NCBI RefSeq assembly: GCF_019972115.1
Contig: NZ_BPFJ01000001.1
Coordinates: 558,001 to 622,000 of the forward strand
Reading direction: 5' to 3'
DNA: 64,000 nt
Source: Sulfurovum sp. TSL6
GTDB lineage: Bacteria > Campylobacterota > Campylobacteria > Campylobacterales > Sulfurovaceae
The position numbers were made by a program, and so were the translations under genes. Each line of letters starts with the position of its first letter. Within the stretch, counting starts at the first letter, position 1. A model generated the notes under the pieces. The model was not told the DNA's origin. It saw nothing but the letters and a program-made list of their open reading frames with translations, and made no database searches. Of this stretch, positions 1 to 64,000 are shown piece by piece.

Positions 1-1755
1 TTGCCGGCACATGGACCGGATGCTGAGACTGGTCAACAATCGCAAAGCCTTTTTCCTTATTTCGGGGTAGGTATGTTGAAAGAAGCAGGGGTGGTCGACG
101 TTAAGGTGGATACTGCAACAAAGAATGTCTATTTTTCTGATCACTTTGCAGGATTGATGGTGATCGGCAATGCGGATAATCCTTCTACTTGGCATGGAAA
201 TAAAGGGGCGGGTTCATATGACAATGATACTATGGGTACACTGGGTGATCATTGGCCAGATTATGAGTTTGTCACATCCTATGATATGACTCCGTTTATC
301 CCTACAGGGAAAGAAGAAGAGATACCGACATTTATTACCGAAACACCAATTCTTCTAGCAACAGGTGAGGTGAGTGGTCATGGAAATGTCTTTGGCTTTA
401 CCAGTACATTTGATTCAGCTAACAACGTAGCTATAGATATAGCACTTGCAGCCGGAGGGGGCGGTCTTAACTTTATGGATGTTCTCATTACCGGTGCACA
501 GTCGAGCAACTCATTTGAGGTACCAGTTCATTTTGCAACTACTGATGAGATTGGTGCAGCAGCAGATGGTTCACCTACGCAAGAGATCAATATAGGTCAT
601 GCTGAGGGACTAACCGCTTATGACAATTTACTGTTCCTTGGTGATGGACCTCATGGTATGTCAGTATGGCAGATAGCGGATGAAGAGTGTAATCCGACAG
701 ATGATGTTCATTTGGTAGCCAATACACTACAGAGTGAATATCCAGTAGGTGATATTAACCCCGCACCACATGCACATGATGTAGTATTAGACCATGCTAC
801 AAATTCAGCTCTTGTAATGTCACAAAGTCGTGGGGTACGTCGTATTGAGAACGTAGCAGTGGGTACAGTCGGTGCCCCAGTTCTACTGTACCCAAAAAAT
901 ACGGATATATATGAGCATAATGTCGATGCCGGTAATGTCGCTGATTTCCTCAGTATGCAAGACCATGCATATAGTGCAGCACTGAAAGGGCCACTTGCAT
1001 TTACTGCTGATGGCAGTAACGGTTTAACGGTGTATGATTTAAGTAAAGATCCGACTGATTCAACCAACAGTAATGGTTTTGTAGTTGCCAATATCGGTGG
1101 AGATACCAACTCTCAACCAGATCTCGGCCGTGCATCTGATGTGGCACTTTGGGATGATACAAGTACAGGTACATCGTATGCTTTTGTTGCTGCAGGAAGC
1201 AGAGGTATCGCTGTAGTTGATATTACCAATGCGCAAGAAAACAATATGAGATTAGTTAAAATTTTCGAACCAATTAAATGGGAAGATACAAAGGCTGGTA
1301 AAGCCGATGGTAAAAGTGTGGCAGTTAAGGTAGTGGGTAATCATGCATTCTTTACCTATGATAGTTTTGGAGTCGTATGTTACAGTATCGCTGATCTGAT
1401 CGCACCACTGCCTGCGGGAGTAGATCCACAGGATATCTGGACACCGGGCACTGTCGGTTATCGTCCAGAAGCTACTGCACGCTTTAAGCTCCAAAACCGC
1501 GAAATGTTTGGTCGTGCTGAATTGGCAGAATGGAGTGGAGGTGCTGCAGGTATGGATGTTGTTAGTGTCAACGGTAGATATATTTTCTATATTGCCTATG
1601 GTGATGCTGGTGTTATCAAGATAAACTGGACAAATCCAGCCACACCAGTGCTTATGGAACATGCTGATACGGTAGGATTTGCAAGTGATGTGACTGTAAT
1701 TAACGGGCATGCTTATGTTGCAGATGGTGGCGGTGGATTGGTACTGCTTAAATAG
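1..1755 (+). CDS. LVIVD-repeat protein (5' end outside window)
   Basis: This is the 3' part of a large, probably exported or surface protein; 584 residues are visible and the frame is open to the window edge, so the true start lies upstream. The sequence has repeated beta-propeller-like blades ending in motifs such as GIAVVDITN, GLTVYDLSK and GLVLLK, each preceded by an HAY/YAFVA strand. This is the LVIVD-repeat pattern, usually found in extracellular propellers of unknown ligand. Several Gly/Asp-rich loops could bind metal. No catalytic motif is recognisable. The gene ends in TAG just before a stem-loop, and no downstream partner is linked to it. The LVIVD assignment is by motif only. Confidence 0.7.
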   Translation: MPAHGPDAETGQQSQSLFPYFGVGMLKEAGVVDVKVDTATKNVYFSDHFAGLMVIGNADNPSTWHGNKGAGSYDNDTMGTLGDHWPDYEFVTSYDMTPFIPTGKEEEIPTFITETPILLATGEVSGHGNVFGFTSTFDSANNVAIDIALAAGGGGLNFMDVLITGAQSSNSFEVPVHFATTDEIGAAADGSPTQEINIGHAEGLTAYDNLLFLGDGPHGMSVWQIADEECNPTDDVHLVANTLQSEYPVGDINPAPHAHDVVLDHATNSALVMSQSRGVRRIENVAVGTVGAPVLLYPKNTDIYEHNVDAGNVADFLSMQDHAYSAALKGPLAFTADGSNGLTVYDLSKDPTDSTNSNGFVVANIGGDTNSQPDLGRASDVALWDDTSTGTSYAFVAAGSRGIAVVDITNAQENNMRLVKIFEPIKWEDTKAGKADGKSVAVKVVGNHAFFTYDSFGVVCYSIADLIAPLPAGVDPQDIWTPGTVGYRPEATARFKLQNREMFGRAELAEWSGGAAGMDVVSVNGRYIFYIAYGDAGVIKINWTNPATPVLMEHADTVGFASDVTVINGHAYVADGGGGLVLLK

Positions 1756-1789
1756 AGTACTTAATACTTCTCTTTTTGGAGAAAAAGAT

Positions 1790-1815
1790 GGTACCTTCTC
1801 TCTTCTGAAGGTACC
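1790..1815 (+). terminator. Stem-loop after the LVIVD-repeat gene
   Basis: A perfect 9-bp inverted repeat (GGTACCTTC / GAAGGTACC) with an 8-nt loop lies about 35 bp after the stop codon. There is no clear T-run after it, so it may be a weak terminator or only a 3'-end stabiliser. Confidence 0.4.
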
Positions 1816-2016
1816 CCTTATACAATCTTAATGATTTATAGATATATAAACACTTCTCTATAATATAATTACTCATACTTCTTTTCTTTAAAAACATTCA
1901 CTTTACTTGTTTATATTACAAAATAACAAATCTTCATACTACATGGAAATGATAAGAAGAAGCAAGTAGTGGCAAACTTTATTAATGATAAACTACACAA
2001 AAAAAGGATCCTCTAT

Positions 2017-2095
2017 ATGCAAGATAAATATGTAGCAGATATAGGGATTTTGGTAAATTTCAGCTTTTTCGATATCTGTTCAACCATGACAGATA
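2017..2095 (+). pseudogene. 5' relic of a second copy of the gene at 5286
   Basis: From the ATG at 2017 the first eight codons are identical in product to the intact gene at 5286 (MQDKYVAD). The match continues at the DNA level through the stretch corresponding to FQLFRYLFNH. One base is missing after codon 8, which breaks the frame, and similarity ends near 2095. The similarity also extends upstream through the ribosome binding site (about 1981-2016 against 5250-5285), so the copy included its leader. What remains is a frameshifted, truncated duplicate. Confidence 0.8.
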
Positions 2096-2106
2096 AGAGG
2101 AACAAT

Positions 2107-2300
2107 CTAACCACTTGCAGCTCCTCCAACTTTGGCAGCTAGAATGATAGAATCACGTTCTTTTGTATTCATCCACTCTTCCGTGATACCTACAAGTTTT
2201 GCATCGGTGGAATAGGGTAGAGTTCTTCATTGTCATAGAAGTTCACTCCATGATTAATAGATATTTCCCATGATAGTAAATGCTTCCTTCATGTCACTAA
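2107..2300 (-). pseudogene. Aldo/keto reductase relic
   Basis: Read on the minus strand, separate frames give INHGVNFYDNEELYPIPP followed by LVGITEEWMNTKERD and then SIILAAKVGG. This resembles the N-terminal third of Tas-type aldo/keto reductases (the G-x-N-F-x-D-T-A-E-x-Y-P strand and helix, then the I-I-L-A-T-K-V strand). A stop, at least one frame change and missing sequence between the blocks show it is degraded, and the catalytic DTAE is already altered to DNEE. The family call rests on pattern memory. Confidence 0.6.
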
Positions 2301-2405
2301 CATATCATAATATGGTAATTAGATTAACTACTTAATAAGAGACTTATTTTACTTTAAGTAATAATATGAGATTATATAAAAGTATAAATATAAATCCCGC
2401 TATTC

Positions 2406-2441
2406 AATTAGTCTGTTCTAATTTATACAAATTTTGTATAA
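2406..2441 (+). promoter_or_regulatory. Two adjacent inverted repeats before the peptide gene
   Basis: AATTAG/CTAATT (2406-2423) is followed directly by the perfect 19-nt palindrome TTATACAAATTTTGTATAA (2423-2441). The right end of the palindrome touches the ribosome binding site AAGGGG (2440-2445) of the small peptide gene. It could be a repressor operator or an RNA hairpin that limits access to the ribosome binding site. The symmetry is seen directly; the role is inference. Confidence 0.5.
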
Positions 2442-2451
2442 GGGGTATATT

Positions 2452-2721
2452 ATGTCTAATAAATTAAACAAAAAGACAGAAACCGATGTAACTATTGATT
2501 TAGAAAAACGTAAGTTTATCGGTAAGTGTGGAAAGTACGCAGTAGGTGCAGGTATGGCAACATTAATGATGCCAACAGTTTCTTCTGCCATATCTTCATG
2601 TAATAATGGTTGGGGTAACGGTGATCAATGTGCGCCTGGTAATTCTCTTCCAAACAATAATGCAGAGAATAATACTTTTGGGACTACTCAGCAAAATTTT
2701 GGTGATCCAAACCCGAACTAA
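2452..2721 (+). CDS. Small peptide with Tat-like leader; candidate substrate of the kinase/NTase cassette
   Basis: This encodes 89 residues. The ATG at 2452 is chosen because AAGGGG lies 6 nt upstream; an in-frame TTG at 2434 has no ribosome binding site. Residues about 1-18 are charged and polar. Then KRKFIGK, a Tat-like motif with KR in place of RR, leads into a small-residue hydrophobic segment ending SSA, a plausible signal-peptidase site. The remaining ~40 residues are rich in Asn, Gly, Pro and Gln, with two cysteines (SSCNNGWGNGDQC) and an NFGDPNPN tail. No known family is recognised. A terminator-like hairpin separates it from the downstream PqqD/kinase and nucleotidyltransferase genes. 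That is the arrangement expected for a highly expressed precursor followed by its modifying enzymes, so a modified exported peptide is the working hypothesis. It could equally be a small structural Tat substrate. Confidence 0.65.
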   Translation: MSNKLNKKTETDVTIDLEKRKFIGKCGKYAVGAGMATLMMPTVSSAISSCNNGWGNGDQCAPGNSLPNNNAENNTFGTTQQNFGDPNPN

Positions 2722-2728
2722 AATATCT

Positions 2729-2766
2729 AAAAACCATATCAGTCCAAGACTGACTATGGTTTTTTA
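2729..2766 (+). terminator. Intrinsic terminator/attenuator between peptide and kinase genes
   Basis: AAAAACCATA-T-CAGTC pairs with GACTG-AC-TATGGTTTTTT across a 3-nt loop, giving about 14 bp with a small bulge and ending in six T residues. It starts 7 nt after the peptide stop codon. Partial read-through would give a high peptide-to-enzyme ratio. Confidence 0.75.
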
Positions 2767-2836
2767 CGCAACATAAATCAAGTAAAATTGATAAATATTT
2801 TTCTCCTTCTTAATTTTCTGAAAATATGGATAATGT

Positions 2837-3979
2837 ATGATTAAAAAGCATGATACTACAAAACTGCTACTGAATTCTAAAAAACTACATGCATTTGCCA
2901 TAGAGGAGAGCCTGTTTGTATATTCTGATGAGACTCAAAATGTTTATGGATTTGAAAAAGGTAGCGCTGCACTGTTTCTACAGATAGATGAACTGATACC
3001 TCATTATACGGTAGAAGAAATCGCTAAGAAGTTTCTGGATGTAGATACTGATTTAGTGCAACAAATGTGTGATCTTACTTCAGGAAAAGAAACAGCTGTT
3101 GAAGTAGAGTATGAATCCGATATTGAATTTGGAACATATATTAATGATGATTTGATTAGAAAACATTATCAGGTAGATGACATTGTATATGCTATACATT
3201 ACCCTAATGATATGTTTTATAAGCGACTACACCCTGTGTTTGAATACCTTTATGTAGATAACCCTGAGGGGAAGCATATTGTATCAGTTGACTTTTGCAA
3301 ATCCGATGACCTGTGGGAAGTCCACTGGAACAATACTCCTCTAGGGATGGCCATGCCTGAAAAGAAGTTAGCTACTTTTCTTCAGGAAAAGATGATGATA
3401 TGTACTTACCAGTCAAAACGCTATCTTATTGCTTTGCATGCAGGGGCTGTAGAAAAAAATGGCAATGTAATCATCATGCCAGCAGTGTCAGAATCAGGTA
3501 AAACAACATTAACTGCGACATTGCTTTACCATGGATTCCACCTTTTTAGTGATGAAGTTACTACACTGGATTATAATGGCTTTGTTCTTCCTCTGCCTTT
3601 TTGCATGAATATCAAAGAAGGCAGTTGGAAGATACTCTCAGAGATGTATCCTTACCTTATAGATGGTGATAAATACAGTCGATTTGATGGGCAGAATATC
3701 CGTTTCATTCCTCCTGTAAATATGTACTTGGGGCGGCAAAAAGCCAGTCACATTATTTTTCCAAAATACATACCTAATTCAGAAACTACCCTTACAGAAA
3801 TTGGTGCAAAAGATGCTCTTGAAAAAATTAAAGATGCTGGTTATCAGGTTCAGGAAAATATGGATAGAGAGAAATTTGAATTGATCTTAAAGTATCTTGT
3901 TTCTCTACCAAAGTATACGTTAGTTTATTCAAATTTAGATGAAGCCATAGACATGATTAATACATTGCTGGAAATGTAA
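2837..3979 (+). CDS. PqqD-like domain fused to HPr kinase-like domain
   Basis: This is a 380-residue protein. Residues about 8-80 look like a PqqD/RRE peptide-recognition fold (VYGFEKGSAALFLQID, then TVEEIAKKF). From about residue 195 it resembles HPr kinase-like (HprK-related) proteins: LHAGAV corresponds to the HxxG catalytic region and VSESGKTT to the P-loop, followed by FSDEVTTLD. The usual first Gly of the P-loop is Ala here. Related kinases phosphorylate the C-terminus of lasso peptides (paeninodin type), and PqqD-related plus HprK-related genes form a set I recall as the HPr-rel-A system. Here both functions sit in one chain. The stop codon overlaps the start of the next gene (TAATG), so the two are translationally coupled. 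Peptide phosphorylation is inferred, not shown. Confidence 0.75.
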   Translation: MIKKHDTTKLLLNSKKLHAFAIEESLFVYSDETQNVYGFEKGSAALFLQIDELIPHYTVEEIAKKFLDVDTDLVQQMCDLTSGKETAVEVEYESDIEFGTYINDDLIRKHYQVDDIVYAIHYPNDMFYKRLHPVFEYLYVDNPEGKHIVSVDFCKSDDLWEVHWNNTPLGMAMPEKKLATFLQEKMMICTYQSKRYLIALHAGAVEKNGNVIIMPAVSESGKTTLTATLLYHGFHLFSDEVTTLDYNGFVLPLPFCMNIKEGSWKILSEMYPYLIDGDKYSRFDGQNIRFIPPVNMYLGRQKASHIIFPKYIPNSETTLTEIGAKDALEKIKDAGYQVQENMDREKFELILKYLVSLPKYTLVYSNLDEAIDMINTLLEM

Positions 3980-5094
3980 TGTTAGCTAATACAAATATTA
4001 GAATAGAAAGTCTGATTACACTATGTGAAATTATCTCACTGTCTGGGGATAAAGAAAAAATCAAGCAAAAAATCCTCTCTGATTCTATAGACTGGCTATG
4101 TGTTATTGAAATTGCCAATAGATATTTTCTTACCGCAGCACTTTATTACAGTCTCTTGGATCAAGATATGTTAAAATTTATAAATGATGAAGAGTTGTTA
4201 GCCTATTTGGAACAAATATATACCATTAACTTACATAGAAATCAAAGTATTATCGAACAATCAAAAGAGATTACGCAAATTTTATTGAAAAAAGGTATTA
4301 AACCCGTATTTTTAAAAGGTACTGCCTCTCTATTACAAAAAGATTATAAAGATGAGGGAATGCGATTTTTATCAGATATTGACTTTTGTGTTTTTGAAAA
4401 AGACTTTCTACAGACAAAAAAGCAGTTACTTTCTTTTGGATATATACCTAATATGAATGATCCAGGAATTAAAGATATTGAAAAACATCATCACTGGTGG
4501 CCTATGTATCATCCAAATTGGGAAGTGAGTATAGAAACACATAGGTCTATTTTGACATATCCTTACTCTCACTTAATTGAGTGTAAGGATGACAATTGTC
4601 AAAATGCTACTTATTATCCTAATATGACTATTCTTTCACCGACTTTTCGTTTGATCCATACATATATACATAGTGATATAGTTGATAGAAGTTATGCATT
4701 TAAGACAATGGATCTACGCCAATTGTATGAAATGTCTAGAGTCATTGATAAGTATAGATCAGAAATAGATTGGAGATATATAGAAGAATTTTTTAAAACA
4801 CATAATATTTTGAGTAGATTTAATAATAGACTTTATCTTATTAAAATACTTTTCAAAGTGCATTCACCTATATTAATAGAGAATAGAAAGTGTAAATTAC
4901 ATTTATCTGTACTCTTTATATTTTTTAAATATCCCCATACATTTATAATCAATAAATATAGGAATTTTCAACTTTTGCGTTTTAAGCTATCTTATAGGAA
5001 AATACGTCAGCGATATGGTGTATCAACCAAAACGGAATATATTTATTATGCATCTAAGATATTGAGAAATCATATTTTTGCAAAATTAAGGTAA
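3979..5094 (+). CDS. Nucleotidyltransferase family protein (NTP_transf_5-like)
   Basis: This is a 371-residue protein whose start overlaps the kinase stop codon by one base. Residues about 110-145 carry the family signature: KPVFLKGTASLL followed by RFLSDIDFCVF, where DID supplies the metal-binding acidic pair of the polymerase-beta-like fold. A HHHWWPMYH segment and ETHRSIL follow. Members of this family often sit beside HprK-like kinases in peptide-maturation clusters, including lasso peptide loci, with a poorly defined role. The C-terminal ~100 residues are very AT-rich and basic. It probably transfers a nucleotide or other group to the peptide or to the kinase product; the substrate is unknown. 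Confidence 0.75.
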   Translation: MLANTNIRIESLITLCEIISLSGDKEKIKQKILSDSIDWLCVIEIANRYFLTAALYYSLLDQDMLKFINDEELLAYLEQIYTINLHRNQSIIEQSKEITQILLKKGIKPVFLKGTASLLQKDYKDEGMRFLSDIDFCVFEKDFLQTKKQLLSFGYIPNMNDPGIKDIEKHHHWWPMYHPNWEVSIETHRSILTYPYSHLIECKDDNCQNATYYPNMTILSPTFRLIHTYIHSDIVDRSYAFKTMDLRQLYEMSRVIDKYRSEIDWRYIEEFFKTHNILSRFNNRLYLIKILFKVHSPILIENRKCKLHLSVLFIFFKYPHTFIINKYRNFQLLRFKLSYRKIRQRYGVSTKTEYIYYASKILRNHIFAKLR

Positions 5095-5285
5095 TAGAGA
5101 AATCTATTTATTCTATTTTTAAATAATAAAAAATCTAGAAACTACTTTTACTTTTTAGTTTATGCATAAATACATTAGAGATGAACAGGTCAGTAATACA
5201 ACGTTTTTTATAAAAAGTATCTAAAGTATTCCAAGTCGCAGTCAATTTTAATCATGATAAACTACGCTTAAAAAGGACCCTCTGT

Positions 5286-6053
5286 ATGCAAGATAAATAT
5301 GTAGCAGATGTTGGGGACTTTGGAAAGTTCCAGCTTTTTCGTTATCTTTTCAACCATAATGAGAGTCCTATGCATGGAAAAGCACTTGCGCAGATATGGT
5401 ATATGCATGAAGGTGAGGGTGAAGAGAACAACGATGGACGTCATATCGACTATTTTGAACGGGTTATGGGCAGTGATGTATATCTGGAAGAATCACTACA
5501 AAGCCTCATCATGGGAGAGAAACGTAAAGTGACATCACTAGAATCGTTAAAACTTCTTCAAAATGCAAAGTTTTTTTATGAAAAAGTACCTGGCTCTTTA
5601 GAAGAGCGTTATCATTGGTTCAAGAGGGCCCTCACATTTTCACACAAAGCGCAAGTCGTTGCTGTGGCACCGGATAATGGCATGGCACTCAAGTGTAATA
5701 GGGGAGCACAATGTTTTGATTTTCTTACACTGGAACAGGACTACACACAAAAACACTATCCGCATAAATATATTTTTGCCGAGGAAGTAAGTCATTTTTA
5801 TCGGTTACCGCATTTGGAAGTGTGTATCGTCTACCAGCATTTGAACCGCTGTTTTGCACATAATGGGCAGATAGAGTCACTCTTAAGTGATTTGAAAAAA
5901 GAGTATTTTCATGTGATAGCGATAAAACACAAGCCATACTCACCACGTGCTTTTTTCTTCTTATGCAAATCAGAAGTGATCAAAGAGAGTCTAGCAATGA
6001 GACTTGAGAGGTTTGTAAAGGATTTTACTGAATTTTGGGAACTCTTTAGATAG
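5286..6053 (+). CDS. Conserved protein of unknown function with PDNG motif
   Basis: This is a 255-residue soluble protein starting MQDKYVADVGDFGKFQ. It belongs to a family I recall as widespread hypothetical proteins with a KY-x-x-D-x-GDFGK-x-x-LLR start, a central D-P-D-N-G motif (here APDNGMAL) and a V-x-YQHL-x-R motif (here CIVYQHLNR). The fold may be Rossmann-like and methyltransferase-related, but no cofactor motif is certain. The ATG is preceded by AAAAGGAC. A broken 5' copy with the same leader lies at 2017. Its 3' end overlaps the convergent diguanylate cyclase gene by 8 bp. Function is unknown. Confidence 0.7.
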   Translation: MQDKYVADVGDFGKFQLFRYLFNHNESPMHGKALAQIWYMHEGEGEENNDGRHIDYFERVMGSDVYLEESLQSLIMGEKRKVTSLESLKLLQNAKFFYEKVPGSLEERYHWFKRALTFSHKAQVVAVAPDNGMALKCNRGAQCFDFLTLEQDYTQKHYPHKYIFAEEVSHFYRLPHLEVCIVYQHLNRCFAHNGQIESLLSDLKKEYFHVIAIKHKPYSPRAFFFLCKSEVIKESLAMRLERFVKDFTEFWELFR

Positions 6054-7185
6054 AGTAATTCGGTACATTATTGTCTATTATTGAATTTGGACAATGTAGG
6101 TCATCGTTTGAGGATCCAACATAACAAGTTTTATTCCGTCCTTCTTCTTTCGCTTTATAAAGTGCCATATCGGCACGTGAAAAAATATTCTCAAATGCGG
6201 TATCTGTTTTTCTATTTTCACTGATACCAATGGAGATTGTCACACGAATATCCTGTCCTTCATACGTCATAAAATCGTTTTCGATCTCTTTACGAATTTG
6301 TTCAGCCAGGATATACGCATCTGCACTGCTGACCTGAGATAAAAGTATTCCGAACTCTTCACCACCAATACGGGCAAAAATATCACTTTTGTTTAAGATC
6401 CTTTCCAGTGTTTCAACAAAACGCTTCAATAATTGATCACCCGCCTGATGACCATACGTATCATTGACCTTTTTAAAGTGGTCTAGATCAAGCAGCAAAA
6501 GAGTTAAACAGAATTCATTTTTCTGTGCAGTTTGGAAATAGCGTTCAGAGATCTCATTGAACATACGTCTATTCATGATCCCTGTTAAATAATCGGTCGA
6601 TGCCAAGAGACTTAAACTACTGTTTTGCTGCTTTAAACTGTTTTCGTAATCAGTGATCTTATTGGTATAGATAGAAGATAAAAAGCTTCCTATGATAAGA
6701 CCTAAGATACCAGAGTTTATGGCTACTTGTGAAAGCTGCATGTCAACAAAGAAATTGACGGTGAGTATAACGACTATAGAAGCAAGTGTGAAAAATAAAC
6801 CACTCATTTTACCACTGATCATATAAGCAACAAAAACCAAAAGATAAAACCAGATCATTCTAAATTCATCCTGCGGTACAAAAATAAGTGAGGAGGTAAA
6901 AGTGATCAATGAGATGATCAGTAGGGCATATGCTGTCAGGTTATAATTTGTTTTAGATGATCGTAGAAAAAAGATGAGCATGATCGTCAGGAAACTGTAA
7001 ACATAATTCACTTTAGAGTGTATAGGTCCTATATCATTAATACTTAGATCACTGAGTAAACCAAAAAGTGCAGAAAAAAAAGCAACAATAATAAAAATAG
7101 AATTCAGCATTTTAAATTTAAACTGAAGAAGATTTTCATCATCGGTAAACTTAAATCCACTATGTAAAAAATTGTTTATATTCAT
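6046..7185 (-). CDS. Membrane-bound diguanylate cyclase (GGDEF)
   Basis: This enzyme should make cyclic di-GMP from two GTP at the inner face of the membrane. The start at 7185 is chosen because AAGGGAAGAG lies 8 nt upstream, giving 379 residues. Residues about 20-190 hold roughly six hydrophobic segments forming a sensor of no recognised family. A GGDEF domain follows: DYLTGIMNRR, LLLDLDHFKKVNDTYGHQAGD and the active site GGEEF. The inhibitory RxxD site is absent (NKSD at the equivalent position), so classical product inhibition is not expected. It ends ALYKAKEEGRN, as in active cyclases. Confidence 0.92.
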   Translation of the reverse strand: MNINNFLHSGFKFTDDENLLQFKFKMLNSIFIIVAFFSALFGLLSDLSINDIGPIHSKVNYVYSFLTIMLIFFLRSSKTNYNLTAYALLIISLITFTSSLIFVPQDEFRMIWFYLLVFVAYMISGKMSGLFFTLASIVVILTVNFFVDMQLSQVAINSGILGLIIGSFLSSIYTNKITDYENSLKQQNSSLSLLASTDYLTGIMNRRMFNEISERYFQTAQKNEFCLTLLLLDLDHFKKVNDTYGHQAGDQLLKRFVETLERILNKSDIFARIGGEEFGILLSQVSSADAYILAEQIRKEIENDFMTYEGQDIRVTISIGISENRKTDTAFENIFSRADMALYKAKEEGRNKTCYVGSSNDDLHCPNSIIDNNVPNYSI

Positions 7186-7310
7186 ATATTTTTCTCTTCC
7201 CTTATGAATCATAGCATATTTGATATAAAGTTATCTACCAGTCTAACTCTTTCATCGTTTAGCTATAAACCATTAACCTTATTAGACTATGATATATAAA
7301 AGGATATTTA

Positions 7311-7751
7311 ATGCATAAACAAAACTTTATAACACTTACACTTATCATTTCAGGACTGGCTTTAAATCCAGTAATGGCAAATGCTGTACTTACGACAGTT
7401 TCACAGAGTCAAAACATAAATGACTCTGTGTCGTCTGGTATTTCTTCTTTATTATATAGTAGGGGGTTAGAGAAAGATGCAGCAGATGAAATCTCTGAAA
7501 ACTTTGTGAGTGAAGAAGATGAAGAGTTGCTTGCAAGACTGATACAAGATCTTGACAGGGCAAATATTGTAAGTAGAAAAGAAGTTTTGGAGTACTTAAG
7601 TACAAAAGCGCTGCATAAACAAAATGTAGATTTTGATTCATATGATCATCTCGTAGGTATGGTTTCAAAGATCAAACAAAAATCTTTAGACAGTAAGACA
7701 TTAAAACAACTTCAGATTATTGCATCAAGTAATAAACAGTTATTTGTGTAG
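7311..7751 (+). CDS. Exported protein of unknown function
   Basis: This is a 146-residue protein with a clear signal peptide (hydrophobic residues 6-18, likely cleavage after VMANA) and a helical, acidic mature part with no recognised domain. AAAAGGA lies 8 nt before the ATG. There is no operon partner; the next gene on this strand begins after a 739-bp AT-rich spacer. Function is unknown. Confidence 0.6.
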   Translation: MHKQNFITLTLIISGLALNPVMANAVLTTVSQSQNINDSVSSGISSLLYSRGLEKDAADEISENFVSEEDEELLARLIQDLDRANIVSRKEVLEYLSTKALHKQNVDFDSYDHLVGMVSKIKQKSLDSKTLKQLQIIASSNKQLFV

Positions 7752-8325
7752 AGATACACAAATAATGTAGTAAAAGTATGAATAATAACTTACCGGTTAA
7801 CATAATATAAATTCTATTAAAAAAGTCAATCTCTTCTCTTTTGTGTATTTGTATCTACGTTCAAACCATTTTGAAAAACAAAAAATAGCAAAAAATCCCC
7901 CTTTGATAAAAACGGCATAACATTCTATAGTTATTGTCTTGTTGTAAAAAATGAAAAAAATACACAAATCATAATTGAACAAAAAACGTCTTGTTGAAAT
8001 TTTTAGTTTACTGTGAACGTTTTCAAAACTGATTTGGAATCTATAAAAAACAATTGATTGTTTTTTGTTTGATCTGCATTAAAAACATTTTTGCTGCATA
8101 AGTAAAAATCAAATATTGGTTTCAAATGGAGAAAAAATATATCTGTCTATTGTTTTCATGATTTGGTTTTCCTGCATAAGATCAAAAAAGATAAGAAACA
8201 GAGAGAATAATTATATTTATTAGTATTAAATTAGACTTTTCGTACATTACCCTATCACATGAAAAACAAACAATGACTTAAATTTAATGTAGAGCCCGTC
8301 AGAACGTGTGTATAGTGATATCATG
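7752..8325. other. AT-rich intergenic region, no gene seen
   Basis: This is a very AT-rich spacer of about 570 bp between the exported protein gene and the TetR operator array. A 61-codon minus-strand frame here has no ribosome binding site and no recognisable protein character. I see no RNA gene. Confidence 0.5.
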
Positions 8326-8339
8326 TGAACATTTGTTCA
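8326..8339 (+). promoter_or_regulatory. TetR-type operator 1
   Basis: TGAACATTTGTTCA: perfect 6-bp arms around a 2-bp centre. It is the first of four such sites, and its start is exactly 42 bp before site 2. Confidence 0.75.
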
Positions 8340-8367
8340 TTCGTTATATTCTAATACTCTAAATAAA

Positions 8368-8381
8368 TGAACATATGTTCT
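8368..8381 (+). promoter_or_regulatory. TetR-type operator 2
   Basis: TGAACATATGTTCT: the same dyad with one end mismatch, 42 bp from both neighbouring sites. Confidence 0.75.
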
Positions 8382-8409
8382 TAAAACAAATTTCATAAAA
8401 TAAAATAAA

Positions 8410-8423
8410 AGAACAAGTGTTCA
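8410..8423 (+). promoter_or_regulatory. TetR-type operator 3
   Basis: AGAACAAGTGTTCA: the same dyad with one end mismatch, 42 bp from both neighbouring sites. Confidence 0.75.
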
Positions 8424-8443
8424 TAATATTGAAAAAGAGTCAC

Positions 8444-8472
8444 TTGACAAATGAACACTTGTTCACTATAAT
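8444..8472 (+). promoter_or_regulatory. Consensus sigma-70 promoter of the tetR operon
   Basis: TTGACA (8444-8449) and TATAAT (8467-8472) are separated by exactly 17 bp. The ribosome binding site AAAGGAG and the ATG at 8491 follow within 20 bp. Confidence 0.85.
8452..8465 (+). promoter_or_regulatory. TetR-type operator 4, inside the promoter spacer
   Basis: TGAACACTTGTTCA fills the spacer between the -35 and -10 boxes of the tetR promoter. A bound repressor would exclude RNA polymerase, so autoregulation is the simplest reading. Confidence 0.85.
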
Positions 8473-8490
8473 GTCACTAAAGGAGCAACT

Positions 8491-9144
8491 ATGAACGACC
8501 AGAGCGTTAGTTCTTCCCCTACTAAAGGAAGTAAAACTAAAGATAAAATACTCAAAATATCCCTTAAACTCTTTTCAACTAAAGGATATAAGGCAACCAC
8601 TGTAAGAGATATAGCTGGTGCTATGGATATGAAACAAAGTGCGCTTTATAACCACTTTAAGAATAAAGATGAGATACTTGAGACATTGGTAAGCGAACTT
8701 ACCTCTTCTGCTATAGTCACTATATTTAACGATAAAGAGGCCTCAGAGCTTCATAAACAAGGAAAGTCTCTGTTAATGTCTATTGCCACCACTTTTAAGC
8801 TTATAGGCTTTGATGGACAAAATGAAGCACTTTTAAAGCTGCTGATGCAAGAGATCTATAGAAATGAGAGAATTAGAGAGATCTATAATGAGTATTTCTA
8901 CCAGGAGAACGTGAAAAAGCTTTCAAGTCTCTTTTTTATGATGATGCAGGATGAGATGATACAGTCCTCAGACCCACTTTTACTGGCAAATGAGTTCTTT
9001 TCTCCCCTATTTTTCTACCAAATGCAGGTTTCTTTGTTAAAATTAGATAAAAAATCGACCTCTTCAGTCGTTTCTATGTTTGAAAAGCATGTAGATTTCT
9101 TCTGGGATAATATAAAGTTGGAAAAACAAGAGACGCTGTTTTAG
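8491..9144 (+). CDS. TetR family transcriptional repressor
   Basis: This is a 217-residue regulator. Residues about 16-62 are a TetR helix-turn-helix domain: KILKISLKLFSTKGY, then TTVRDIAGAMDMKQSALYNHF, then KNKDEIL. The C-terminal ~150 residues are an all-helical ligand/dimer domain of unknown ligand specificity. It is the first gene of an operon with a SAM methyltransferase and a DUF2238 membrane protein. Four matched palindromes lie upstream, one of them within the promoter, so it very probably represses its own operon and responds to a small hydrophobic or cationic ligand. Confidence 0.92.
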   Translation: MNDQSVSSSPTKGSKTKDKILKISLKLFSTKGYKATTVRDIAGAMDMKQSALYNHFKNKDEILETLVSELTSSAIVTIFNDKEASELHKQGKSLLMSIATTFKLIGFDGQNEALLKLLMQEIYRNERIREIYNEYFYQENVKKLSSLFFMMMQDEMIQSSDPLLLANEFFSPLFFYQMQVSLLKLDKKSTSSVVSMFEKHVDFFWDNIKLEKQETLF

Positions 9145-9173
9145 GAACATACTAAATAATATTAAGGAATATA

Positions 9174-9782
9174 ATGGAAACAAAAAAAGATCATTTTGCT
9201 GAAAAATCAAAATCTTGGGACATGAACAGCAAACGCGTACAAAATGCAAAAGGTATAGCAGAATTAATAGTAAATAATATAAAACTAGATAAATCTATGG
9301 AACTGATGGATTTTGGTGCAGGTACCGGGCTTTTAAGCTACTTTGTTGCACCTTATGTAGAGAAAATAGTAGCGGTTGACAATTCACCTTCTATGCTTCG
9401 TGAATTTCAAAATAAGTGTGGGCAATTTTCATGCAATACTGAAGTGATAGAGAAAGATTTGAGTATTGATATACTTGAAAGAAAGTTTGATGGCATCATT
9501 TCATCTATGACGATTCATCATTTGGAAGATATACCTGCCCTTTTTTCAAAATTTTACACGATGCTTGATGATCACGGGTTTATTGCTATTGCTGATCTGG
9601 ACAGTGAAGATGGCACTTTCCACAGTGACAATGAAGGGGTATTTCATTACGGTTTTGATCGACATTTACTGGCTGAATATGCGCAAGAGGCAGGATTCAA
9701 GGATGTGACCTTCAGTTTAGCCAATAAAATAGCTAAACCTCATGCCGAATTCACCGTTTTTTTAATGACAGCGAAAAAATAA
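9174..9782 (+). CDS. Class I SAM-dependent methyltransferase
   Basis: This is a 202-residue enzyme. Motif I is LMDFGAGTGLLSYF (about residues 43-56), followed by the acidic end of beta-2 (VAVDNS), a FDGIISSMTIHHL motif IV region and DHGFIAIADLD, the layout of small UbiE-like methyltransferases. The substrate is unknown. It is the second gene of the TetR operon, with AAGGA 5 nt before its ATG, so its target is probably the signal the repressor detects or a cell component affected by it. Confidence 0.85.
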   Translation: METKKDHFAEKSKSWDMNSKRVQNAKGIAELIVNNIKLDKSMELMDFGAGTGLLSYFVAPYVEKIVAVDNSPSMLREFQNKCGQFSCNTEVIEKDLSIDILERKFDGIISSMTIHHLEDIPALFSKFYTMLDDHGFIAIADLDSEDGTFHSDNEGVFHYGFDRHLLAEYAQEAGFKDVTFSLANKIAKPHAEFTVFLMTAKK

Positions 9783-9798
9783 TATTAGAGAATATGAA

Positions 9799-10410
9799 AT
9801 GAAATATCTTTGGTTAAGTATCTTTATACCTACTTTAATATGGTCTGCAACTTTACCTAAAGATTCATTTACATGGTTTTTAGAAGTATTACCGGTTTTC
9901 ATAGGTTTATTCATTTTGCTTCTAACTTATAAAAAGTTTCCGTTGACTTCCCTGCTCTATACTCTTATCTTGATCCATATGATCATTTTGATGGTGGGAG
10001 GACATTATACGTATGCAGAAGTACCCCTGTTTGACTGGATCAAAGAGACTTTTGATCAAAATCGGAACAATTATGATAAATTAGGTCATTTTGCACAAGG
10101 CTTAATTCCTGCCATACTAGCCAGGGAGATATTAATACGAAAAAATATCGTACAAGGTGGAAAAATATGGCTAAACTACATCATTTTAAGTCTTGTTTTG
10201 GCATTTTCTGCATTGTATGAACTTATAGAATGGTGGGTGGCTCTTGCTGTCGGTGAAAATGCAGAAGATTTTCTGGGCACTCAAGGGTATATGTGGGATA
10301 CACAGTCAGATATGGGATATGCACTACTTGGAGCTATCGTGGCACTTATGATGCTTTCAAAAATTCATGATAAACAGTTAAACTTGTTGCAGGACAGCTC
10401 GACTACCTGA
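9799..10410 (+). CDS. DUF2238 (YjdF-like) integral membrane protein
   Basis: This is a 203-residue protein with about six membrane segments. The signature DKLGHFAQGLIPAI, ALYELIEWW and TQGYMWDTQSDMGYALLGA identify the DUF2238/YjdF family, whose function is unknown. It is the last gene of the TetR operon, 16 bp after the methyltransferase. A broken copy of its C-terminal part lies at 12106-12255, beyond the dCache gene. Confidence 0.85.
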   Translation: MKYLWLSIFIPTLIWSATLPKDSFTWFLEVLPVFIGLFILLLTYKKFPLTSLLYTLILIHMIILMVGGHYTYAEVPLFDWIKETFDQNRNNYDKLGHFAQGLIPAILAREILIRKNIVQGGKIWLNYIILSLVLAFSALYELIEWWVALAVGENAEDFLGTQGYMWDTQSDMGYALLGAIVALMMLSKIHDKQLNLLQDSSTT

Positions 10411-10427
10411 GTTCGGGTGCACTCAGG
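10406..10427 (+). terminator. Stem-loop at the end of the tetR operon
   Basis: CCTGAGT and ACTCAGG form a 7-bp stem around an 8-nt loop overlapping the DUF2238 stop codon. No T-run follows, so termination is only possible. Confidence 0.35.
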
Positions 10428-10448
10428 CAGTCGGAACTGTGGCAGTGG

Positions 10449-11960
10449 CTACCTTTTCTCATAAGGGCGATAGGCTAGAATGACCCGCCATTCACGGTTG
10501 TGGAGTCTGATACTCTGCCAGATAGCGTTTTTGATAGCCTTTTCGTTGGACTCGGGTGCAAGATAGATGTAGCTTCCTTCACCGGTAGGAGCAGAGACAA
10601 TCCTTTTGCTCAGTTTCAGTAGGTTTCCGTAGCCCGCATAGATAGGATCGCTGAAGAGCATCCTACCTATCTCATCCTTGTCCTCGTCGTAGATAATCAT
10701 GCCGTCAGGCTGCATGATCCAGAGTTCATAGTCATCGGGGATGGTGGTTTTTTTAAGCAGGGAGTTGACCAGCAGTTCGGGGCGGATCAACAGATTGATA
10801 GAGCCTACAAATGTCTTTTTATTGTCGTAAATTGGACGGGATATGACTACCGCTGTAAAATGTTCGACTGCTGTAAATCCGCTGCTAAGCAGCGGTGCAG
10901 GTTTTTTCAGCATGGCCTTGACATGCTCCTGGGAGCTAATGTCCGAATTCTCGAAGTTCTTATATTCTTGTGGCTCTACCTTACGCATCACTCCCTTCGC
11001 ATCGATAAAAGAGGCTTCGACAATATCGGAGTTTTTATCAAGGAGGGCGTTGAGAAGTCTCCTGACTTCACTCTCTTTTTTGACATCTACCCTACTTTGT
11101 TCGATCAATGCCGCCAGTGATTCGTCAATGCGGTTCAAACGGCTTTGCAGATCGGGTACAAAGCGATCGAGCGAAAGTTTCAGCTGTGGCGGTGGTGCTG
11201 CCTTTGACCCTTCGATCTTAGCAAGGAACATCCACCACTCCATATTTGGCAACTTCTGATAATATCCGTGGCGAAGACTGTCGAGTTCATACTGCACAGG
11301 GCCGCTTTCGCTTTTAAGGGCTTCTGAAACGGCATCATGCAGAGACTCGCTCCCCTGTTTGAGCGCATTCATGAAGATAAAATCACTGTCGTTGTCAAGC
11401 ATGCTTATCCCTTCGGAGTTCAGGACAAACCAGGTGTACTCATCGGGAAGAGCAAATTCGTGGTTGAGTTTATCATGCAGCTCGTCCAGGAAGATCGAGG
11501 CGCCGAGCGCACCAGGTACCTTGCCATCTATTGTGATGGGAGCAGCCATCAGAGCTGATTTCTTCCCGGAGGAGCGGCTGTAGATCGTGAAACCCATGAC
11601 TGGGTTACCGGCAAACAGCGATTTGAAATAACCCCGGTTGCTCAGATTGAGATTGGTGTAATCGAGTGTTACGGAGTAGTAGTTACCATCGGGCAGAACA
11701 TAGAAATAGACCCCCGGCGTAACCGCTTTTAGCTGTTTCAGGTAGCGCTTGATCCCTTTCCAGTCGCCATTTTTGGCCTCTGGGGTAGAGGCGATCAGTT
11801 CAAGGGATGCTAGCGTATTCATCAACACATTATCGAGATAGTTAGATGCCGCGTTGAGCGTGGTCTTGGGAACTGCTGTCTGCAGGTTTTGGGTAGCTTC
11901 TGCTGCCCACGCTGAGCTTGCCAAGATGAAAACAAACATTGCTGAAATGATCTTTTTCAT
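10449..11960 (-). CDS. Exported double-Cache (PAS-like) protein without output domain
   Basis: The start at 11960 is preceded by AAGGAG at 7-nt spacing, giving 503 residues. A signal peptide ends SSAWA. Two Cache-like sensing modules follow. One spans about residues 30-260 (VYFYVLPDGNYY, LNLSNRGYFKSLFAG, SGKKSALMAAPI); the other spans about 290-500 (DIVEASFIDAKGVMRK, FTAVVISRPIYD, YELWIMQPDGMIIYDED). Such domains normally sit in front of a chemoreceptor or kinase module, but there is no second membrane segment or signalling domain here, so it is probably a free periplasmic ligand binder. Its DNA is GC-richer than the neighbours (53% in one line counted against 37% in the DUF2238 gene), which suggests recent acquisition. 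Confidence 0.75.
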   Translation of the reverse strand: MKKIISAMFVFILASSAWAAEATQNLQTAVPKTTLNAASNYLDNVLMNTLASLELIASTPEAKNGDWKGIKRYLKQLKAVTPGVYFYVLPDGNYYSVTLDYTNLNLSNRGYFKSLFAGNPVMGFTIYSRSSGKKSALMAAPITIDGKVPGALGASIFLDELHDKLNHEFALPDEYTWFVLNSEGISMLDNDSDFIFMNALKQGSESLHDAVSEALKSESGPVQYELDSLRHGYYQKLPNMEWWMFLAKIEGSKAAPPPQLKLSLDRFVPDLQSRLNRIDESLAALIEQSRVDVKKESEVRRLLNALLDKNSDIVEASFIDAKGVMRKVEPQEYKNFENSDISSQEHVKAMLKKPAPLLSSGFTAVEHFTAVVISRPIYDNKKTFVGSINLLIRPELLVNSLLKKTTIPDDYELWIMQPDGMIIYDEDKDEIGRMLFSDPIYAGYGNLLKLSKRIVSAPTGEGSYIYLAPESNEKAIKNAIWQSIRLHNREWRVILAYRPYEKR

Positions 11961-12105
11961 TTTTTTCTCCTTCATTCACATTTGATTTTACGATAACGTA
12001 CAGCTTTTACGACGTGCATTTTATTAGATAGAGACATAAATTAACGATTTAATGTATACATATTTATTCTATCATATTTTTGAATGACTGGCGTGAAATA
12101 ATATA

Positions 12106-12255
12106 ATGGTGGTGGCTCTTTCTATTGGTGAAAATGCAGAGGTTTTTCTTGGAATATAGGGATATATGTGAGATACACAGTCAGATATGGGATATACACT
12201 ATTGGGAGCTATTGTATCGTTTGTACTTCTTATCGCTTACATGATACACAGTTGA
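12106..12255 (+). pseudogene. Broken C-terminal copy of the DUF2238 gene
   Basis: The frame reads VALSIGENAEVFLG, stop, GYM, stop, DTQSDMGYTLLGAIV, matching the end of the protein at 9799-10410 almost residue for residue. CAA has become TAG and TGG has become TGA. No N-terminal part is present. Confidence 0.85.
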
Positions 12256-12318
12256 ACATATGCTGCATAGAGATAAATATACAGATTAATTGGCTACAAG
12301 AAGCAATGCACTTCTAAC

Positions 12319-12450
12319 TTAGTAATTATGTAGCATAAAAGTAACAATACATAAGTTGAATAGACCCATTAACATCATAGAGATTACAAATGATTTTTCA
12401 TGTTTTTTCCAATGACCGATATTCATGACTGTTAATAGTGCTTTTTTCAT
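12319..12450 (-). CDS. Small membrane protein, 43 residues
   Basis: The minus-strand ATG at 12450 has AGAAGGG 5 nt upstream. The product starts MKKALLTVMNIGHWKKHEKS, followed by one hydrophobic segment (FVISMMLMGLFNLCIVTFML) and ends HNY. The good ribosome binding site and the clean transmembrane segment support a real small gene. No homologue is recognised. Confidence 0.55.
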   Translation of the reverse strand: MKKALLTVMNIGHWKKHEKSFVISMMLMGLFNLCIVTFMLHNY

Positions 12451-12568
12451 TTAGACCCTTCTCCCCAGAAACGTAATTAGAAATATAACATGTTGATGTC
12501 ATATTTATGTCACATAAAGAAAGAAAAGTCTGGGGGGGATAAAGAATAAATCCCTAGTTAGATTTGAT

Positions 12569-13144
12569 TTAACGTTTTTTGATCTCTGAGACGATCACTC
12601 CTCTAAATGAACCTAAAGTGTAATCACTGGCATTCTCATCAGGGTATGAATCCTTGATCACTGCCTGTATCTCAGGAGAGATGTTCTCACCGTGACATTT
12701 TAGACATGCTGCTTCTACAATCAATGGTTTATAGTAACGTGTGGCCTCTTTAGTGTTCACCTTTGTTATCATCATAGCTGTAGCTGTTTTATTTTTGATC
12801 GATTCCTCAATCTTTTTCATAATTTCAACATCTTTTGTATCAGGCTTATTCATACTGTTTCTCGTCCTAAGAGAAGTTCTTCTTACCTTTGCATGGTCAG
12901 GAAGCTGTGCATTGACCTCGTCGGTAATAAGCTGTGCTTTTGCTGTACAAAAACCAATGGCACTCAAACCACTTGGATCCGCTTGAAGTTGCTCTTTTAG
13001 TTGACTTTTAAGTGTACCGCCAAGCATCTTGATGTATTTGATACCTTCTTGTGTTTCACTGAGTGCATGTGTTGAACTATGGACCTGTGATGCATGTATA
13101 CCTGCTGTACAGAGTAAAGATGCAATCAATAGTTGTAATTTCAT
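12569..13144 (-). CDS. Tll0287-like (DUF3365) heme-binding exported protein
   Basis: This is a 191-residue protein with an N-terminal signal peptide (cleavage near GIHA). It carries a single CLKCHG c-type heme motif at about residue 147, in the Tll0287/DUF3365 arrangement: AIGFCTAKAQ early, RRTSLRTRNSMNKPD in the middle, then YYKPLIVEAACLKCHG. Family members are periplasmic single-heme sensors or redox modules. It stands alone, with a predicted role in redox sensing rather than bulk electron transfer. Confidence 0.85.
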   Translation of the reverse strand: MKLQLLIASLLCTAGIHASQVHSSTHALSETQEGIKYIKMLGGTLKSQLKEQLQADPSGLSAIGFCTAKAQLITDEVNAQLPDHAKVRRTSLRTRNSMNKPDTKDVEIMKKIEESIKNKTATAMMITKVNTKEATRYYKPLIVEAACLKCHGENISPEIQAVIKDSYPDENASDYTLGSFRGVIVSEIKKR

Positions 13145-13182
13145 CGAGATACCTTTTGTTTTGGGATATTTTTAAATTCTAC

Positions 13183-14118
13183 TCAAATAATCTTTGTGGC
13201 AGTTAAAAAAATGTATTGTTTTCCTGTAAGCGTGACCCTGAACTTCTTCTGCTGCAAATATTTTTTACAGAACATGACATCATTAAAAAGAAGTGACATT
13301 TCACTCATAGCATAATTGGGTGCTTTAGCCCCATAGATCATCTCTCCACCTATCCATCTACTGTTTGGAAACCCCAAGATAATGGCAGCATCTCTTTCCA
13401 GATAGTTTTGCACCAAAGACATAAAAAAAGGTTTGAAATTGATATTTGGACTTTGGAGTGTACCTATACTGATGAGCAGATCAAATCTTCCAAGGTTTAA
13501 ACTCGCTAAGTCATTGATGTCGTGTGCGTAAAATGTCACATTTTCTTCAGGAAAACAGCTTTCAGCATAGCTTATAGCAGATTTTGAATGGTCAACACCT
13601 GCAAGCTTCATTGTTTTATAAGTGTCTGTATCTAACGTGCTTTTGATGACATTGAATTCATCACCTGTATTGATACCTAGGTTTAAGATCGATCTTCTTT
13701 GACATAGCCTGGCATTTTGTAAGGCTTGAGTGTAATAGTAAAGAAATGCTGGTTCTTCCATTTTGTGTATCTGCGAAAAATGGGAGTCTACACCATATTT
13801 TTCCTCTTTTGTGCTTGAGGATTCTATATGAAAAGAGCTTTGTGTCTCCAGTTTTTTAAAATGAAGTTTTACAAGAGGATAGGTAGTTTTTTCAGGGGTC
13901 ATCATTTTACACATTAAAAGTTCTGCCAGGTCTGACCATGATTTGTATCCTCGGTAGATATAGTTTTCTCCTTCTATCTCTACTATTTCACCAGCATACC
14001 CTTCTACAAGATCAGGGTCAAGTATTTCAAAGCTGAAGTATTTTCCTGTTGCACATGTGTTTGCCTGTGCACTCAGAGCGATGATGATATCTTGCATAGG
14101 CTGGGTAGTAAATGTCAA
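13183..14118 (-). CDS. SAM-dependent methyltransferase-like protein
   Basis: This is a 311-residue protein. Residues about 1-140 form an unusual N-terminal region with no recognised domain. From about 145 a Rossmann methyltransferase fold is visible: SILNLGINTGDEFNVI for motif I, AGVDHSKSAISYAE for the acidic loop, then FDLLISIGTLQSPNINF and AAIILGFPNSRWIGGEMIYG. The second Gly of motif I is Asn, a mild deviation. The substrate is unknown. It is a single gene. Confidence 0.7.
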   Translation of the reverse strand: MTFTTQPMQDIIIALSAQANTCATGKYFSFEILDPDLVEGYAGEIVEIEGENYIYRGYKSWSDLAELLMCKMMTPEKTTYPLVKLHFKKLETQSSFHIESSSTKEEKYGVDSHFSQIHKMEEPAFLYYYTQALQNARLCQRRSILNLGINTGDEFNVIKSTLDTDTYKTMKLAGVDHSKSAISYAESCFPEENVTFYAHDINDLASLNLGRFDLLISIGTLQSPNINFKPFFMSLVQNYLERDAAIILGFPNSRWIGGEMIYGAKAPNYAMSEMSLLFNDVMFCKKYLQQKKFRVTLTGKQYIFLTATKII

Positions 14119-14346
14119 AAGAGTACTCCGTATTTCTATATAATATTATTTAGTATTATACTGGTATTGGGTTTGTAATGACATATTTTATCATAGATGT
14201 TTAATATGAGAGTTTGTATTGCATTTTAAGTGATCATCCATTCCCATATTTTGTGGAAATGGATTAGACAGGGGTTAGTGACAGATTTTATCTGTACTTT
14301 TACTCTCTACTGCTCATGATTTCCTTCTAGCTATAGATCTCGATAT

Positions 14347-14640
14347 TTAGCCAAAGGTTATACAAGCTTGCGGATGATGTATCGTTTTATGAAACATAAA
14401 CTCTTTTTCACTAATGGATCCATCTTTGTTAGTATCGATCGTTGAGAAGGAATGGGTTTCTCCTGCATTTTTCAGCATTTTGCCTTCTGCGGCTCTCTGC
14501 TTCATACGTTTAGTACGGGCTTCTTCCAATTCACTTTTAGTGATCTTACCATCACTGTTAAGATCGAATTCGGAGAACCTAGGTTGATCTATTGCCCAAG
14601 CACCCGAAGTTAACAGTGCCAAAATGATTAACTTTTTCAT
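14347..14640 (-). CDS. Exported EF-hand protein, short paralogue
   Basis: This is a 97-residue protein with a signal peptide (cleavage after GAWA) and two EF-hand calcium loops: DLNSDGKITKSE and DTNKDGSISEKE. Between them is KRMKQRAAEGKMLKNAG, matching the longer neighbour at 14846-15517. It likely binds calcium in the periplasm. The C-terminal tail beyond the second EF-hand is short and unlike that of its paralogue. Confidence 0.85.
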   Translation of the reverse strand: MKKLIILALLTSGAWAIDQPRFSEFDLNSDGKITKSELEEARTKRMKQRAAEGKMLKNAGETHSFSTIDTNKDGSISEKEFMFHKTIHHPQACITFG

Positions 14641-14706
14641 GGTTTCCTCCTTTTGTATTGGATTTATTATCTATGATCAGTTAATTGTTTTATTATATAA
14701 GTTCTG

Positions 14707-14725
14707 TGTGCAAAGTATGTGGAAC
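14707..14725 (-). promoter_or_regulatory. Shared upstream motif, copy 1
   Basis: On the minus strand GTTCCACATACTTTGCACA ends 66 bp before the EF-hand start. It matches 17 of 19 bases with the motif before the paralogous gene. Confidence 0.5.
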
Positions 14726-14845
14726 GAAAAAATAAAGGTTTAACGAAGAGGCCAAAACCAGGGCCACAGGCAAATGAACCTTTTAGCCATAGCAATACTC
14801 TGCCTTTTGTGCAGTATGAATCTACAACACTATTGGTTTTATCGT

Positions 14846-15517
14846 TTAAGGGCAATTGCCTCCTGGACAATTTCCTTTGTTTTGCATTCTCTGGGTTTGG
14901 TGTATACGGAATTCCTCTTTACTTATGGTTCCGTCATTGTTAGTATCAATATCTGCAAATGTAGGGGCATTCCCGGAATTTTTTCCAAGTCCTGTACCTT
15001 TCCCCATACCTTTTCTAGGACAATTACCTACACAGATACCTTTGTTTTTCATTTTCATCTGCTCTTTTTGATGTATACGGAATTCATTTTTATCGATGAT
15101 CCCATCATGGTTGATATCCATTGTGGCAAAAGCAGGAGCCTTTGCTGCATTTCTTAGCATTTTGCCCTCTTTAGCCTTATTACTCATACGTTTTGCCCGT
15201 GCTTCTTCCAATTCACTTTGGGTGATCTTTCCGTCATTATTGAGATCATACTGCTCAAACATAGGCATCTGCTTCATACAGTTTTTTCCACCAGCCATCA
15301 TGCCTTTTCCCATGCCCATGCCATTTGTCTGCATATATTTTTGTCGTTCTTCCATACTCATACTCTGCATACGTTTTTGCATCTCTTCACGAAATGCAGG
15401 ACGATCATCTGCAGGAACACTTCCTCGCATCTTCATCATCTCTTCTGTACTCATATGGGCAAAATCAGTAGCCCATGCCGCAGAAGCTAACAGTCCTATT
15501 ATGATCAATCTTTTCAT
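14846..15517 (-). CDS. Exported EF-hand protein, long paralogue
   Basis: This is a 223-residue protein with a signal peptide (cleavage after AAWA). An N-terminal Met/Gln-rich helical region is followed by a Met/Gly-rich stretch (NGMGMGKGMMAGG, about residues 65-77) that could bind soft metals. Three EF-hand loops follow: DLNNDGKITQSE, DINHDGIIDKNE and DTNNDGTISKEE. Short cysteine motifs (CVGNCP and CPGGNCP) occur in the linker and at the C-terminus. A periplasmic calcium or metal binder is likely. It is paralogous to 14347-14640 and has a similar upstream element. Confidence 0.85.
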   Translation of the reverse strand: MKRLIIIGLLASAAWATDFAHMSTEEMMKMRGSVPADDRPAFREEMQKRMQSMSMEERQKYMQTNGMGMGKGMMAGGKNCMKQMPMFEQYDLNNDGKITQSELEEARAKRMSNKAKEGKMLRNAAKAPAFATMDINHDGIIDKNEFRIHQKEQMKMKNKGICVGNCPRKGMGKGTGLGKNSGNAPTFADIDTNNDGTISKEEFRIHQTQRMQNKGNCPGGNCP

Positions 15518-15585
15518 TGTTTATTCCTCTAATTTATTGAATTCATTTCTTTAGCAAGAAGTGTTATAGTATACTACTTTTTATA

Positions 15586-15604
15586 TGTGTAATGTATGTG
15601 GAAC
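15586..15604 (-). promoter_or_regulatory. Shared upstream motif, copy 2
   Basis: On the minus strand GTTCCACATACATTACACA ends 68 bp before the long EF-hand gene, almost the same distance as copy 1. The rest of the 15518-15848 spacer holds no gene I can support. Confidence 0.5.
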
Positions 15605-15848
15605 TTGATGAGGGGTACAAAATAGTTGTAGTTTAATAATAGATATATTTTGAAGAAAATATCCTTTCTAAATACACTAAAAAATTAAAAAAGATTAGAA
15701 GACAAATTTGACGATTACGTACATAACGACTACTAATTCTTATTTAGAAAGGATTTTGTAGTATATCTATCTATTGTAAATTAAATGTAAAATATTTAAC
15801 TTTTTGATATTATTTCAATACTAATTATTTTTACAGAAGGGATCTTTA

Positions 15849-17081
15849 GTGTCAAGATATGATCTCATAGTAGTGGGTTCGGGAGCAGCGGGTATGATGG
15901 CTGCCATTACTGCTGCTCGTACAGGAAAGTCTGTACTTCTTTTAGAAAAACTCTCCAAGATAGGTTCAAAACTTAAAGCCACAGGTGGTGGACGCTGTAA
16001 CTTGACCAATACACTTTCAAATGAAGACTTTATGGCTCGTTTTGGCCGTGACGGACGTTTTATGACGCCGGCATTGGAAACCTTAGACCATAAAGCACTT
16101 ATGGATTTTTTTGAAGAGATCGGTGTAGAGAGCCATGCTCCGGATGGCTACCGGGTTTTTCCCATTACACACAGTTCGTCAACCATTATCAATGCCATGG
16201 AACAAGAGATGCATAATCTCGGTGTCATAGTAAAATGTTCTCAAAAAGTTGAAACGTTAGACCATGATGGTGTAAAAGTTACGGGGGTACATACGCAAAC
16301 CGACACATTTCAAAGTGATGCCGTAGTCATCGCTACTGGAGGGTTGGGTTACCCTGTACTGGGTGCAGAGGGTGACGGATACCCTATAGCAGAGTCTGTA
16401 GGGCACAAGGTAACAGATCTCTACCCTGCTATGATGCCGCTTAAAACCAAGGAGACCTGGGTTGGTAACTGCAGGGCAGATACCATTGCAAAGGTTGATA
16501 TGCACGTTGATATGAAAAAATATAAAAAACTCTCTGCCAAAGGAGATCTTATCTTCACCAAAGGCGGTATACGTGGTCCGGTGGTCTTAGATTTTTCCAG
16601 GGAGATCACCCCGCTTTTGAGTAAATTTGATGAAGTACCCATTCTCGCAAACTTTACCAAAGGCATGAATGAAGAGCAGATACGTCAACACTTTAAAGAG
16701 GAATTGGCAAAAGATCCTCACCGTAATACATTAGAATTACTACAGACTCTGCTTCCCAAGTCTGTAAGTAGGGAACTCTGTAAACTTGCCGAAGTTGACC
16801 CTACTCTCTCTTTGGGTAAGCAAGTAGGGTCAGCACGAGACAAACTCATCAAACTTCTGGTATGGACACCGCTTACGATCAACGGACATGACGGCTTTAA
16901 AATGGCTATGATCACACGCGGAGGCATACATCTCAAAGAGATAGATCCCTACACCATGCAAAGTAAGAAACTCAAGAGGCTTTACTTCTGCGGAGAGATC
17001 ATGAACCTGGATGGACCTTGCGGCGGGTATAACTTGCAGTGGTCTTTTGCCAGCGGATATTTAGCAGGCAAATTAAGATAA
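15849..17081 (+). CDS. HI0933/BaiN-family flavoprotein
   Basis: This is a 410-residue FAD protein starting at GTG with AGAAGGGA upstream. It has an N-terminal dinucleotide fold (LIVVGSGAAGMMAAITAA), the family signature KLKATGGGRCNLTN, VVIATGGLGYPVLGAEGDGY, and a C-terminal RLYFCGEIMNLDGPCGGYNLQ. The HI0933-like (YhiN/BaiN) family has no settled reaction; one member is linked to bile acid reduction. It probably acts in the cytoplasm. It is followed after 78 bp by the SulP gene on the same strand. Confidence 0.88.
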   Translation: MSRYDLIVVGSGAAGMMAAITAARTGKSVLLLEKLSKIGSKLKATGGGRCNLTNTLSNEDFMARFGRDGRFMTPALETLDHKALMDFFEEIGVESHAPDGYRVFPITHSSSTIINAMEQEMHNLGVIVKCSQKVETLDHDGVKVTGVHTQTDTFQSDAVVIATGGLGYPVLGAEGDGYPIAESVGHKVTDLYPAMMPLKTKETWVGNCRADTIAKVDMHVDMKKYKKLSAKGDLIFTKGGIRGPVVLDFSREITPLLSKFDEVPILANFTKGMNEEQIRQHFKEELAKDPHRNTLELLQTLLPKSVSRELCKLAEVDPTLSLGKQVGSARDKLIKLLVWTPLTINGHDGFKMAMITRGGIHLKEIDPYTMQSKKLKRLYFCGEIMNLDGPCGGYNLQWSFASGYLAGKLR

Positions 17082-17159
17082 CCACTGTGCTGAATAGAAG
17101 AAGTCACTTGTAAAACTATTATGGTAAAATTCCGACCATAAACAAAGTAAGGAATTGAT

Positions 17160-18743
17160 GTGTTTAACATTCAAAACTATTCAAAACAAAACATTAAAAA
17201 TGACATTCTATCGGGTGCATTGGTCGCTGTTGCCCTTGTACCTGAAGCGATTGCCTTTTCATTTATCGCAGGGGTTTCGCCGGTTGTAGGACTCTACGGT
17301 GCCTTTATTATCGGGCTTATTACAGCACTTCTTGGAGGTAAACCGGGAATGATCTCCGGTGCTACAGGGTCTGTTGCAGTGGTATTTGTAAGTCTTGGTC
17401 TTTCTGTCAAGTCTATGTATCCTGAGCTTGGTACCGAAGCATTAAGCATGATGGTACTGCACTATATCTTACTGACCTCCATTATAGCAGGACTCATACA
17501 GGTAGCGATCGGAGTGCTGAAGATGGGTAAGTTTATCCGTCTTGTGCCTCAACCTGCCCTCTTTGGTTTTGTGAATGGTCTTGCTATTGTGATAGCAATG
17601 GCACAGCTTCCTTTCTTGGCACCTAAAAATATGGAACAATACAGTGGCTGGATGGAGATCATCTCTGAGAGTTTTACAGAAAACTATGTGATGTATGTAA
17701 TTGTAGCTATTACCATGGCTACGATGCATTTTTTACCCAAGTACAGTAAAGCTGTTCCTGCAGGGCTTGTAGCCATTGTAGTACTTACACTGCTAACCTA
17801 TTTCATGCACATTGATACCAAAGTGGTCGGTGACATGGCAGATCTTTCAAATGTTTCTTTGCCATCGTTTGTGATGCCTCTAGCTGAACTCTTTAATTGG
17901 GCATCCATGGCAATTATTTTACCCACAGCACTTATCGTAGCGCTCGTCGGGCTTATAGAGTCATTGCTTACACTTTCTGTACTGGATGAGATGGGTGGTG
18001 AACGTGGTTCCGGGAATAAAGAGTGTATCGCCCTTGGTATCGGGAACTCCACTTCGGGATTCTTTGGCGGTATGGCAGGATGTGCGATGATCGGTCAATC
18101 TGTGATCAACTTTACTTCGGGTGGTTTGGGTCGTCTTTCCTCCTTTACCGCAGCGGTGCTGCTTATCATCCTTGTGGTGAGTTTTTCCGATGTCATAGCG
18201 GTCATTCCTATAGCAGTACTCGTAGGTATCATGTTCATGGTGAGTATCGGTACTTTTGAATTCTCTTCCCTTAAACGTATCAAACATATGCCTCGATCAG
18301 ATGCATTTGTATTGGTCGTAGTAACCATCATCACGGTACTTGAAGACCTTGCAGTGGCAGTGATAGCCGGTATCATCATCTCTGCACTGGTATTTGCATG
18401 GGAACATGCAAAGATATTTTCACGTACTTCTACCGATGATGAAGGCAGAAAGATCTACACACTTGAGGGACCTCTCTTCTTCGCGTCTGTGACTTCATTT
18501 AATGAGCAGTTTGATATAGAGAATGACCCGGATGCTGTTGTCATAGACTTTAAGAATGCCAGAGTCATGGACAGTTCTGGTGCAGAAGCCATAGACAGCA
18601 TTACAGATAAATATAAACAAGCCGGAAAAAAACTAACACTTAGACACCTTTCCAAAGACTGTAAAAGCATGTTAAAAACAGCAGGACCTTTCTGCACCTA
18701 TGAAGAAGATGATCCTACGTATAAAGTTGCAGCCAATATATAA
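17160..18743 (+). CDS. SulP family anion transporter with STAS domain
   Basis: This is a 527-residue inner membrane transporter starting at GTG with TAAGGA upstream. The SulP signature ALVAVALVPEAIAFSFIAGV is followed by PVVGLYGAFI and about 11-12 membrane spans. A STAS domain occupies about residues 430-520 (VVIDFKNARVMDSSGAEAID). It probably moves sulfate, bicarbonate or another oxyanion; both sulfate and bicarbonate uptake would suit a sulfur-oxidising autotroph. The substrate cannot be read from the sequence. Confidence 0.92.
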   Translation: MFNIQNYSKQNIKNDILSGALVAVALVPEAIAFSFIAGVSPVVGLYGAFIIGLITALLGGKPGMISGATGSVAVVFVSLGLSVKSMYPELGTEALSMMVLHYILLTSIIAGLIQVAIGVLKMGKFIRLVPQPALFGFVNGLAIVIAMAQLPFLAPKNMEQYSGWMEIISESFTENYVMYVIVAITMATMHFLPKYSKAVPAGLVAIVVLTLLTYFMHIDTKVVGDMADLSNVSLPSFVMPLAELFNWASMAIILPTALIVALVGLIESLLTLSVLDEMGGERGSGNKECIALGIGNSTSGFFGGMAGCAMIGQSVINFTSGGLGRLSSFTAAVLLIILVVSFSDVIAVIPIAVLVGIMFMVSIGTFEFSSLKRIKHMPRSDAFVLVVVTIITVLEDLAVAVIAGIIISALVFAWEHAKIFSRTSTDDEGRKIYTLEGPLFFASVTSFNEQFDIENDPDAVVIDFKNARVMDSSGAEAIDSITDKYKQAGKKLTLRHLSKDCKSMLKTAGPFCTYEEDDPTYKVAANI

Positions 18744-18820
18744 ATCTTACTATACGCCAAAATTTTCCAATAGATAGAAAACGCTGGCGTCTCTTTTCTT
18801 TCGTTACACAGTTTTTCCAT

Positions 18821-18842
18821 ACTCTATATACTAGTATAGAGT
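18821..18842 (+). promoter_or_regulatory. Inverted repeat upstream of the first rhodanese gene
   Basis: ACTCTATA and TATAGAGT flank a 6-bp centre, ending 24 bp before the ATG. It may be an operator or an mRNA hairpin. Confidence 0.4.
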
Positions 18843-18866
18843 TAGAAGAACTTTAAGAGGTGAAGT

Positions 18867-19559
18867 ATGTTTTATAAATATTATATGACTGTATTACTGT
18901 TTAGTTCCCTTCTCTTGGCACAAAAGATCGGCTTCGAATATGAAGGTATACCTGTAGAAACTATAGATGCAAAAGGTAATAGTGTTTATACCATAGTAAA
19001 ACGGGATATACCAAATGTGTGTGAAAATATACCTGTTACCAATTTGATGCTATGGACAGGAAATTATGCCCATTCCAAAGTACCTGAAGCATGTAAGTCT
19101 ACTTTTGTACATACTCTAGGCGGTCATATATACCCAATGTCTATCGATGAGGATATCACTACCTATGGTGAACTGGAAGTTTTGGCCTTCATCAAACAGA
19201 TGCAAACAGATGATTCCATGATACTTATAGACGTATGCAGAGAAGAGTTCTATACGTACCGTACCATACCTGGAGCTGTCAATATGCCTTTTAACCATTT
19301 TAAAGAACGTACAAGTTTTGTGTTTGAGTTTGAACAGCATATGAAGGATCTTGGAGTTTCTATTGATGAAGAAGATGATAGTTTGGACTTTACACACGCT
19401 AAAACAATTACCCTGTTCTGTAATGGACCCTGGTGCAGTCTATCTGTAACGGCGATTTTGGCTTTACTTGACATAGGATATCCTGCTGAGAAGATTAACT
19501 GGTACCGTGGAGGTATGCAGGAATGGCTGGCCGCAGGTCTGACTTCTACAAGAAAATGA
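18867..19559 (+). CDS. Exported rhodanese-like protein A
   Basis: This is a 230-residue protein with a signal peptide (about residues 1-18) and a rhodanese domain at about 100-228. The active loop is FCNGPWCSLS, with the first Cys as the likely sulfur carrier, followed by GYPAEKINWYRGGMQEWLAAG. The structural D-x-R of rhodaneses reads DVCR here, shifted by one residue relative to its neighbour. It is roughly 60% identical to the gene at 19639 by eye, so the pair arose by tandem duplication. A periplasmic sulfur-transfer or thiosulfate/sulfide role is inferred. Confidence 0.85.
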   Translation: MFYKYYMTVLLFSSLLLAQKIGFEYEGIPVETIDAKGNSVYTIVKRDIPNVCENIPVTNLMLWTGNYAHSKVPEACKSTFVHTLGGHIYPMSIDEDITTYGELEVLAFIKQMQTDDSMILIDVCREEFYTYRTIPGAVNMPFNHFKERTSFVFEFEQHMKDLGVSIDEEDDSLDFTHAKTITLFCNGPWCSLSVTAILALLDIGYPAEKINWYRGGMQEWLAAGLTSTRK

Positions 19560-19638
19560 TTTAAAAAAGTCTACTTTTACATTTTACTACACACATATTC
19601 TACACACAAATGGTATGGTCATGTACAAAGGATGCAAT

Positions 19639-20325
19639 ATGTTTTATAAAATGACAATGATCTCATTACTTTTAACTTCTTTGACAGCGTTTGCAAGGAC
19701 TGGGTTTGAATATGAGGGAATACCCGTAAAAACAGTAGATACAAAGGGTAAGATAAAACAGATTGTTGTAAAACGTGATATTCCAGAAGAGTGTTTAAAA
19801 ATACCTATCAATAATATGATGGTATGGAGCGAAAACTATGCTAGTGCAAAAGTACCTGAAATATGTAAGTCAACCTATGTACATACCACAGGTAAGCTTC
19901 TTCCTATGAAGCTTCATGAAGATATCGATACCTATGGAGAACTTGAAGTTTTAGCCTTCATCAAACAGATGCAAACAGATGATTCTATGATGCTTATAGA
20001 TGGCCGTAAAGAGGAATGGTATGCCTATCGTACGATTCCCGGTGCCGTGAATATACCTTTTCATCATCTCAAAGAACGAAAAAGTTTTGAATTCGAATTT
20101 GAACATGAAATAGAGACATTGGGTGTAAAGATAAATGAAGATGATACATTTGATTTCTCACAAGTAAAAACCATTGTCGTTTTTTGTAATGGTCCATGGT
20201 GTAGTCAATCAGTAGCCATGATAGAAGCATTACTGGAGATCGGCTACCCTGCAGAGAAGATCAGCTGGTATCGTGGAGGTATGCAGACCTGGTTGGCTGC
20301 GGGGATGACGTGTTCAAGAAAATAA
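19639..20325 (+). CDS. Exported rhodanese-like protein B
   Basis: This is a 228-residue paralogue of the preceding gene. The ATG at 19639 is chosen because AAAGGA lies 7 nt upstream and it aligns with the paralogue start (MFYK). It has a signal peptide ending near TAFA, the rhodanese motif DGRKEEWYAYRTIPGAVN, which preserves D-x-R, and the active loop FCNGPWCSQS. The two proteins share the long N-terminal segment FEYEGIPV...VKRDIP that is not part of the rhodanese domain. Confidence 0.87.
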   Translation: MFYKMTMISLLLTSLTAFARTGFEYEGIPVKTVDTKGKIKQIVVKRDIPEECLKIPINNMMVWSENYASAKVPEICKSTYVHTTGKLLPMKLHEDIDTYGELEVLAFIKQMQTDDSMMLIDGRKEEWYAYRTIPGAVNIPFHHLKERKSFEFEFEHEIETLGVKINEDDTFDFSQVKTIVVFCNGPWCSQSVAMIEALLEIGYPAEKISWYRGGMQTWLAAGMTCSRK

Positions 20326-20427
20326 CGGTCTATTTGGCAAATACTCTTTTAGATATTTGATGTAAAGGAGCGTAGAAACGTTTACTGAAAATGTGAGATG
20401 CCACCAAGAAATATCTAGTACAGGGAG

Positions 20428-20577
20428 TTAAAGAAAGAACATCCCTACCATAAGAAGTATAAAGGGTACAAACGCCAGAAGATATATCTTCTTTTGTGTT
20501 TTTGCTGCTTTGTACGCACCCCAAAAGAACAAGATGACACTTACAGTAAAAATCGTTAAGATCACTGCATTGCTCAT
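20428..20577 (-). CDS. Small two-span membrane protein, 49 residues
   Basis: The minus-strand ATG at 20577 begins one base after the stop of the upstream 70-codon gene (TAAGATG), with GGAAAGAAG as ribosome binding site. The product has two hydrophobic segments (AVILTIFTVSVILFFW and LLAFVPFILLMVGMFF) joined by a basic loop (YKAAKTQKK), typical of a hairpin membrane protein. Tight spacing and topology support a real gene. Function is unknown. Confidence 0.65.
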   Translation of the reverse strand: MSNAVILTIFTVSVILFFWGAYKAAKTQKKIYLLAFVPFILLMVGMFFL

Positions 20578-20578
20578 C

Positions 20579-20791
20579 TTACTTCTTTCCCAACTCTTCT
20601 TTCCCTAATTTATCAACCATCTTGATACTGTCTAAAGCATTATTGAGTATCTTTTTAGTTGAAGTAAGCGGTTTCATATGAAGATTGGTTTGCTTCTTAT
20701 CAAGACTTTCATCCATCAGAACAGTCATAACTTCTGCTTCAAGCTCTTTGATGATCTCATTTATTTTATTTTCTATAAATTCTATATTCAT
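20579..20791 (-). CDS. Small helical protein of unknown function
   Basis: This 70-residue protein, rich in Lys, Glu, Leu and Ile, is probably an alpha-helical hairpin or coiled coil. It lies 16 bp after mog and one base before the two-span membrane protein gene, so the three are likely co-transcribed. No family is recognised. Confidence 0.6.
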   Translation of the reverse strand: MNIEFIENKINEIIKELEAEVMTVLMDESLDKKQTNLHMKPLTSTKKILNNALDSIKMVDKLGKEELGKK

Positions 20792-20807
20792 ATTATTTAG
20801 TATATTC

Positions 20808-21341
20808 CTATTTTGCTTTAGGTCTAAAGATTTTTATAACTTCTTCATTCGCTTCCATAAAAGACCCACCTATTAAGTCTATACAGTATGGAACGGCAGG
20901 AAATACAGCATCCAAACATTCACGAATAGATTTTGGTTTTCCTGGCAGATTGATGATCAGTGAACCGTTGCAGATACCTGCTGTCTGACGTGAAAGTATG
21001 GCAGTTGGTACATACTGCAAACTCACTGCTCTCATTTGTTCTCCAAAACCCGGAAGAAGCTTTTGGCACACATTTTCTGTTGCTTCAGTCGTTACATCTC
21101 TGGGTGCTGGACCCGTACCTCCAGTGGTAACTATAAGGTCACATTTTTCATCACGTGAAAGCTTTATCAGTGTTGTTTCAATCAGGCTCTGTTCATCCGG
21201 GATACATCTGTACTCGTATTCACATTCATTGCGCAGGTACTCTTTCATAGTATCCATGATGGCTACACCTGAGATATCTTCATAGATACCCTGTGAAGCT
21301 CTATCACTTGTGGTGACAACACCTATTTTTATCTTATCCAT
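20808..21341 (-). CDS. mog: Molybdopterin adenylyltransferase (Mog/MoaB family)
   Basis: This is a 177-residue cytoplasmic enzyme of molybdenum cofactor synthesis, which adenylylates molybdopterin before metal insertion. The MoaB/Mog core is complete: VVTTSDRASQGIYEDISG at the N-terminus, DLIVTTGGTGPAPRDVT for nucleotide and pterin binding, and LIINLPGKPKSIRECLDAV. Length and order fit Mog better than the MoeA C-terminal module. It is the first gene of a short operon with two small unknown genes. Confidence 0.9.
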   Translation of the reverse strand: MDKIKIGVVTTSDRASQGIYEDISGVAIMDTMKEYLRNECEYEYRCIPDEQSLIETTLIKLSRDEKCDLIVTTGGTGPAPRDVTTEATENVCQKLLPGFGEQMRAVSLQYVPTAILSRQTAGICNGSLIINLPGKPKSIRECLDAVFPAVPYCIDLIGGSFMEANEEVIKIFRPKAK

Positions 21342-21418
21342 ATACTATCCTCATTATTTTTTACTGCAGATTATAGCAAAAATCTATTCAAGTCAATTTA
21401 GTGTTCTGACACTTCCTA

Positions 21419-22237
21419 CTACTCAATTTTCATTAAGAGCTTGTCCAGACATGAGGTACTTAAAAGTCGTTTTAAATATCCCAGAAGGTATGTCGCTTTC
21501 GTAATATAATAACGGGGTTTTGGCTGATCAGCCAATATAATTTTATGGACAACGGCTGCAACAGCATCTGCACCCTCTTTGAACGGTACTTTCTTTTGTG
21601 TTCTCTCTTTGAGACTGCGAAGGTATTTCTCTTTAAAGATGGAATGTTCTATATCAACATTCTCTTCAAGTTTTTCTACGGCTGTTTGTCTAAAATTACT
21701 TATGATGGGTCCGGTATTGAGAAGTACAGGATAAATGTCCGTATCTTTAAGTTCCAATCTAAGCGTATCTGTCAGCCCTTCTATGGCATATTTGCTTGCA
21801 TTGTAGGCACCTCGCCCAAAAAGAGAGATAATACCCAGTACAGAACTGTGCTGAATGATCTTCCCCTGTCCCTGCTCTCTCATAACAGGTATGATCTGTC
21901 TTGTACATTCATGTAGTCCAAATACATTGGTTTCAAACTGTTCACGCAGGATAGGTGTGCTAATGTCTTCCACCGCACCAGGCTGTCCGTAGCCAGCGTT
22001 GTTGAACCATACATCTATATGTCCGTCAAGTGCTAAGACATTCTCTATCACCATTGTGATCATCTCTGGTTTGGTCACATCCAGCAGCATGGCATGTTCA
22101 AACCCCAGATCTTTTAGCATCTCTACATCTTTTGGGTCTCTTGCAGTAGGATAGACTTTAATAAATTTATCTTTAAGATACTTTGCAGTTTCAAGTCCAA
22201 TGCCTGTACTGCATCCTGTGATGATGATATTGGTCAC
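21419..22237 (-). CDS. SDR family oxidoreductase
   Basis: This is a 272-residue classical short-chain dehydrogenase: cofactor motif ITGCSTGIGLETAK, NNAGYG, catalytic Ser in HSSVLGIIS and the YNASK pair. An Arg at the end of beta-2 (YPTARD) favours NADPH. The C-terminal ~30 residues extend beyond the core (RYYITKATYLLGYLKRLL), as in membrane-associated steroid/retinol-type SDRs. It lies 4 bp after magIII in a minus-strand operon. The substrate is unknown. Confidence 0.88.
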   Translation of the reverse strand: MTNIIITGCSTGIGLETAKYLKDKFIKVYPTARDPKDVEMLKDLGFEHAMLLDVTKPEMITMVIENVLALDGHIDVWFNNAGYGQPGAVEDISTPILREQFETNVFGLHECTRQIIPVMREQGQGKIIQHSSVLGIISLFGRGAYNASKYAIEGLTDTLRLELKDTDIYPVLLNTGPIISNFRQTAVEKLEENVDIEHSIFKEKYLRSLKERTQKKVPFKEGADAVAAVVHKIILADQPKPRYYITKATYLLGYLKRLLSTSCLDKLLMKIE

Positions 22238-22241
22238 TATT

Positions 22242-22919
22242 TTATCCTTCTATATACTTTTTGAGTATTTCCGTATTGACATTTTTACCTCGTATGTGCT
22301 CTTTGGCAAACTCTACGATCATTCCGTGAAAACGTGCATAAAGCGTATGAAGTGTTATTTCTGTATCATACATTTGGGGTATTTTATCAAAGTTTACTAC
22401 GATCCCTTCTTGCATCCATTCCTGTATCTGCATATAGCTCTCAAAACTGTAGCCGAATGCCTCAAGTAGTCTTGCTGTATAACTATCGACCACCAAGACT
22501 TCACGTCCGCAACCATAACAAAGGATGGAATCCGCACTCTCCATCCCTATCCCTTTTTGTGCAAGCAGCCACTTCCGGGTGACTTCATTTTGAAATCTTT
22601 CAAAGGTATGGAACTCATTGAGTATCTGTTGACAAAGCACCTGAAGCCTCTTTGCTTTGGTATTGTAAAAACCACTGGGTTTGATGCATGTAGCGATCTC
22701 TCCCACATCAGCCCTGCTTAGCGCCTCCAGTGATAACAGTCCATGCTCTTTTAAATTTACCAGTGACGCTTCTACTTTCTCCCATTTTGTCTGCTGTGTC
22801 AGGATCGCACCGATGATGACTTCAAATGTGCCACTGTGAGGCCACCAGAGTGGATCTCTAGTTGTTTTGAGGTAGCCCATATTTTTAAGTGCACACCAAA
22901 GATCGTAACTACTTTGCAA
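22242..22919 (-). CDS. magIII: 3-methyladenine DNA glycosylase MagIII
   Basis: This 225-residue HhH-GPD glycosylase removes 3-methyladenine and related alkylated bases from DNA. The order of segments matches the Helicobacter MagIII protein as I remember it: LWWPHSGTFEVIIGAILTQQT, SGFYNTKAKRL, the helix-hairpin-helix LLAQKGIGMESADSILCYG, the catalytic Asp in VLVVDSYTARLL, and YARFHGMIVEF at the end. The C-terminal iron-sulfur cysteines of Nth are absent, as expected for MagIII. It sits between Nudix and SDR genes. Confidence 0.88.
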   Translation of the reverse strand: MQSSYDLWCALKNMGYLKTTRDPLWWPHSGTFEVIIGAILTQQTKWEKVEASLVNLKEHGLLSLEALSRADVGEIATCIKPSGFYNTKAKRLQVLCQQILNEFHTFERFQNEVTRKWLLAQKGIGMESADSILCYGCGREVLVVDSYTARLLEAFGYSFESYMQIQEWMQEGIVVNFDKIPQMYDTEITLHTLYARFHGMIVEFAKEHIRGKNVNTEILKKYIEG

Positions 22920-22928
22920 AGAAAGCCT

Positions 22929-23357
22929 TTACTTGTCTGTAGAGTATTGCGACAGATACTCTTTCAGGATATCGCTATGGTCAAAGACCAACTGATCCAT
23001 CGGTATCTCTTCCAGTGCGTAGAGCTTTGCCTCCTTCGCATCATCTCCGCCTTGGGGTTGACCTTTGGCTTTTGCTATAAAAACAACACTTGCTGTATGA
23101 AATCTGGGATCACGCTTAGGGTCAGAATAGACACCCAGCAGTTTGCTGATCTCTACTTCCAAGTTCGTCTCTTCCTGCATCTCCCGTATTAGAGCATCTT
23201 CTACACGTTCCCCCACATCCACAAATCCACCAGGAAGTGCCAAGCCTTTAGGATCATTCTTGCGCTCGATGAGTACGATACCCTTAAAGGTATCTCCCTC
23301 ATATAACTCTATAATACCATCCGTAGTAAGATAAGGTGTCCGGGGTGTAAAAGGCAT
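22929..23357 (-). CDS. Nudix hydrolase
   Basis: This is a 142-residue protein with a full Nudix box ([18 protein letters not shown], then QEETNLEV, about residues 40-62). It is likely to hydrolyse nucleoside diphosphate derivatives, such as ADP-ribose or oxidised nucleotides. It is the first gene of the Nudix-magIII-SDR operon; the next start is 9 bp downstream. Pairing with an alkylation glycosylase hints at nucleotide or DNA damage control, but the substrate is not readable. Confidence 0.9.
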
Positions 23358-23613
23358 GGAGGGTCTCCTTTGTATGTATAGAGGTCAAAACTTTATAAAG
23401 CACTATTCTCTTCCATACGGTATGTGGGAATGTATAGAACAATTTTAACTAAAAGTATCTATAAATTCACTATTCTCCTGTACAGAAAAAAGATGAAGTC
23501 AGGCAATACTCTATAGTTTTACCGTTGGTTTGTCTTCTTTGCCAACAAACTCAGTGGGGACTTGAAATTATGTTATAATTTATTGATCTTTTAGTAAAGC
23601 AAGGTAGGTGAAA

Positions 23614-24009
23614 ATGAGACTACGTATCAACACTGAAGACATCATTCAAATAGCCATAGGTGCATTTGCTCTTGCAGTTCCGATCTCTTTTACAGAAGAG
23701 GCATGGAAAATGAGTATCACTTTACCCTTTTATAATCTCTTATTGGTTTTTGTACTCTCTGTGACCTTTTTAGGCATTTATGCCTACTATAGTGTCTTCC
23801 AAAAGCAGGTATCAAAACGCTACGATATATTCATATTACGTATTTTTATTGCTTATTTCATCTCTGCTTTGGTAGTGGCTTTAGTATTACTGGCTTTAAA
23901 TAAGTTACCTATTATAGACGAACCTATTATCGCTTTAAAAAGATTGATATTGATTGCCATGCCTGCATCAATGGGGGCCATTGTGGTAGACAGCTTCAAC
24001 AAAGAATGA
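23614..24009 (+). CDS. DUF2391-type membrane protein
   Basis: This is a 131-residue protein with four membrane segments and the family-like start DIIQIAIGAFALAVPISFTEEAW. The ATG at 23614 has AGG 6 nt upstream; an in-frame GTG at 23608 is too close to the AAGG. Function is unknown. It is followed by the MgtC/DUF4010 gene after 100 bp and may be co-expressed with that ion-transport cluster. Confidence 0.75.
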   Translation: MRLRINTEDIIQIAIGAFALAVPISFTEEAWKMSITLPFYNLLLVFVLSVTFLGIYAYYSVFQKQVSKRYDIFILRIFIAYFISALVVALVLLALNKLPIIDEPIIALKRLILIAMPASMGAIVVDSFNKE

Positions 24010-24109
24010 TCTGAAATAGCCAGTATGCTATAATGGTTATAGTTTGATGATGTAATGAAGGGGCATTGTAGTGTAGATGAATTAAGTCTAAGAAAGGTCA
24101 AAAGCAAAT

Positions 24110-25378
24110 ATGGAACTAGATCTCAACATAGCAAAATCCATACTTCTTAGCGTACTCCTAGGCTTCTCAATTGGTCTGCAAAGAGAAATAAGTTTCGCTC
24201 TTAGAGAAGAAAATATTACATTTACCGGAGCAAGAAGCTTTGCTATCATCTCTTTGCTTGGGGTGTTAGCTGCATATTTCAAAGCAAACTTTATTTGGAT
24301 CACTATAGTGATCACTTTCATATTCGGTGCACTGCTTATCAGTTCTTTTATCATTCGTGTACTGCGTCATGAAAAGAGTGGTAGTACTACAGAATTTGCA
24401 GCTATAGCTGCATTTTTGATCGGTATGATCGTTTATGATGGGTTATACTTATTTGCTACATTTACCACAGTTATAGTTATCTTTATTTTGGATATACGTA
24501 GTAATATATTACAGCTTGCAGATAAGACCACAAATAAAGATCTGCATTCTATGGTGTTATTTTTGTTGATTACTTTTATTATCCTCCCTATTTTACCTAA
24601 CCATACAATTGATCCCTATCAGATTATAAATCCGTATTTTATCTGGATGATGGTTGTCCTTATATCCGGTCTTTCTTTCGCTGGTTATATAGCAGCCCGT
24701 CTCATAGGTGTTTCCAGAGGTATTATGGTAGCTGGTTTTTTTGGAGGATTTTTATCTTCAACCGCTACAACGATCACTTTTTCAAAAAAGGTTGATGAAC
24801 AAAATAAGACAACCCGTCATTTAGCTTCAGCTATTGCACTTGCCTGTACAACCATGTATATCAGAATCATTATCGTATCGGCATTCATAGATATAGGTAT
24901 TGCCTTGAAACTTCTTCCAGCTTATCTTTTGGCTACGATTACTGGATATATGTGTGTTTACTATTTGTACAAACATTCAGAGAAATGCTCAATAGATGTA
25001 GATTTTATGTATCAAAACCCTCTGGATCTGAAAGAGGCATTGAAATTTGGTTTACTGTTTGGTATCGTATTTGGTGTTACGACATTGCTTAAGGATTGGA
25101 CTGGAGCTCTAGGAGTCTATATCTCTTCATTGCTATCAGGAGTCAGTGATGTTGATGCGATCACCCTTTCACTTAGTACACTTTATAGAGAAGGAAACCT
25201 TATGTTGTATACTGCACTTATTGGAATCGTTATAGCAACATTCTCTAACTCTTTGACGAAACTTGCTATCGCATATACAACTGGGAATAAAGTATTGGGG
25301 AACTATTTGTCCATTGCCCTTGGTATCCCTTTGACAACGATTATTATTGTGCTGAGTATTCAGGAGCTTCTATTATGA
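24110..25378 (+). CDS. MgtC/SapB-DUF4010 membrane protein
   Basis: This is a 422-residue protein with about 12 membrane spans. The N-terminal ~130 residues match MgtC/SapB (LLGFSIGLQREIS, FTGARSFAIISLLGVLAAYF). The rest resembles DUF4010 (SFAGYIAARLIGVSRGIMVAGFFGGFLSSTATTITFS, here as separate stretches). Full MgtC-DUF4010 proteins are of uncertain function, with links to magnesium limitation and membrane energetics. Its stop overlaps the next start by 4 bp (ATGA), opening a tightly coupled transport operon. Confidence 0.85.
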   Translation: MELDLNIAKSILLSVLLGFSIGLQREISFALREENITFTGARSFAIISLLGVLAAYFKANFIWITIVITFIFGALLISSFIIRVLRHEKSGSTTEFAAIAAFLIGMIVYDGLYLFATFTTVIVIFILDIRSNILQLADKTTNKDLHSMVLFLLITFIILPILPNHTIDPYQIINPYFIWMMVVLISGLSFAGYIAARLIGVSRGIMVAGFFGGFLSSTATTITFSKKVDEQNKTTRHLASAIALACTTMYIRIIIVSAFIDIGIALKLLPAYLLATITGYMCVYYLYKHSEKCSIDVDFMYQNPLDLKEALKFGLLFGIVFGVTTLLKDWTGALGVYISSLLSGVSDVDAITLSLSTLYREGNLMLYTALIGIVIATFSNSLTKLAIAYTTGNKVLGNYLSIALGIPLTTIIIVLSIQELLL

Positions 25379-25566
25379 AAAAAAAGAGCGAGATGTTTGA
25401 TTTTTCAATACTGCCATTGCGGGCAACGATTGTAATGACATCTAATGTGTTGCTTCTTGCACTCTTATTTCCATTGGTCACCTTAGCAAAGGTAACCAGT
25501 GTCATCATTCTTTTTGTACTTGCTTTGGGTTTTAAGAGATTTCAGGGATCGGTACTTTCAATATGA
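25375..25566 (+). CDS. Small membrane protein coupled between transporters
   Basis: This 63-residue protein has a basic, cytoplasmic-looking start (MKKKSEM) and two hydrophobic segments (IVMTSNVLLLALLFPLVTLA and VTSVIILFVLALGF). Its start overlaps the MgtC/DUF4010 stop and its stop overlaps the antiporter start, both by ATGA, so it is translated in step with both. It may be an accessory subunit of one of them. No family is recognised. Confidence 0.65.
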   Translation: MKKKSEMFDFSILPLRATIVMTSNVLLLALLFPLVTLAKVTSVIILFVLALGFKRFQGSVLSI

Positions 25567-27359
25567 CAGAATATATACTACTTACTTTTGCACTTGTCAG
25601 TTTTTTTGGTATCTTGAGTCAGTGGCTCTCCTGGTACATTAAACTGCCATCGATCATTTTTCTGCTTCTGTTTGGCATAGTGGCCGGACCAGTGACAGGA
25701 CTGTTTGATCCGGATGCACTGATGGATGAGCTTCTTTTCCCTTTTGTCTCCATGGGTGTTGCTATTATCCTCTTTGAAGGGGGATTAACGCTTCGATTTC
25801 ATGAGATCAAAGGTTTGACCAAACCACTCTATATCCTTCTTACACTCGGTTTGGGATTGACATGGATGATAGTTGCTGTCTCAACACATCTATTGATTGG
25901 ATTGTCCTGGGAACTTTCCATACTTTTCGGTGCACTGATGACTGTAACCGGACCAACGGTCATTAAGCCATTACTGAAAACAGTACGTCCTCATACTGAT
26001 ATTGCAAACATCCTCCATTGGGAAGGAATCATATTGGATGTCGCAGGGGCTATACTTATAGTCCTTGTCTATAAAACCATTACCCTGCAGCACCTTGGAG
26101 GAATGATCCCTCTTTCTCTGGCTTCCATCGTTGCCACAGGAATCATAAGTGGTGCAGCGGGTGCTTTCTTTCTTGCATTTTTATTGCGTCGATACTTTCT
26201 CCCCCATTATTTGCACCATGTGTTTAGTTTGACACTGGTATTGGTCATATTTGCACTCTCAAATGCCATCGCTCATGAGTCAGGGTTGCTGGCAGTGACT
26301 CTTATGGGTATGATGCTGGCAAATATGAAAAGTATAAATACAGAGGATATACTCTTCTTTAAAGAGAGTTTGAGCCTGTTGCTGATCTCTATACTTTTTA
26401 TCATCCTCTCGGCTCGTCTGGACCTTTCAGCTCTGTTTGACATAGGCTGGTCTGCACTGGGGCTATTGGGCATTATCCTCTTTATTGCGCGTCCCCTTTC
26501 TGTGATGTCATCAACACTCTTTTCAGACCTCACATTGCGTGCCCGGATCTTTTTGAGCTGGATCGCTCCGCGCGGTATCATCGCTGCTGCCATTTCGGCA
26601 CTCTTTGCTATACGTCTGGAGGAGTTTGGGTACACGGAGGCTGGGCTTCTTGTACCTCTTACATTTATGGTCATTATCGGTACTATTCTGATACAGGGCT
26701 TGAGTGCAAGTTCATTAGCCAAATGGCTTGATCTTAGAGAAGCCGAGACCACCGGTATGCTTATCCTTGGTGCCAATCGTGTCTCTCGTGAAATCGCCAA
26801 GTCACTGAAACAACAAGGTTTTACAGTCAGATTGGCTGATACGGATTGGGAAAACATTCATAAGGCCAGAATGGAGGGACTTGATACGTATTATGGACGA
26901 GCCGTCTCTGATCATGCAGACCGACACATGGAACTGACCGGTATAGGAAGACTGTTAGCTATCAGCCCTCATGCTACATTAAATGCTCTGGCATCTACAC
27001 GTTTCAAATCTGAGTTTGGTTCCGAAAATATCTATTATCTTCAGAACACTGAGGGGAAGAAGCTCGAAAAGAGCAAGGCGTCACACTCTACTATCGTTGG
27101 CCGTCAACTATTCACTGATGATATGACATTTTCAAAACTATCCTCCCTGATGCATGGTCCTGGAGAGATCAAGACAACGACCTTGTCAGAGAAGTTCACT
27201 ATGGAAGCCTATAAAGAGGCACATAACAATAAGGTAATACCGTTATACTTAATAGATACAGATGGCAAATTGTATTTTTTTACCATAGATGATGAACTGA
27301 AGCCAAAAGAAGGATGGAGGATCACAAGTTTGATATATGAGAATAAGGAGATACAATGA
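25563..27359 (+). CDS. CPA1-type cation/proton antiporter with TrkA-N domain
   Basis: This is a 598-residue protein. Residues about 1-390 form a 12-13 span Na+(K+)/H+ exchanger of the NhaP/CPA1 type (FEGGLTLRF, GALMTVTGPTVIKPLLKTVRP, HWEGIILDVAGA, SWIAPRGIIAAA). From about 398 a nucleotide-binding TrkA-N/RCK domain follows (GMLILGANRVSREIAKSL), and the last ~70 residues look like a small regulatory module. The RCK domain suggests gating by NAD(H) or nucleotides. Its role is cation and pH homeostasis at the inner membrane. Confidence 0.9.
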   Translation: MTEYILLTFALVSFFGILSQWLSWYIKLPSIIFLLLFGIVAGPVTGLFDPDALMDELLFPFVSMGVAIILFEGGLTLRFHEIKGLTKPLYILLTLGLGLTWMIVAVSTHLLIGLSWELSILFGALMTVTGPTVIKPLLKTVRPHTDIANILHWEGIILDVAGAILIVLVYKTITLQHLGGMIPLSLASIVATGIISGAAGAFFLAFLLRRYFLPHYLHHVFSLTLVLVIFALSNAIAHESGLLAVTLMGMMLANMKSINTEDILFFKESLSLLLISILFIILSARLDLSALFDIGWSALGLLGIILFIARPLSVMSSTLFSDLTLRARIFLSWIAPRGIIAAAISALFAIRLEEFGYTEAGLLVPLTFMVIIGTILIQGLSASSLAKWLDLREAETTGMLILGANRVSREIAKSLKQQGFTVRLADTDWENIHKARMEGLDTYYGRAVSDHADRHMELTGIGRLLAISPHATLNALASTRFKSEFGSENIYYLQNTEGKKLEKSKASHSTIVGRQLFTDDMTFSKLSSLMHGPGEIKTTTLSEKFTMEAYKEAHNNKVIPLYLIDTDGKLYFFTIDDELKPKEGWRITSLIYENKEIQ

Positions 27360-27428
27360 ATCACTTGACCCATACCGGAACGATGCTCTTCATACGTTTC
27401 GGTTTTATGTTGATCGAAAGGAGAAGTA

Positions 27429-27653
27429 ATGCCTTATGACACACTGGATGAACTTCCTGACTCAGTAAAAGAGAACCTCCCAAATCATGCACAGGTCATC
27501 TATAAAGAAGCTTTTAACAGTGCATGGGATAGCTATGCAGACCCTGAAGAGAGGCACGGTGATGCCAGCCGAGAAGAAACAGCGCACAAAGTAGCCTGGG
27601 CAGCAGTAAAGCACAGTTATGAAAAAAAAGACGGAAAGTGGATAGAAAAGTAG
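27429..27653 (+). CDS. chaB: ChaB family protein
   Basis: This is a 74-residue protein with the ChaB pattern: LPDSVKENLPNHAQVIYKEAF at the N-terminus (read in two parts) and AHKVAWAAVKHSYEK at the C-terminus. ChaB was named as a putative regulator of the ChaA cation antiporter, and its position directly after a cation antiporter gene agrees with this. AAAGGAGAAGTA precedes the ATG. Confidence 0.92.
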   Translation: MPYDTLDELPDSVKENLPNHAQVIYKEAFNSAWDSYADPEERHGDASREETAHKVAWAAVKHSYEKKDGKWIEK

Positions 27654-27687
27654 CGTATTCTATAGGATAGTTTGTGATAGGAGATAA

Positions 27688-28758
27688 ATGATGAAAAGAG
27701 AGATCCCCAATAAATTTCAGCAAGGGTTTATACTGTTACTGCTTTTTACTGTTTTGATGGGTTTCATTGGAATGATCCATGAATTTTTGATCGCGCTTGT
27801 GCTCGCTGCGATCTTTGCAGGGTTGCTTTATCCGGTCTACCGTAAAATCCTTTACACTCTGAAGAACAGAGCTGCATTGGCAGCGGGCAGCACACTGATC
27901 CTTACAGTCTTTCTTTTCGGTTTACCGTTGGCAGGCCTTACCGGTATGGTCACAGGTGAAGCGATACAGATCAGTAAAAAGGCACGTCCTATAGTAAAAA
28001 AAGCCTTGGATAATAATCTCACTTTGAGCGAACAATTACCTGACTGGCTGCCTTTGAAAGAAAAACTTGAACCTTTTCATGAGACTATTGTCCAGAAAGT
28101 CTCCGAAGCAACCAGTGCGATGGGAAGTTGGCTGGTTTCAAGTTTATCCAGTGCTACAAAAGGAACCTTTGGCTTTTTAATGAGTCTGTTCATAATGTTT
28201 TATGCAATGTTTTATTTTTTGATACATGGGCCAAAACTATTAGCTTCGCTGGCCTCTTTACTGCCGCTTTCTGAAGAGGACAGGACTGAAGTGATGAGCC
28301 GCGGGTTGACAGTGACCAGAGCATCCCTTAAAGGCATCATCATTGTAGGGATCATTCAGGGTATACTCGTTGGATTGGCTTTTTGGGTGACAGGGATCGA
28401 AGGTGCGGCATTTTGGGGAAGTGTTGTGTTCGTCCTTTCTGCAATCCCTGGAGTCGGGGCCCCGTTTATCTGGTTACCGGCAGCTGCTTATTTACTCTTT
28501 ACAGGCAGTACCGGATGGGGTATAGCTCTTGTTATATGGGGTGTATTGGTTGTAGGATTGGTTGACAATTTCTTACGCCCATGGATCGTTGGGAATGATT
28601 CAAAATTGCCCGACCTGGTGATACTTATTTCGATTCTGGGAGGTATTATCTCCTTTGGTCCTTTAGGTATCATTCTAGGTCCGGTAATAGCTGCCCTTTT
28701 AGATACGGTTTTAACTATTTATAAAAAAACGTTTCAAAATGTGTTACCAGAATCATGA
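27688..28758 (+). CDS. AI-2E family transporter (YdbI/PerM-like)
   Basis: This is a 356-residue inner membrane protein with about eight spans and a central non-membrane region at about residues 90-150. The family signature is AIPGVGAPFIWLPAA, VLVVGLVDNFLRPWIVG and LGGIISFGPLGIILGPV. Members include an AI-2 exporter and a Na+/H+-antiport-like group, and the neighbouring cation genes favour the latter here. It belongs to the plus-strand transport operon. Confidence 0.9.
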   Translation: MMKREIPNKFQQGFILLLLFTVLMGFIGMIHEFLIALVLAAIFAGLLYPVYRKILYTLKNRAALAAGSTLILTVFLFGLPLAGLTGMVTGEAIQISKKARPIVKKALDNNLTLSEQLPDWLPLKEKLEPFHETIVQKVSEATSAMGSWLVSSLSSATKGTFGFLMSLFIMFYAMFYFLIHGPKLLASLASLLPLSEEDRTEVMSRGLTVTRASLKGIIIVGIIQGILVGLAFWVTGIEGAAFWGSVVFVLSAIPGVGAPFIWLPAAAYLLFTGSTGWGIALVIWGVLVVGLVDNFLRPWIVGNDSKLPDLVILISILGGIISFGPLGIILGPVIAALLDTVLTIYKKTFQNVLPES

Positions 28759-28771
28759 ATAAGGCTATGAA

Positions 28772-29749
28772 ATGATGATGAAGCGATTTAGTATACAACT
28801 GTTACTCATAACCCTGTTACCAATTTTACTCTTTGCAAAGAGCGAAAATATAAAAAAGGATAGTGATATGCAAAAAGATAAAAAAACTGTCTCCCTGGTC
28901 CTTGGAAGCGGTGGAGCCAGAGGATATGCACACATTGGTGTGATTGAGATCCTTGAAGACCAAGGCTATGAGATCAGATCTATTTCCGGGTCCTCCATAG
29001 GTGCATTGATAGGAGGGCTTTATGCGGCAGGAAAACTTGAAGCGTATAAAGAGTGGGTCCTCTCTTTGGATTTTATAGATACACTCAAACTGCTTGATAT
29101 CTCACTTTCGCATGGTGGCATAGTGAATATCAATACTGTATATAAAAAAATAGAAGAGATGATAGGTGACATTAAAATCGAAGATCTGCCTATAAAGTAT
29201 ATCGCTGTAGCTTCAGACATCAAGCATCATCAAAAGATCGTGTTCAAAGAAGGTAAACTCATCGATGCAATCAGAGCCTCCATTGCCATACCAACCATTT
29301 TTACGCCAGTCGTTAAAAACGATATGATACTTGTAGATGGAGGTGTGATCGATCCTTTACCTATAGCTTCTGTATCGTCAGAAGATACAGATATGATCAT
29401 TGCGGTGAATCTTAATGCGAATGTACCCAATACCTATAAAATAGATAGGCCAGAAAAAGAAGAGAACAAATTGTATACAAAGACTATGCAGCTGGTAGAT
29501 AAAGCCAAGCAAGTGATAGGTACAGGCACCTCTACAGAAAAGCCGCCGATAGACATTTTTTATATACTTAATAAGAGTTTGGATACCACACAAAGTCTCA
29601 TAGTGGAAAACATACTTAAGGAGTATCAACCCGATGTAATGATAGAGATCCCTAAAGATGCCTGTGAAACCTATGAGTATGACAAAGCCTATGAGATGAT
29701 AGAGATAGGTAAAAGGGCCACACAAAAAAGTTTAAAAACTTTGAAATGA
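28772..29749 (+). CDS. Patatin-like phospholipase
   Basis: This is a 325-residue exported serine hydrolase. After a signal peptide (cleavage near LLFA) comes the patatin fold: oxyanion hole GSGGARGYAHIG, nucleophile GSSIG (about residue 75) and the catalytic dyad Asp in VDGGVIDPLP. It likely cleaves membrane lipid acyl esters and resembles the RssA/YjjU group. It lies 13 bp after the AI-2E gene and closes the operon. Confidence 0.9.
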   Translation: MMMKRFSIQLLLITLLPILLFAKSENIKKDSDMQKDKKTVSLVLGSGGARGYAHIGVIEILEDQGYEIRSISGSSIGALIGGLYAAGKLEAYKEWVLSLDFIDTLKLLDISLSHGGIVNINTVYKKIEEMIGDIKIEDLPIKYIAVASDIKHHQKIVFKEGKLIDAIRASIAIPTIFTPVVKNDMILVDGGVIDPLPIASVSSEDTDMIIAVNLNANVPNTYKIDRPEKEENKLYTKTMQLVDKAKQVIGTGTSTEKPPIDIFYILNKSLDTTQSLIVENILKEYQPDVMIEIPKDACETYEYDKAYEMIEIGKRATQKSLKTLK

Positions 29750-29796
29750 ATGTGTTTATTATGGAAAGGCTAGACTTCATTATTGATCTATAGTAT

Positions 29797-30309
29797 TTAG
29801 CTTTGCAATAGATGCCCTACAGACTTCATGAAGTATGTCGTAGTCATAGGTTTGAAAAAATCAAATGCTTTTTGTGCATCTATGATCTTGTCATCTTCTC
29901 CCAAGAAGACTTCAATAATCGTACCTCTATCCAGTATTTCTTGTATCTTCTTCTGATCCCACGTGTAACTAAGCAGCGCTTCAAGCTCTTCTTTTGTACC
30001 CACCTCCAAATAGTTCGAAAGATCTATGTTTGAAGGGTACGCTGCATTGGCTAGGAACTGTTTGACGTAGGCTTCCTGCCCTGCTTCAAAGTAACGTAAC
30101 TGGGTACGGATAAAACTTGGTTTTTCTGTTTGAAAAAAGGCCGGAGAGAGAAGTATGAGTCTGTCAATACGGACTTTAGACTGATATACATATTCAAATG
30201 CCTGCTGTGCCCCATAAGAAAAACCTGCAACACAGTAGTCACTATTTAGAAGATACGGCGCAAACAGTTCCTTTTCGCCCTGCAGGGAAAATCCATTAAA
30301 GTATTTCAT
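29797..30309 (-). CDS. bioV: Pimelyl-ACP methyl ester esterase BioV
   Basis: This 170-residue alpha/beta hydrolase releases pimelyl-ACP from its methyl ester, the last step before the biotin ring genes. It is short like Helicobacter BioV: the nucleophile motif GFSYGAQQA comes early (about residue 31), the acid is in VFLGEDDKI and the base in VGHLLQ at the very end. The start KYFNGFSLQGE also matches BioV. It lies 2 bp after the ftsH-like gene, the same neighbour as in H. pylori as I recall. Confidence 0.88.
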   Translation of the reverse strand: MKYFNGFSLQGEKELFAPYLLNSDYCVAGFSYGAQQAFEYVYQSKVRIDRLILLSPAFFQTEKPSFIRTQLRYFEAGQEAYVKQFLANAAYPSNIDLSNYLEVGTKEELEALLSYTWDQKKIQEILDRGTIIEVFLGEDDKIIDAQKAFDFFKPMTTTYFMKSVGHLLQS

Positions 30310-30311
30310 GT

Positions 30312-31988
30312 TTAAAAGATCTTTCGTAAAATGACTCTACACTCTTCAGCTGTAATGTTCTCATGTGCTAAGAGATAGCTCGAAGTCTCACTTAATGCTT
30401 TGTCCAATGTTGTTAGGAGGTTTGTGACTTCTGAGACTGATTCCCGTAAAAGTTCTTCTTCTTGTTGAGGCGTTACGATGAAGTTTTCGCTCATCACATA
30501 CTCATAGACTACTTTCCTGACTATCTCTTTTGCTTGGGCAATATCACTGTTTGCATTGGTAAATTGTTCATTATAATGCATTTTTGTTGCTATGCTGCCT
30601 GCAAGATAGACTTTGATACGTGAGAGAAGTTGGCTCTTGGAGAGTATTTCATGTTCTTGGCTCAGCAGTCTGGTATTTACGATACCTATTTTCTCAAATT
30701 CAACATCCATCCATGTTGCTATAACAGCTTTTGCAGCTTGATAAATGGCTTGAATCTCCCTCTCTTCTTCTGTGAAAGAGAGTATTTTCCGTTTTCCCAG
30801 TAAGACTTTCTCTTTTACCGCCTCAAAATCAGAAGTTTCAACTACACTGCGCCCTTCTCTCATGGCGTAAATAGCAGCTTCATTTGTCAGTGTATCCAGA
30901 GCCGCAGAGTTAAACCCTACGGTCATTCGTGCTATAAGGTCTATATCTACATTATTTGGTTTGTGTGCAAGATAGAGCTCAAGTGTTCTGGCTCTATCTT
31001 CCAAATCAGGCAGTGAAATATGTATACGTCTATCAAAACGTCCTGCTCTTAGTAATGCCTCATCAAGCATCTCTATTTTATTGGTAGCACCGATGACTAT
31101 GACACCTGAACTGTCTTCAAATCCATCCATTTCCGTGAGAAGCTGATTGAGCGTAGCTTCCCTCTCATCATTTCTAAACTCACCGCGGCTCTTGCCTACA
31201 GCATCGATCTCATCAATAAAAATAATACTCGGTGCCATCTGTTTTGCTTTTTTAAAGAGTTCAGAGACCCTTTTCGCACCCATTCCTACATAAATATGTA
31301 CAAAAGATGCACCACTTTGGTAAAAGAAAGGTACATTGGCTTCACCTGCGACGGCTTTTGAAATCAGTGTTTTACCTACGCCGGGAGGACCTACCAGGAG
31401 GACACCTTTAGGCAAGCGGATATCCAAGTCACGGTATTTTTGCGGTTCTTTGAGAAAATCAATGATCTCTTCAAGCTCTTCTTTTACGTCTTTGATCCCT
31501 GCTACATCTTCAAAAGTGACATTTGAAGTGAGTGCCTGTACAGGATCATTTACAGGAGTATCATCGGCTTTTGAGGCTGCCTTTATATGTTTGAGTTGTT
31601 GCAGTCTGTTCTGTTTCATCAGTCTATATAAAAATCCAAATGCAGCGATAATGACAAGAAGTGAAAGAAGATCATAGATATAGCTGTTGTCGGTACGTAC
31701 TTCTACAGGGTATTTGGTAAAAAAAGCTGTTTTATTGACGGCATCTTTGTATATCTTATAGTTCTCTGTATTTGTCTGTAGACGTATGAAATCCCCATCT
31801 ATAATGACTTTTTGTATCTTGTCCTCAGTATAGAGAGCATTTGCCTGATCATGGGTAATGAGTGTGTCTGTATCTCTAAAAAAAGCAAATGAAAGTAATA
31901 GTACCAATACTGCAAGTAACCCCAAAATGATTTTAATATTTGAGGGATTAAGTGCCGATGGATTAAACCTTGGCTTTATTGCCTTCAT
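30312..31988 (-). CDS. FtsH-like AAA protein lacking the zinc-protease motif
   Basis: This is a 558-residue protein with two N-terminal membrane segments (about residues 18-36 and 104-120) and a complete AAA module: Walker A GPPGVGKT, Walker B SIIFIDEIDAVGKSRG, and the second region of homology GATNKIEMLDEALLRAGRFDRR. In active FtsH an HEAGH zinc site follows. Here residues 416-420 read YQAAK, so both His and the catalytic Glu are gone, although the later NANSDI segment around the third metal ligand remains. It should therefore be an ATP-driven unfoldase or chaperone, not a protease. Its start overlaps the mtaB 3' end by 26 bp. Confidence 0.88.
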   Translation of the reverse strand: MKAIKPRFNPSALNPSNIKIILGLLAVLVLLLSFAFFRDTDTLITHDQANALYTEDKIQKVIIDGDFIRLQTNTENYKIYKDAVNKTAFFTKYPVEVRTDNSYIYDLLSLLVIIAAFGFLYRLMKQNRLQQLKHIKAASKADDTPVNDPVQALTSNVTFEDVAGIKDVKEELEEIIDFLKEPQKYRDLDIRLPKGVLLVGPPGVGKTLISKAVAGEANVPFFYQSGASFVHIYVGMGAKRVSELFKKAKQMAPSIIFIDEIDAVGKSRGEFRNDEREATLNQLLTEMDGFEDSSGVIVIGATNKIEMLDEALLRAGRFDRRIHISLPDLEDRARTLELYLAHKPNNVDIDLIARMTVGFNSAALDTLTNEAAIYAMREGRSVVETSDFEAVKEKVLLGKRKILSFTEEEREIQAIYQAAKAVIATWMDVEFEKIGIVNTRLLSQEHEILSKSQLLSRIKVYLAGSIATKMHYNEQFTNANSDIAQAKEIVRKVVYEYVMSENFIVTPQQEEELLRESVSEVTNLLTTLDKALSETSSYLLAHENITAEECRVILRKIF

Positions 31989-33210
31989 TGCTTACCTCCA
32001 CGTCATTTAGTAAGACCCAGTTTGCACTGAGGTCTTCATCACTTGTTACAGATATTTTATTAAAGTATTGGTCAAAGCCTTGATATACACCATCTTTACC
32101 ACTCTCAAGCAATACTTCAAGATTCTGCGTATGTTCACGTCTAAAAGCAAAGTTTTTTGCTTTGATAATATTTGTGAGTTCACGATGACGCTCTTTTGCT
32201 ATGTTGCCTTTTACTTCGGGTTTCATGGTTGCAGAAGCGGTATTGTCACGTTTAGAGTATGAGAAAGCATGAACATGTGTAAGCGGCAACTCTTTGACTC
32301 TAGAGATCGCTTCAGCCCACTCTTTCTCATCTTCACCAGGATGTCCTACAATATAGTCCGTCCCTAAAGCATAGCCCTGGTCTGCAATTTTTCTGAAAAG
32401 TTCCAGGTCAGTCTTAAATTCATTTCTTCTGTTCATCAGTTTGAGCATTTTATCGCTGGTGTGCTGAAGGGCAATGTGCATATGTTTTGCCATCCAGGGT
32501 TCATTGAGCAGCTCCAAAAATTCATCGTCGATCTGTATAGGCTCCATACTTCCAATACGTATTCGTCGAACACCACGGATCATACTCATCTTTTTAAGCA
32601 GTTTGGCCATAGATGTGTTGTGATCACGCCCGTAAGATCCTACATTGGTACCGGTAAGGATGAATTCTCCAAATCCATTTGAAGCAAGTTTGTTGATCTG
32701 CTCCAAAATAGTCTCTTCTTTGTGAGAACGTGCATCACCGCGTACTGCAGGAATGATACAGTAGGAACATCTAAAGTCACACCCCTCTTGGATCTTAATA
32801 AAAGCCCGGCTCTTACCTACAAACTCTTCGACGATGGTTGAATCTATATGTTCAAGGTCACCGATCTGATAAAATGGTTCTTCATTTTTGAGTACCGCGT
32901 TGATATTTTCTTTCTCAGAGTGGCCTATGACACCAAATACTTTTTTGTCTTCAAACAATGATTCACCTTTTGAGTGTGATCCACAGCCTGCCAGTACTAC
33001 TTTTGCATCGGGATTTTTACGATGCATGGATGAGATATAGTTACGTACAGAAGAGTCAGCACCATTGGTAACAGTACAGGAGTTGACAACGATGATATCA
33101 GAGCTAAGCTCATCATCTGTCAGTTCGTAATCTTTCAGTTTGGACATCATTACCTGTGTGTCGAATTGGTTAGTACGACACCCAAAGGTTTTAAAATAGA
33201 CTTTTTGCAT
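31963..33210 (-). CDS. mtaB: tRNA (t6A37) methylthiotransferase MtaB-type radical SAM enzyme
   Basis: This is a 415-residue enzyme that adds a methylthio group to N6-threonylcarbamoyladenosine at position 37 of tRNAs. It has an N-terminal UPF0004 domain (FKTFGCRTNQFD, NSCTVTNGAD, LAGCGSHSKG), the radical SAM cysteines CDFRCSYC, and the tRNA-side motif TGTNVGSYG. FKTFGCRTNQ points to MtaB rather than MiaB. It is preceded by the mscS gene with 2 bp between. Confidence 0.9.
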   Translation of the reverse strand: MQKVYFKTFGCRTNQFDTQVMMSKLKDYELTDDELSSDIIVVNSCTVTNGADSSVRNYISSMHRKNPDAKVVLAGCGSHSKGESLFEDKKVFGVIGHSEKENINAVLKNEEPFYQIGDLEHIDSTIVEEFVGKSRAFIKIQEGCDFRCSYCIIPAVRGDARSHKEETILEQINKLASNGFGEFILTGTNVGSYGRDHNTSMAKLLKKMSMIRGVRRIRIGSMEPIQIDDEFLELLNEPWMAKHMHIALQHTSDKMLKLMNRRNEFKTDLELFRKIADQGYALGTDYIVGHPGEDEKEWAEAISRVKELPLTHVHAFSYSKRDNTASATMKPEVKGNIAKERHRELTNIIKAKNFAFRREHTQNLEVLLESGKDGVYQGFDQYFNKISVTSDEDLSANWVLLNDVEVSNEGNKAKV

Positions 33211-33212
33211 GA

Positions 33213-34880
33213 TTATAGCCCTTGATTAGGATCTATAGCATCTAATCCCATTTGAGGACTAGGTACATTTTTATCCACATATATAGATTGTGTAGGAAAT
33301 GCAAGATGTATCTTCTCTTCTTCTTGAATACGAGCGATTATCTCAATGGAAATAGTACTTCTCAATGTCATAGTCGCATAAGAGTTAGTGAGATACCATG
33401 CCGATATTTTTAAACCATAAGGTTCAATATGTGTAAAGATACGAGGCTCAACATTGGTGTTTCTCATACCATACTTGCTTCTTAGTTTGTTGAGCTGTTT
33501 TCTTGTGATCTCAGTATACCCTTTTGAGTACTTCTTCGTGATCTCTTTAGCAATATGCATAGCCTTATTTGCATCAGAATCGAAAGTAATGACAAAGTCT
33601 ATCCCATCCCATACGGTTTTTAGTCCGGAATGAGAGTAGTTAGCTATCATATCAGTAAATATGAAGTTGTTTGGAATGAAGATCATACGCCCTGCTCTTC
33701 TGTTGGTCATATAAGACGTGAGGTTTACATCTTCATGCATGGTCATACGGAGCATTGAGATATCAACGATATCCCCTACATACTCCACACCCTCTCGTAC
33801 AAATCGAACCCTGTCACCTACATGGATTGCACCTCCAAGTACAATGGTCGCCCATCCCATAAGGGACATGAACCAGTCTTTCATCGCAATGGCAATACCG
33901 GCTGAGGCAAAACCAAGGATCGTGACAAGATAACTTACGTTTTCTATATAGGCAAGGAGTAAGGTTAAAATTAAAATACTTACAAAAGAGATATTGAGTG
34001 CCTTGTTGATAGCATAAAAACTTTCTTCTTCTGACATATATTTTTTAACAAAAAATTTAATAAAAAATAAAAGGAAAATAAAGAAAAGGATGATAGCTCC
34101 GATCGTCATAGTTCTTTGTATCTCTCTTTGAATATCATTTTTGAGATTAAGCTCGATTTCATCAATTTTTTTACTATATACATTTTTGGTGGTTTTAAAT
34201 ATCTCCAGGACAGGAATAAATGTTTTAATTTGATCTATAGTGTCTTGTTGTTCATTAATATAGTCCAAGTTTAGAGGGTCTAACTTTAAAAGTTTGTTGA
34301 GGACAAGCTGTTTCTCTTTAAACTTTTCGACTATACGATAGAGTGATTCATATCGATTGTTGTACTCTTCTATGTCGGATTGGAGTTTTTCTCTATAGGA
34401 TACTGCACCGATCACCGCAAAAGGGCTATCTACTTTAGGTACATCAGTTATTTCAGGAGGTGTAAGGAACTTTTTAAAAGGGTCTTTTTCATACTCTCTT
34501 AGTAGTTGAAGTTTACCAAGTAGTGTTATCTTATCATTTTGGGCATTTTGTAACTCTTCTTGTTCTGTTCTAGTTTTTTGTTTTATTTTTTCTAAGCGGT
34601 CAATGGTTTCATCTAGTGCTATATGTTGTTTTTCAAGTTCTTTATATGTATGATAGTTACTATAGATCTTTGACCAGATATTGTTATCACTAAGTTCTTT
34701 GTCCAGCGTTTCTTTTTTATTAAGAAGCTGATTTATTTTGTTCATATCCAAAGGTAGTTTTTGTGTTTCTGTAGACTCTTTTATCACCTCTGCAGTGCTG
34801 TTTTCCTCTAAGACTGGTTCAGCATATGCTGTAATAGAAGATAAAAGAGTAAAGGCTATAAGAATGTGTTTAAAACTCAT
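33213..34880 (-). CDS. MscS family mechanosensitive channel with large periplasmic N-terminus
   Basis: This is a 555-residue protein with a signal peptide (SSITAYA) and a long coiled-coil periplasmic region (about residues 45-250). Three to four membrane spans then lead into the MscS pore and beta domain: FASAGIAIAMKDWFMSLMGW, GGAIHVGDRVRF, IPNNFIFTDMIANYS. It should open under membrane tension to release solutes. Its start overlaps the aroB stop by 4 bp. Confidence 0.88.
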   Translation of the reverse strand: MSFKHILIAFTLLSSITAYAEPVLEENSTAEVIKESTETQKLPLDMNKINQLLNKKETLDKELSDNNIWSKIYSNYHTYKELEKQHIALDETIDRLEKIKQKTRTEQEELQNAQNDKITLLGKLQLLREYEKDPFKKFLTPPEITDVPKVDSPFAVIGAVSYREKLQSDIEEYNNRYESLYRIVEKFKEKQLVLNKLLKLDPLNLDYINEQQDTIDQIKTFIPVLEIFKTTKNVYSKKIDEIELNLKNDIQREIQRTMTIGAIILFFIFLLFFIKFFVKKYMSEEESFYAINKALNISFVSILILTLLLAYIENVSYLVTILGFASAGIAIAMKDWFMSLMGWATIVLGGAIHVGDRVRFVREGVEYVGDIVDISMLRMTMHEDVNLTSYMTNRRAGRMIFIPNNFIFTDMIANYSHSGLKTVWDGIDFVITFDSDANKAMHIAKEITKKYSKGYTEITRKQLNKLRSKYGMRNTNVEPRIFTHIEPYGLKISAWYLTNSYATMTLRSTISIEIIARIQEEEKIHLAFPTQSIYVDKNVPSPQMGLDAIDPNQGL

Positions 34881-35929
34881 TTTTCTTCTCCAAAGCCGTG
34901 AAGTACTTTTTTTACAATACTTTCATCAATATCAGATACCATTTTATAGTGACCCATACCTTGAGGCAAGATAAATGTGATACTCCCTCTGGCACTTTTT
35001 TTGTCTAAAAAGAAATGCTCATAAAAGTCATCTACATCTTTGATCACATAGTCTGTAGGTAAAGAAGACTTTTCTAAAAGTCTCTTCACTGCTTCGGCCT
35101 CTTCCTGTGAGAATAGACCAAGTTCCACAGCCAAAGCGTTGGCCATGACCATTCCTATAGCTACGGCTTCACCATGTAGATAGGTTGTGTAGTTGGTTTC
35201 ATTTTCAACCACATGACCAAAAGTATGTCCGTAGTTAAGTACCGCCCGTATACCTGCCTCTTTTTCATCTTGATTGACTACCCATGCTTTTAGCTCTACA
35301 CTTTTTTTGATCACTTCTTTAAGTGTTTCAGTGTCACTAAAATTAGATTTTTGCAAGAATTCAAAATATGACTTGTCAAACATAACGGCCATTTTGACTA
35401 TCTCTGCGATACCTGCAGCAAATTCTCTAGGCGGTAATGTTTTTAAAAATGAAGGGTCTATATAAACAGCTTTGGGTTGATAAAAAGCACCAATGAGATT
35501 TTTTCCATATTTGTTATTGACCCCTGTTTTGCCCCCTACACTGGCATCAACTTGACTAAGCAGTGTTGTGGGTATCTGTATAAAGTCTATCCCTCTTTGA
35601 TAAATGCTTGCCGTAAATCCTGTCATATCACCTATCACACCACCACCAAAGGCGATAAGTAGAGATTTTCTATCGAGCTTATGTTCAAAACATTCATTCA
35701 GTATATTTTCAACTGTTTCTAGGGTCTTGTACCCTTCCCCATCAGGAATCGTAACCACATTGAGTTTTGTGGCTTTGATGTGAGAAAGAAGTGTTTCAAG
35801 ATGGTACCCCGCAACTGTAGGGTTCGTAACCACAACAACATTGGTGTCAAAAGTAAGTTGGGGTAATGCATCAATAGTGATATCATAAGTGATGTTTTGA
35901 GTATGTGCTAATTCGATAGGGACGATCAT
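34877..35929 (-). CDS. aroB: 3-dehydroquinate synthase
   Basis: This 350-residue enzyme is the second step of the shikimate pathway, an NAD- and zinc-dependent cyclisation of DAHP. Signatures are AFGGGVIGDMTGFTASIYQRG, PTTLLSQVDASVGGKTGVN (adjacent parts), KNLIGAFYQPKAVYID, and the metal-binding YGHTFGHVVE and LHGEAVAIGM. Length is normal. It is upstream of the mscS gene. Confidence 0.96.
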   Translation of the reverse strand: MIVPIELAHTQNITYDITIDALPQLTFDTNVVVVTNPTVAGYHLETLLSHIKATKLNVVTIPDGEGYKTLETVENILNECFEHKLDRKSLLIAFGGGVIGDMTGFTASIYQRGIDFIQIPTTLLSQVDASVGGKTGVNNKYGKNLIGAFYQPKAVYIDPSFLKTLPPREFAAGIAEIVKMAVMFDKSYFEFLQKSNFSDTETLKEVIKKSVELKAWVVNQDEKEAGIRAVLNYGHTFGHVVENETNYTTYLHGEAVAIGMVMANALAVELGLFSQEEAEAVKRLLEKSSLPTDYVIKDVDDFYEHFFLDKKSARGSITFILPQGMGHYKMVSDIDESIVKKVLHGFGEEK

Positions 35930-36020
35930 TCAGTAAAACCTTGCGCGTTATTATTGGCTCTATTTTATCTTATTTGTGATTAAGTATCGTTTTAAAGGGC
36001 TTTATGCCCCAATAGAGCCC

Positions 36021-37445
36021 TTATGTCATCGCAAAAGGAACAAGCAGTTTTGGATGTCTGTTGGTAGTAAGAAGATAGTCTTGTACCTTGTTAGAGATGA
36101 GTTTTCTAAGGCTATCAGTATTGAGATGTTTTTCAAAAGGTGCGATTTGGAGTATATCTTCCATGTTTGAAAGTTCACGTATAGGATTAGCCACTTTCTG
36201 TTCGATGTTCACCTCCATATTAAAGATATGTGCGAGTGTCTCATAATGATCAATGATCATCTTTTTACTCTCAAAATCGCCTTCCGGGTTAAAGTCACCT
36301 AGTGTAAGCCCTAAGCCCAGTGTTTCAGATATGTCAAAAGCGGTAGATGAAATGGATTCCATTTTTTCATTTTCACTCATCAATACTACAGAGTTTTTGA
36401 TGTTATAAAGAAGTCTATCACCAAAAAGAAAAACCAATTTTTTCAAGTCATAGAGTATCTCTTTAAGGTCATCTGCTTCAAATGCGGGGATAGTGTTCAT
36501 CACAAGCCCGACATCAAATTCATGTATATCCTTTTGTATGAGAGATTTAACATTTTCATTTTCATAAGAGATAGAGATCGTAACGTGTTCTGATTCCAAG
36601 GTTTTGAGTTCTTCTATTAAGTCAAAATCATTTGGGTATAAAATACGTACAAACAGTTCTTTATCTTCTACCTTTTCCATAAGATAAATACTTTGTTTAA
36701 GGCAAAGCAATGCATCTTTTTTATCATGTCTTAGATCTAAGATAAGATAGATATTTTTACCAAAGGGTTCAGGGAAAAGACCTATTCTTTTATTGATGGC
36801 CTTATATACACCATTAAGCACGATAGGTTGACCCAGTATGAGTAAGGTATCGTTTGGGCGTATCATCGTGGTATCTTCTGGAAGGATCTGCTTTCCCTCT
36901 CTGTAGAGTGCAGCAATCTTCCATTTTTGTTGAAGGATTGATCCTACATGTCTATAGGCGTAAGAACTTCCAAAGGGTACATGGACCTCCATGATCTCTC
37001 CTTGCCCAAGTCCAACATTTTGTGCGACCAAAGGTACATTGGGAAGTTGGTCATAAAGATGGGCCGATACCAGTTTATCACTGTGTACGATAGTGATGTT
37101 CTCATGATCCTTTCCTATTTTATCGTCATCCCATTGGTTTACAAGCGTAATACGTATTTTAGGTTTAATCATTGCGATATTTTTCAGTACATATCGGGCA
37201 TCTTCTATATCTTCCATTACCACAAAAAGGTTCGAGAACTTTGTCTCACTCATAATACGATTCAATTTTGAAAAACTTGTAGGGTCAGCATCAATGATCG
37301 TAATGTTTTGGCCTATTTGGTCAGGTGTAGTATGCTCTTTATAACATGTGACATAATATTCGTTGTCTGCAACTCTGTTTTTACTGACCCATTCGATAAA
37401 ATGTTTAGCAATGCTGCCACTAGCTAGAATAAGTATATTTTTGAT
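36021..37445 (-). CDS. RCK/TrkA-domain protein with apparent non-standard start codon
   Basis: The frame encodes 474 residues if read from an ATC at 37445. Residues about 1-60 form the first half of a TrkA-N Rossmann fold (IKNILILASGSIAKHFIEWV), and the fold continues into TKFSNLFVVMEDIEDARYV. A TrkA-C/RCK_C module (TMIRPNDTLLILGQP) and an uncharacterised C-terminal half follow. No ATG, GTG or TTG occurs in frame until a TTG at 37265, 60 codons downstream, which would delete part of the domain. AAAGGA sits 5 nt before the ATC, and an in-frame stop lies three codons before that. The protein corresponds to the HP0282-type gene between tgt and aroB. It probably regulates or binds a potassium channel or nucleotide. 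Confidence 0.75.
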   Translation of the reverse strand: MKNILILASGSIAKHFIEWVSKNRVADNEYYVTCYKEHTTPDQIGQNITIIDADPTSFSKLNRIMSETKFSNLFVVMEDIEDARYVLKNIAMIKPKIRITLVNQWDDDKIGKDHENITIVHSDKLVSAHLYDQLPNVPLVAQNVGLGQGEIMEVHVPFGSSYAYRHVGSILQQKWKIAALYREGKQILPEDTTMIRPNDTLLILGQPIVLNGVYKAINKRIGLFPEPFGKNIYLILDLRHDKKDALLCLKQSIYLMEKVEDKELFVRILYPNDFDLIEELKTLESEHVTISISYENENVKSLIQKDIHEFDVGLVMNTIPAFEADDLKEILYDLKKLVFLFGDRLLYNIKNSVVLMSENEKMESISSTAFDISETLGLGLTLGDFNPEGDFESKKMIIDHYETLAHIFNMEVNIEQKVANPIRELSNMEDILQIAPFEKHLNTDSLRKLISNKVQDYLLTTNRHPKLLVPFAMT

Positions 37446-37490
37446 GAAAATCCTTTATATCATTTACCATATAAGCAAATGTTGTCATGA

Positions 37491-38714
<1,224 letters not shown>

Positions 38715-38747
38715 TATAAAACGCAGTTTATAGTCAAAAACGGTACA

Positions 38748-39350
38748 TTATCCTTTGATGGACAACCTCAAAATCATATTCCCATCTTTATTATATTCTT
38801 CTATGACCTTTGCATCCAGAGAAGGTTGACCTGTGATAAGTGTACCTTTTAATGTATTTAATACATGAAAGAAGTTTTTATTAAAAGGTGTGATGATCTC
38901 TTTTATTTTTTTATGCCTGATCACTTTTACTATGTCTTGAATACAGTGCATATAATAGATCTTATTAATAGCTCTTTGTACTCTATAATCTTGCATTAGT
39001 TCAATGTTCTTGATCCATACTTCTTTGTCAATATCTGATAGATGCGCTAAGTTTTGTATATATTCTATCTCGTGTTGAATCTTCTGTTTATATGTTTCAC
39101 ACTCCTTTGAAACACATTCTTCTATGTCATTTTCATGGTATTTTAAAATCGTATGTAAATCTTCCTCTTGAAATGCTTTGTTTTCAAAGTGATGGATATA
39201 AAAGGGTTTTTTTTTATAATCATTGTCAATATCTTTAAGAATTTCCAAGGCTGCCGTGAGATAAATATATTTATCTTCTTTTGATGTTTTATACACGATA
39301 CCATGATTTGATATCTCTACTCTTGGACCTGTATATTCTACTTTTGACAT
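38748..39350 (-). CDS. Hypothetical protein, probably Campylobacterota-specific
   Basis: This is a 200-residue soluble protein, mostly helical in the middle, with a beta-rich N-terminus (EYTGPRVEISNHGIVYKT) containing a pattern of alternating polar and apolar residues. No domain is recognised. AAAGG lies 8 nt before the ATG. It is convergent with tgt. Confidence 0.55.
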   Translation of the reverse strand: MSKVEYTGPRVEISNHGIVYKTSKEDKYIYLTAALEILKDIDNDYKKKPFYIHHFENKAFQEEDLHTILKYHENDIEECVSKECETYKQKIQHEIEYIQNLAHLSDIDKEVWIKNIELMQDYRVQRAINKIYYMHCIQDIVKVIRHKKIKEIITPFNKNFFHVLNTLKGTLITGQPSLDAKVIEEYNKDGNMILRLSIKG

Positions 39351-39486
39351 AAGTACTACCTTTGTTTAGTACATTGACTAAAATCTATTATAACTATAAA
39401 TAATTTAATATATTCATAAAAATCAATCTAATGTCTATTAATGGATAAGAAAGAAGATATGAATAAAAGTGTTATAATATTAAATA

Positions 39487-40380
39487 CTATAAACGCTTAT
39501 ATGGTACCTTTGCAGAAGGAGTCTCTTTTGAAGTATCTTTCAAATGGGTATCTTGGTCATCGAAAAATATATCTGCGCCAAACGCTTTAATAACCTCGTA
39601 TTTTTGTACACCACCTTGGAAAAAGGCTTCATCTACACGTACACCCCACCCCTCCAATGTTCCCAACACTCTTTCATGAGTAGAGAAATTTCTGGCTGTC
39701 ACAAGTGCTGTACGGATCGGTGAACCCTCCATAGGGAATTTGTCCTGTATCTCTGAGATGGTTTTGAGAAACTTAAAGAATGGTCCTTGACTAAGTGGAT
39801 TTTTCGCGTTTTGACGTTCGTGTTCGATGAACGCTTCCAAACCTTTTTCCTGATAAATTCTTTCACTCTCATCTCCAAATAAAACAGCATCCCCATCAAA
39901 AGCTATCTTAACGATATCACTCTCCTCTGAGGTGATAGGTGTATGTGGCAGTATGGTCGCAGCAGCCACACCTGAGTTTACTGCCTCTTCAACATCCTGT
40001 GTGTGTACCGAAAGAAACAGGTCTACTTTAAAAGCATTAAGATATCTGCTTACGGGTGTACCTGCAGTCCATCCCGTGCGTTCGATATCAAGGTTATAGT
40101 GTTCTATGGATCGACCTATCCGCAAGCCTGTAGCGGCATTATTACGTGAAAGGATGATTACTTCTATAAGTTTGTTATCAAATTTTTTATTGATAGCAAG
40201 CAGGTTCTGCACAAATCTGAAACCAGAGCCTTTAGCCAAAGGATTGTCCAGATGTTCAAGTTGATGCTTATAGTAGCTTTCAAGACCCTCTTCATCAAAA
40301 ATAGCATTCTCTTCTTCGAGGTTAAATAGTGCACGTGAAGAGATAGCAATTACAAGTTTGTTTTGAAGATCATACGCCAT
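39487..40380 (-). CDS. cN-I family 5'-nucleotidase
   Basis: This is a 297-residue cytosolic 5'-nucleotidase-I-like protein (PF06189 type). Segments matching the family are LVIAISSRALFNLEEEN, VIILSRNNAATGLRIG, GWTAGTPVSRYLNAF, VKIAFDGDAVLF with the HAD-like Asp pair, and ALVTARNFSTHERVL. It should dephosphorylate AMP or other nucleoside monophosphates. AAAGGA lies 5 nt before the ATG. It stands alone. Confidence 0.9.
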   Translation of the reverse strand: MAYDLQNKLVIAISSRALFNLEEENAIFDEEGLESYYKHQLEHLDNPLAKGSGFRFVQNLLAINKKFDNKLIEVIILSRNNAATGLRIGRSIEHYNLDIERTGWTAGTPVSRYLNAFKVDLFLSVHTQDVEEAVNSGVAAATILPHTPITSEESDIVKIAFDGDAVLFGDESERIYQEKGLEAFIEHERQNAKNPLSQGPFFKFLKTISEIQDKFPMEGSPIRTALVTARNFSTHERVLGTLEGWGVRVDEAFFQGGVQKYEVIKAFGADIFFDDQDTHLKDTSKETPSAKVPYKRL

Positions 40381-40505
40381 AGATTTCCTTTGATTGTTTG
40401 TTGTATTGTAGTCAATTTTACTTTATGAGATAGAGTGAAGAGTCTTCCAAATTAAATCTATGCTAGAATTCTTTCACTAAATGCACCCTAAAACAAAGGT
40501 CACAG

Positions 40506-40853
40506 ATGGAAACACTTTTTGTATATGGCACACTCATGCCTAATTGTCCAAATGGTCATGTACTGGAAAATATCACAGGCAAGTTCATCCCTGCAACGGT
40601 GAGGGGAAACCTTATAGGTGCCGGCTGGTCAGCTTCTATGGGTTACCCAGGCATAAAACTGGATCCTCATGGCGATACGGTACACGGTTACTTGTTTTAC
40701 TCACGTAATCTCGATGATCATTGGGAGAACCTGGATGAATTTGAGGGGAATGAGTTTGTTCGAACAGAAGTAACAGTAGAAAGATATGATGAACTTGATG
40801 TAGATACATTTATTTATGTACTGAAAGAAGACAAAGATCTTTTGGAAGAGTAA
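40506..40853 (+). CDS. Gamma-glutamylcyclotransferase-fold protein (AIG2-like)
   Basis: This is a 115-residue protein with the GGCT/AIG2 signature: FVYGTLMPN at residues 4-12, substrate-pocket glycines, and the catalytic acid in ENLDEFEGNEF. YtfP-like members open cyclic gamma-glutamyl compounds or are of unknown role in bacteria. Single gene. Confidence 0.88.
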   Translation: METLFVYGTLMPNCPNGHVLENITGKFIPATVRGNLIGAGWSASMGYPGIKLDPHGDTVHGYLFYSRNLDDHWENLDEFEGNEFVRTEVTVERYDELDVDTFIYVLKEDKDLLEE

Positions 40854-40901
40854 AGAGGCGGTGGTGGTTCTTGGTAATTTTTAGACAGAAAGTATATCTG
40901 T

Positions 40902-41135
40902 CTATGCTGTCATTGGATTGAGAGATAATATAGTTCCCCCGTCTTCTGCTGTAAGAAAAATAGTCTTGTCTTTATAGACAATAAATCCGCAATCCAGCAC
41001 AGGAAAATAGTCTGCAGCTAAATTTTTTTTCTTCGCATATTCGATATATTCATGAATAGAACGTAAAGAACAAATCGGAATACCCTTCTCCATCTTCTCT
41101 AACCATTGACTTATTTCTTTATCACATGTAATCAT
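40902..41135 (-). CDS. Small hypothetical protein
   Basis: This is a 77-residue soluble protein. GGTGAG lies 3 nt before its ATG. It contains a helical N-terminal half and a beta-rich C-terminal half (DCGFIVYKDKTIFLTAED). No family is recognised. Confidence 0.5.
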   Translation of the reverse strand: MITCDKEISQWLEKMEKGIPICSLRSIHEYIEYAKKKNLAADYFPVLDCGFIVYKDKTIFLTAEDGGTILSLNPMTA

Positions 41136-41331
41136 TAACTCACCATATCTAACTAATAACCAGTAATTATAATATATAATTAAAGTTTTCTATTTTTTGT
41201 AAACTATAATGAAGATGTGTTAATTAAGTGTTAAAAATAATTTTTGATAATTATTTTCTCAATATTGGTAAATAATATGTCAATTTGACATATTATTATC
41301 TATTTTCTAGCACTAACACTAGAATGTCACA

Positions 41332-41673
41332 ATGTATCATAAAAAGAAAGAAAGATATTATATCTGTGACTTACTAGAAAATCCAGCTGTTCCCTACCCA
41401 TCTTACTATGTATTGAGTAGTTCTATGTGTAAGAATGAGATGCTGCAAACAGCGTTGATTGCCTTACATAGTTTTGATTTCTCTTATTACGAAACGGCTA
41501 AAAATTATGAAGATGTTTTTGCCATGTTTCACTCAGGGACATTTCCTATTTATAAAGAAAAGTATATTGTAGGATACTTCGGAAATAAAATGATGTATTT
41601 GGAATCAAATGGATGGAAAGGCATGCCCGCTACAGAGGAGATATTCAAGATTGAAAATTGGCTTGTATGCTAA
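41332..41673 (+). CDS. Small hypothetical protein with a degraded paralogue downstream
   Basis: This is a 113-residue protein, Tyr- and Met-rich, ending ATEEIFKIENWLVC. A similar ending (LTEEIFKMGNWFVF) is found in a short frame at 42110-42214, so the family was duplicated here. The ribosome binding site is weak. No domain is recognised. Confidence 0.5.
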   Translation: MYHKKKERYYICDLLENPAVPYPSYYVLSSSMCKNEMLQTALIALHSFDFSYYETAKNYEDVFAMFHSGTFPIYKEKYIVGYFGNKMMYLESNGWKGMPATEEIFKIENWLVC

Positions 41674-41772
41674 GTATATATAGAATAGATCAAACTCATA
41701 AATAAATGTGACATAAATATGACATCCATATTGTATTATGCAAATGAATAAATTAAAATTATGGATTAAACA

Positions 41773-41892
41773 ATGAAAAGAACACTAATGTATACAGAGG
41801 AAGTACTTAATAAGCGTGGAGTCGTTATACAAGTAGTCTACCACTATGATGATGGCACGACCTTAAAACGTAAGATAAATGCTGGACAATGA
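41773..41892 (+). CDS. Possible small protein, 39 residues
   Basis: This short frame starts MKRTLMYTEEVLNKRGVVIQ and continues VVYHYDDGTTLKRKINAGQ, a beta-strand-like, amphipathic sequence unlike random AT-rich DNA. The ribosome binding site is weak (GGA 7 nt upstream). Its 3' end overlaps the next short frame by 14 bp. Function is unknown. Confidence 0.35.
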   Translation: MKRTLMYTEEVLNKRGVVIQVVYHYDDGTTLKRKINAGQ

Positions 41893-42013
41893 AAAAAAAC
41901 TCTCTAAACTTTTCTGTATCAATAAATTGAACAAAGAAGATAGGACACTTGTATTATTTGTGATAAGCATAAATATAATATTCATTATTCTTGCCCTGAT
42001 AATATATGAATAA
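41879..42013 (+). CDS. Possible small single-span membrane protein, 44 residues
   Basis: The charged N-terminal half (MLDNEKKLSKLFCINKLNKE) is followed by a strong hydrophobic segment (TLVLFVISINIIFIILALII). It overlaps the preceding frame. The transmembrane segment supports it; the ribosome binding site is poor. Confidence 0.35.
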   Translation: MLDNEKKLSKLFCINKLNKEDRTLVLFVISINIIFIILALIIYE

Positions 42014-42109
42014 TAAATATTTTCCTAATTTCTACTAAAAAATAAACTTTTAAACTTATTTTCCATCCACTCAAATACCATTTTTATGTTAAAACCTAAA
42101 GACATTTAT

Positions 42110-42214
42110 ATGAGCATGAATTATTCGTTCACTAATCTATACCTTTGTATACCAATCGATAGGACACACCTAACAGAAGAGATTTTTAAGATGGGAAATT
42201 GGTTTGTTTTTTAA
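42110..42214 (+). pseudogene. Fragment related to the protein at 41332
   Basis: This 34-codon frame has last 14 residues (LTEEIFKMGNWFVF) matching the C-terminus of the 113-residue neighbour. The rest of that protein is absent, so it is read as a relic of a tandem copy. Confidence 0.55.
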
Positions 42215-42468
42215 GTCTGAAAAAATAATTTGAACAAATTTTAGTTATAAGTTTTAAATTAAGACTAATTTTATCTTATTTAGTTAAAATTCGAGCATAT
42301 CTTAGGTATGGCAGTTTTTTTTATTCTTCCTCCTTTTAGAAAACATTGTTGTCTCGACTACCAACGAAACAAACTTCCCTCTGCTGTATCTAAGATAAAA
42401 TTCCCTTCAATTTACAATTTCAGCACCTATCTTAATCTGCGGCGATTATTATATTGTTCTTTATATTA

Positions 42469-42638
42469 CTATCCACTATAGTAATAATAGTGTGGATGAC
42501 CGTAGTAGTGAGGATGACTATACACTGAAGCGACCATGATAGTACCAACGCCAACTCTTGTAGTAAAAGTGCATTCCTGAGGTAAAGATCAATGTCGAAG
42601 TAAGTATGAAATCATTAAAATTTCTAAGAGATACTCAT
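42469..42638 (-). pseudogene. Frameshifted small lipoprotein relic
   Basis: On the minus strand one frame gives ILTSTLIFTSG, which would place a lipobox before Cys. After a one-base shift the next frame gives CTFTTRVGVGTIMVAS followed by a His/Tyr-rich tail (YSHPHYYGHPHYYYYSG). Joined, this looks like a small lipoprotein of the Gly/Tyr-rich kind, but the frame change falls at the lipobox and there is no usable start. The spacer at 42215-42468 holds nothing I can support. Confidence 0.5.
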
Positions 42639-42643
42639 GAGGT

Positions 42644-43711
42644 TTATGCTTCTCCACCTCTTAAAACATCTAGTACGTTAGTGGCATAACAGCCTTTAGG
42701 TAATGCAAAACTCAATTCATAATGGGCTTTTTCTTCTACATAGTTTTTGTGGATCTCTGTGACTTGTATCCATGCATAGCGTCTGGCACCATTTAAATTG
42801 ATGTCTTCTGCAAAAGGAGCTTCTATCAAGCCGGCAACACCTTCAGCCCTGTTGGTTTTTTTCCCAGGAAGCAGTCCTGCAGGTGCGATATCTTTAGACT
42901 CAAATCGTTTGGCCTCTTCTTCCAGATTCTCCACTGTAAATAAACGTCCGTAAGGATAATGCATCATCACATCACCCTCTACCAGTTTAAAGAAGTGTGG
43001 CTGTGACTTGGTACCTTTGAGTGAGCCTTCTGGTAAGTTTAATACCTGTTCTGTCTCTGCTTCGGTAAATTTTTCAAGTAAGTGATTGAGTTCCATACGC
43101 TTAGAGAGCCATTTGTTAAACAAGTAACTCTGGTAGGCACCCATAAGAAATTCTTTGGTTTTTCTGTCACGTATCTTCAGTGTACCCTCTATCAGTTTTT
43201 TCCCATCTTCCCAATTGTTCCCATCCGTTCCAAAACGCTGATTCCCAAAGTAGTTCGGTACACCGTTTGCTTTGATCCACTTCAGTACAGAATCGAGTTT
43301 GTCTTTTTGTACACCTAGCACTTTTTTCAAACGTATCTTGAAACGATTGCCTTTTAGATGCCCTACTCTTATCTTGTTATTGTGACGAACCATAGAGAGG
43401 ATCTTGATCTTGTCATGTGTAAATGCTTTTAACTTCTCTTCATGTACTGCCATGACTGAAATATACTGTATCGTCATGGCATGTTTATCTTTTAGCCCTG
43501 CATATCCCATATCACGACGGCGAATACCTACATGGTTAGAAATCGCATCAAGCATCTCCCATGTCGTTAACTCTTTTTTACGTACTTGAAGCACGAGGTG
43601 TTCACCTTCTCCTGTAAACTCATACAGCGGTATCTCTTCGACAGTAAAGTCTCTTGGAGAGGAGTTAAATACAAATTCATTTTTGACATTTAGTGGGTAG
43701 ATTAGGTTCAT
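42644..43711 (-). CDS. truD: tRNA pseudouridine(13) synthase TruD
   Basis: This is a 355-residue enzyme that isomerises U13 in tRNA-Glu. The TruD-specific catalytic motif is present (GYAGLKDKHAMTIQYISV, Asp at about residue 82), as are HLKGNRFKIRLK, PNYFGNQRFGTDGNNW and the insertion domain. The N-terminal DFTVEEIPLYEFTGEGEHL is typical. Length is normal. Confidence 0.95.
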   Translation of the reverse strand: MNLIYPLNVKNEFVFNSSPRDFTVEEIPLYEFTGEGEHLVLQVRKKELTTWEMLDAISNHVGIRRRDMGYAGLKDKHAMTIQYISVMAVHEEKLKAFTHDKIKILSMVRHNNKIRVGHLKGNRFKIRLKKVLGVQKDKLDSVLKWIKANGVPNYFGNQRFGTDGNNWEDGKKLIEGTLKIRDRKTKEFLMGAYQSYLFNKWLSKRMELNHLLEKFTEAETEQVLNLPEGSLKGTKSQPHFFKLVEGDVMMHYPYGRLFTVENLEEEAKRFESKDIAPAGLLPGKKTNRAEGVAGLIEAPFAEDINLNGARRYAWIQVTEIHKNYVEEKAHYELSFALPKGCYATNVLDVLRGGEA

Positions 43712-43931
43712 AAGATTCTTTCTATTTTATATATTGGTATTTTATCTTAAAGGTTATTAAGTTCGACGTAATAAAAAAGCATCAGAATATGTACATGACT
43801 CAAATATTAATATCTATACTTAATGTGCATATTGTTATTATTTCTTGTAATAGTGAGACATTTCTTGTATACTCTTAAATATGAAAAATAAAGCAATAGA
43901 GGGACAATCTATTCCCCTAACAGATAGCTAA

Positions 43932-44627
43932 ATGCAACCAAGAATACTAGCATTAATCATAACAATATTGCCATTGTTTATTTCAAATGTTGTTTACCTG
44001 CTCAGTGCTTACGAAGGATTCATACCTTGGTGTATACCTTACATAGATGGGTGTACCACTATCAGTAAAGCTGCGCGGAGTGGTGATTCAATATTTATAT
44101 TTCGTGCAACCATGATCGCATATGGTGTACTACTGATAGGGTTCTGGATATATGTACGACAATGGTTAGATCAGCTTTATGGTTACACTAGCAACATGGC
44201 TCGTATCATTTTATGGCTTGGAATAGTTGGTGCGATTTTTTTCATTGTATATATTGATTTTTTAGGCACTACAGGTGAAGTCAATCGTTTTATGCGCCAA
44301 TACGGCATTCTGATCTATTTCATATGTACACCATTGGCTCAAATATTACTGCTCAGACAACATTACAATATTTTGCCATCATTGCAAGAGGATACTATAA
44401 ACCCGAAGGCTCTGAAGTATCAGTTGATTATCATAGTATTAATGTTGGTCATTGGCATTGTGCATAGTGTATGGGAAGTCACACATACTAAGACCTATGA
44501 AAGCGAAAATATCGTGGAGTGGAATTTGGCACTGTTGATGCAACTCTATTTTTTAGGTCTGTTTTTTATATGGAAAGACTACAGATACTATTTGAAAAAT
44601 GATTCGAATTCAACTTCCGGAATATAA
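43932..44627 (+). CDS. Multi-span membrane protein, Frag1/DRAM-like
   Basis: This is a 231-residue protein with about six membrane segments. The first loop (YEGFIPWCIPYIDGCTTIS) followed by FRATMIAYGVLLIGFWI resembles the Frag1/DRAM/Sfk1 type, where a cysteine-containing loop precedes a conserved arginine helix. This assignment is tentative. The ribosome binding site is weak, and it has no operon partner. Confidence 0.6.
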   Translation: MQPRILALIITILPLFISNVVYLLSAYEGFIPWCIPYIDGCTTISKAARSGDSIFIFRATMIAYGVLLIGFWIYVRQWLDQLYGYTSNMARIILWLGIVGAIFFIVYIDFLGTTGEVNRFMRQYGILIYFICTPLAQILLLRQHYNILPSLQEDTINPKALKYQLIIIVLMLVIGIVHSVWEVTHTKTYESENIVEWNLALLMQLYFLGLFFIWKDYRYYLKNDSNSTSGI

Positions 44628-44776
44628 CATGCGTAATGATGAAAAATTCACTTCTAACTGGACCGATTTTGTTAATGAGACTAATATTAAAGACTAAAAT
44701 ATATAATAAAATACAGGGCCAACCGTTGATCAGGAGTGGATCAACTATTGCTCTACTTAAACATTAGGATGACTTC

Positions 44777-45253
44777 ATGAAAAAAATTTCCATTATTATG
44801 ATCATAGCTATAGTTTTAGGAGGAATGAAAGGGTATTCTTTTTGGCATGAAAGCTTGAGGAACGCTGCACTTACAGCTGTAGCATCTGAAAAAATTAGGC
44901 AGAAGAGAGAAATATCTAAACTCAAGAGATCTCATGCTAGGGAAATAGCTAAGCTAAAGAGTAAGTATCAGAAGAGATTAGCAAAAGTGAAAGCTAGAGA
45001 AAGGGCTAAAGCAAAAATACAGAGAACCGTATCAGCTATGCCAATCATGGGAGTTGCTGCTTTTGGGTTATTTGAAAAACTTGAATATGATCATTGGAAG
45101 AAAGAAAACCCGACAGGCACACTAGAAGTGTATACCGACGAGATCACTTTTGAAATGAATGAAGTTCTCAAAGAGGAATATCAGGAATACTATGAAGAGT
45201 ATCAAAAATTCCTGTCCATCTATGAAAACAAGGACACTCACCCAAATCTGTAA
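44777..45253 (+). CDS. Exported or membrane-anchored coiled-coil protein
   Basis: This is a 158-residue protein with an N-terminal hydrophobic segment (SIIMIIAIVLGGMKGY). A strongly basic coiled coil (about residues 42-80, rich in Lys, Arg, Glu, Ala) precedes a second hydrophobic patch (MPIMGVAAFGLFE) and an acidic C-terminus with EYQEYYEEYQKFL. AGGA lies 8 nt before the ATG. No family is recognised; the patch may anchor it or bind a partner. Confidence 0.6.
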   Translation: MKKISIIMIIAIVLGGMKGYSFWHESLRNAALTAVASEKIRQKREISKLKRSHAREIAKLKSKYQKRLAKVKARERAKAKIQRTVSAMPIMGVAAFGLFEKLEYDHWKKENPTGTLEVYTDEITFEMNEVLKEEYQEYYEEYQKFLSIYENKDTHPNL

Positions 45254-45375
45254 CACTGTCATAGTATGAAAGTTGCAACTTTTCTGTAGATTAAGCATTT
45301 TTAGATAAAAAATGTATAATCAACCGGAATAATATAAATAAGTTATATATAAAAAGTCAGAACAAGGTTTTAAAT

Positions 45376-46050
45376 TTGAAATTCAATCATAAAGAAGTTA
45401 TTTTATTTGATCTGGACGGCACACTGATCGACAGTGTTCCGGACTTGGCATCAGCAGTCAATCATATGTTAGAAGCATTGCACCGTGAGACCTTCAGTGA
45501 AAATACCATTCGTTACTGGGTGGGTAATGGGGCACAGGTTTTGGTAAAACGTGCATTATCGGGACAAACTGAGATAGATGAAACCCTGAATCAGAGCCTG
45601 TTTGAAAAAGCTTTAGAGATCTTTTTGACTTTCTACGGACAGCATCTATGTATCGATACGGCTGCCTACCCCAATGTAACAGCAACCCTGCATGCCCTAA
45701 AAGAAAAAGAGTACCGTTTGGGTATCGTGACCAATAAACCCTTTGATTTTGTAGGCCCTATCTTGGAAGGGCTGGGGTTTCATGGAGTGTTTGATTTTTG
45801 GCTGGGCGGAGACAGTTTAGATAAAAAGAAACCAGATCCCCTCCCCTTAGTGCATGCCTGTGAAAAGATGCAGGTCAGTGTAGATCAGTGTGTGATGGTG
45901 GGTGACTCTAAAAATGATATCCTGGCAGCCAATGCCTGCGGTATGCAAAATATCGGTGTGACATATGGGTATAATTATGGAGAAGAGATCGGGATACATA
46001 ACCCAACATTTATCATAGACGATTTTTCGGAGTTAAATGAACTACTATGA
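45376..46050 (+). CDS. gph: Phosphoglycolate phosphatase (HAD family)
   Basis: This is a 224-residue HAD hydrolase that removes 2-phosphoglycolate. The nucleophile motif is LFDLDGTLIDSVPDLASAVN, followed by the cap domain (YWVGNGAQVLVKRAL), LGIVTNKPFDFV, KKPDPLPL and the acid pair GDSKNDILAANAC. The TTG start has AAGG 8 nt upstream. Its stop overlaps the next start by 4 bp. Confidence 0.9.
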   Translation: MKFNHKEVILFDLDGTLIDSVPDLASAVNHMLEALHRETFSENTIRYWVGNGAQVLVKRALSGQTEIDETLNQSLFEKALEIFLTFYGQHLCIDTAAYPNVTATLHALKEKEYRLGIVTNKPFDFVGPILEGLGFHGVFDFWLGGDSLDKKKPDPLPLVHACEKMQVSVDQCVMVGDSKNDILAANACGMQNIGVTYGYNYGEEIGIHNPTFIIDDFSELNELL

Positions 46051-47501
46051 GCATGATAGAAGATAATAAAGCAAAAATTGCGATTATTGGTGGAGGTGCT
46101 GCAGGGTCAAGTGCAGCACTCTATTTTGGTCAGCTTGGACTTAATGTGACACTGTTTGAAAAGGATGCAAGTTTAGTGAGTGGTCCGCCATGGTGTCATT
46201 TGCATGCAGGGGGTAATCTCTATCGTGAAATCTCAGATGCGCAGTGCGTCACTTTACTCAAACAATCCATAGACTTTTTACGCTTTTATCCTTTTGTGGT
46301 TGACTACAGACCTACTGTGATAGTCTTACCTACTACTGACAGTTCTTCACCTGAGGCACTACTTCCACGCCTTAAGTTACTGACTGCAGAATATAAAGCA
46401 CATATCGCTAAAGACCCTGAGAATGAAGTCTTGGGAAAACCAGAGAACTATTATCAAATTTACACCAAAGATGAAATAAAACGACTAAGAGAAAAAGAGT
46501 TGGTTAAAACACCCAAGACGTCTGATGAATGGATGATCCCTGTCGCGAAAAACATTGATTTTGATAAAGTACAGTTTCCTCTTGTCATGGTTCAAGAGTA
46601 TGGACTAAACCTCTTTAGGCTTGCAGCTGGTGCTGAAATGACCCTTGAAGCACTGGATTCAGTTACGTTGAATACAAATACTATCGTATACAATGTGCAG
46701 CAAAATGTTGAAACTGAAGGTTGGAATATAAGTTATGTTAAAGAAGATGTCAGCCATACAGACTCTTTTGACTATCTCATTAATGCTGCGGGCTTTAAAA
46801 CAGGAAAGATCGATGATCTTTTAGGTGCACCTTGTAAGTCGATGGTAGAATTTAAAGCAGCCTATGTGAGTCACTGGGATGGATGTGAGGGGACACAGTT
46901 TCCTGAAATTGTCTTTCATGGAGAGCGCGGTACGCCACGAGGTATGGGGCAATTTACGCCCTACCCTGGCGGGTATTTTCAACTGCATGGCATGACCAAA
47001 GAGATCACACTTTATGAAGATGGCCTTGTTGCAAATTCTCTTGTAAGTTGCCAACCCAGATTAGGTCAGGATTTTATAGACAAGATAGAAAAATCCTGGA
47101 CAGAAAAGGAGACAGAAAAACGTACGAAAGCGGCTATTGAACATCTCTCCCAGTACATCCCATCGTTCCATACTGCCACGGTAGGAAGTAAACCACTTTT
47201 TGGTGCACAGCAGATCCCTGGAGATGATCCGACTTTACGTGTAGCGGAAGTCTCTTTCCCCCGAGAGCGTTATGCCAGATGCGAAATCGTCAAAGTCTCC
47301 TCAGTCTTGGATATGGTAGATGCCATTACGAAACAATTCGTTGATTTAGGATATGTAGAAGCCAATATACTCGGCAAACGTGATTTTCCACATGCTATAC
47401 AGTTAGATGAAGATGCACTAAGACAAAGAGCGGAATCTATAGCAGCAGAACGTCATTATCCACGTGATCTAGCCAACAGAAATATTTCAAAGCAGGTCTG
47501 A
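46047..47501 (+). CDS. FAD-dependent oxidoreductase
   Basis: This is a 484-residue DAO/GidA-like flavoprotein with the N-terminal FAD fold IAIIGGGAAGSSAALYFGQLG, then GPPWCHLHAGGNLYREISD, a pattern I do not link to a named enzyme. YLINAAGFKTG closes the FAD domain. The middle contains GTPRGMGQFTPYPGGYFQLHG. The C-terminal ~80 residues are acidic and helical. It overlaps gph at its start and shares a stop-start overlap (TGATG) with the next gene, so the three form an operon. The substrate is unknown. Confidence 0.8.
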   Translation: MSMIEDNKAKIAIIGGGAAGSSAALYFGQLGLNVTLFEKDASLVSGPPWCHLHAGGNLYREISDAQCVTLLKQSIDFLRFYPFVVDYRPTVIVLPTTDSSSPEALLPRLKLLTAEYKAHIAKDPENEVLGKPENYYQIYTKDEIKRLREKELVKTPKTSDEWMIPVAKNIDFDKVQFPLVMVQEYGLNLFRLAAGAEMTLEALDSVTLNTNTIVYNVQQNVETEGWNISYVKEDVSHTDSFDYLINAAGFKTGKIDDLLGAPCKSMVEFKAAYVSHWDGCEGTQFPEIVFHGERGTPRGMGQFTPYPGGYFQLHGMTKEITLYEDGLVANSLVSCQPRLGQDFIDKIEKSWTEKETEKRTKAAIEHLSQYIPSFHTATVGSKPLFGAQQIPGDDPTLRVAEVSFPRERYARCEIVKVSSVLDMVDAITKQFVDLGYVEANILGKRDFPHAIQLDEDALRQRAESIAAERHYPRDLANRNISKQV

Positions 47502-48112
47502 TGAAAATCTTTTCCCTTTTACTGCTCACTGTAAGCATTCTATTTGCCACTGCCAAGCTTGAACATGTTACGCTAGGAAATCAAGACTTTTCTATTGTCA
47601 CAGAGTCCTATGACATCTATGACTCTAAGGGTGAAGTAATGAAGTTTTACAAAGAGGAACGCAACAATAACCTGACCTTTGTGTTGAGTTTGATCTTAAA
47701 AGATAAAACCGGCTCCTGTGCAGATAAAAGTATGCAAGAAGGAGCCTATGAGATCAACGGTACAACCATCACACTTTACAGTTTTTGGGACAGGAAAGGA
47801 AAAGTATATGACAGCCCTTATGGGGCAAGGATACAAGAGTATGAAATGCTCCCAAACCATACGGTAGTATTAAGATCAAGTAAAGTCTATATAGAGTCTG
47901 CAAGAAAAAGTTATGATCCAGAGAGTGGGATGAAATATCTTTTTAATCCGCCTAAAAACAAGAGCGAAAAAGAAGCACTTCAAAGCTATGTGAATGCGGT
48001 CGAAAAAGAGTATAAAGGCATCTTTGTTTACGGAGAGGAAGCAAAGAGACTTTTAGAAGAGGTGCATGAAGCACTGAGAAGAAGTATGAAAGCCAAATGG
48101 CAAAGCAAATAA
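47501..48112 (+). CDS. Exported hypothetical protein
   Basis: This is a 203-residue protein with a signal peptide (cleavage after LFATA), then a beta-rich domain (EGAYEINGTTITLYSFW) and a helical C-terminus. It is translationally coupled to the FAD oxidoreductase. No family is recognised. Confidence 0.65.
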   Translation: MKIFSLLLLTVSILFATAKLEHVTLGNQDFSIVTESYDIYDSKGEVMKFYKEERNNNLTFVLSLILKDKTGSCADKSMQEGAYEINGTTITLYSFWDRKGKVYDSPYGARIQEYEMLPNHTVVLRSSKVYIESARKSYDPESGMKYLFNPPKNKSEKEALQSYVNAVEKEYKGIFVYGEEAKRLLEEVHEALRRSMKAKWQSK

Positions 48113-48125
48113 GTGTTTTGGCTTT

Positions 48126-48953
48126 CTAAAAGTGGTGACTTTTGCACGTATACCTATCATCATTCTTAGCCACTTTTGCATAAACGGTTAAAGGAGTATT
48201 CGTCTCTTCGGCGATCTGCATGACTTCACTGTAATGTTCCGGAGCAAAGCTTACCAGCATTTCAAATTCCTCTCCGCTAAGGCCTATCTCATCGTCTACT
48301 TTTTCAAATTCATGAAATCCATATTTATTAATATCTAACATCTTGTTCGTATCACAAAAGAGTCCGTCTGATATATCCATACCTGTGCGTAAAAGCGGTC
48401 TGGCTTTGGTTATAAACTCTACCCTTAATTCAGGTTCAAAAAAGCGAGAGTCATCCGCTATTTTTTCACCTCTGGAAAGCGCATCAAGGTCTCGTTTGCT
48501 CTCACCCAATGTTCCCGTATAGGCCAAAAGGTCCCCCTCTTTTAATCCTGTACGTAAGAGAGGTGTATCACTTTTCGAAATAATAGTGATTGAAAGATGA
48601 AGCTTGTCACCGCCTATCGTGTCTCCGCCGATGATCTCACAACCGTACTCTTTGGCTGTATTTTCCATACTAGTCATAAGTTCATCTATCTGATCTTCAG
48701 TGACATCATGAGGCAAGGAGACGGTAATAAGAGCAAATTTTGGTTTTGCATTCATAGCAATGGCATCAGAAATGTTGATAAGCATCGCTTTACGTCCTAT
48801 CTGTGTTATACTCATCCATTCACGTTTGAAATGTGTATCTTCAAAGAAAGCATCCATGCTGTAAAGAGTATCTCCGACAACAGCAGCATCATCACCTACA
48901 TACTTCGAACCTAGGTTGTTTATAAGGTATTGTTCTTTATCCTGTTTAGGCAT
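48126..48953 (-). CDS. thiL: Thiamine-monophosphate kinase
   Basis: This 275-residue enzyme phosphorylates thiamine phosphate to the active diphosphate. ThiL motifs: GDDAAVVGDTLYSMDAFFEDTHF near the start (two adjacent stretches), NISDAIAMNAKPKFALITVSLP, EIIGGDTIGGDKLHLSITI, TGTLGESKRDL and GMDISDGLFCDTNKML. It is slightly short because the C-terminal part is reduced. It is convergent with the FAD oxidoreductase operon. Confidence 0.93.
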   Translation of the reverse strand: MPKQDKEQYLINNLGSKYVGDDAAVVGDTLYSMDAFFEDTHFKREWMSITQIGRKAMLINISDAIAMNAKPKFALITVSLPHDVTEDQIDELMTSMENTAKEYGCEIIGGDTIGGDKLHLSITIISKSDTPLLRTGLKEGDLLAYTGTLGESKRDLDALSRGEKIADDSRFFEPELRVEFITKARPLLRTGMDISDGLFCDTNKMLDINKYGFHEFEKVDDEIGLSGEEFEMLVSFAPEHYSEVMQIAEETNTPLTVYAKVAKNDDRYTCKSHHF

Positions 48954-49095
48954 ATTTTCTGTCCTTTTGAGAGCTTGATCTTTATAATTGGTAGAATTGT
49001 AACATAGTTAAAGTGTTTTAGCTTAAGTAAGAGCTAATTGGTCTTGTTCATAGTTCTATAAGTTATACTAAACAATCTTTATTAAGGAAACACCT

Positions 49096-50157
49096 ATGTC
49101 ATATAAACTTGAAATAAGAGCATTCTTTTTTAATGCTAAAACAGACTACCTGCCTTACTATAAAAACTTCAGCATCCAAGTAAATGATGATGCAACAGCC
49201 AAAGACCTGCTTGTAAAGATACAAGAAGAAAACGAAAACTTCAGTTTTCCGAAACAAAAACTTCTCATGAAGATCAATGGTCTTGTCGTAGAAGCTAAAG
49301 AACCTGTTTCCGCCCTGGTAGAAAGACTTGGAACATCTTTACAGATAGATCCGGTAAACAGCTATCGTTCAAATGATGGTCTTAAGATCAATGACAGTGA
49401 CTTTATGAAAAGTTTTGAACTTTTGGCTCCCTATGCTTCTGAGTCAGATCTCAAATACTACAAAACACTGTATGCCCTTCATTATGCATCAGAAACAGAA
49501 AACTTTGACCGTGAATACATCGGTGATGCAGTACTGGTTTTAGCACATAAAATGATCACAGAAGGATCAGAACATAGTGAAGCTATATTGGATGCTATTA
49601 CTTCTGTGAACTCTGGACTGTTTGACTGTGAGTATGAAAACAACCTATTTAACGCCCAAGACCACAGTGCTGCTATCGATGAACTCAAAGCTATGGCTAA
49701 ACCAGAGGAAGGTCCTTCTCTCTGTGCACAGCTTATCACACGTTTTTCCAAAAAAGAGGAAAAAGAGCCTGATGTACCAAAAAGAGCGGTAGAGACGATT
49801 GAAAACCTGGAAGAGAAACAGGTAGCACATTATCATGGTCCAGCTTGTCATGATACAATACATCAATTGATCGCTCAAAAAGGTATGAAAGGTATTCACT
49901 TCTCAAGATCAGGTAAACTTGCTGGACTTGGTCTATTGGAAGACAACAAAGAACTCGCCTTCAAAAAAGCCGGTGCCATACTTGTAGATGCGTATGACCG
50001 TGGTGCAGAAGTACTTGTAGTTGAAGATGTTGATGTACTTGACATGTTCAAGAAAAACTATGCAGCTATAGAAAACACAATAGGTAGAAAGATGAGAGGC
50101 TTAGAACTTATCTCTACCAATGATTTTGTTTCGCAACTAAATTCTATCACAGCCTGA
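49096..50157 (+). CDS. Cysteine-less paralogue of the FrdB/SdhB N-terminus (DUF5644-like)
   Basis: This is a 353-residue protein. Its first ~120 residues align with the start of the iron-sulfur subunit at 52037: KLEIRAFFFNAKTDYLPYYK against KVTIKAFRFNAETDYLPYTK, then MKINGLVVEAKEPV against IKVNGKSVLACKQN, and DSDFMKSFELLAPY against KGDFWEKHAAVKPY. All four [2Fe-2S] cysteines are missing. The centre is helical, and the last ~120 residues (GPACHDTIHQLIAQKGMKGIHF, read in two parts) form a separate alpha/beta domain. I recall it as DUF5644 in Campylobacterota. Its place directly before the fumarate reductase genes suggests an assembly or structural partner. Confidence 0.75.
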   Translation: MSYKLEIRAFFFNAKTDYLPYYKNFSIQVNDDATAKDLLVKIQEENENFSFPKQKLLMKINGLVVEAKEPVSALVERLGTSLQIDPVNSYRSNDGLKINDSDFMKSFELLAPYASESDLKYYKTLYALHYASETENFDREYIGDAVLVLAHKMITEGSEHSEAILDAITSVNSGLFDCEYENNLFNAQDHSAAIDELKAMAKPEEGPSLCAQLITRFSKKEEKEPDVPKRAVETIENLEEKQVAHYHGPACHDTIHQLIAQKGMKGIHFSRSGKLAGLGLLEDNKELAFKKAGAILVDAYDRGAEVLVVEDVDVLDMFKKNYAAIENTIGRKMRGLELISTNDFVSQLNSITA

Positions 50158-50298
50158 TCAACAAGTAGCGTTGCTGAATTGCCACGCTACAAAACTGTAC
50201 ACCTCCCCACTTTTCATCGCTTATCCTTCGATTTATTACGAAAATTAATGCTAACAAGATATAATAAGCCAAATTGTAAACAAAAGGATATAGATACT

Positions 50299-52026
50299 AT
50301 GAGCAAAAACTCAGATATTAAAATCTACGAATATGACGCAGTCATCGTTGGTTCTGGACTGGCTGGTTTAGCTGCAGCTAAAGAGTTGACAGAAGCAGGG
50401 AAAAAGACAGCGGTTATTACAAAACTTCATCCACTCCGTTCACACTCAGGTGCTGCGCAAGGTGGTATAAATGCAGCACTTGGTGAGGAAGACTCAACAG
50501 AGCTTCACGAGTTTGATACTGTAAAAGGTTCTGACTATCTAGCAGATCAGGATTGTGTTGAACTTATGTGTTCAAAAGCACCTGAAACGATCAGGTGGGC
50601 AGAAAGAATGGGAACTACTTTTTCTAGAGATGAAGTCGGAAACATAGCTATTCGTCCTTTTGGTGGTCAGTCAAAACCTAGAGCATGTTATGCAAAAGAC
50701 AGAACAGGTCTTGCACTACTTCAAGCTATCTATGAACAAGCATTTAGAGCGGGTATTGAAGTCTTTGATGAATGGTATGCAGCTGATCTGCTTTATGAAG
50801 ATGGAAAAGTATCTGGTGTTGCCGCGTATGATATCCGCAATTCACAACCGGCTATTTTTAATGCAAAAGTAACGATGTTCGCTACGGGTGGACATGGAAG
50901 AGCTTATAGATTTAACTCAAATGCACATGCAAATACGGGTGATTCACTCTCTATCGTAGCACGTCATGGTCTTCCACTAGAAGATATGGAATTTGTACAG
51001 TTCCACCCAAGTGGTCTTGGTGGTTCAGGTGTACTTATTTCTGAAGCGGCACGTGGTGAAGGTGGTCGTCTCTATAATTCAGAGGGGGAAAGATTTATGA
51101 GCAAGTATGCACCAAATGCTATGGAGCTTGCTTCACGTGATGTTGTCTCTCGTGCCATTATGGAAGAAGTACGTCAAGGTCGTGGTGTAGGTAAAGACGG
51201 CCAGTCAGTGAACATCGACTTGACGCATTTGGATCCTGAAATCATTTTAACACGTCTTCCGGAGCTTCGCGAACTTGCTATCGCATTCCAGGGGCAGGAT
51301 ATGTTAAAAGAGCCTATTCATATATCAGCAACGGCACACTACTCCATGGGTGGAATTCCAACAAACATTAATTGTGAAGTACGTAAATCTCCAACAGAAC
51401 TTACAGAAGGTTTCTACGCTGCGGGTGAGTGTTCTTGTGTTTCTGTTCATGGAGCGAACCGTCTAGGAGCCAACTCTGTACTTGAAGCCCTGTTCTTTGG
51501 TCGTCATGCAGGTGAGAATATGGTGAAAAAACTTGATGAAGGTATCGAGCTTCGTAAAGCGACTCCGGCTGATGCAGAGAGAATGTTGTCAGAGATAGAA
51601 AAACTCAAAACATCAAACGGTAATGAAACAATTCCTGGGCTTAGAGAAGAACTTCAAAATGGTATGACCAAAAATGCAGGTGTATTTAGAACCAAAGAGT
51701 CTCTTGAAGAGCAGTTGGCACTGATAGATGAACTTCTTGGACGTTATAACAACATTCGTATCGATGATAAATCCAATACTTTTAACACAGACTTACAAGA
51801 GGCTCTTGAACTTGGTCATATGTTAGAATTTTCTAAATTCATCGTATATGGAGCACTGAACCGTGAAGAGAGCCGTGGTGGTCACTACCGTGAAGACTTC
51901 CCTACTAGAGATGATGAAAGATTCCTCAAACATACCTATGCATACATGGATAAAGATTTTAACATGACACATGAATGGGGTGATGTAGTGCTTGGTAAGT
52001 TTGAACCTAAAGAAAGAACATATTAA
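50299..52026 (+). CDS. frdA: Fumarate reductase/succinate dehydrogenase flavoprotein subunit
   Basis: This is a 575-residue catalytic subunit that interconverts fumarate and succinate. The ATG at 50299 gives a start close to the FAD fold and has AAAGGA about 10 nt upstream; there is no twin-arginine leader, unlike periplasmic MfrA. Motifs: [30 protein letters not shown] with the His that bonds [24 protein letters not shown] (two parts), [12 protein letters not shown] and [18 protein letters not shown]. With the B and CCG-type E subunits it forms an E-type complex, probably on the cytoplasmic face. In an rTCA autotroph it would run as fumarate reductase; that direction is inferred. Confidence 0.93.
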
Positions 52027-52036
52027 GGAGGTTTTG

Positions 52037-53035
52037 ATGAGTGAAGTAAAAGATACTAGAAAAGTAACTATAAAAGCATTTAGATTTAATGCAGAAACTG
52101 ATTATCTTCCATATACAAAACAGTATGAGATGGAAGTGGGCAAAGATGAACTTATCCTTGACCTGATGAATAGAATTAAGTGGGAACATGATGGTTCTTT
52201 TTCTTATAGACGTTCTTGCAGACATGGTATTTGTGGTGCATGTGCGATTAAGGTAAATGGCAAGTCTGTACTTGCATGTAAGCAAAATGCGATCGAACTT
52301 CTTGACCTGTTTGATAATGACATCACGCTTGAGCCAAGTTCTAAGAAACGTGCAGTTAAAGATATGATCATCGATAAAGGTGATTTTTGGGAGAAGCATG
52401 CAGCGGTTAAACCATACATCGTTTCAGATATAGATCCTAGACCAGAATCTGAGTCTAAACAGTCTATCGCACAGTTTAATGCCCTACTCGATTCTGACCT
52501 TTGTATTCAGTGTGGTGCCTGTCACTATGCTTGTCCTGCCCTAGAAGTAAATGATGCATTTCTTGGGCCTGCTGCACTTGCTGCTGCCTATAGATTTACA
52601 GCAGATACGAGAGATGAAGCGACAGAAGACAGACTGCAAATTACTTTTGAGTCTGGTTCTGGTGTATGGGATTGTGTTAAATGTTTTGAATGTGCAGAAG
52701 CATGTCCTAAAGATGTTAACCCTATCGAGAAGATCGGAAAACTTCACAATATGCAATTTGAACATGGTGTGGCTGTCAGTAATGTTGCCACTCGCCATGC
52801 AGAAGGTTTCTTGCGAGGTATGAAGAAGACAGGTTATCTGGATGAAGCAGATATCGTGACTTATTCTGAAGGGTATCTTGGTATGTATAAACATTTAGGT
52901 ACTGCGATGAAAATGATGAAATCCGGTAAGATCCACTGGCATTCAGGGATACCATTCATCAACAGTATTCCGAAGATAAAAAATTTAGACGAGGTTCAAA
53001 AACTAATTGAAATCTCTCAAACAAATAAGCTGTAA
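52037..53035 (+). CDS. frdB: Fumarate reductase/succinate dehydrogenase iron-sulfur subunit
   Basis: This is a 332-residue electron-transfer subunit. The ATG at 52037 follows a strong AAGGAGG at 5 nt. It carries the [2Fe-2S] plant-ferredoxin motif CRHGICGAC with a later C (about residues 56-80) and two CxxCxxC clusters (CIQCGACHYACP and CVKCFECAEACP). A ~75-residue C-terminal extension beyond the usual B subunit (ATRHAEGFLRGMKKTGYLDE and on) is typical of the E-type family and may contact the CCG subunit. Confidence 0.94.
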   Translation: MSEVKDTRKVTIKAFRFNAETDYLPYTKQYEMEVGKDELILDLMNRIKWEHDGSFSYRRSCRHGICGACAIKVNGKSVLACKQNAIELLDLFDNDITLEPSSKKRAVKDMIIDKGDFWEKHAAVKPYIVSDIDPRPESESKQSIAQFNALLDSDLCIQCGACHYACPALEVNDAFLGPAALAAAYRFTADTRDEATEDRLQITFESGSGVWDCVKCFECAEACPKDVNPIEKIGKLHNMQFEHGVAVSNVATRHAEGFLRGMKKTGYLDEADIVTYSEGYLGMYKHLGTAMKMMKSGKIHWHSGIPFINSIPKIKNLDEVQKLIEISQTNKL

Positions 53036-53044
53036 GGAGAAAAG

Positions 53045-53938
53045 ATGAGCGAACAATTACATTATGCATTATTTACTGGATGTACGGCTAAACAGTCTAC
53101 ACCAGAGTTACTATCATCTACACTTGCAGTAGCTGATAAATTGGGTATTAAAATTACCATATTGGAAGAAGCGAGTTGTTGTGGTGCATCTCACATACAA
53201 GACTTTGATGAGTTTTTAGCACATGTCCTCAATGCCAGAAACATCTGTTATGCAGAAAAACTGGGTCTTACGATGATCACTATCTGTAATACATGTCAGC
53301 TTAACTCTGCTATGACAAAACATGCCCTTGACACTGACCCGGAACTTAAAGCTAGGGTCAACGAAAAACTTGCAGAAGTTGGACTAGAGTACAAAGGTAC
53401 ATCTGAGATCAAACACTTCCTCTACACACTTATAGACGAGTATGGTTTGGAGAATGTCAAAGATAAGGTAGAAGTACCGCTTAGTCACTTAAACATCGCT
53501 CCATTCTATGGGTGTCATAACATCCGTCCTTCTGAATTACATGAAGAGGCCAACGGTCATGAAAACCCGTACAAACCTACTTCACTTGACAGCCTGATAG
53601 ATGCATTAGAGGGTAACCCGGTGAACTATGAGAGTAAAAACAAGTGTTGTGGTTTCCATGTAGAACTTCAAGCGAATCACACTTCTGAAGTACTTGCGGG
53701 TAATGCCCTGCTAGATGCAATGGATAACAATGCAGACATGATGGTTACACCGTGTCCACTCTGTCACCTAAAAATGGATACCTATCAAGACAGTATAGGT
53801 AAAGTGATGGGTCGTGACGTAGAACTTCCAGTACTTCACATGCCGCAAATGGTTGCACTTGCTCTTGGATGTACAGAAAAAGAGATAGGACTTAACTTCC
53901 ACGTTCAAAAAGCTAAACATCTTTATACTGCATCATAG
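53045..53938 (+). CDS. CCG-domain membrane-associated subunit (SdhE/HdrB-like)
   Basis: This is a 297-residue third subunit of the E-type complex, replacing the cytochrome b anchor. Two cysteine-rich CCG modules are intact: CTAKQS, SCCGASH and CNTCQLN in the first half; YGCHN, KCCGFH and PCPLCHLKMD in the second. In HdrB-like proteins each module binds an unusual iron-sulfur cluster. It probably passes electrons to or from menaquinone, without transmembrane helices. It lies 9 bp after the B subunit. Confidence 0.93.
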   Translation: MSEQLHYALFTGCTAKQSTPELLSSTLAVADKLGIKITILEEASCCGASHIQDFDEFLAHVLNARNICYAEKLGLTMITICNTCQLNSAMTKHALDTDPELKARVNEKLAEVGLEYKGTSEIKHFLYTLIDEYGLENVKDKVEVPLSHLNIAPFYGCHNIRPSELHEEANGHENPYKPTSLDSLIDALEGNPVNYESKNKCCGFHVELQANHTSEVLAGNALLDAMDNNADMMVTPCPLCHLKMDTYQDSIGKVMGRDVELPVLHMPQMVALALGCTEKEIGLNFHVQKAKHLYTAS

Positions 53939-53949
53939 AAACTAATTTT

Positions 53950-53986
53950 TTAGACCATTCAAACCCTAACATTTTGAATGGTCTAA
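53950..53986 (+). terminator. Long stem-loop after the fumarate reductase genes
   Basis: A 14-bp perfect inverted repeat (TTAGACCATTCAAA / TTTGAATGGTCTAA) begins 12 bp after the stop codon. No T-run follows, so it may be an mRNA 3'-end stabiliser rather than a strict terminator. Confidence 0.55.
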
Positions 53987-54165
53987 TGTATACATTTCAT
54001 ATCTTCTCATATTCAAACGATCCCCTTCTTTATATTGACACTTTTGTTCTATACTTTTAGTATTAAAAAGGTTATTATAGTGTCTATTATGTAATTTTAA
54101 AATATAAGTAAATAAACTTTATATTTCTTGTGTATACTTATAGTATAACTTGTTGAAGGATGACA

Positions 54166-54450
54166 ATGACAGATTTCTTAACATTTCAGACATTCATCAC
54201 CCCTACCCTGCTTATCATAATGTACTATATAGGAGCAGTACTTATTCCTATCTTTAGTTGGTTTTTCCTTCACTGGATAAAAAAAGTGTATAAAACAGAG
54301 ATAGAAACTTACACACCATTTAAAAAGACATTTATCGGTTCTACTACCTTTTTTCTATGTTTTTTCTCACTAGAGATACTCTGGCGAGTGATCTTTGAAT
54401 TTTTCATCGCATATTTTGATATACATGATGCACTTATGAAGTTAACTTAA
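54166..54450 (+). CDS. Small membrane protein with two to three spans (DUF4282-like)
   Basis: This is a 94-residue protein. The ATG at 54166 has AAGGA 5 nt upstream; an earlier ATG at 54160 overlaps that site. Hydrophobic segments are TLLIIMYYIGAVLIPIFSWF and FFLCFFSLEILWRVIFEFF, with a basic loop between them, somewhat like the DUF4282 family. It ends 10 bp before the sequon-rich protein, so the two are probably co-expressed and could work together in the envelope. Confidence 0.6.
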   Translation: MTDFLTFQTFITPTLLIIMYYIGAVLIPIFSWFFLHWIKKVYKTEIETYTPFKKTFIGSTTFFLCFFSLEILWRVIFEFFIAYFDIHDALMKLT

Positions 54451-54460
54451 GGATTTGAAA

Positions 54461-55807
54461 GTGCTAAAAAGTTTCAAAAGCATCGTGATTGTATCTTTAT
54501 CACTCTCCTTTGGTAATGCCGATAGTAACCAAAGCACTCAAAATGAGTTTCTCTACATTGATAAACTACATCAATCTATTTCTCAAACCATTGTAGAATG
54601 GTCCGATATCATAGATTCAACATTGAGTCGATGGTTAGAAGAAAATGTAACTGAAATAACGGATATTGAGGATAACAGAACAATTTTTGAAACCAATCTA
54701 ACAGATATGGAAGGCAATAGTACTATGCTTGAAACCAATCTAACAGATATGGAAGGCAATAGCACGGTTTTTGATACAAATCTAACAAATGTAGAAGACA
54801 ATACAACGATTCTTGATACAAACTTAACAAAAACAGAAGGTAATACAACGATTAGTGAAAGCACTAAAACTTCTGTAAAAGTTCACACGTATACGCTTTC
54901 AAACCAGACAAAGTATGTGCAAAGAGATCCAACTAATGTTAAAAGCAATGAAGTCTCAAATGAAACTAAAATATCTGAAGATACATTTGAAAAAGAAGTT
55001 GATACAGTAGACCTATTTTTTCAAAATGATAAGTACCTAGATAAGACTAATGAGACCTTTATTCGTATTCGTTCAGAGAACTACTTTGAATCCAAAGGTT
55101 CTAATGATTTTGGCATGGATGTCAAAGTTCAGATGCCATTAAGTAAAACGAAAAAAAGATTTAAGATATTTGTGGATGATCTCACATTAGAGAATGCTAA
55201 TGACATATTAAAGGATAAGCCGGATACCCCTGATGTAGGAATCCACTATTTTGCATCAAGACACAAGATACTATCTAGATACTCAATCGGTTTTAGTGGC
55301 TTGCACCCTTTTGTCAAAGCAAGATTTAATATGCCAATAGAAATAGATCATTGGTTGATAGACCCAATTCAGACTTTTAAATATTCGACAAATAATAAAT
55401 TTGAAGAAGAGACAAATATTTATTTTGATAGGAAAATAGATAATAGTTCATTTTTTAGGATCTTATTACATAGAAAAACGCAAGATGAAGTTGAAGGTAT
55501 GGATTATGCCTTATCTGTCCAATACTTTCAAATAAGAAGGAAAGATGCAGGTTTTGGTCTGGCACAGTCATTTTATGGCAATACCAAGTATGCGTATAGT
55601 ACTGAACCAGGCATTCCAAATCCTAAATTAAAAAAGTATGGTGGTATTCATGATTATGTCACTTCTTTTAGCTGGAGAGCAAACATTTGGCGTAAATGGT
55701 TTTATTATGAAGTACGTCCTTCTGTGAGTTTTCATAAACAGTATGATTATGAACCAAATTATCAAGTAAGACTCTTTTTTGACTTTTATTTCGGAAAGAT
55801 TCATTAA
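54461..55807 (+). CDS. Exported protein with sequon-rich heptad repeats and beta-barrel-like C-terminus
   Basis: This is a 448-residue protein. The GTG at 54461 has AAGGA 7 nt upstream; an in-frame TTG at 54455 is too close to it. The signal peptide ends GNA (residue 20). Residues 23-128 contain eleven D/E-x-N-x-S/T sequons, nine of them exactly seven residues apart (N72 to N128) within repeats of 14 residues. From about residue 190 the chain shows alternating aromatic strands and ends in an aromatic strand (VRLFFDFYFGKIH), suggestive of an outer-membrane barrel or a beta-rich domain. It is a strong candidate for PglB-type N-glycosylation if that system exists elsewhere in the genome. Function is unknown. 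Confidence 0.7.
   Translation: MLKSFKSIVIVSLSLSFGNADSNQSTQNEFLYIDKLHQSISQTIVEWSDIIDSTLSRWLEENVTEITDIEDNRTIFETNLTDMEGNSTMLETNLTDMEGNSTVFDTNLTNVEDNTTILDTNLTKTEGNTTISESTKTSVKVHTYTLSNQTKYVQRDPTNVKSNEVSNETKISEDTFEKEVDTVDLFFQNDKYLDKTNETFIRIRSENYFESKGSNDFGMDVKVQMPLSKTKKRFKIFVDDLTLENANDILKDKPDTPDVGIHYFASRHKILSRYSIGFSGLHPFVKARFNMPIEIDHWLIDPIQTFKYSTNNKFEEETNIYFDRKIDNSSFFRILLHRKTQDEVEGMDYALSVQYFQIRRKDAGFGLAQSFYGNTKYAYSTEPGIPNPKLKKYGGIHDYVTSFSWRANIWRKWFYYEVRPSVSFHKQYDYEPNYQVRLFFDFYFGKIH
54674..54883 (+). repeat. Five 42-bp repeat units encoding paired glycosylation sequons
   Basis: The units encode NRTIFETNLTDMEG, NSTMLETNLTDMEG, NSTVFDTNLTNVED, NTTILDTNLTKTEG and a degenerate NTTISESTKTSVKV. Units 2 and 3 are nearly identical at the DNA level, so the repeat is expanding or being homogenised. 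Confidence 0.85.
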
Positions 55808-55854
55808 ATTTACACAAATAAGACAATTTTTATCCTATTTAATTTTTTTTATGC

Positions 55855-55860
55855 TATAAT
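55855..55860 (+). promoter_or_regulatory. -10 element of the superoxide reductase gene
   Basis: A perfect TATAAT lies about 30 bp before the start codon, downstream of a T-rich stretch and without a clear -35 box, as is common in Campylobacterota promoters. The ribosome binding site AAAAGGAAAA follows. Confidence 0.5.
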
Positions 55861-55891
55861 ATTTGCATCAAAAAATAAAAAAGGAAAAAAT

Positions 55892-56278
55892 ATGCCAAAA
55901 ATAAACAAATACCAAGACATTTCAGAAATCGATAGAGAAGCGAAAAAAGACCTTATCGACAGACACTCTCCATTCATTCACTGTGCAGATACTGCAAAAG
56001 CTGGTGAGCCATTTGAAGTAACTGTAAAAATGGGTAACGAATATACTCACCCAGATGATTTTGATCACTTTATCGAGTCTGTAACACTATTTGACGGTGA
56101 TACTCAACTTGCAAAAGCTACGTATGTACCGGGAACTCTTGGTAACACAAAAGCACACAACACAACTACATTCACTATCATCCCAACAGGTAAAAAACTT
56201 AAGCTTAATGCACATGGTTACTGTACAAAACACGGTATCTGGGAAGGTACTGAAAAAGAAGTAGCAGTAGAAGCGTAA
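55892..56278 (+). CDS. Superoxide reductase (class II, neelaredoxin-type)
   Basis: This 128-residue enzyme reduces superoxide to hydrogen peroxide without making oxygen. The non-heme iron ligands are visible: His in DRHSP, His in YTHP, His in FDHF, and Cys and His in YCTKHGIW. The N-terminal desulforedoxin domain is absent, so this is class II. The catalytic E-K pair that usually precedes the first His reads D-R. It has its own promoter and terminator and is probably highly expressed, fitting a microaerobic lifestyle. Confidence 0.92.
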   Translation: MPKINKYQDISEIDREAKKDLIDRHSPFIHCADTAKAGEPFEVTVKMGNEYTHPDDFDHFIESVTLFDGDTQLAKATYVPGTLGNTKAHNTTTFTIIPTGKKLKLNAHGYCTKHGIWEGTEKEVAVEA

Positions 56279-56299
56279 GCTACTACTTTACTACCCTGC

Positions 56300-56327
56300 G
56301 CTAAAGCCCTTACTCCAGGGCTTTAGC
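56300..56327 (+). terminator. Terminator of the superoxide reductase gene
   Basis: GCTAAAGCCC and GGGCTTTAGC form a perfect 10-bp stem around an 8-nt loop, followed by TTATTT. Confidence 0.85.
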
Positions 56328-56442
56328 TTATTTCCCACTCTTTTCAATTCTCTTTTTTATATCATAGACATTCTAAAACATTGATTTTTACACCTTTATC
56401 TATCTTCTGCTACACTACGGTTATAAAAACTAAAGGTTAAAC

Positions 56443-56697
56443 ATGAATATGCAAGATATGTCAGATAAATGTACAAAAAAGTTTCTTGAAAAAGCAGAAG
56501 AGAAAATGGAAGATACTACAAAAGTACCTTCTGCTGCAATCAGCAGATATTGCCGTATGCTGATAGTCTACTGTGATGCAGAAGGTAAAGTGACGGAAAG
56601 CTTTATAAAGTCAATGGAAAAATGTATTAAAGAGATAAAATCTGTAGAGGGTATGGAAGAAATTTTTAATGAATGCAATGAATGTCCTGAAGTGTAG
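56443..56697 (+). CDS. Small cysteine-containing hypothetical protein
   Basis: This is an 84-residue, mostly helical, acidic protein with six cysteines, including a terminal NECNECPEV. AAAGG lies upstream of the ATG. The paired Cys could bind metal. No family is recognised. Confidence 0.55.
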   Translation: MNMQDMSDKCTKKFLEKAEEKMEDTTKVPSAAISRYCRMLIVYCDAEGKVTESFIKSMEKCIKEIKSVEGMEEIFNECNECPEV

Positions 56698-56721
56698 GTA
56701 CGTGGACCTAAGTAAAAAGAA

Positions 56722-56768
56722 AGCCATGCAATCATGCATAGCTCTTAAAAGATCTGGATCTTCCTTTT
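56722..56768. terminator. Two stem-loops between convergent genes
   Basis: AGCCATGCA/TGCATAGCT (56722-56743) is followed by AAAAGATC-TG-GATCTT-CC-TTTT (56747-56768). The second has A/T-rich flanks on both sides and could terminate transcription from both directions, before the NifU-domain gene and after the 84-residue gene. Confidence 0.6.
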
Positions 56769-56773
56769 AATCA

Positions 56774-57694
56774 TTAAATAGCAATGACATAGATATTTGG
56801 ATCGAGTTTATCTCTAAGTGCATTTTGTATGGCTTGGAGTGTACCCGTACCTGAACTAGAACAGTCACTACATGCACCAAGATAACTAATATAAACCTCA
56901 AATATATCACCATTTTCTTTGACATTAAGCACATCTATATCCCCGCCATCCATAATGAGAAATTGTCTTACCGTATTATCAATCGCAGTCTCAACAGCCA
57001 TGATCTGATAACCAGTACTTAATTCTCCAAACGGCACATCTGCTAGAGCATCCTCTGCTTCTTTTTGTTCTGCCAATACTTGTTGGTGTGCTTCAATGAG
57101 TGCTAAAAGGTTTTCTTTGCAACCCGTGTCTGTGGATCCTGCTTTAGTATACTCACTAAGTGCTTCAAGTGTTTCAATATTATGTAACTTAATAGACTCT
57201 TTTATAGAGGCAATGCTCATTGGGCTGTCTTTACAAGGAACGGTTTTTTCCTCATGGCTTAGTGGTGTATGAATATACTCTTTTACCGCCAGTTTTACAG
57301 CATCCAGTGCAAAAGTGATCGCATAGCGTTCAGAAGAAGGGAGTGCTTCTATATTAGGGTTGTCACGTAGCAGGCGTTCCAAAGCTATGTAAGTGATATC
57401 ATTTATCTGTGGTATATTTTTATTTGTACTTATGAGCGACAGAATATGATTTACTGCGATACCAGACGGCACACCATCATATGTGTATCGTGCCAGTACA
57501 ATAGTGTTCTCATGTGTGTTAACAGCCCAATGTATGGTAAGTTTGTACCCTAGAGCTTCATCTCCATAAGTGTAGCTAAATAGAGAAGCACCAAGTTCTT
57601 TGGCTTCTTCTTCAGAGATAGTACCTAAATATTTAGGTTCGTTTATAAACATTGCAACCTTGATACCATATTCATTATTTGTTTGTTGATCCAT
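56774..57694 (-). CDS. NifU C-terminal domain protein with N-terminal extension
   Basis: This is a 306-residue protein. The ATG at 57694 has AAAGGA 7 nt upstream; an earlier in-frame ATG has none. The last ~75 residues are a NifU-like scaffold domain (GGDIDVLNVKENGD, then the CSDC pair in LGACSDCSSSGTGTLQAI) that carries iron-sulfur clusters. The first ~110 residues include AKYLG-like beta strands resembling the NFU N-terminal domain, and the middle is helical with two more Cys. It is a probable iron-sulfur carrier. Confidence 0.85.
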   Translation of the reverse strand: MDQQTNNEYGIKVAMFINEPKYLGTISEEEAKELGASLFSYTYGDEALGYKLTIHWAVNTHENTIVLARYTYDGVPSGIAVNHILSLISTNKNIPQINDITYIALERLLRDNPNIEALPSSERYAITFALDAVKLAVKEYIHTPLSHEEKTVPCKDSPMSIASIKESIKLHNIETLEALSEYTKAGSTDTGCKENLLALIEAHQQVLAEQKEAEDALADVPFGELSTGYQIMAVETAIDNTVRQFLIMDGGDIDVLNVKENGDIFEVYISYLGACSDCSSSGTGTLQAIQNALRDKLDPNIYVIAI

Positions 57695-57837
57695 TTTTTT
57701 TCCTTTAGGATATAATGTGCACTTTAGCAAGCTAACCTAAAAATAGGCTAAAATATTATCTAAAATATTTTTAATTTTTTAATTTCTGAATATTACATTC
57801 AAGATGATATGATTATCAGCATACAGAAGGAACAAGA

Positions 57838-58503
57838 ATGAAAAAAATAATAACGATTTTGGCGCTATTCACTATAGTGATTCATGCTGCGGATGCGTAT
57901 AAGAAAAATCAAATAGCCTGTGACAGTGGTGATGCTGAGGCCTGTAACATTCTTGGATCTTTATATGATGAAGGATATGATCATATTGAGGCTAGAACCT
58001 ATTATGCAAAAGCTTGTGTTGGCGGTAATCCTGATGGCTGTGCAAATCTTGGGAAAAAGTATGAACCTCAAGCCGGTACACATAAACAGTATCTTAAATC
58101 TGTAAAGCTTTATCAGAAGGCCTGTGATGCAGGAAGCGCTCTTGGCTGTGCCTATCTTGGAAGTATGTACGAACTTGCTAACGGAGTGAAAAAGGATTTT
58201 ACTAAAGCCATAGAGCTTTATGGAAGGGCCTGTGAGGCAGGAAGTGCGCTTGGTTGTGCCTATCTTGGAAATATGTATGAACATGGTAAAGGGATCAAAG
58301 AAGATCGTGTCAAGGCGGAAGATCTCTACTCGAAGAGTTGTTATGGTGGCAGTGGTTTAGGTTGTTATGATCTTGGTGTGATGTATTATGAGGCACAAAG
58401 TGCAGATGATGAACGTTCAGTCGTTAAATCACTGTTTCGTGAAGCGTGTAAACTTGGTGAGATCTTGGGATGTAAAAACTATAGACTTTTAAATAAAGAG
58501 TAA
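57838..58503 (+). CDS. Exported Sel1-repeat (Hcp-like) protein
   Basis: This is a 221-residue protein with a signal peptide (cleavage near IHAADA) and about five Sel1/SLR helical hairpins, each with a paired cysteine pattern (ACDAGSALGCAYLGSMYE and similar). This matches the disulfide-stabilised Helicobacter cysteine-rich proteins. These are secreted or periplasmic scaffold proteins of largely unknown ligand. One repeat is nearly duplicated (AGSALGCAYLG twice). Confidence 0.9.
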   Translation: MKKIITILALFTIVIHAADAYKKNQIACDSGDAEACNILGSLYDEGYDHIEARTYYAKACVGGNPDGCANLGKKYEPQAGTHKQYLKSVKLYQKACDAGSALGCAYLGSMYELANGVKKDFTKAIELYGRACEAGSALGCAYLGNMYEHGKGIKEDRVKAEDLYSKSCYGGSGLGCYDLGVMYYEAQSADDERSVVKSLFREACKLGEILGCKNYRLLNKE

Positions 58504-58571
58504 TATATCTCTAGATTCAGCAAAACATTATGCAGAGAACATATTAAGATGTTTGGGAGTATAATACTTCC

Positions 58572-59237
58572 ATGAAGAACCTTCGAAATGCACTTTTACT
58601 TAAACAACTTTATCAACTGAAACAGCTGGGGTACAAATATACATCAGTCACACCATACAAAGAAAATGAACAGGATCTTAGACTTCCGAATACACTGGAG
58701 TCATTGAAAAAGCAAGCCATGGAGTGTCATCTGTGTGAGCTGAGTAAAAGTCGCCAGAAAGTGGTTTTTGGTGAGGGGCATCCACAAGCAGATATACTTT
58801 TTATCGGTGAAGGACCAGGTACCATGGAAGACAGTTCAGGTAAGCCTTTCGTCGGTAGATCCGGAGAACTGCTTACTAAGATGATAGAAAATGTATTGCA
58901 TATTTCCAGATCTGATGTCTATATCACCAATATCGTGAAGTGTCGTCCCCCCAATAATGCTACACCTACCCCAACCCAGGCACATACCTGTCAACCCTAT
59001 TTGATGAAGCAGATCGAACTTATACAGCCAAAGCTCATAGTAACGCTCGGTGCAACTGCGTATCATTATCTTACAGGCGATGATACAGAGATAAGTAAAG
59101 TGAGAGGTACCCTACATAAGCAAAATGCATATACGGTGATACCTACCTATCATCCAAGTTATTTACTTAGAAATCCAAGTGCTAAAAAAGAAGTGTTTGA
59201 GGACCTGTTGAAAGTAAAAGAGTTAATGGAAAAATAG
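58572..59237 (+). CDS. Family 4 uracil-DNA glycosylase
   Basis: This is a 221-residue DNA repair enzyme that removes uracil. The four iron-sulfur cysteines are present (CHLC, KCRPP, HTCQPYL), with motif 1 GEGPGTMEDSSGKPFVGRSG, TNIVKCRPPNNATPT and motif 3 TYHPSYLLRN. The N-terminal ~40 residues (LLLKQLYQLKQLGYKYT) are an extension resembling that of the phage SPO1-polymerase-like group. It reads toward acs on the opposite strand. Confidence 0.9.
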   Translation: MKNLRNALLLKQLYQLKQLGYKYTSVTPYKENEQDLRLPNTLESLKKQAMECHLCELSKSRQKVVFGEGHPQADILFIGEGPGTMEDSSGKPFVGRSGELLTKMIENVLHISRSDVYITNIVKCRPPNNATPTPTQAHTCQPYLMKQIELIQPKLIVTLGATAYHYLTGDDTEISKVRGTLHKQNAYTVIPTYHPSYLLRNPSAKKEVFEDLLKVKELMEK

Positions 59238-59248
59238 TCATTGAACTT

Positions 59249-59264
59249 CCCCAACAAGTTGGGG
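59249..59264. other. Short GC hairpin between udg and acs
   Basis: CCCCAAC and GTTGGGG pair around AA. No T-run lies on either side, so it may only mark the convergent 3' ends. Confidence 0.4.
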
Positions 59265-59283
59265 GGGATAACAAGAGGAATAC

Positions 59284-61227
59284 TTATGCTTCTCTTGCTT
59301 TTGTAACAATCTGCTCAACGATAGATGAATCTTCAAGTGTGGATATATCTTGCGTGATCTCTTCGTGTTTTGCGATAGAACGTAAAATCCTTCTCATGAT
59401 CTTACCGGAACGTGTTTTAGGCAATCCAGGTACTTCAATGATATGATCTGCTTTGGCAATGTTCCCTATCTCAGCTGCAAGTAATGCATTGATATGGTTC
59501 TTAATATCTTTGTTGATGTGTCCCTCTTTGAGTACGATATAGATGAAAATAGATTCACCTTTAATGTCATGTGGACGCCCTACTACAGCAACTTCTGCTA
59601 CAGATTCATCTTTTTTTACTGCTGCTTCGATCTCAGCAGTACCCAAACGGTGACCAGAAACGTTGATAACATCATCCACACGACCTGTGATCGTAATGTA
59701 ACCTTCTTCATCAACTACTGCACCATCCCCAGAGAAATAAACCGGTTTACCGTCTTTGACTGCATCACCAAAGTATGCTTTTTTATAACGTTCAGGATCA
59801 CCCCAAACATTTCTTATCATACTTGGCCAAGGTTTTGTAATACAAAGCAGTCCGGTTTCACCTACTTCTTTAGGCGTTCCATCAGGATCAATGATCTCTG
59901 CTATGATACCCGGAAGTGCAAATGTTGCACAGGCTGGTTTGATAGGTGTAGCACCGGGAAGCGGAGAGATCATATGTCCACCGGTTTCTGTTTGCCACCA
60001 TGTATCCACTATGGCACATTTTGAATTACCTACGGTTTCATAATACCATTTCCATGCCGGAGGATCTATAGGTTCTCCTACTGTTCCTAGTACTCTTAAA
60101 CTTGATAAGTCATATTTTTCAGGCTCATGCTCACCCATCTTATGAAGTACACGGATAGCAGTTGGTGCCGTATAGAATTGATTGATCTTATGATCTTGTA
60201 CCATTTTCCATGCACGTCCTGCATCAGGGTATGTCGGTACACCTTCAAACATGAGTGTCGTTGTACCGGCTGCCAAAGGTCCGTAAACAATGTAGGTATG
60301 CCCTGTGATCCAACCGATATCTGCAGTACACCAGTAGACATCGTCACCTTTTACATCAAATACCCATTCCATAGTCATTTGTGCCCAAAGGATGTATCCT
60401 GCACTCGCATGCTGTACCCCTTTTGGTTTCCCTGTACTACCCGAAGTATAAAGTAAGAAAAGTGGATCTTCACTGTCCATTAGTTCAAAAGGACATTCTG
60501 CATGCTGAGAAGTAATCAGTTCATTGTAATTATGGTCTCTGCCTTCTACCCAATTGATCTCTTCATTGTTTCTTTTTACGACGAGTACTGCTTCTACACT
60601 CTCACCGCCTTGTGAAAGTGCATCATCGACCACTTGTTTAAGCATATAAGGTTTCCCTTTTCTATAGGCACCATCAGCAGTGATAACGATCTTCGCTTCT
60701 GCATCTTCAATACGGTCTTTCAGTGCTTCTGCAGAGAAACCGCCAAATACGATAGAGTGTATCGCACCGATACGTGCACATGCAAGCATTGCATAGGCAG
60801 CTTCAGGGATCATCGGCATATAGAGTACAACCCTGTCACCTTTACCTATGCCAAATTGATCTCTAAGCAGATTTGCCATTTTATTGACACGTAGTGAGAG
60901 CTGTGCATAGGTAATGTGCTCTACATCACCTCTGTCACCTTCGAACAAGATAGCCGTTTTGTCTGCTTTGTCTGCAAGGTGCCTGTCAATACACTGATTG
61001 GAAACATTGAGCTTACCGTTGGTAAACCATTTATAAAACGGTGCATCACTCTCATCAAGTACTTGATCATAAGGAGCTAACCAATCGATCTTTTCGTCAG
61101 CATATTCTTGCCAAAAACCTTCATAATCTTCTATAGCTTTGTTTTGTAGCTTCCAATATGCATCCATACTGTTTATAGAAGCATTAGCAGCGAATTCTGG
61201 ATTTGGGTTAAAAGTCTCTTTTATCAT
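59284..61227 (-). CDS. acs: Acetyl-CoA synthetase
   Basis: This 647-residue AMP-forming ligase activates acetate to acetyl-CoA. The ATG at 61227 has AAGGA 7 nt upstream. Motifs: [11 protein letters not shown] for [33 protein letters not shown], and the C-terminal [12 protein letters not shown] containing the Lys that is regulated by acetylation. Length is normal. It allows acetate assimilation alongside carbon fixation. Confidence 0.96.
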
Positions 61228-61355
61228 TAGCAATCCTTTTGTATGTGTATTAAAATCATTTTAACATAGAATCGGGGGCAACGAAAAATTCTAAAAGAAA
61301 GAAAGTTTAAATAGGAGTAAATACTCCTATTTGTTACATGTAGTAATCATTTGTG

Positions 61356-62390
61356 TTATATGATCTCGATTTTTTCTATGACATCCAGACCAAAACCTCC
61401 AAGTCCAACAAATTCCGTATCTTTATTTGTAGTAAGTAGATTAATATTTTTAATGCCAAGGTCTTTGAGTATCTGTGCACCGACACCAAACTCTTTGGCT
61501 TGTTCGTGAGAGATGACCTTTGTATCAAGGAAGATAAGTGTTCCTCCATTGAGTTTTAAGTACTCTATGGAGTTGTTAAGTGCACTAAATCGTTTATCGT
61601 CAAGTACCAGTCCTATGTCTGAACCTATATTATGAAACTTTACATTGGCAGTTTCATGTGGTTTGTAAAACTGTATGACAGTGTGTGTTCTCTCGAGGTG
61701 GTCACAGTATGTGATCTTCTCTACTTTGATGCCTCTAAGCTCACAATCTTCTTCTTTGACACGTTTGATAAGTTTTTCATGGGCTAAACGGTATTCCACG
61801 ATATCTGAAATGTAAACGATGGACAAATCATGTTTTTTTGAAAAAAGTTTAAGGTCATCCATACGCGCCATCTTACCGTCATCTTTGATGATCTCACAGA
61901 TCACCGCAGCAGGAGCAAGTCCAGCCAGCTTACAAAGATCTACAGAACCTTCTGTGTGTCCTGTTCTTACCAAAACACCACCGTCTTTGGCGATCAATGG
62001 AAAGATGTGCCCCGGACGAACAAAGTCTTCACTTACTGTTTGAGGATTTGCAAGCTTGGAGATACAATCATCTCTCTCTGCTGCAGAGATACCGGTATCA
62101 GCATTCGCTGAGTCTATCGATACAGTAAATGCCGTTTCATGGGCAGAGACATTATTGCTTACCATGGGTACAAGATCAAGCTTGGAAGCAATCTCATTGG
62201 TAATAGGTGTACAGATCAGTCCTCTAGCTTCTTTTGCCATGAAGTTTACCATATCAGGTGTAGAGAAAGTCGCTGCATAAACAAGGTCTCCCTCATTTTC
62301 ACGATCTTCATCATCCATCATGATGACCATCTTTCCTCTTTTGATCTCTTCTATAGCTTTTTCTACTCTTTTTATTGCTTCAATTGACAT
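61356..62390 (-). CDS. ribB: 3,4-dihydroxy-2-butanone-4-phosphate synthase with degenerate GTP cyclohydrolase II domain
   Basis: This is a 344-residue riboflavin-pathway enzyme. Residues about 1-205 are a complete DHBP synthase (MVIMMDDEDRENEGDL, FMAKEARGLICTP, RPGHIFPL, RTGHTEGSVDL). The remainder aligns with GTP cyclohydrolase II only at its end (VGAQILKDLGIKNINLLTTN, GLGGFGLDV) and lacks the zinc cysteines and the catalytic block, so that step must be done by another enzyme. The HP0804-type RibBA of H. pylori appears to be reduced in the same way. Start ATG has GGAG 8 nt upstream. Confidence 0.9.
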   Translation of the reverse strand: MSIEAIKRVEKAIEEIKRGKMVIMMDDEDRENEGDLVYAATFSTPDMVNFMAKEARGLICTPITNEIASKLDLVPMVSNNVSAHETAFTVSIDSANADTGISAAERDDCISKLANPQTVSEDFVRPGHIFPLIAKDGGVLVRTGHTEGSVDLCKLAGLAPAAVICEIIKDDGKMARMDDLKLFSKKHDLSIVYISDIVEYRLAHEKLIKRVKEEDCELRGIKVEKITYCDHLERTHTVIQFYKPHETANVKFHNIGSDIGLVLDDKRFSALNNSIEYLKLNGGTLIFLDTKVISHEQAKEFGVGAQILKDLGIKNINLLTTNKDTEFVGLGGFGLDVIEKIEII

Positions 62391-62492
62391 TCAAATTCTC
62401 CAAAAACTTTTATACAGTATAGTTTATTAATCGTATTATACCTGTGTCGTACTTCACTTAAGAAACTTTTTCTAGATTTTTTTTAAAACCTC

Positions 62493-62521
62493 TTGACATG
62501 TGAACTATTTGGTGCTATAAT
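62493..62521 (+). promoter_or_regulatory. Consensus promoter of the tRNA pair
   Basis: TTGACA (62493-62498) and TATAAT (62516-62521) are 17 bp apart. tRNA-Gln begins 32 bp after the -10 box, and tRNA-fMet follows. Confidence 0.85.
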
Positions 62522-62553
62522 GCCGTCCACATAAGCAATTAGCTTGTGAAGAT

Positions 62554-62628
62554 TGGGGTATCGCCAAGCGGTAAGGCACTAGTTTTTGGTACTGGCATTC
62601 GGGGGTTCGAATCCCTCTACCCCATCCA
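62554..62628 (+). tRNA. tRNA-Gln (anticodon TTG)
   Basis: 75 nt with encoded CCA. Acceptor TGGGGTA pairs with TACCCCA, the anticodon loop is TTTTGGT giving TTG, and the T-arm is GGGGGTTCGAATCCCTC. Confidence 0.95.
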
Positions 62629-62704
62629 TAAGATTTAATCTTGGTTTAATTAAATCAAGATACAATCTCACTCCAATTAAATCGTAAAGATTTATATTTC
62701 CTGT

Positions 62705-62781
<77 letters not shown>

Positions 62782-62925
62782 ATTAACCACAAATCAAATT
62801 TTTATCTTTATATATAACTGATAATCATCTAAGAATTAGTTCACCCTACTTTCTGAACTATACCTAAAACACTCAACTTTTAAGACGTTTAATGAACCGG
62901 GACTTAAACAAAGCTGCGAATAGTC

Positions 62926-63180
62926 TTATTTAAGGCCGTCTGCGGCAGCGATCATTACCTTATTCGAAATAAAGGTAATAGCAATTTTAGCCTCATCATT
63001 TTTCCATTCACAGTTACTTATTCCAAGTGTTTCTGTACAACTTTCTGGCTTACCTAGAACCTTAACAACTTCCTCGTATAACATACCGCTCTTAATTTTG
63101 TCGTAATTTTCTTTCGTCACTTTGTTACATCCGTTGAATAATAGGATTAAAGCTGCGATGATTAAATATCGTTTTCCCAA
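62926..63180 (-). CDS. Small lipoprotein, BamE/DUF3862-like
   Basis: This is an 84-residue protein with a lipobox (LLFNGC) and the SmpA/BamE-type motif TKENYDKIKSGMLYEEVVKVLG, then GKPESC and EWKNDEAKIAITFISNK. The family supplies small outer-membrane or envelope lipoproteins; the exact role is unclear. It stands beside the tRNA genes. Confidence 0.75.
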   Translation of the reverse strand: MGKRYLIIAALILLFNGCNKVTKENYDKIKSGMLYEEVVKVLGKPESCTETLGISNCEWKNDEAKIAITFISNKVMIAAADGLK

Positions 63181-63376
63181 ATCATTCCTTTTCTATAGTT
63201 CATTCATTGATTCTTTAGATTTATTGTTTTGGGGCATTATAACAAAAGTTAAAGAAATTATTTATAAGAATATTGGCATTTTAAAAAAAGTATCCAAACA
63301 ATAATAATAGTTTTCTGTACAGTTTGTGGTGAAATTTTGTTTTAAAACCAAAATAATTAGCATAGATGAGCTATCT

Positions 63377-63688
63377 TTATTTTGTCAAAGATTCCATGGC
63401 CTTATTTTGCTCTTCCATCCGTTTGTTACCCTCAATGACCGACTTTCTGGACTTACCCATTGCATCAACTCGACTGTCTAAATAGGTATTTACAGGGTTT
63501 TGCAAAGTGTTGGAGATACTAAGTGCATCAACACGCCTCTTATAAGTATGTGCAGGAGTATCAAAAGAGGTTTTTTTAGAGGGTGGGGATTCTATACTAT
63601 TTGTATGATTATCTTCTATGTCATCTTTAGAGGTAGTAAAAACCATGATGCCTAAAATGATGAACAGAAGTATGCCAATCTTTTTCAC
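63377..63688 (-). CDS. Small exported or membrane-anchored hypothetical protein
   Basis: This is a 103-residue protein starting at GTG with AAAGGA 7 nt upstream. One hydrophobic N-terminal segment (IGILLFIILGIMVFTT) is followed by a hydrophilic tail rich in Ser, Asn and Lys with no recognised domain. Confidence 0.55.
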   Translation of the reverse strand: MKKIGILLFIILGIMVFTTSKDDIEDNHTNSIESPPSKKTSFDTPAHTYKRRVDALSISNTLQNPVNTYLDSRVDAMGKSRKSVIEGNKRMEEQNKAMESLTK

Positions 63689-63714
63689 GAGGGTTCCTTT
63701 ATGATGTGTATTTC

Positions 63715-64000
63715 TTATACTTGTTTGGATGATCGAATGAAAAGAACTGTCATGAAGATCATACCTATAAATACAGTGATAGAGAATAGTGCCAAATATG
63801 GGTCAATTGTTTCAAGAGAAACAAAATTCCCATAATATAAAAATAAGCCAATTACAACTCCAAGTGTTCCGACTTGATGAATATAAAATTGGGTAACAGA
63901 GAGTTTTGAGATCAGATTATTGAGCCATAGTTTGTGACACAAACCGTATATAAATGAGACAACAAAGCCAATGAGTAGGATATGTGCGTGCGTAACCAAA
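63715..64000 (-). CDS. Partial multi-span membrane protein running off the window
   Basis: This is the C-terminal ~94 residues of a protein whose start lies beyond the window edge. Hydrophobic segments and THAHILLIGFVVSFIYGL, with HAH followed by a Gly-containing helix, resemble a heme-copper-oxidase-subunit-I-like small family. This assignment is tentative. Confidence 0.45.
   Translation of the reverse strand, partial: LVTHAHILLIGFVVSFIYGLCHKLWLNNLISKLSVTQFYIHQVGTLGVVIGLFLYYGNFVSLETIDPYLALFSITVFIGMIFMTVLFIRSSKQV

Follow-up and report, generated by a model that had tools for sequence, protein, structure and literature searches.

Three consecutive genes of the window, a stretch of 64,000 nucleotides from Sulfurovum sp. 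TSL6, appear to form a cassette producing a phosphorylated, secreted peptide, i.e. an LPP-like RiPP whose leader probably doubles as a Tat signal peptide. They encode a small precursor, a kinase with a PqqD-like N-terminus and a nucleotidyltransferase-fold protein of the NTP_transf_5 family. Modification of the peptide is inferred from gene association and published precedent, without biochemical evidence; its binding and export are likewise inferred. The initial annotation had delimited three open reading frames, all confirmed with their coordinates (Table 1), and had read them as a peptide-modification cassette with the peptide as likely substrate. This reading held, on the basis of gene association and genome-by-genome co-occurrence.

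Table 1. Features of the cassette, in positions of the window
Feature	Coordinates	Strand	Length	Basis or remark
Conserved 5' region and ribosome-binding site of the peptide gene	2379..2451	+		Comparison with L012 and L013
Precursor peptide gene (start codon ATG 2452)	2452..2721	+	89 aa	Leader conserved in 22 loci, variable tail
Mature peptide, predicted (ISSCNNGWGNGDQCAPGNSLPNNNAENN...)	2590..2718	+		AxA-type site
Stem-loop then T-run, between precursor and enzyme genes	2729..2764	+		dG -16.7, z -6.2
PqqD(RRE)-HprK fusion kinase	2837..3979	+	380 aa	Profile matches, fold model, homology
NTP_transf_5 nucleotidyltransferase-fold protein	3979..5094	+	371 aa	PF14907, fold match

Co-occurrence of the peptide and the enzymes

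A small peptide with a Tat-type leader was found beside the kinase in all 22 loci containing a full-length kinase, eight in Campylobacterota and 14 on alphaproteobacterial plasmids. Within Campylobacterota, where such loci occur in Hydrogenimonas and in relatives belonging to the window's own genus, the peptide is present in 8/8. The alphaproteobacterial fusions, reached by tblastn of plasmids with the kinase, were detected in Ensifer, Sinorhizobium, Rhizobium (including Rhizobium tropici CIAT 899), Novosphingobium, Parasedimentitalea, Leisingera and Methylobacterium; the small Tat-leader ORF adjoins in each of the 14 loci with kinase and NTP_transf_5. Gene orders and orientations differ among the 22 loci over the two phyla. 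NTP_transf_5 adjoins the kinase in the full-length-kinase loci except L012, whose contig stops within the stretch that the gene would occupy. Gene order, conservation and co-occurrence are shown directly by these comparisons, and the link between peptide and enzymes, only inferred in the initial annotation, survived the check for homologous clusters without the peptide (0/22).

The relationship between the leaders of the two phyla was evaluated by HMM searches. Out of 843 ORFs, a model built on alphaproteobacterial leaders only placed the window peptide and its seven Campylobacterota relatives in the first eight ranks, and the ninth ORF had an E value of 0.7; in the reverse search, the Campylobacterota model ranked 13 of the 14 alphaproteobacterial peptides as the top 13 of 1482 ORFs (next E 1.4). 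This reciprocal ranking supports a likeness beyond chance. A background count of Tat-like ORFs by regular expression gave zero matches, the pattern being too strict even for known members, and HMMs were used instead. When whole Campylobacterota genomes were scanned with the leader profile, strong matches were found only in G000, G006, G009, G039 and G192, exactly the Campylobacterota genomes with a full-length kinase.

Outside Campylobacterota only plasmids were sampled, and close kinship among several of the rhizobial loci means that the 22 loci correspond to fewer independent events. Near a related kinase of Methylosinus (L038), neither NTP_transf_5 nor the peptide was found.

The precursor peptide

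The 5' region of the gene is near-identical in L012 and L013, the two nearest relatives (CCGCTATTNAATTAGTCTGTT ... AAGGRTATAT-ATG). In the peptide, KR occupies residues 19-20; a hydrophobic stretch, the site SSA|ISSC and a tail rich in Asn and Gly come next. The leader, or Tat-like signal, spans residues 1-46 (KRKFIGKCGKYA...SSA) and the mature part is predicted to start at residue 47. Features common to the leaders of the family are D/E-rich residues, the motifs [KR]R-x-F and G-[KR]-[FY]-A, a hydrophobic run, which includes TPP in most alphaproteobacteria, and an AxA site. A Ser is located at +1 to +3 past the AxA cut, itself a prediction, in 22/22 peptides, that of L039 having been assigned by eye. 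The candidate phospho-Ser of the window peptide is residue 48 or 49, a position at which most relatives have S-G.

An Asn/Gly/Cys-rich tail, pointed out in the initial annotation, is present in the window peptide, but the family as a whole does not share it: other members carry His-Gly repeats, Lys-Arg runs or Gly-Ser runs. A further tail type, the motif NNG[WY]GNG, is common to the window peptide (CNNGWGNGDQCAPGNS) and to rhizobial ones (R. tropici GNNGYGNGGDDGVPGNS), and extends to D..PGNS in R. tropici. Precursors of the Hydrogenimonas type with His-Gly repeat tails are located at L014:2035-2259, L016:6741-6959 and L037:9383-9583; judging from sequence alone, these repeats could possibly bind metals. 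The tail of the L016 precursor gives a weak match to HxsA4.

The KR-type Tat-like leader described in the initial annotation was confirmed. The window peptide carries the motif in its KR form, with a hydrophobic region and an A-type site, and TatC is shown to be encoded in the same genome. Campylobacterota members have KR in place of RR throughout, and Tat HMMs do not match the window peptide. All 14 alphaproteobacterial relatives have RR in a Tat-like context (RRxFL/RRxxL) together with AxA sites, and two of them give weak Tat/formate_TAT matches. Export through Tat is inferred, in the absence of export data, and is to be considered probable, not certain, because KR replaces RR.

The stem-loop located after the peptide gene has counterparts at the equivalent position in L012 and L013 (z -4.5 and -5.8, respectively), and changes occur on both arms among these three sequences. 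It is likely to be a partial terminator or attenuator, an inference drawn from the sequence only, and would fit a precursor made in excess of the enzymes.

The fusion kinase and the NTP_transf_5 protein

The kinase comprises a PqqD-like region, approximately at residues 8-81, and a HprK/PEPCK fold, approximately at residues 100-380; the end of its gene overlaps the start of NTP_transf_5 by one base. Residues 189-377 match TIGR04352 HprK_rel_A with 99 bits (E 2.5e-28), a score which falls below the curated cut-off of 200. The catalytic motifs are shown to be present: H201, the P-loop SESGKT with K222, D239-E240 and K260. H201, K222, D239 and E240 correspond to the His-Lys-Asp-Asp set of lasso kinases (PMC9266682), and most alphaproteobacterial kinases have D-D where the window kinase has D239-E240. 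In the model, the part C-terminal to the PqqD-like region adopts the HprK/PEPCK fold; the fold comparison covers residues 88-380 only, so that the N-terminal domain was left out.

The PqqD-like N-terminus of the window kinase has no Pfam match to PF05402 PqqD, even at E 10, and TIGR04353 does not match the fusion. Direct hhalign comparison of the Campylobacterota kinase N-termini with stand-alone PqqD proteins was too weak (E 0.078). In profile-profile comparison, the window kinase aligns with the alphaproteobacterial fusions over 353 columns, starting from residue 21 (E 9e-43), and these fusions in turn match stand-alone PqqD proteins at E 3.5e-6; PF05402 is matched by four of 14 family members (best 4.7e-9). 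The modelled N-terminus (pLDDT about 72-88) contains strands at residues 17-22, 25-30 and 36-40, and helices at 41-53, 59-65 and 71-81, i.e. three strands then three helices, as in the PqqD domain, a solved PqqD being outside the comparison. Fusion homology, the PqqD and PF05402 matches of relatives and the modelled N-terminus make it likely that the PqqD part is real, although divergent. The claim that PqqD and HprK are joined in one protein was upheld, as to the PqqD part only through relatives and model, and so was that of a coupled NTP_transf_5 gene after the kinase.

The third protein matches PF14907 NTP_transf_5 with 113.4 bits over residues 36-292 (gathering cut-off 31.2) and contains the motif LKGTAS...RFLSDIDF (D133, D135), conserved in relatives. 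Its model, of lower confidence (pLDDT 71), resembles ANT(2'')-Ia (Z 11.2) and the MenT nucleotidyltransferases MenT1/MenT3 (Z about 11). Searching the PDB by sequence with the kinase and the NTP_transf_5 protein yielded no useful match. A second NTP_transf_5 gene exists in the genome (L056:5810-7018, G000:C2), apparently in a polysaccharide region and without a kinase beside it.

Related systems and surroundings of the cassette

Weak HprK matches within Campylobacterota turned out to be split systems, made up of HprK, a stand-alone PqqD and sometimes NTP_transf_5. Many of them carry another class of Tat-leader peptide, class 2 (RRxFLKKAAYAAPxLIxLGxLxKP). In a held-out test, a search with the class-2 leader alone retrieved six new loci, four of which have a kinase next door; of the remaining two, one is cut by the contig end and one is an orphan (L075). 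A split system is present in the window's genome as well (L057, G000:C2:463000-476000), with a 64-aa Tat-leader peptide, a HprK-like kinase, a stand-alone PqqD, a 614-aa FG-GAP protein and a lipoprotein-like protein, and no NTP_transf_5. At the canonical HPr-rel-A locus of Sphingomonas, a 161-aa Tat-leader protein is encoded directly upstream. Tat-leader peptides may be a general partner of HprK-PqqD systems, a possibility resting on fewer loci than the main claim.

At L020, L021, L025 and L026, HprK and PqqD adjoin polysaccharide-export-like genes; a NTP_transf_5-like ORF is found in L020 and L026, a Tat-leader peptide in L021 and L026. Lasso-like clusters, with ABC transporter, transglutaminase-like B protein, HprK-like kinase and asparagine synthase, were also observed in Campylobacterota (L024, L030 and L033, Pfam having been run on L024 only).

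Positions 1963-2087 and 5232-5357 of the window form a direct repeat (79-86%). The first part of an unknown 255-aa gene (5286-6053) is duplicated upstream of the cassette as a decayed remnant; the cassette therefore lies between two copies, which are possibly the trace of its insertion. Another recurrent neighbour of these cassettes is a gene for a large secreted protein of beta-propeller type (LVIVD, cytochrome-D1-like, FG-GAP/cadherin), as at window 1-1755, L036:9788-11035, L057:7431-9275 and L053:1-2855; L012 and L013 have none.

Proposed mechanism and alternative explanations

In the proposed mechanism, the 89-aa precursor would be made in excess of the enzymes, because the stem-loop past its gene would limit read-through. 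The PqqD-like domain would bind the leader (D-x-x-K/R-R-x-F-x-x-x-x-G-K-F/Y-A), and the HprK-type domain would phosphorylate the Ser just past the future cleavage site; both binding and phosphorylation are inferred. NTP_transf_5 may then add a second group to the phosphoserine; this could be a hexose, by analogy with PsmN in pseudomycoidin, or else a nucleotide. This capping, inferred as well and with a chemistry that is a guess, is the weakest step, since LppN showed no detectable activity in the LPP study (PMC13381572). Finally, export of the modified precursor would take place via Tat, with the leader as signal peptide, and signal peptidase I would cut the leader off, so that no dedicated exporter or peptidase would be needed. 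As for the product, a role in the envelope or the extracellular matrix is the best, if tentative, guess, because some relatives adjoin polysaccharide-export or large beta-propeller surface-protein genes.

A bolder reading is slightly favored by the available data. The cassette would define a RiPP class in which a single leader is both RRE handle and Tat export signal, with phosphorylation (and capping) of the peptide in the cytoplasm before its export by the housekeeping Tat machinery, and HprK-PqqD ('HPr-rel-A'-type) systems in Campylobacterota and Pseudomonadota would generally have Tat-leader peptides as their substrates.

The alternative which survives best, although unlikely, is that the same modified peptide has a merely Tat-like RiPP leader, and leaves by Sec or remains membrane-bound. 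KR throughout Campylobacterota and the silence of Tat HMMs on the window peptide are in its favor; against it stand the RR motifs and AxA sites of the 14 alphaproteobacterial relatives, the weak Tat/formate_TAT matches of two of them, and the lack of an adjacent exporter or dedicated peptidase gene.

It is much less plausible that kinase and NTP_transf_5 modify another target, such as a sugar or an envelope protein, the peptide being a co-regulated secreted partner. HprK relatives can act on proteins, and several of the relatives lie in polysaccharide-export neighbourhoods. However, PqqD/RRE domains are established binders of peptide leaders, the co-occurrence with the leader is strict across phyla despite variable tails, and the Ser position matches that of LPP. 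Less probable still is a toxin-antitoxin or resistance module, with a MenT- or ANT-like nucleotidyltransferase and the small ORF as its partner. The fold matches to ANT(2'')-Ia and MenT1/MenT3 speak for it, but many nucleotidyltransferases have this fold, a signal sequence and a variable, disordered-looking tail characterize the small protein, and the kinase and PqqD parts would be left unexplained. That an ordinary small secreted protein merely happens to lie next to two enzymes, an idea with only the general frequency of small ORFs in its favor, is practically ruled out by the survey, in which the association held in 22/22 loci from two phyla, with differing gene orders and orientations.

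Under the preferred reading, a modified peptide exported via Tat, the widespread kinase/PqqD/nucleotidyltransferase set gains a candidate substrate; in the records examined, its peptide partner bears no annotation beyond hypothetical protein. Phosphorylated linear RiPPs would extend from Bacillota to two Gram-negative phyla. If the reading is true, one leader serves both enzyme recognition and export, and the Tat pathway carries enzymatically modified small peptides, akin to the cofactor-loaded proteins already known.

Comparison with known systems

LPP (Popov et al., Nat Commun 2026, PMC13381572) are reported to be confined to Bacillota and involve an RRE, a HprK kinase, a NTP transferase, a SipW-like peptidase and an exporter; LppK attaches phosphates to Ser3 in the core of a linear RiPP, there is no cyclase, and activity of LppN was not detected. 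The window cassette shares with them an RRE, a HprK-like kinase (as judged by TIGR04352 and fold), a NTP transferase gene (PF14907, a family not established as that of LppN), the absence of a cyclase, a linear precursor with conserved leader and variable tail, and a Ser few residues past the leader cut, phosphorylated in LPP and past a predicted cut here. Patchy distribution, and a polysaccharide-locus context in some members, are also common to both. In contrast, the leader is here Tat-like (DLEKRKFIGKCGKYAVGAGMATLMMPTVSSA) instead of YxxPxVLxHQxIxFETxxS, the RRE is fused to the kinase, without a small RRE ORF standing apart between neighbours, Pfam detected neither a SipW-like peptidase nor a MsbA-like transporter in the neighbouring genes scanned, and the family is found in Campylobacterota and Alphaproteobacteria. 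As the cassette failed the tests for a discrete RRE, the leader motif, the peptidase and the exporter, it is described as LPP-like and is not filed as an LPP member.

Lasso-peptide HprK-like kinases (poly)phosphorylate Ser by using His-Lys-Asp-Asp residues; the phosphorylated Ser receives one or two hexoses from PsmN, whose annotation is that of a nucleotidyltransferase (PMC9266682). The precedent of the two enzymes as lasso tailoring partners, mentioned in the initial annotation, held. Paeninodin and pseudomycoidin resemble the window cassette in this enzyme pair and in having a precursor Ser as target; they differ in that the lasso Ser is C-terminal, while the candidate Ser lies here at the mature N-terminus. 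No asparagine-synthetase-like cyclase, B2 peptidase or transporter was found in the neighbouring genes scanned, as the initial annotation had stated, and with neither cyclase nor B2 peptidase a lasso peptide reading was set aside.

The NCBIfam 'HPr-rel-A system' (TIGR04352 HprK-related kinase A, TIGR04353 PqqD) has a homologous kinase with PqqD and nucleotidyltransferase; the window kinase differs in its sub-threshold TIGR04352 score, in having PqqD fused, not separate, and in not matching TIGR04353. SynChlorMet ScmC/ScmD are likewise a HprK-like and PqqD-like pair associated with a peptide, but the similarity of the window kinase is weak (E 0.098).

HprK with PqqD and Tat with RiPP is a combination undescribed in the open-access literature searched. 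The suggestion that the combination is new holds in part, since RRE, HprK kinase and NTP transferase acting on a linear peptide were already published (PMC13381572). The kinase and NTP chemistry has precedent; what looks new is a leader of Tat type, the fusion of RRE and kinase, the occurrence across Campylobacterota and Pseudomonadota and the likely 'HPr-rel-A' substrate.
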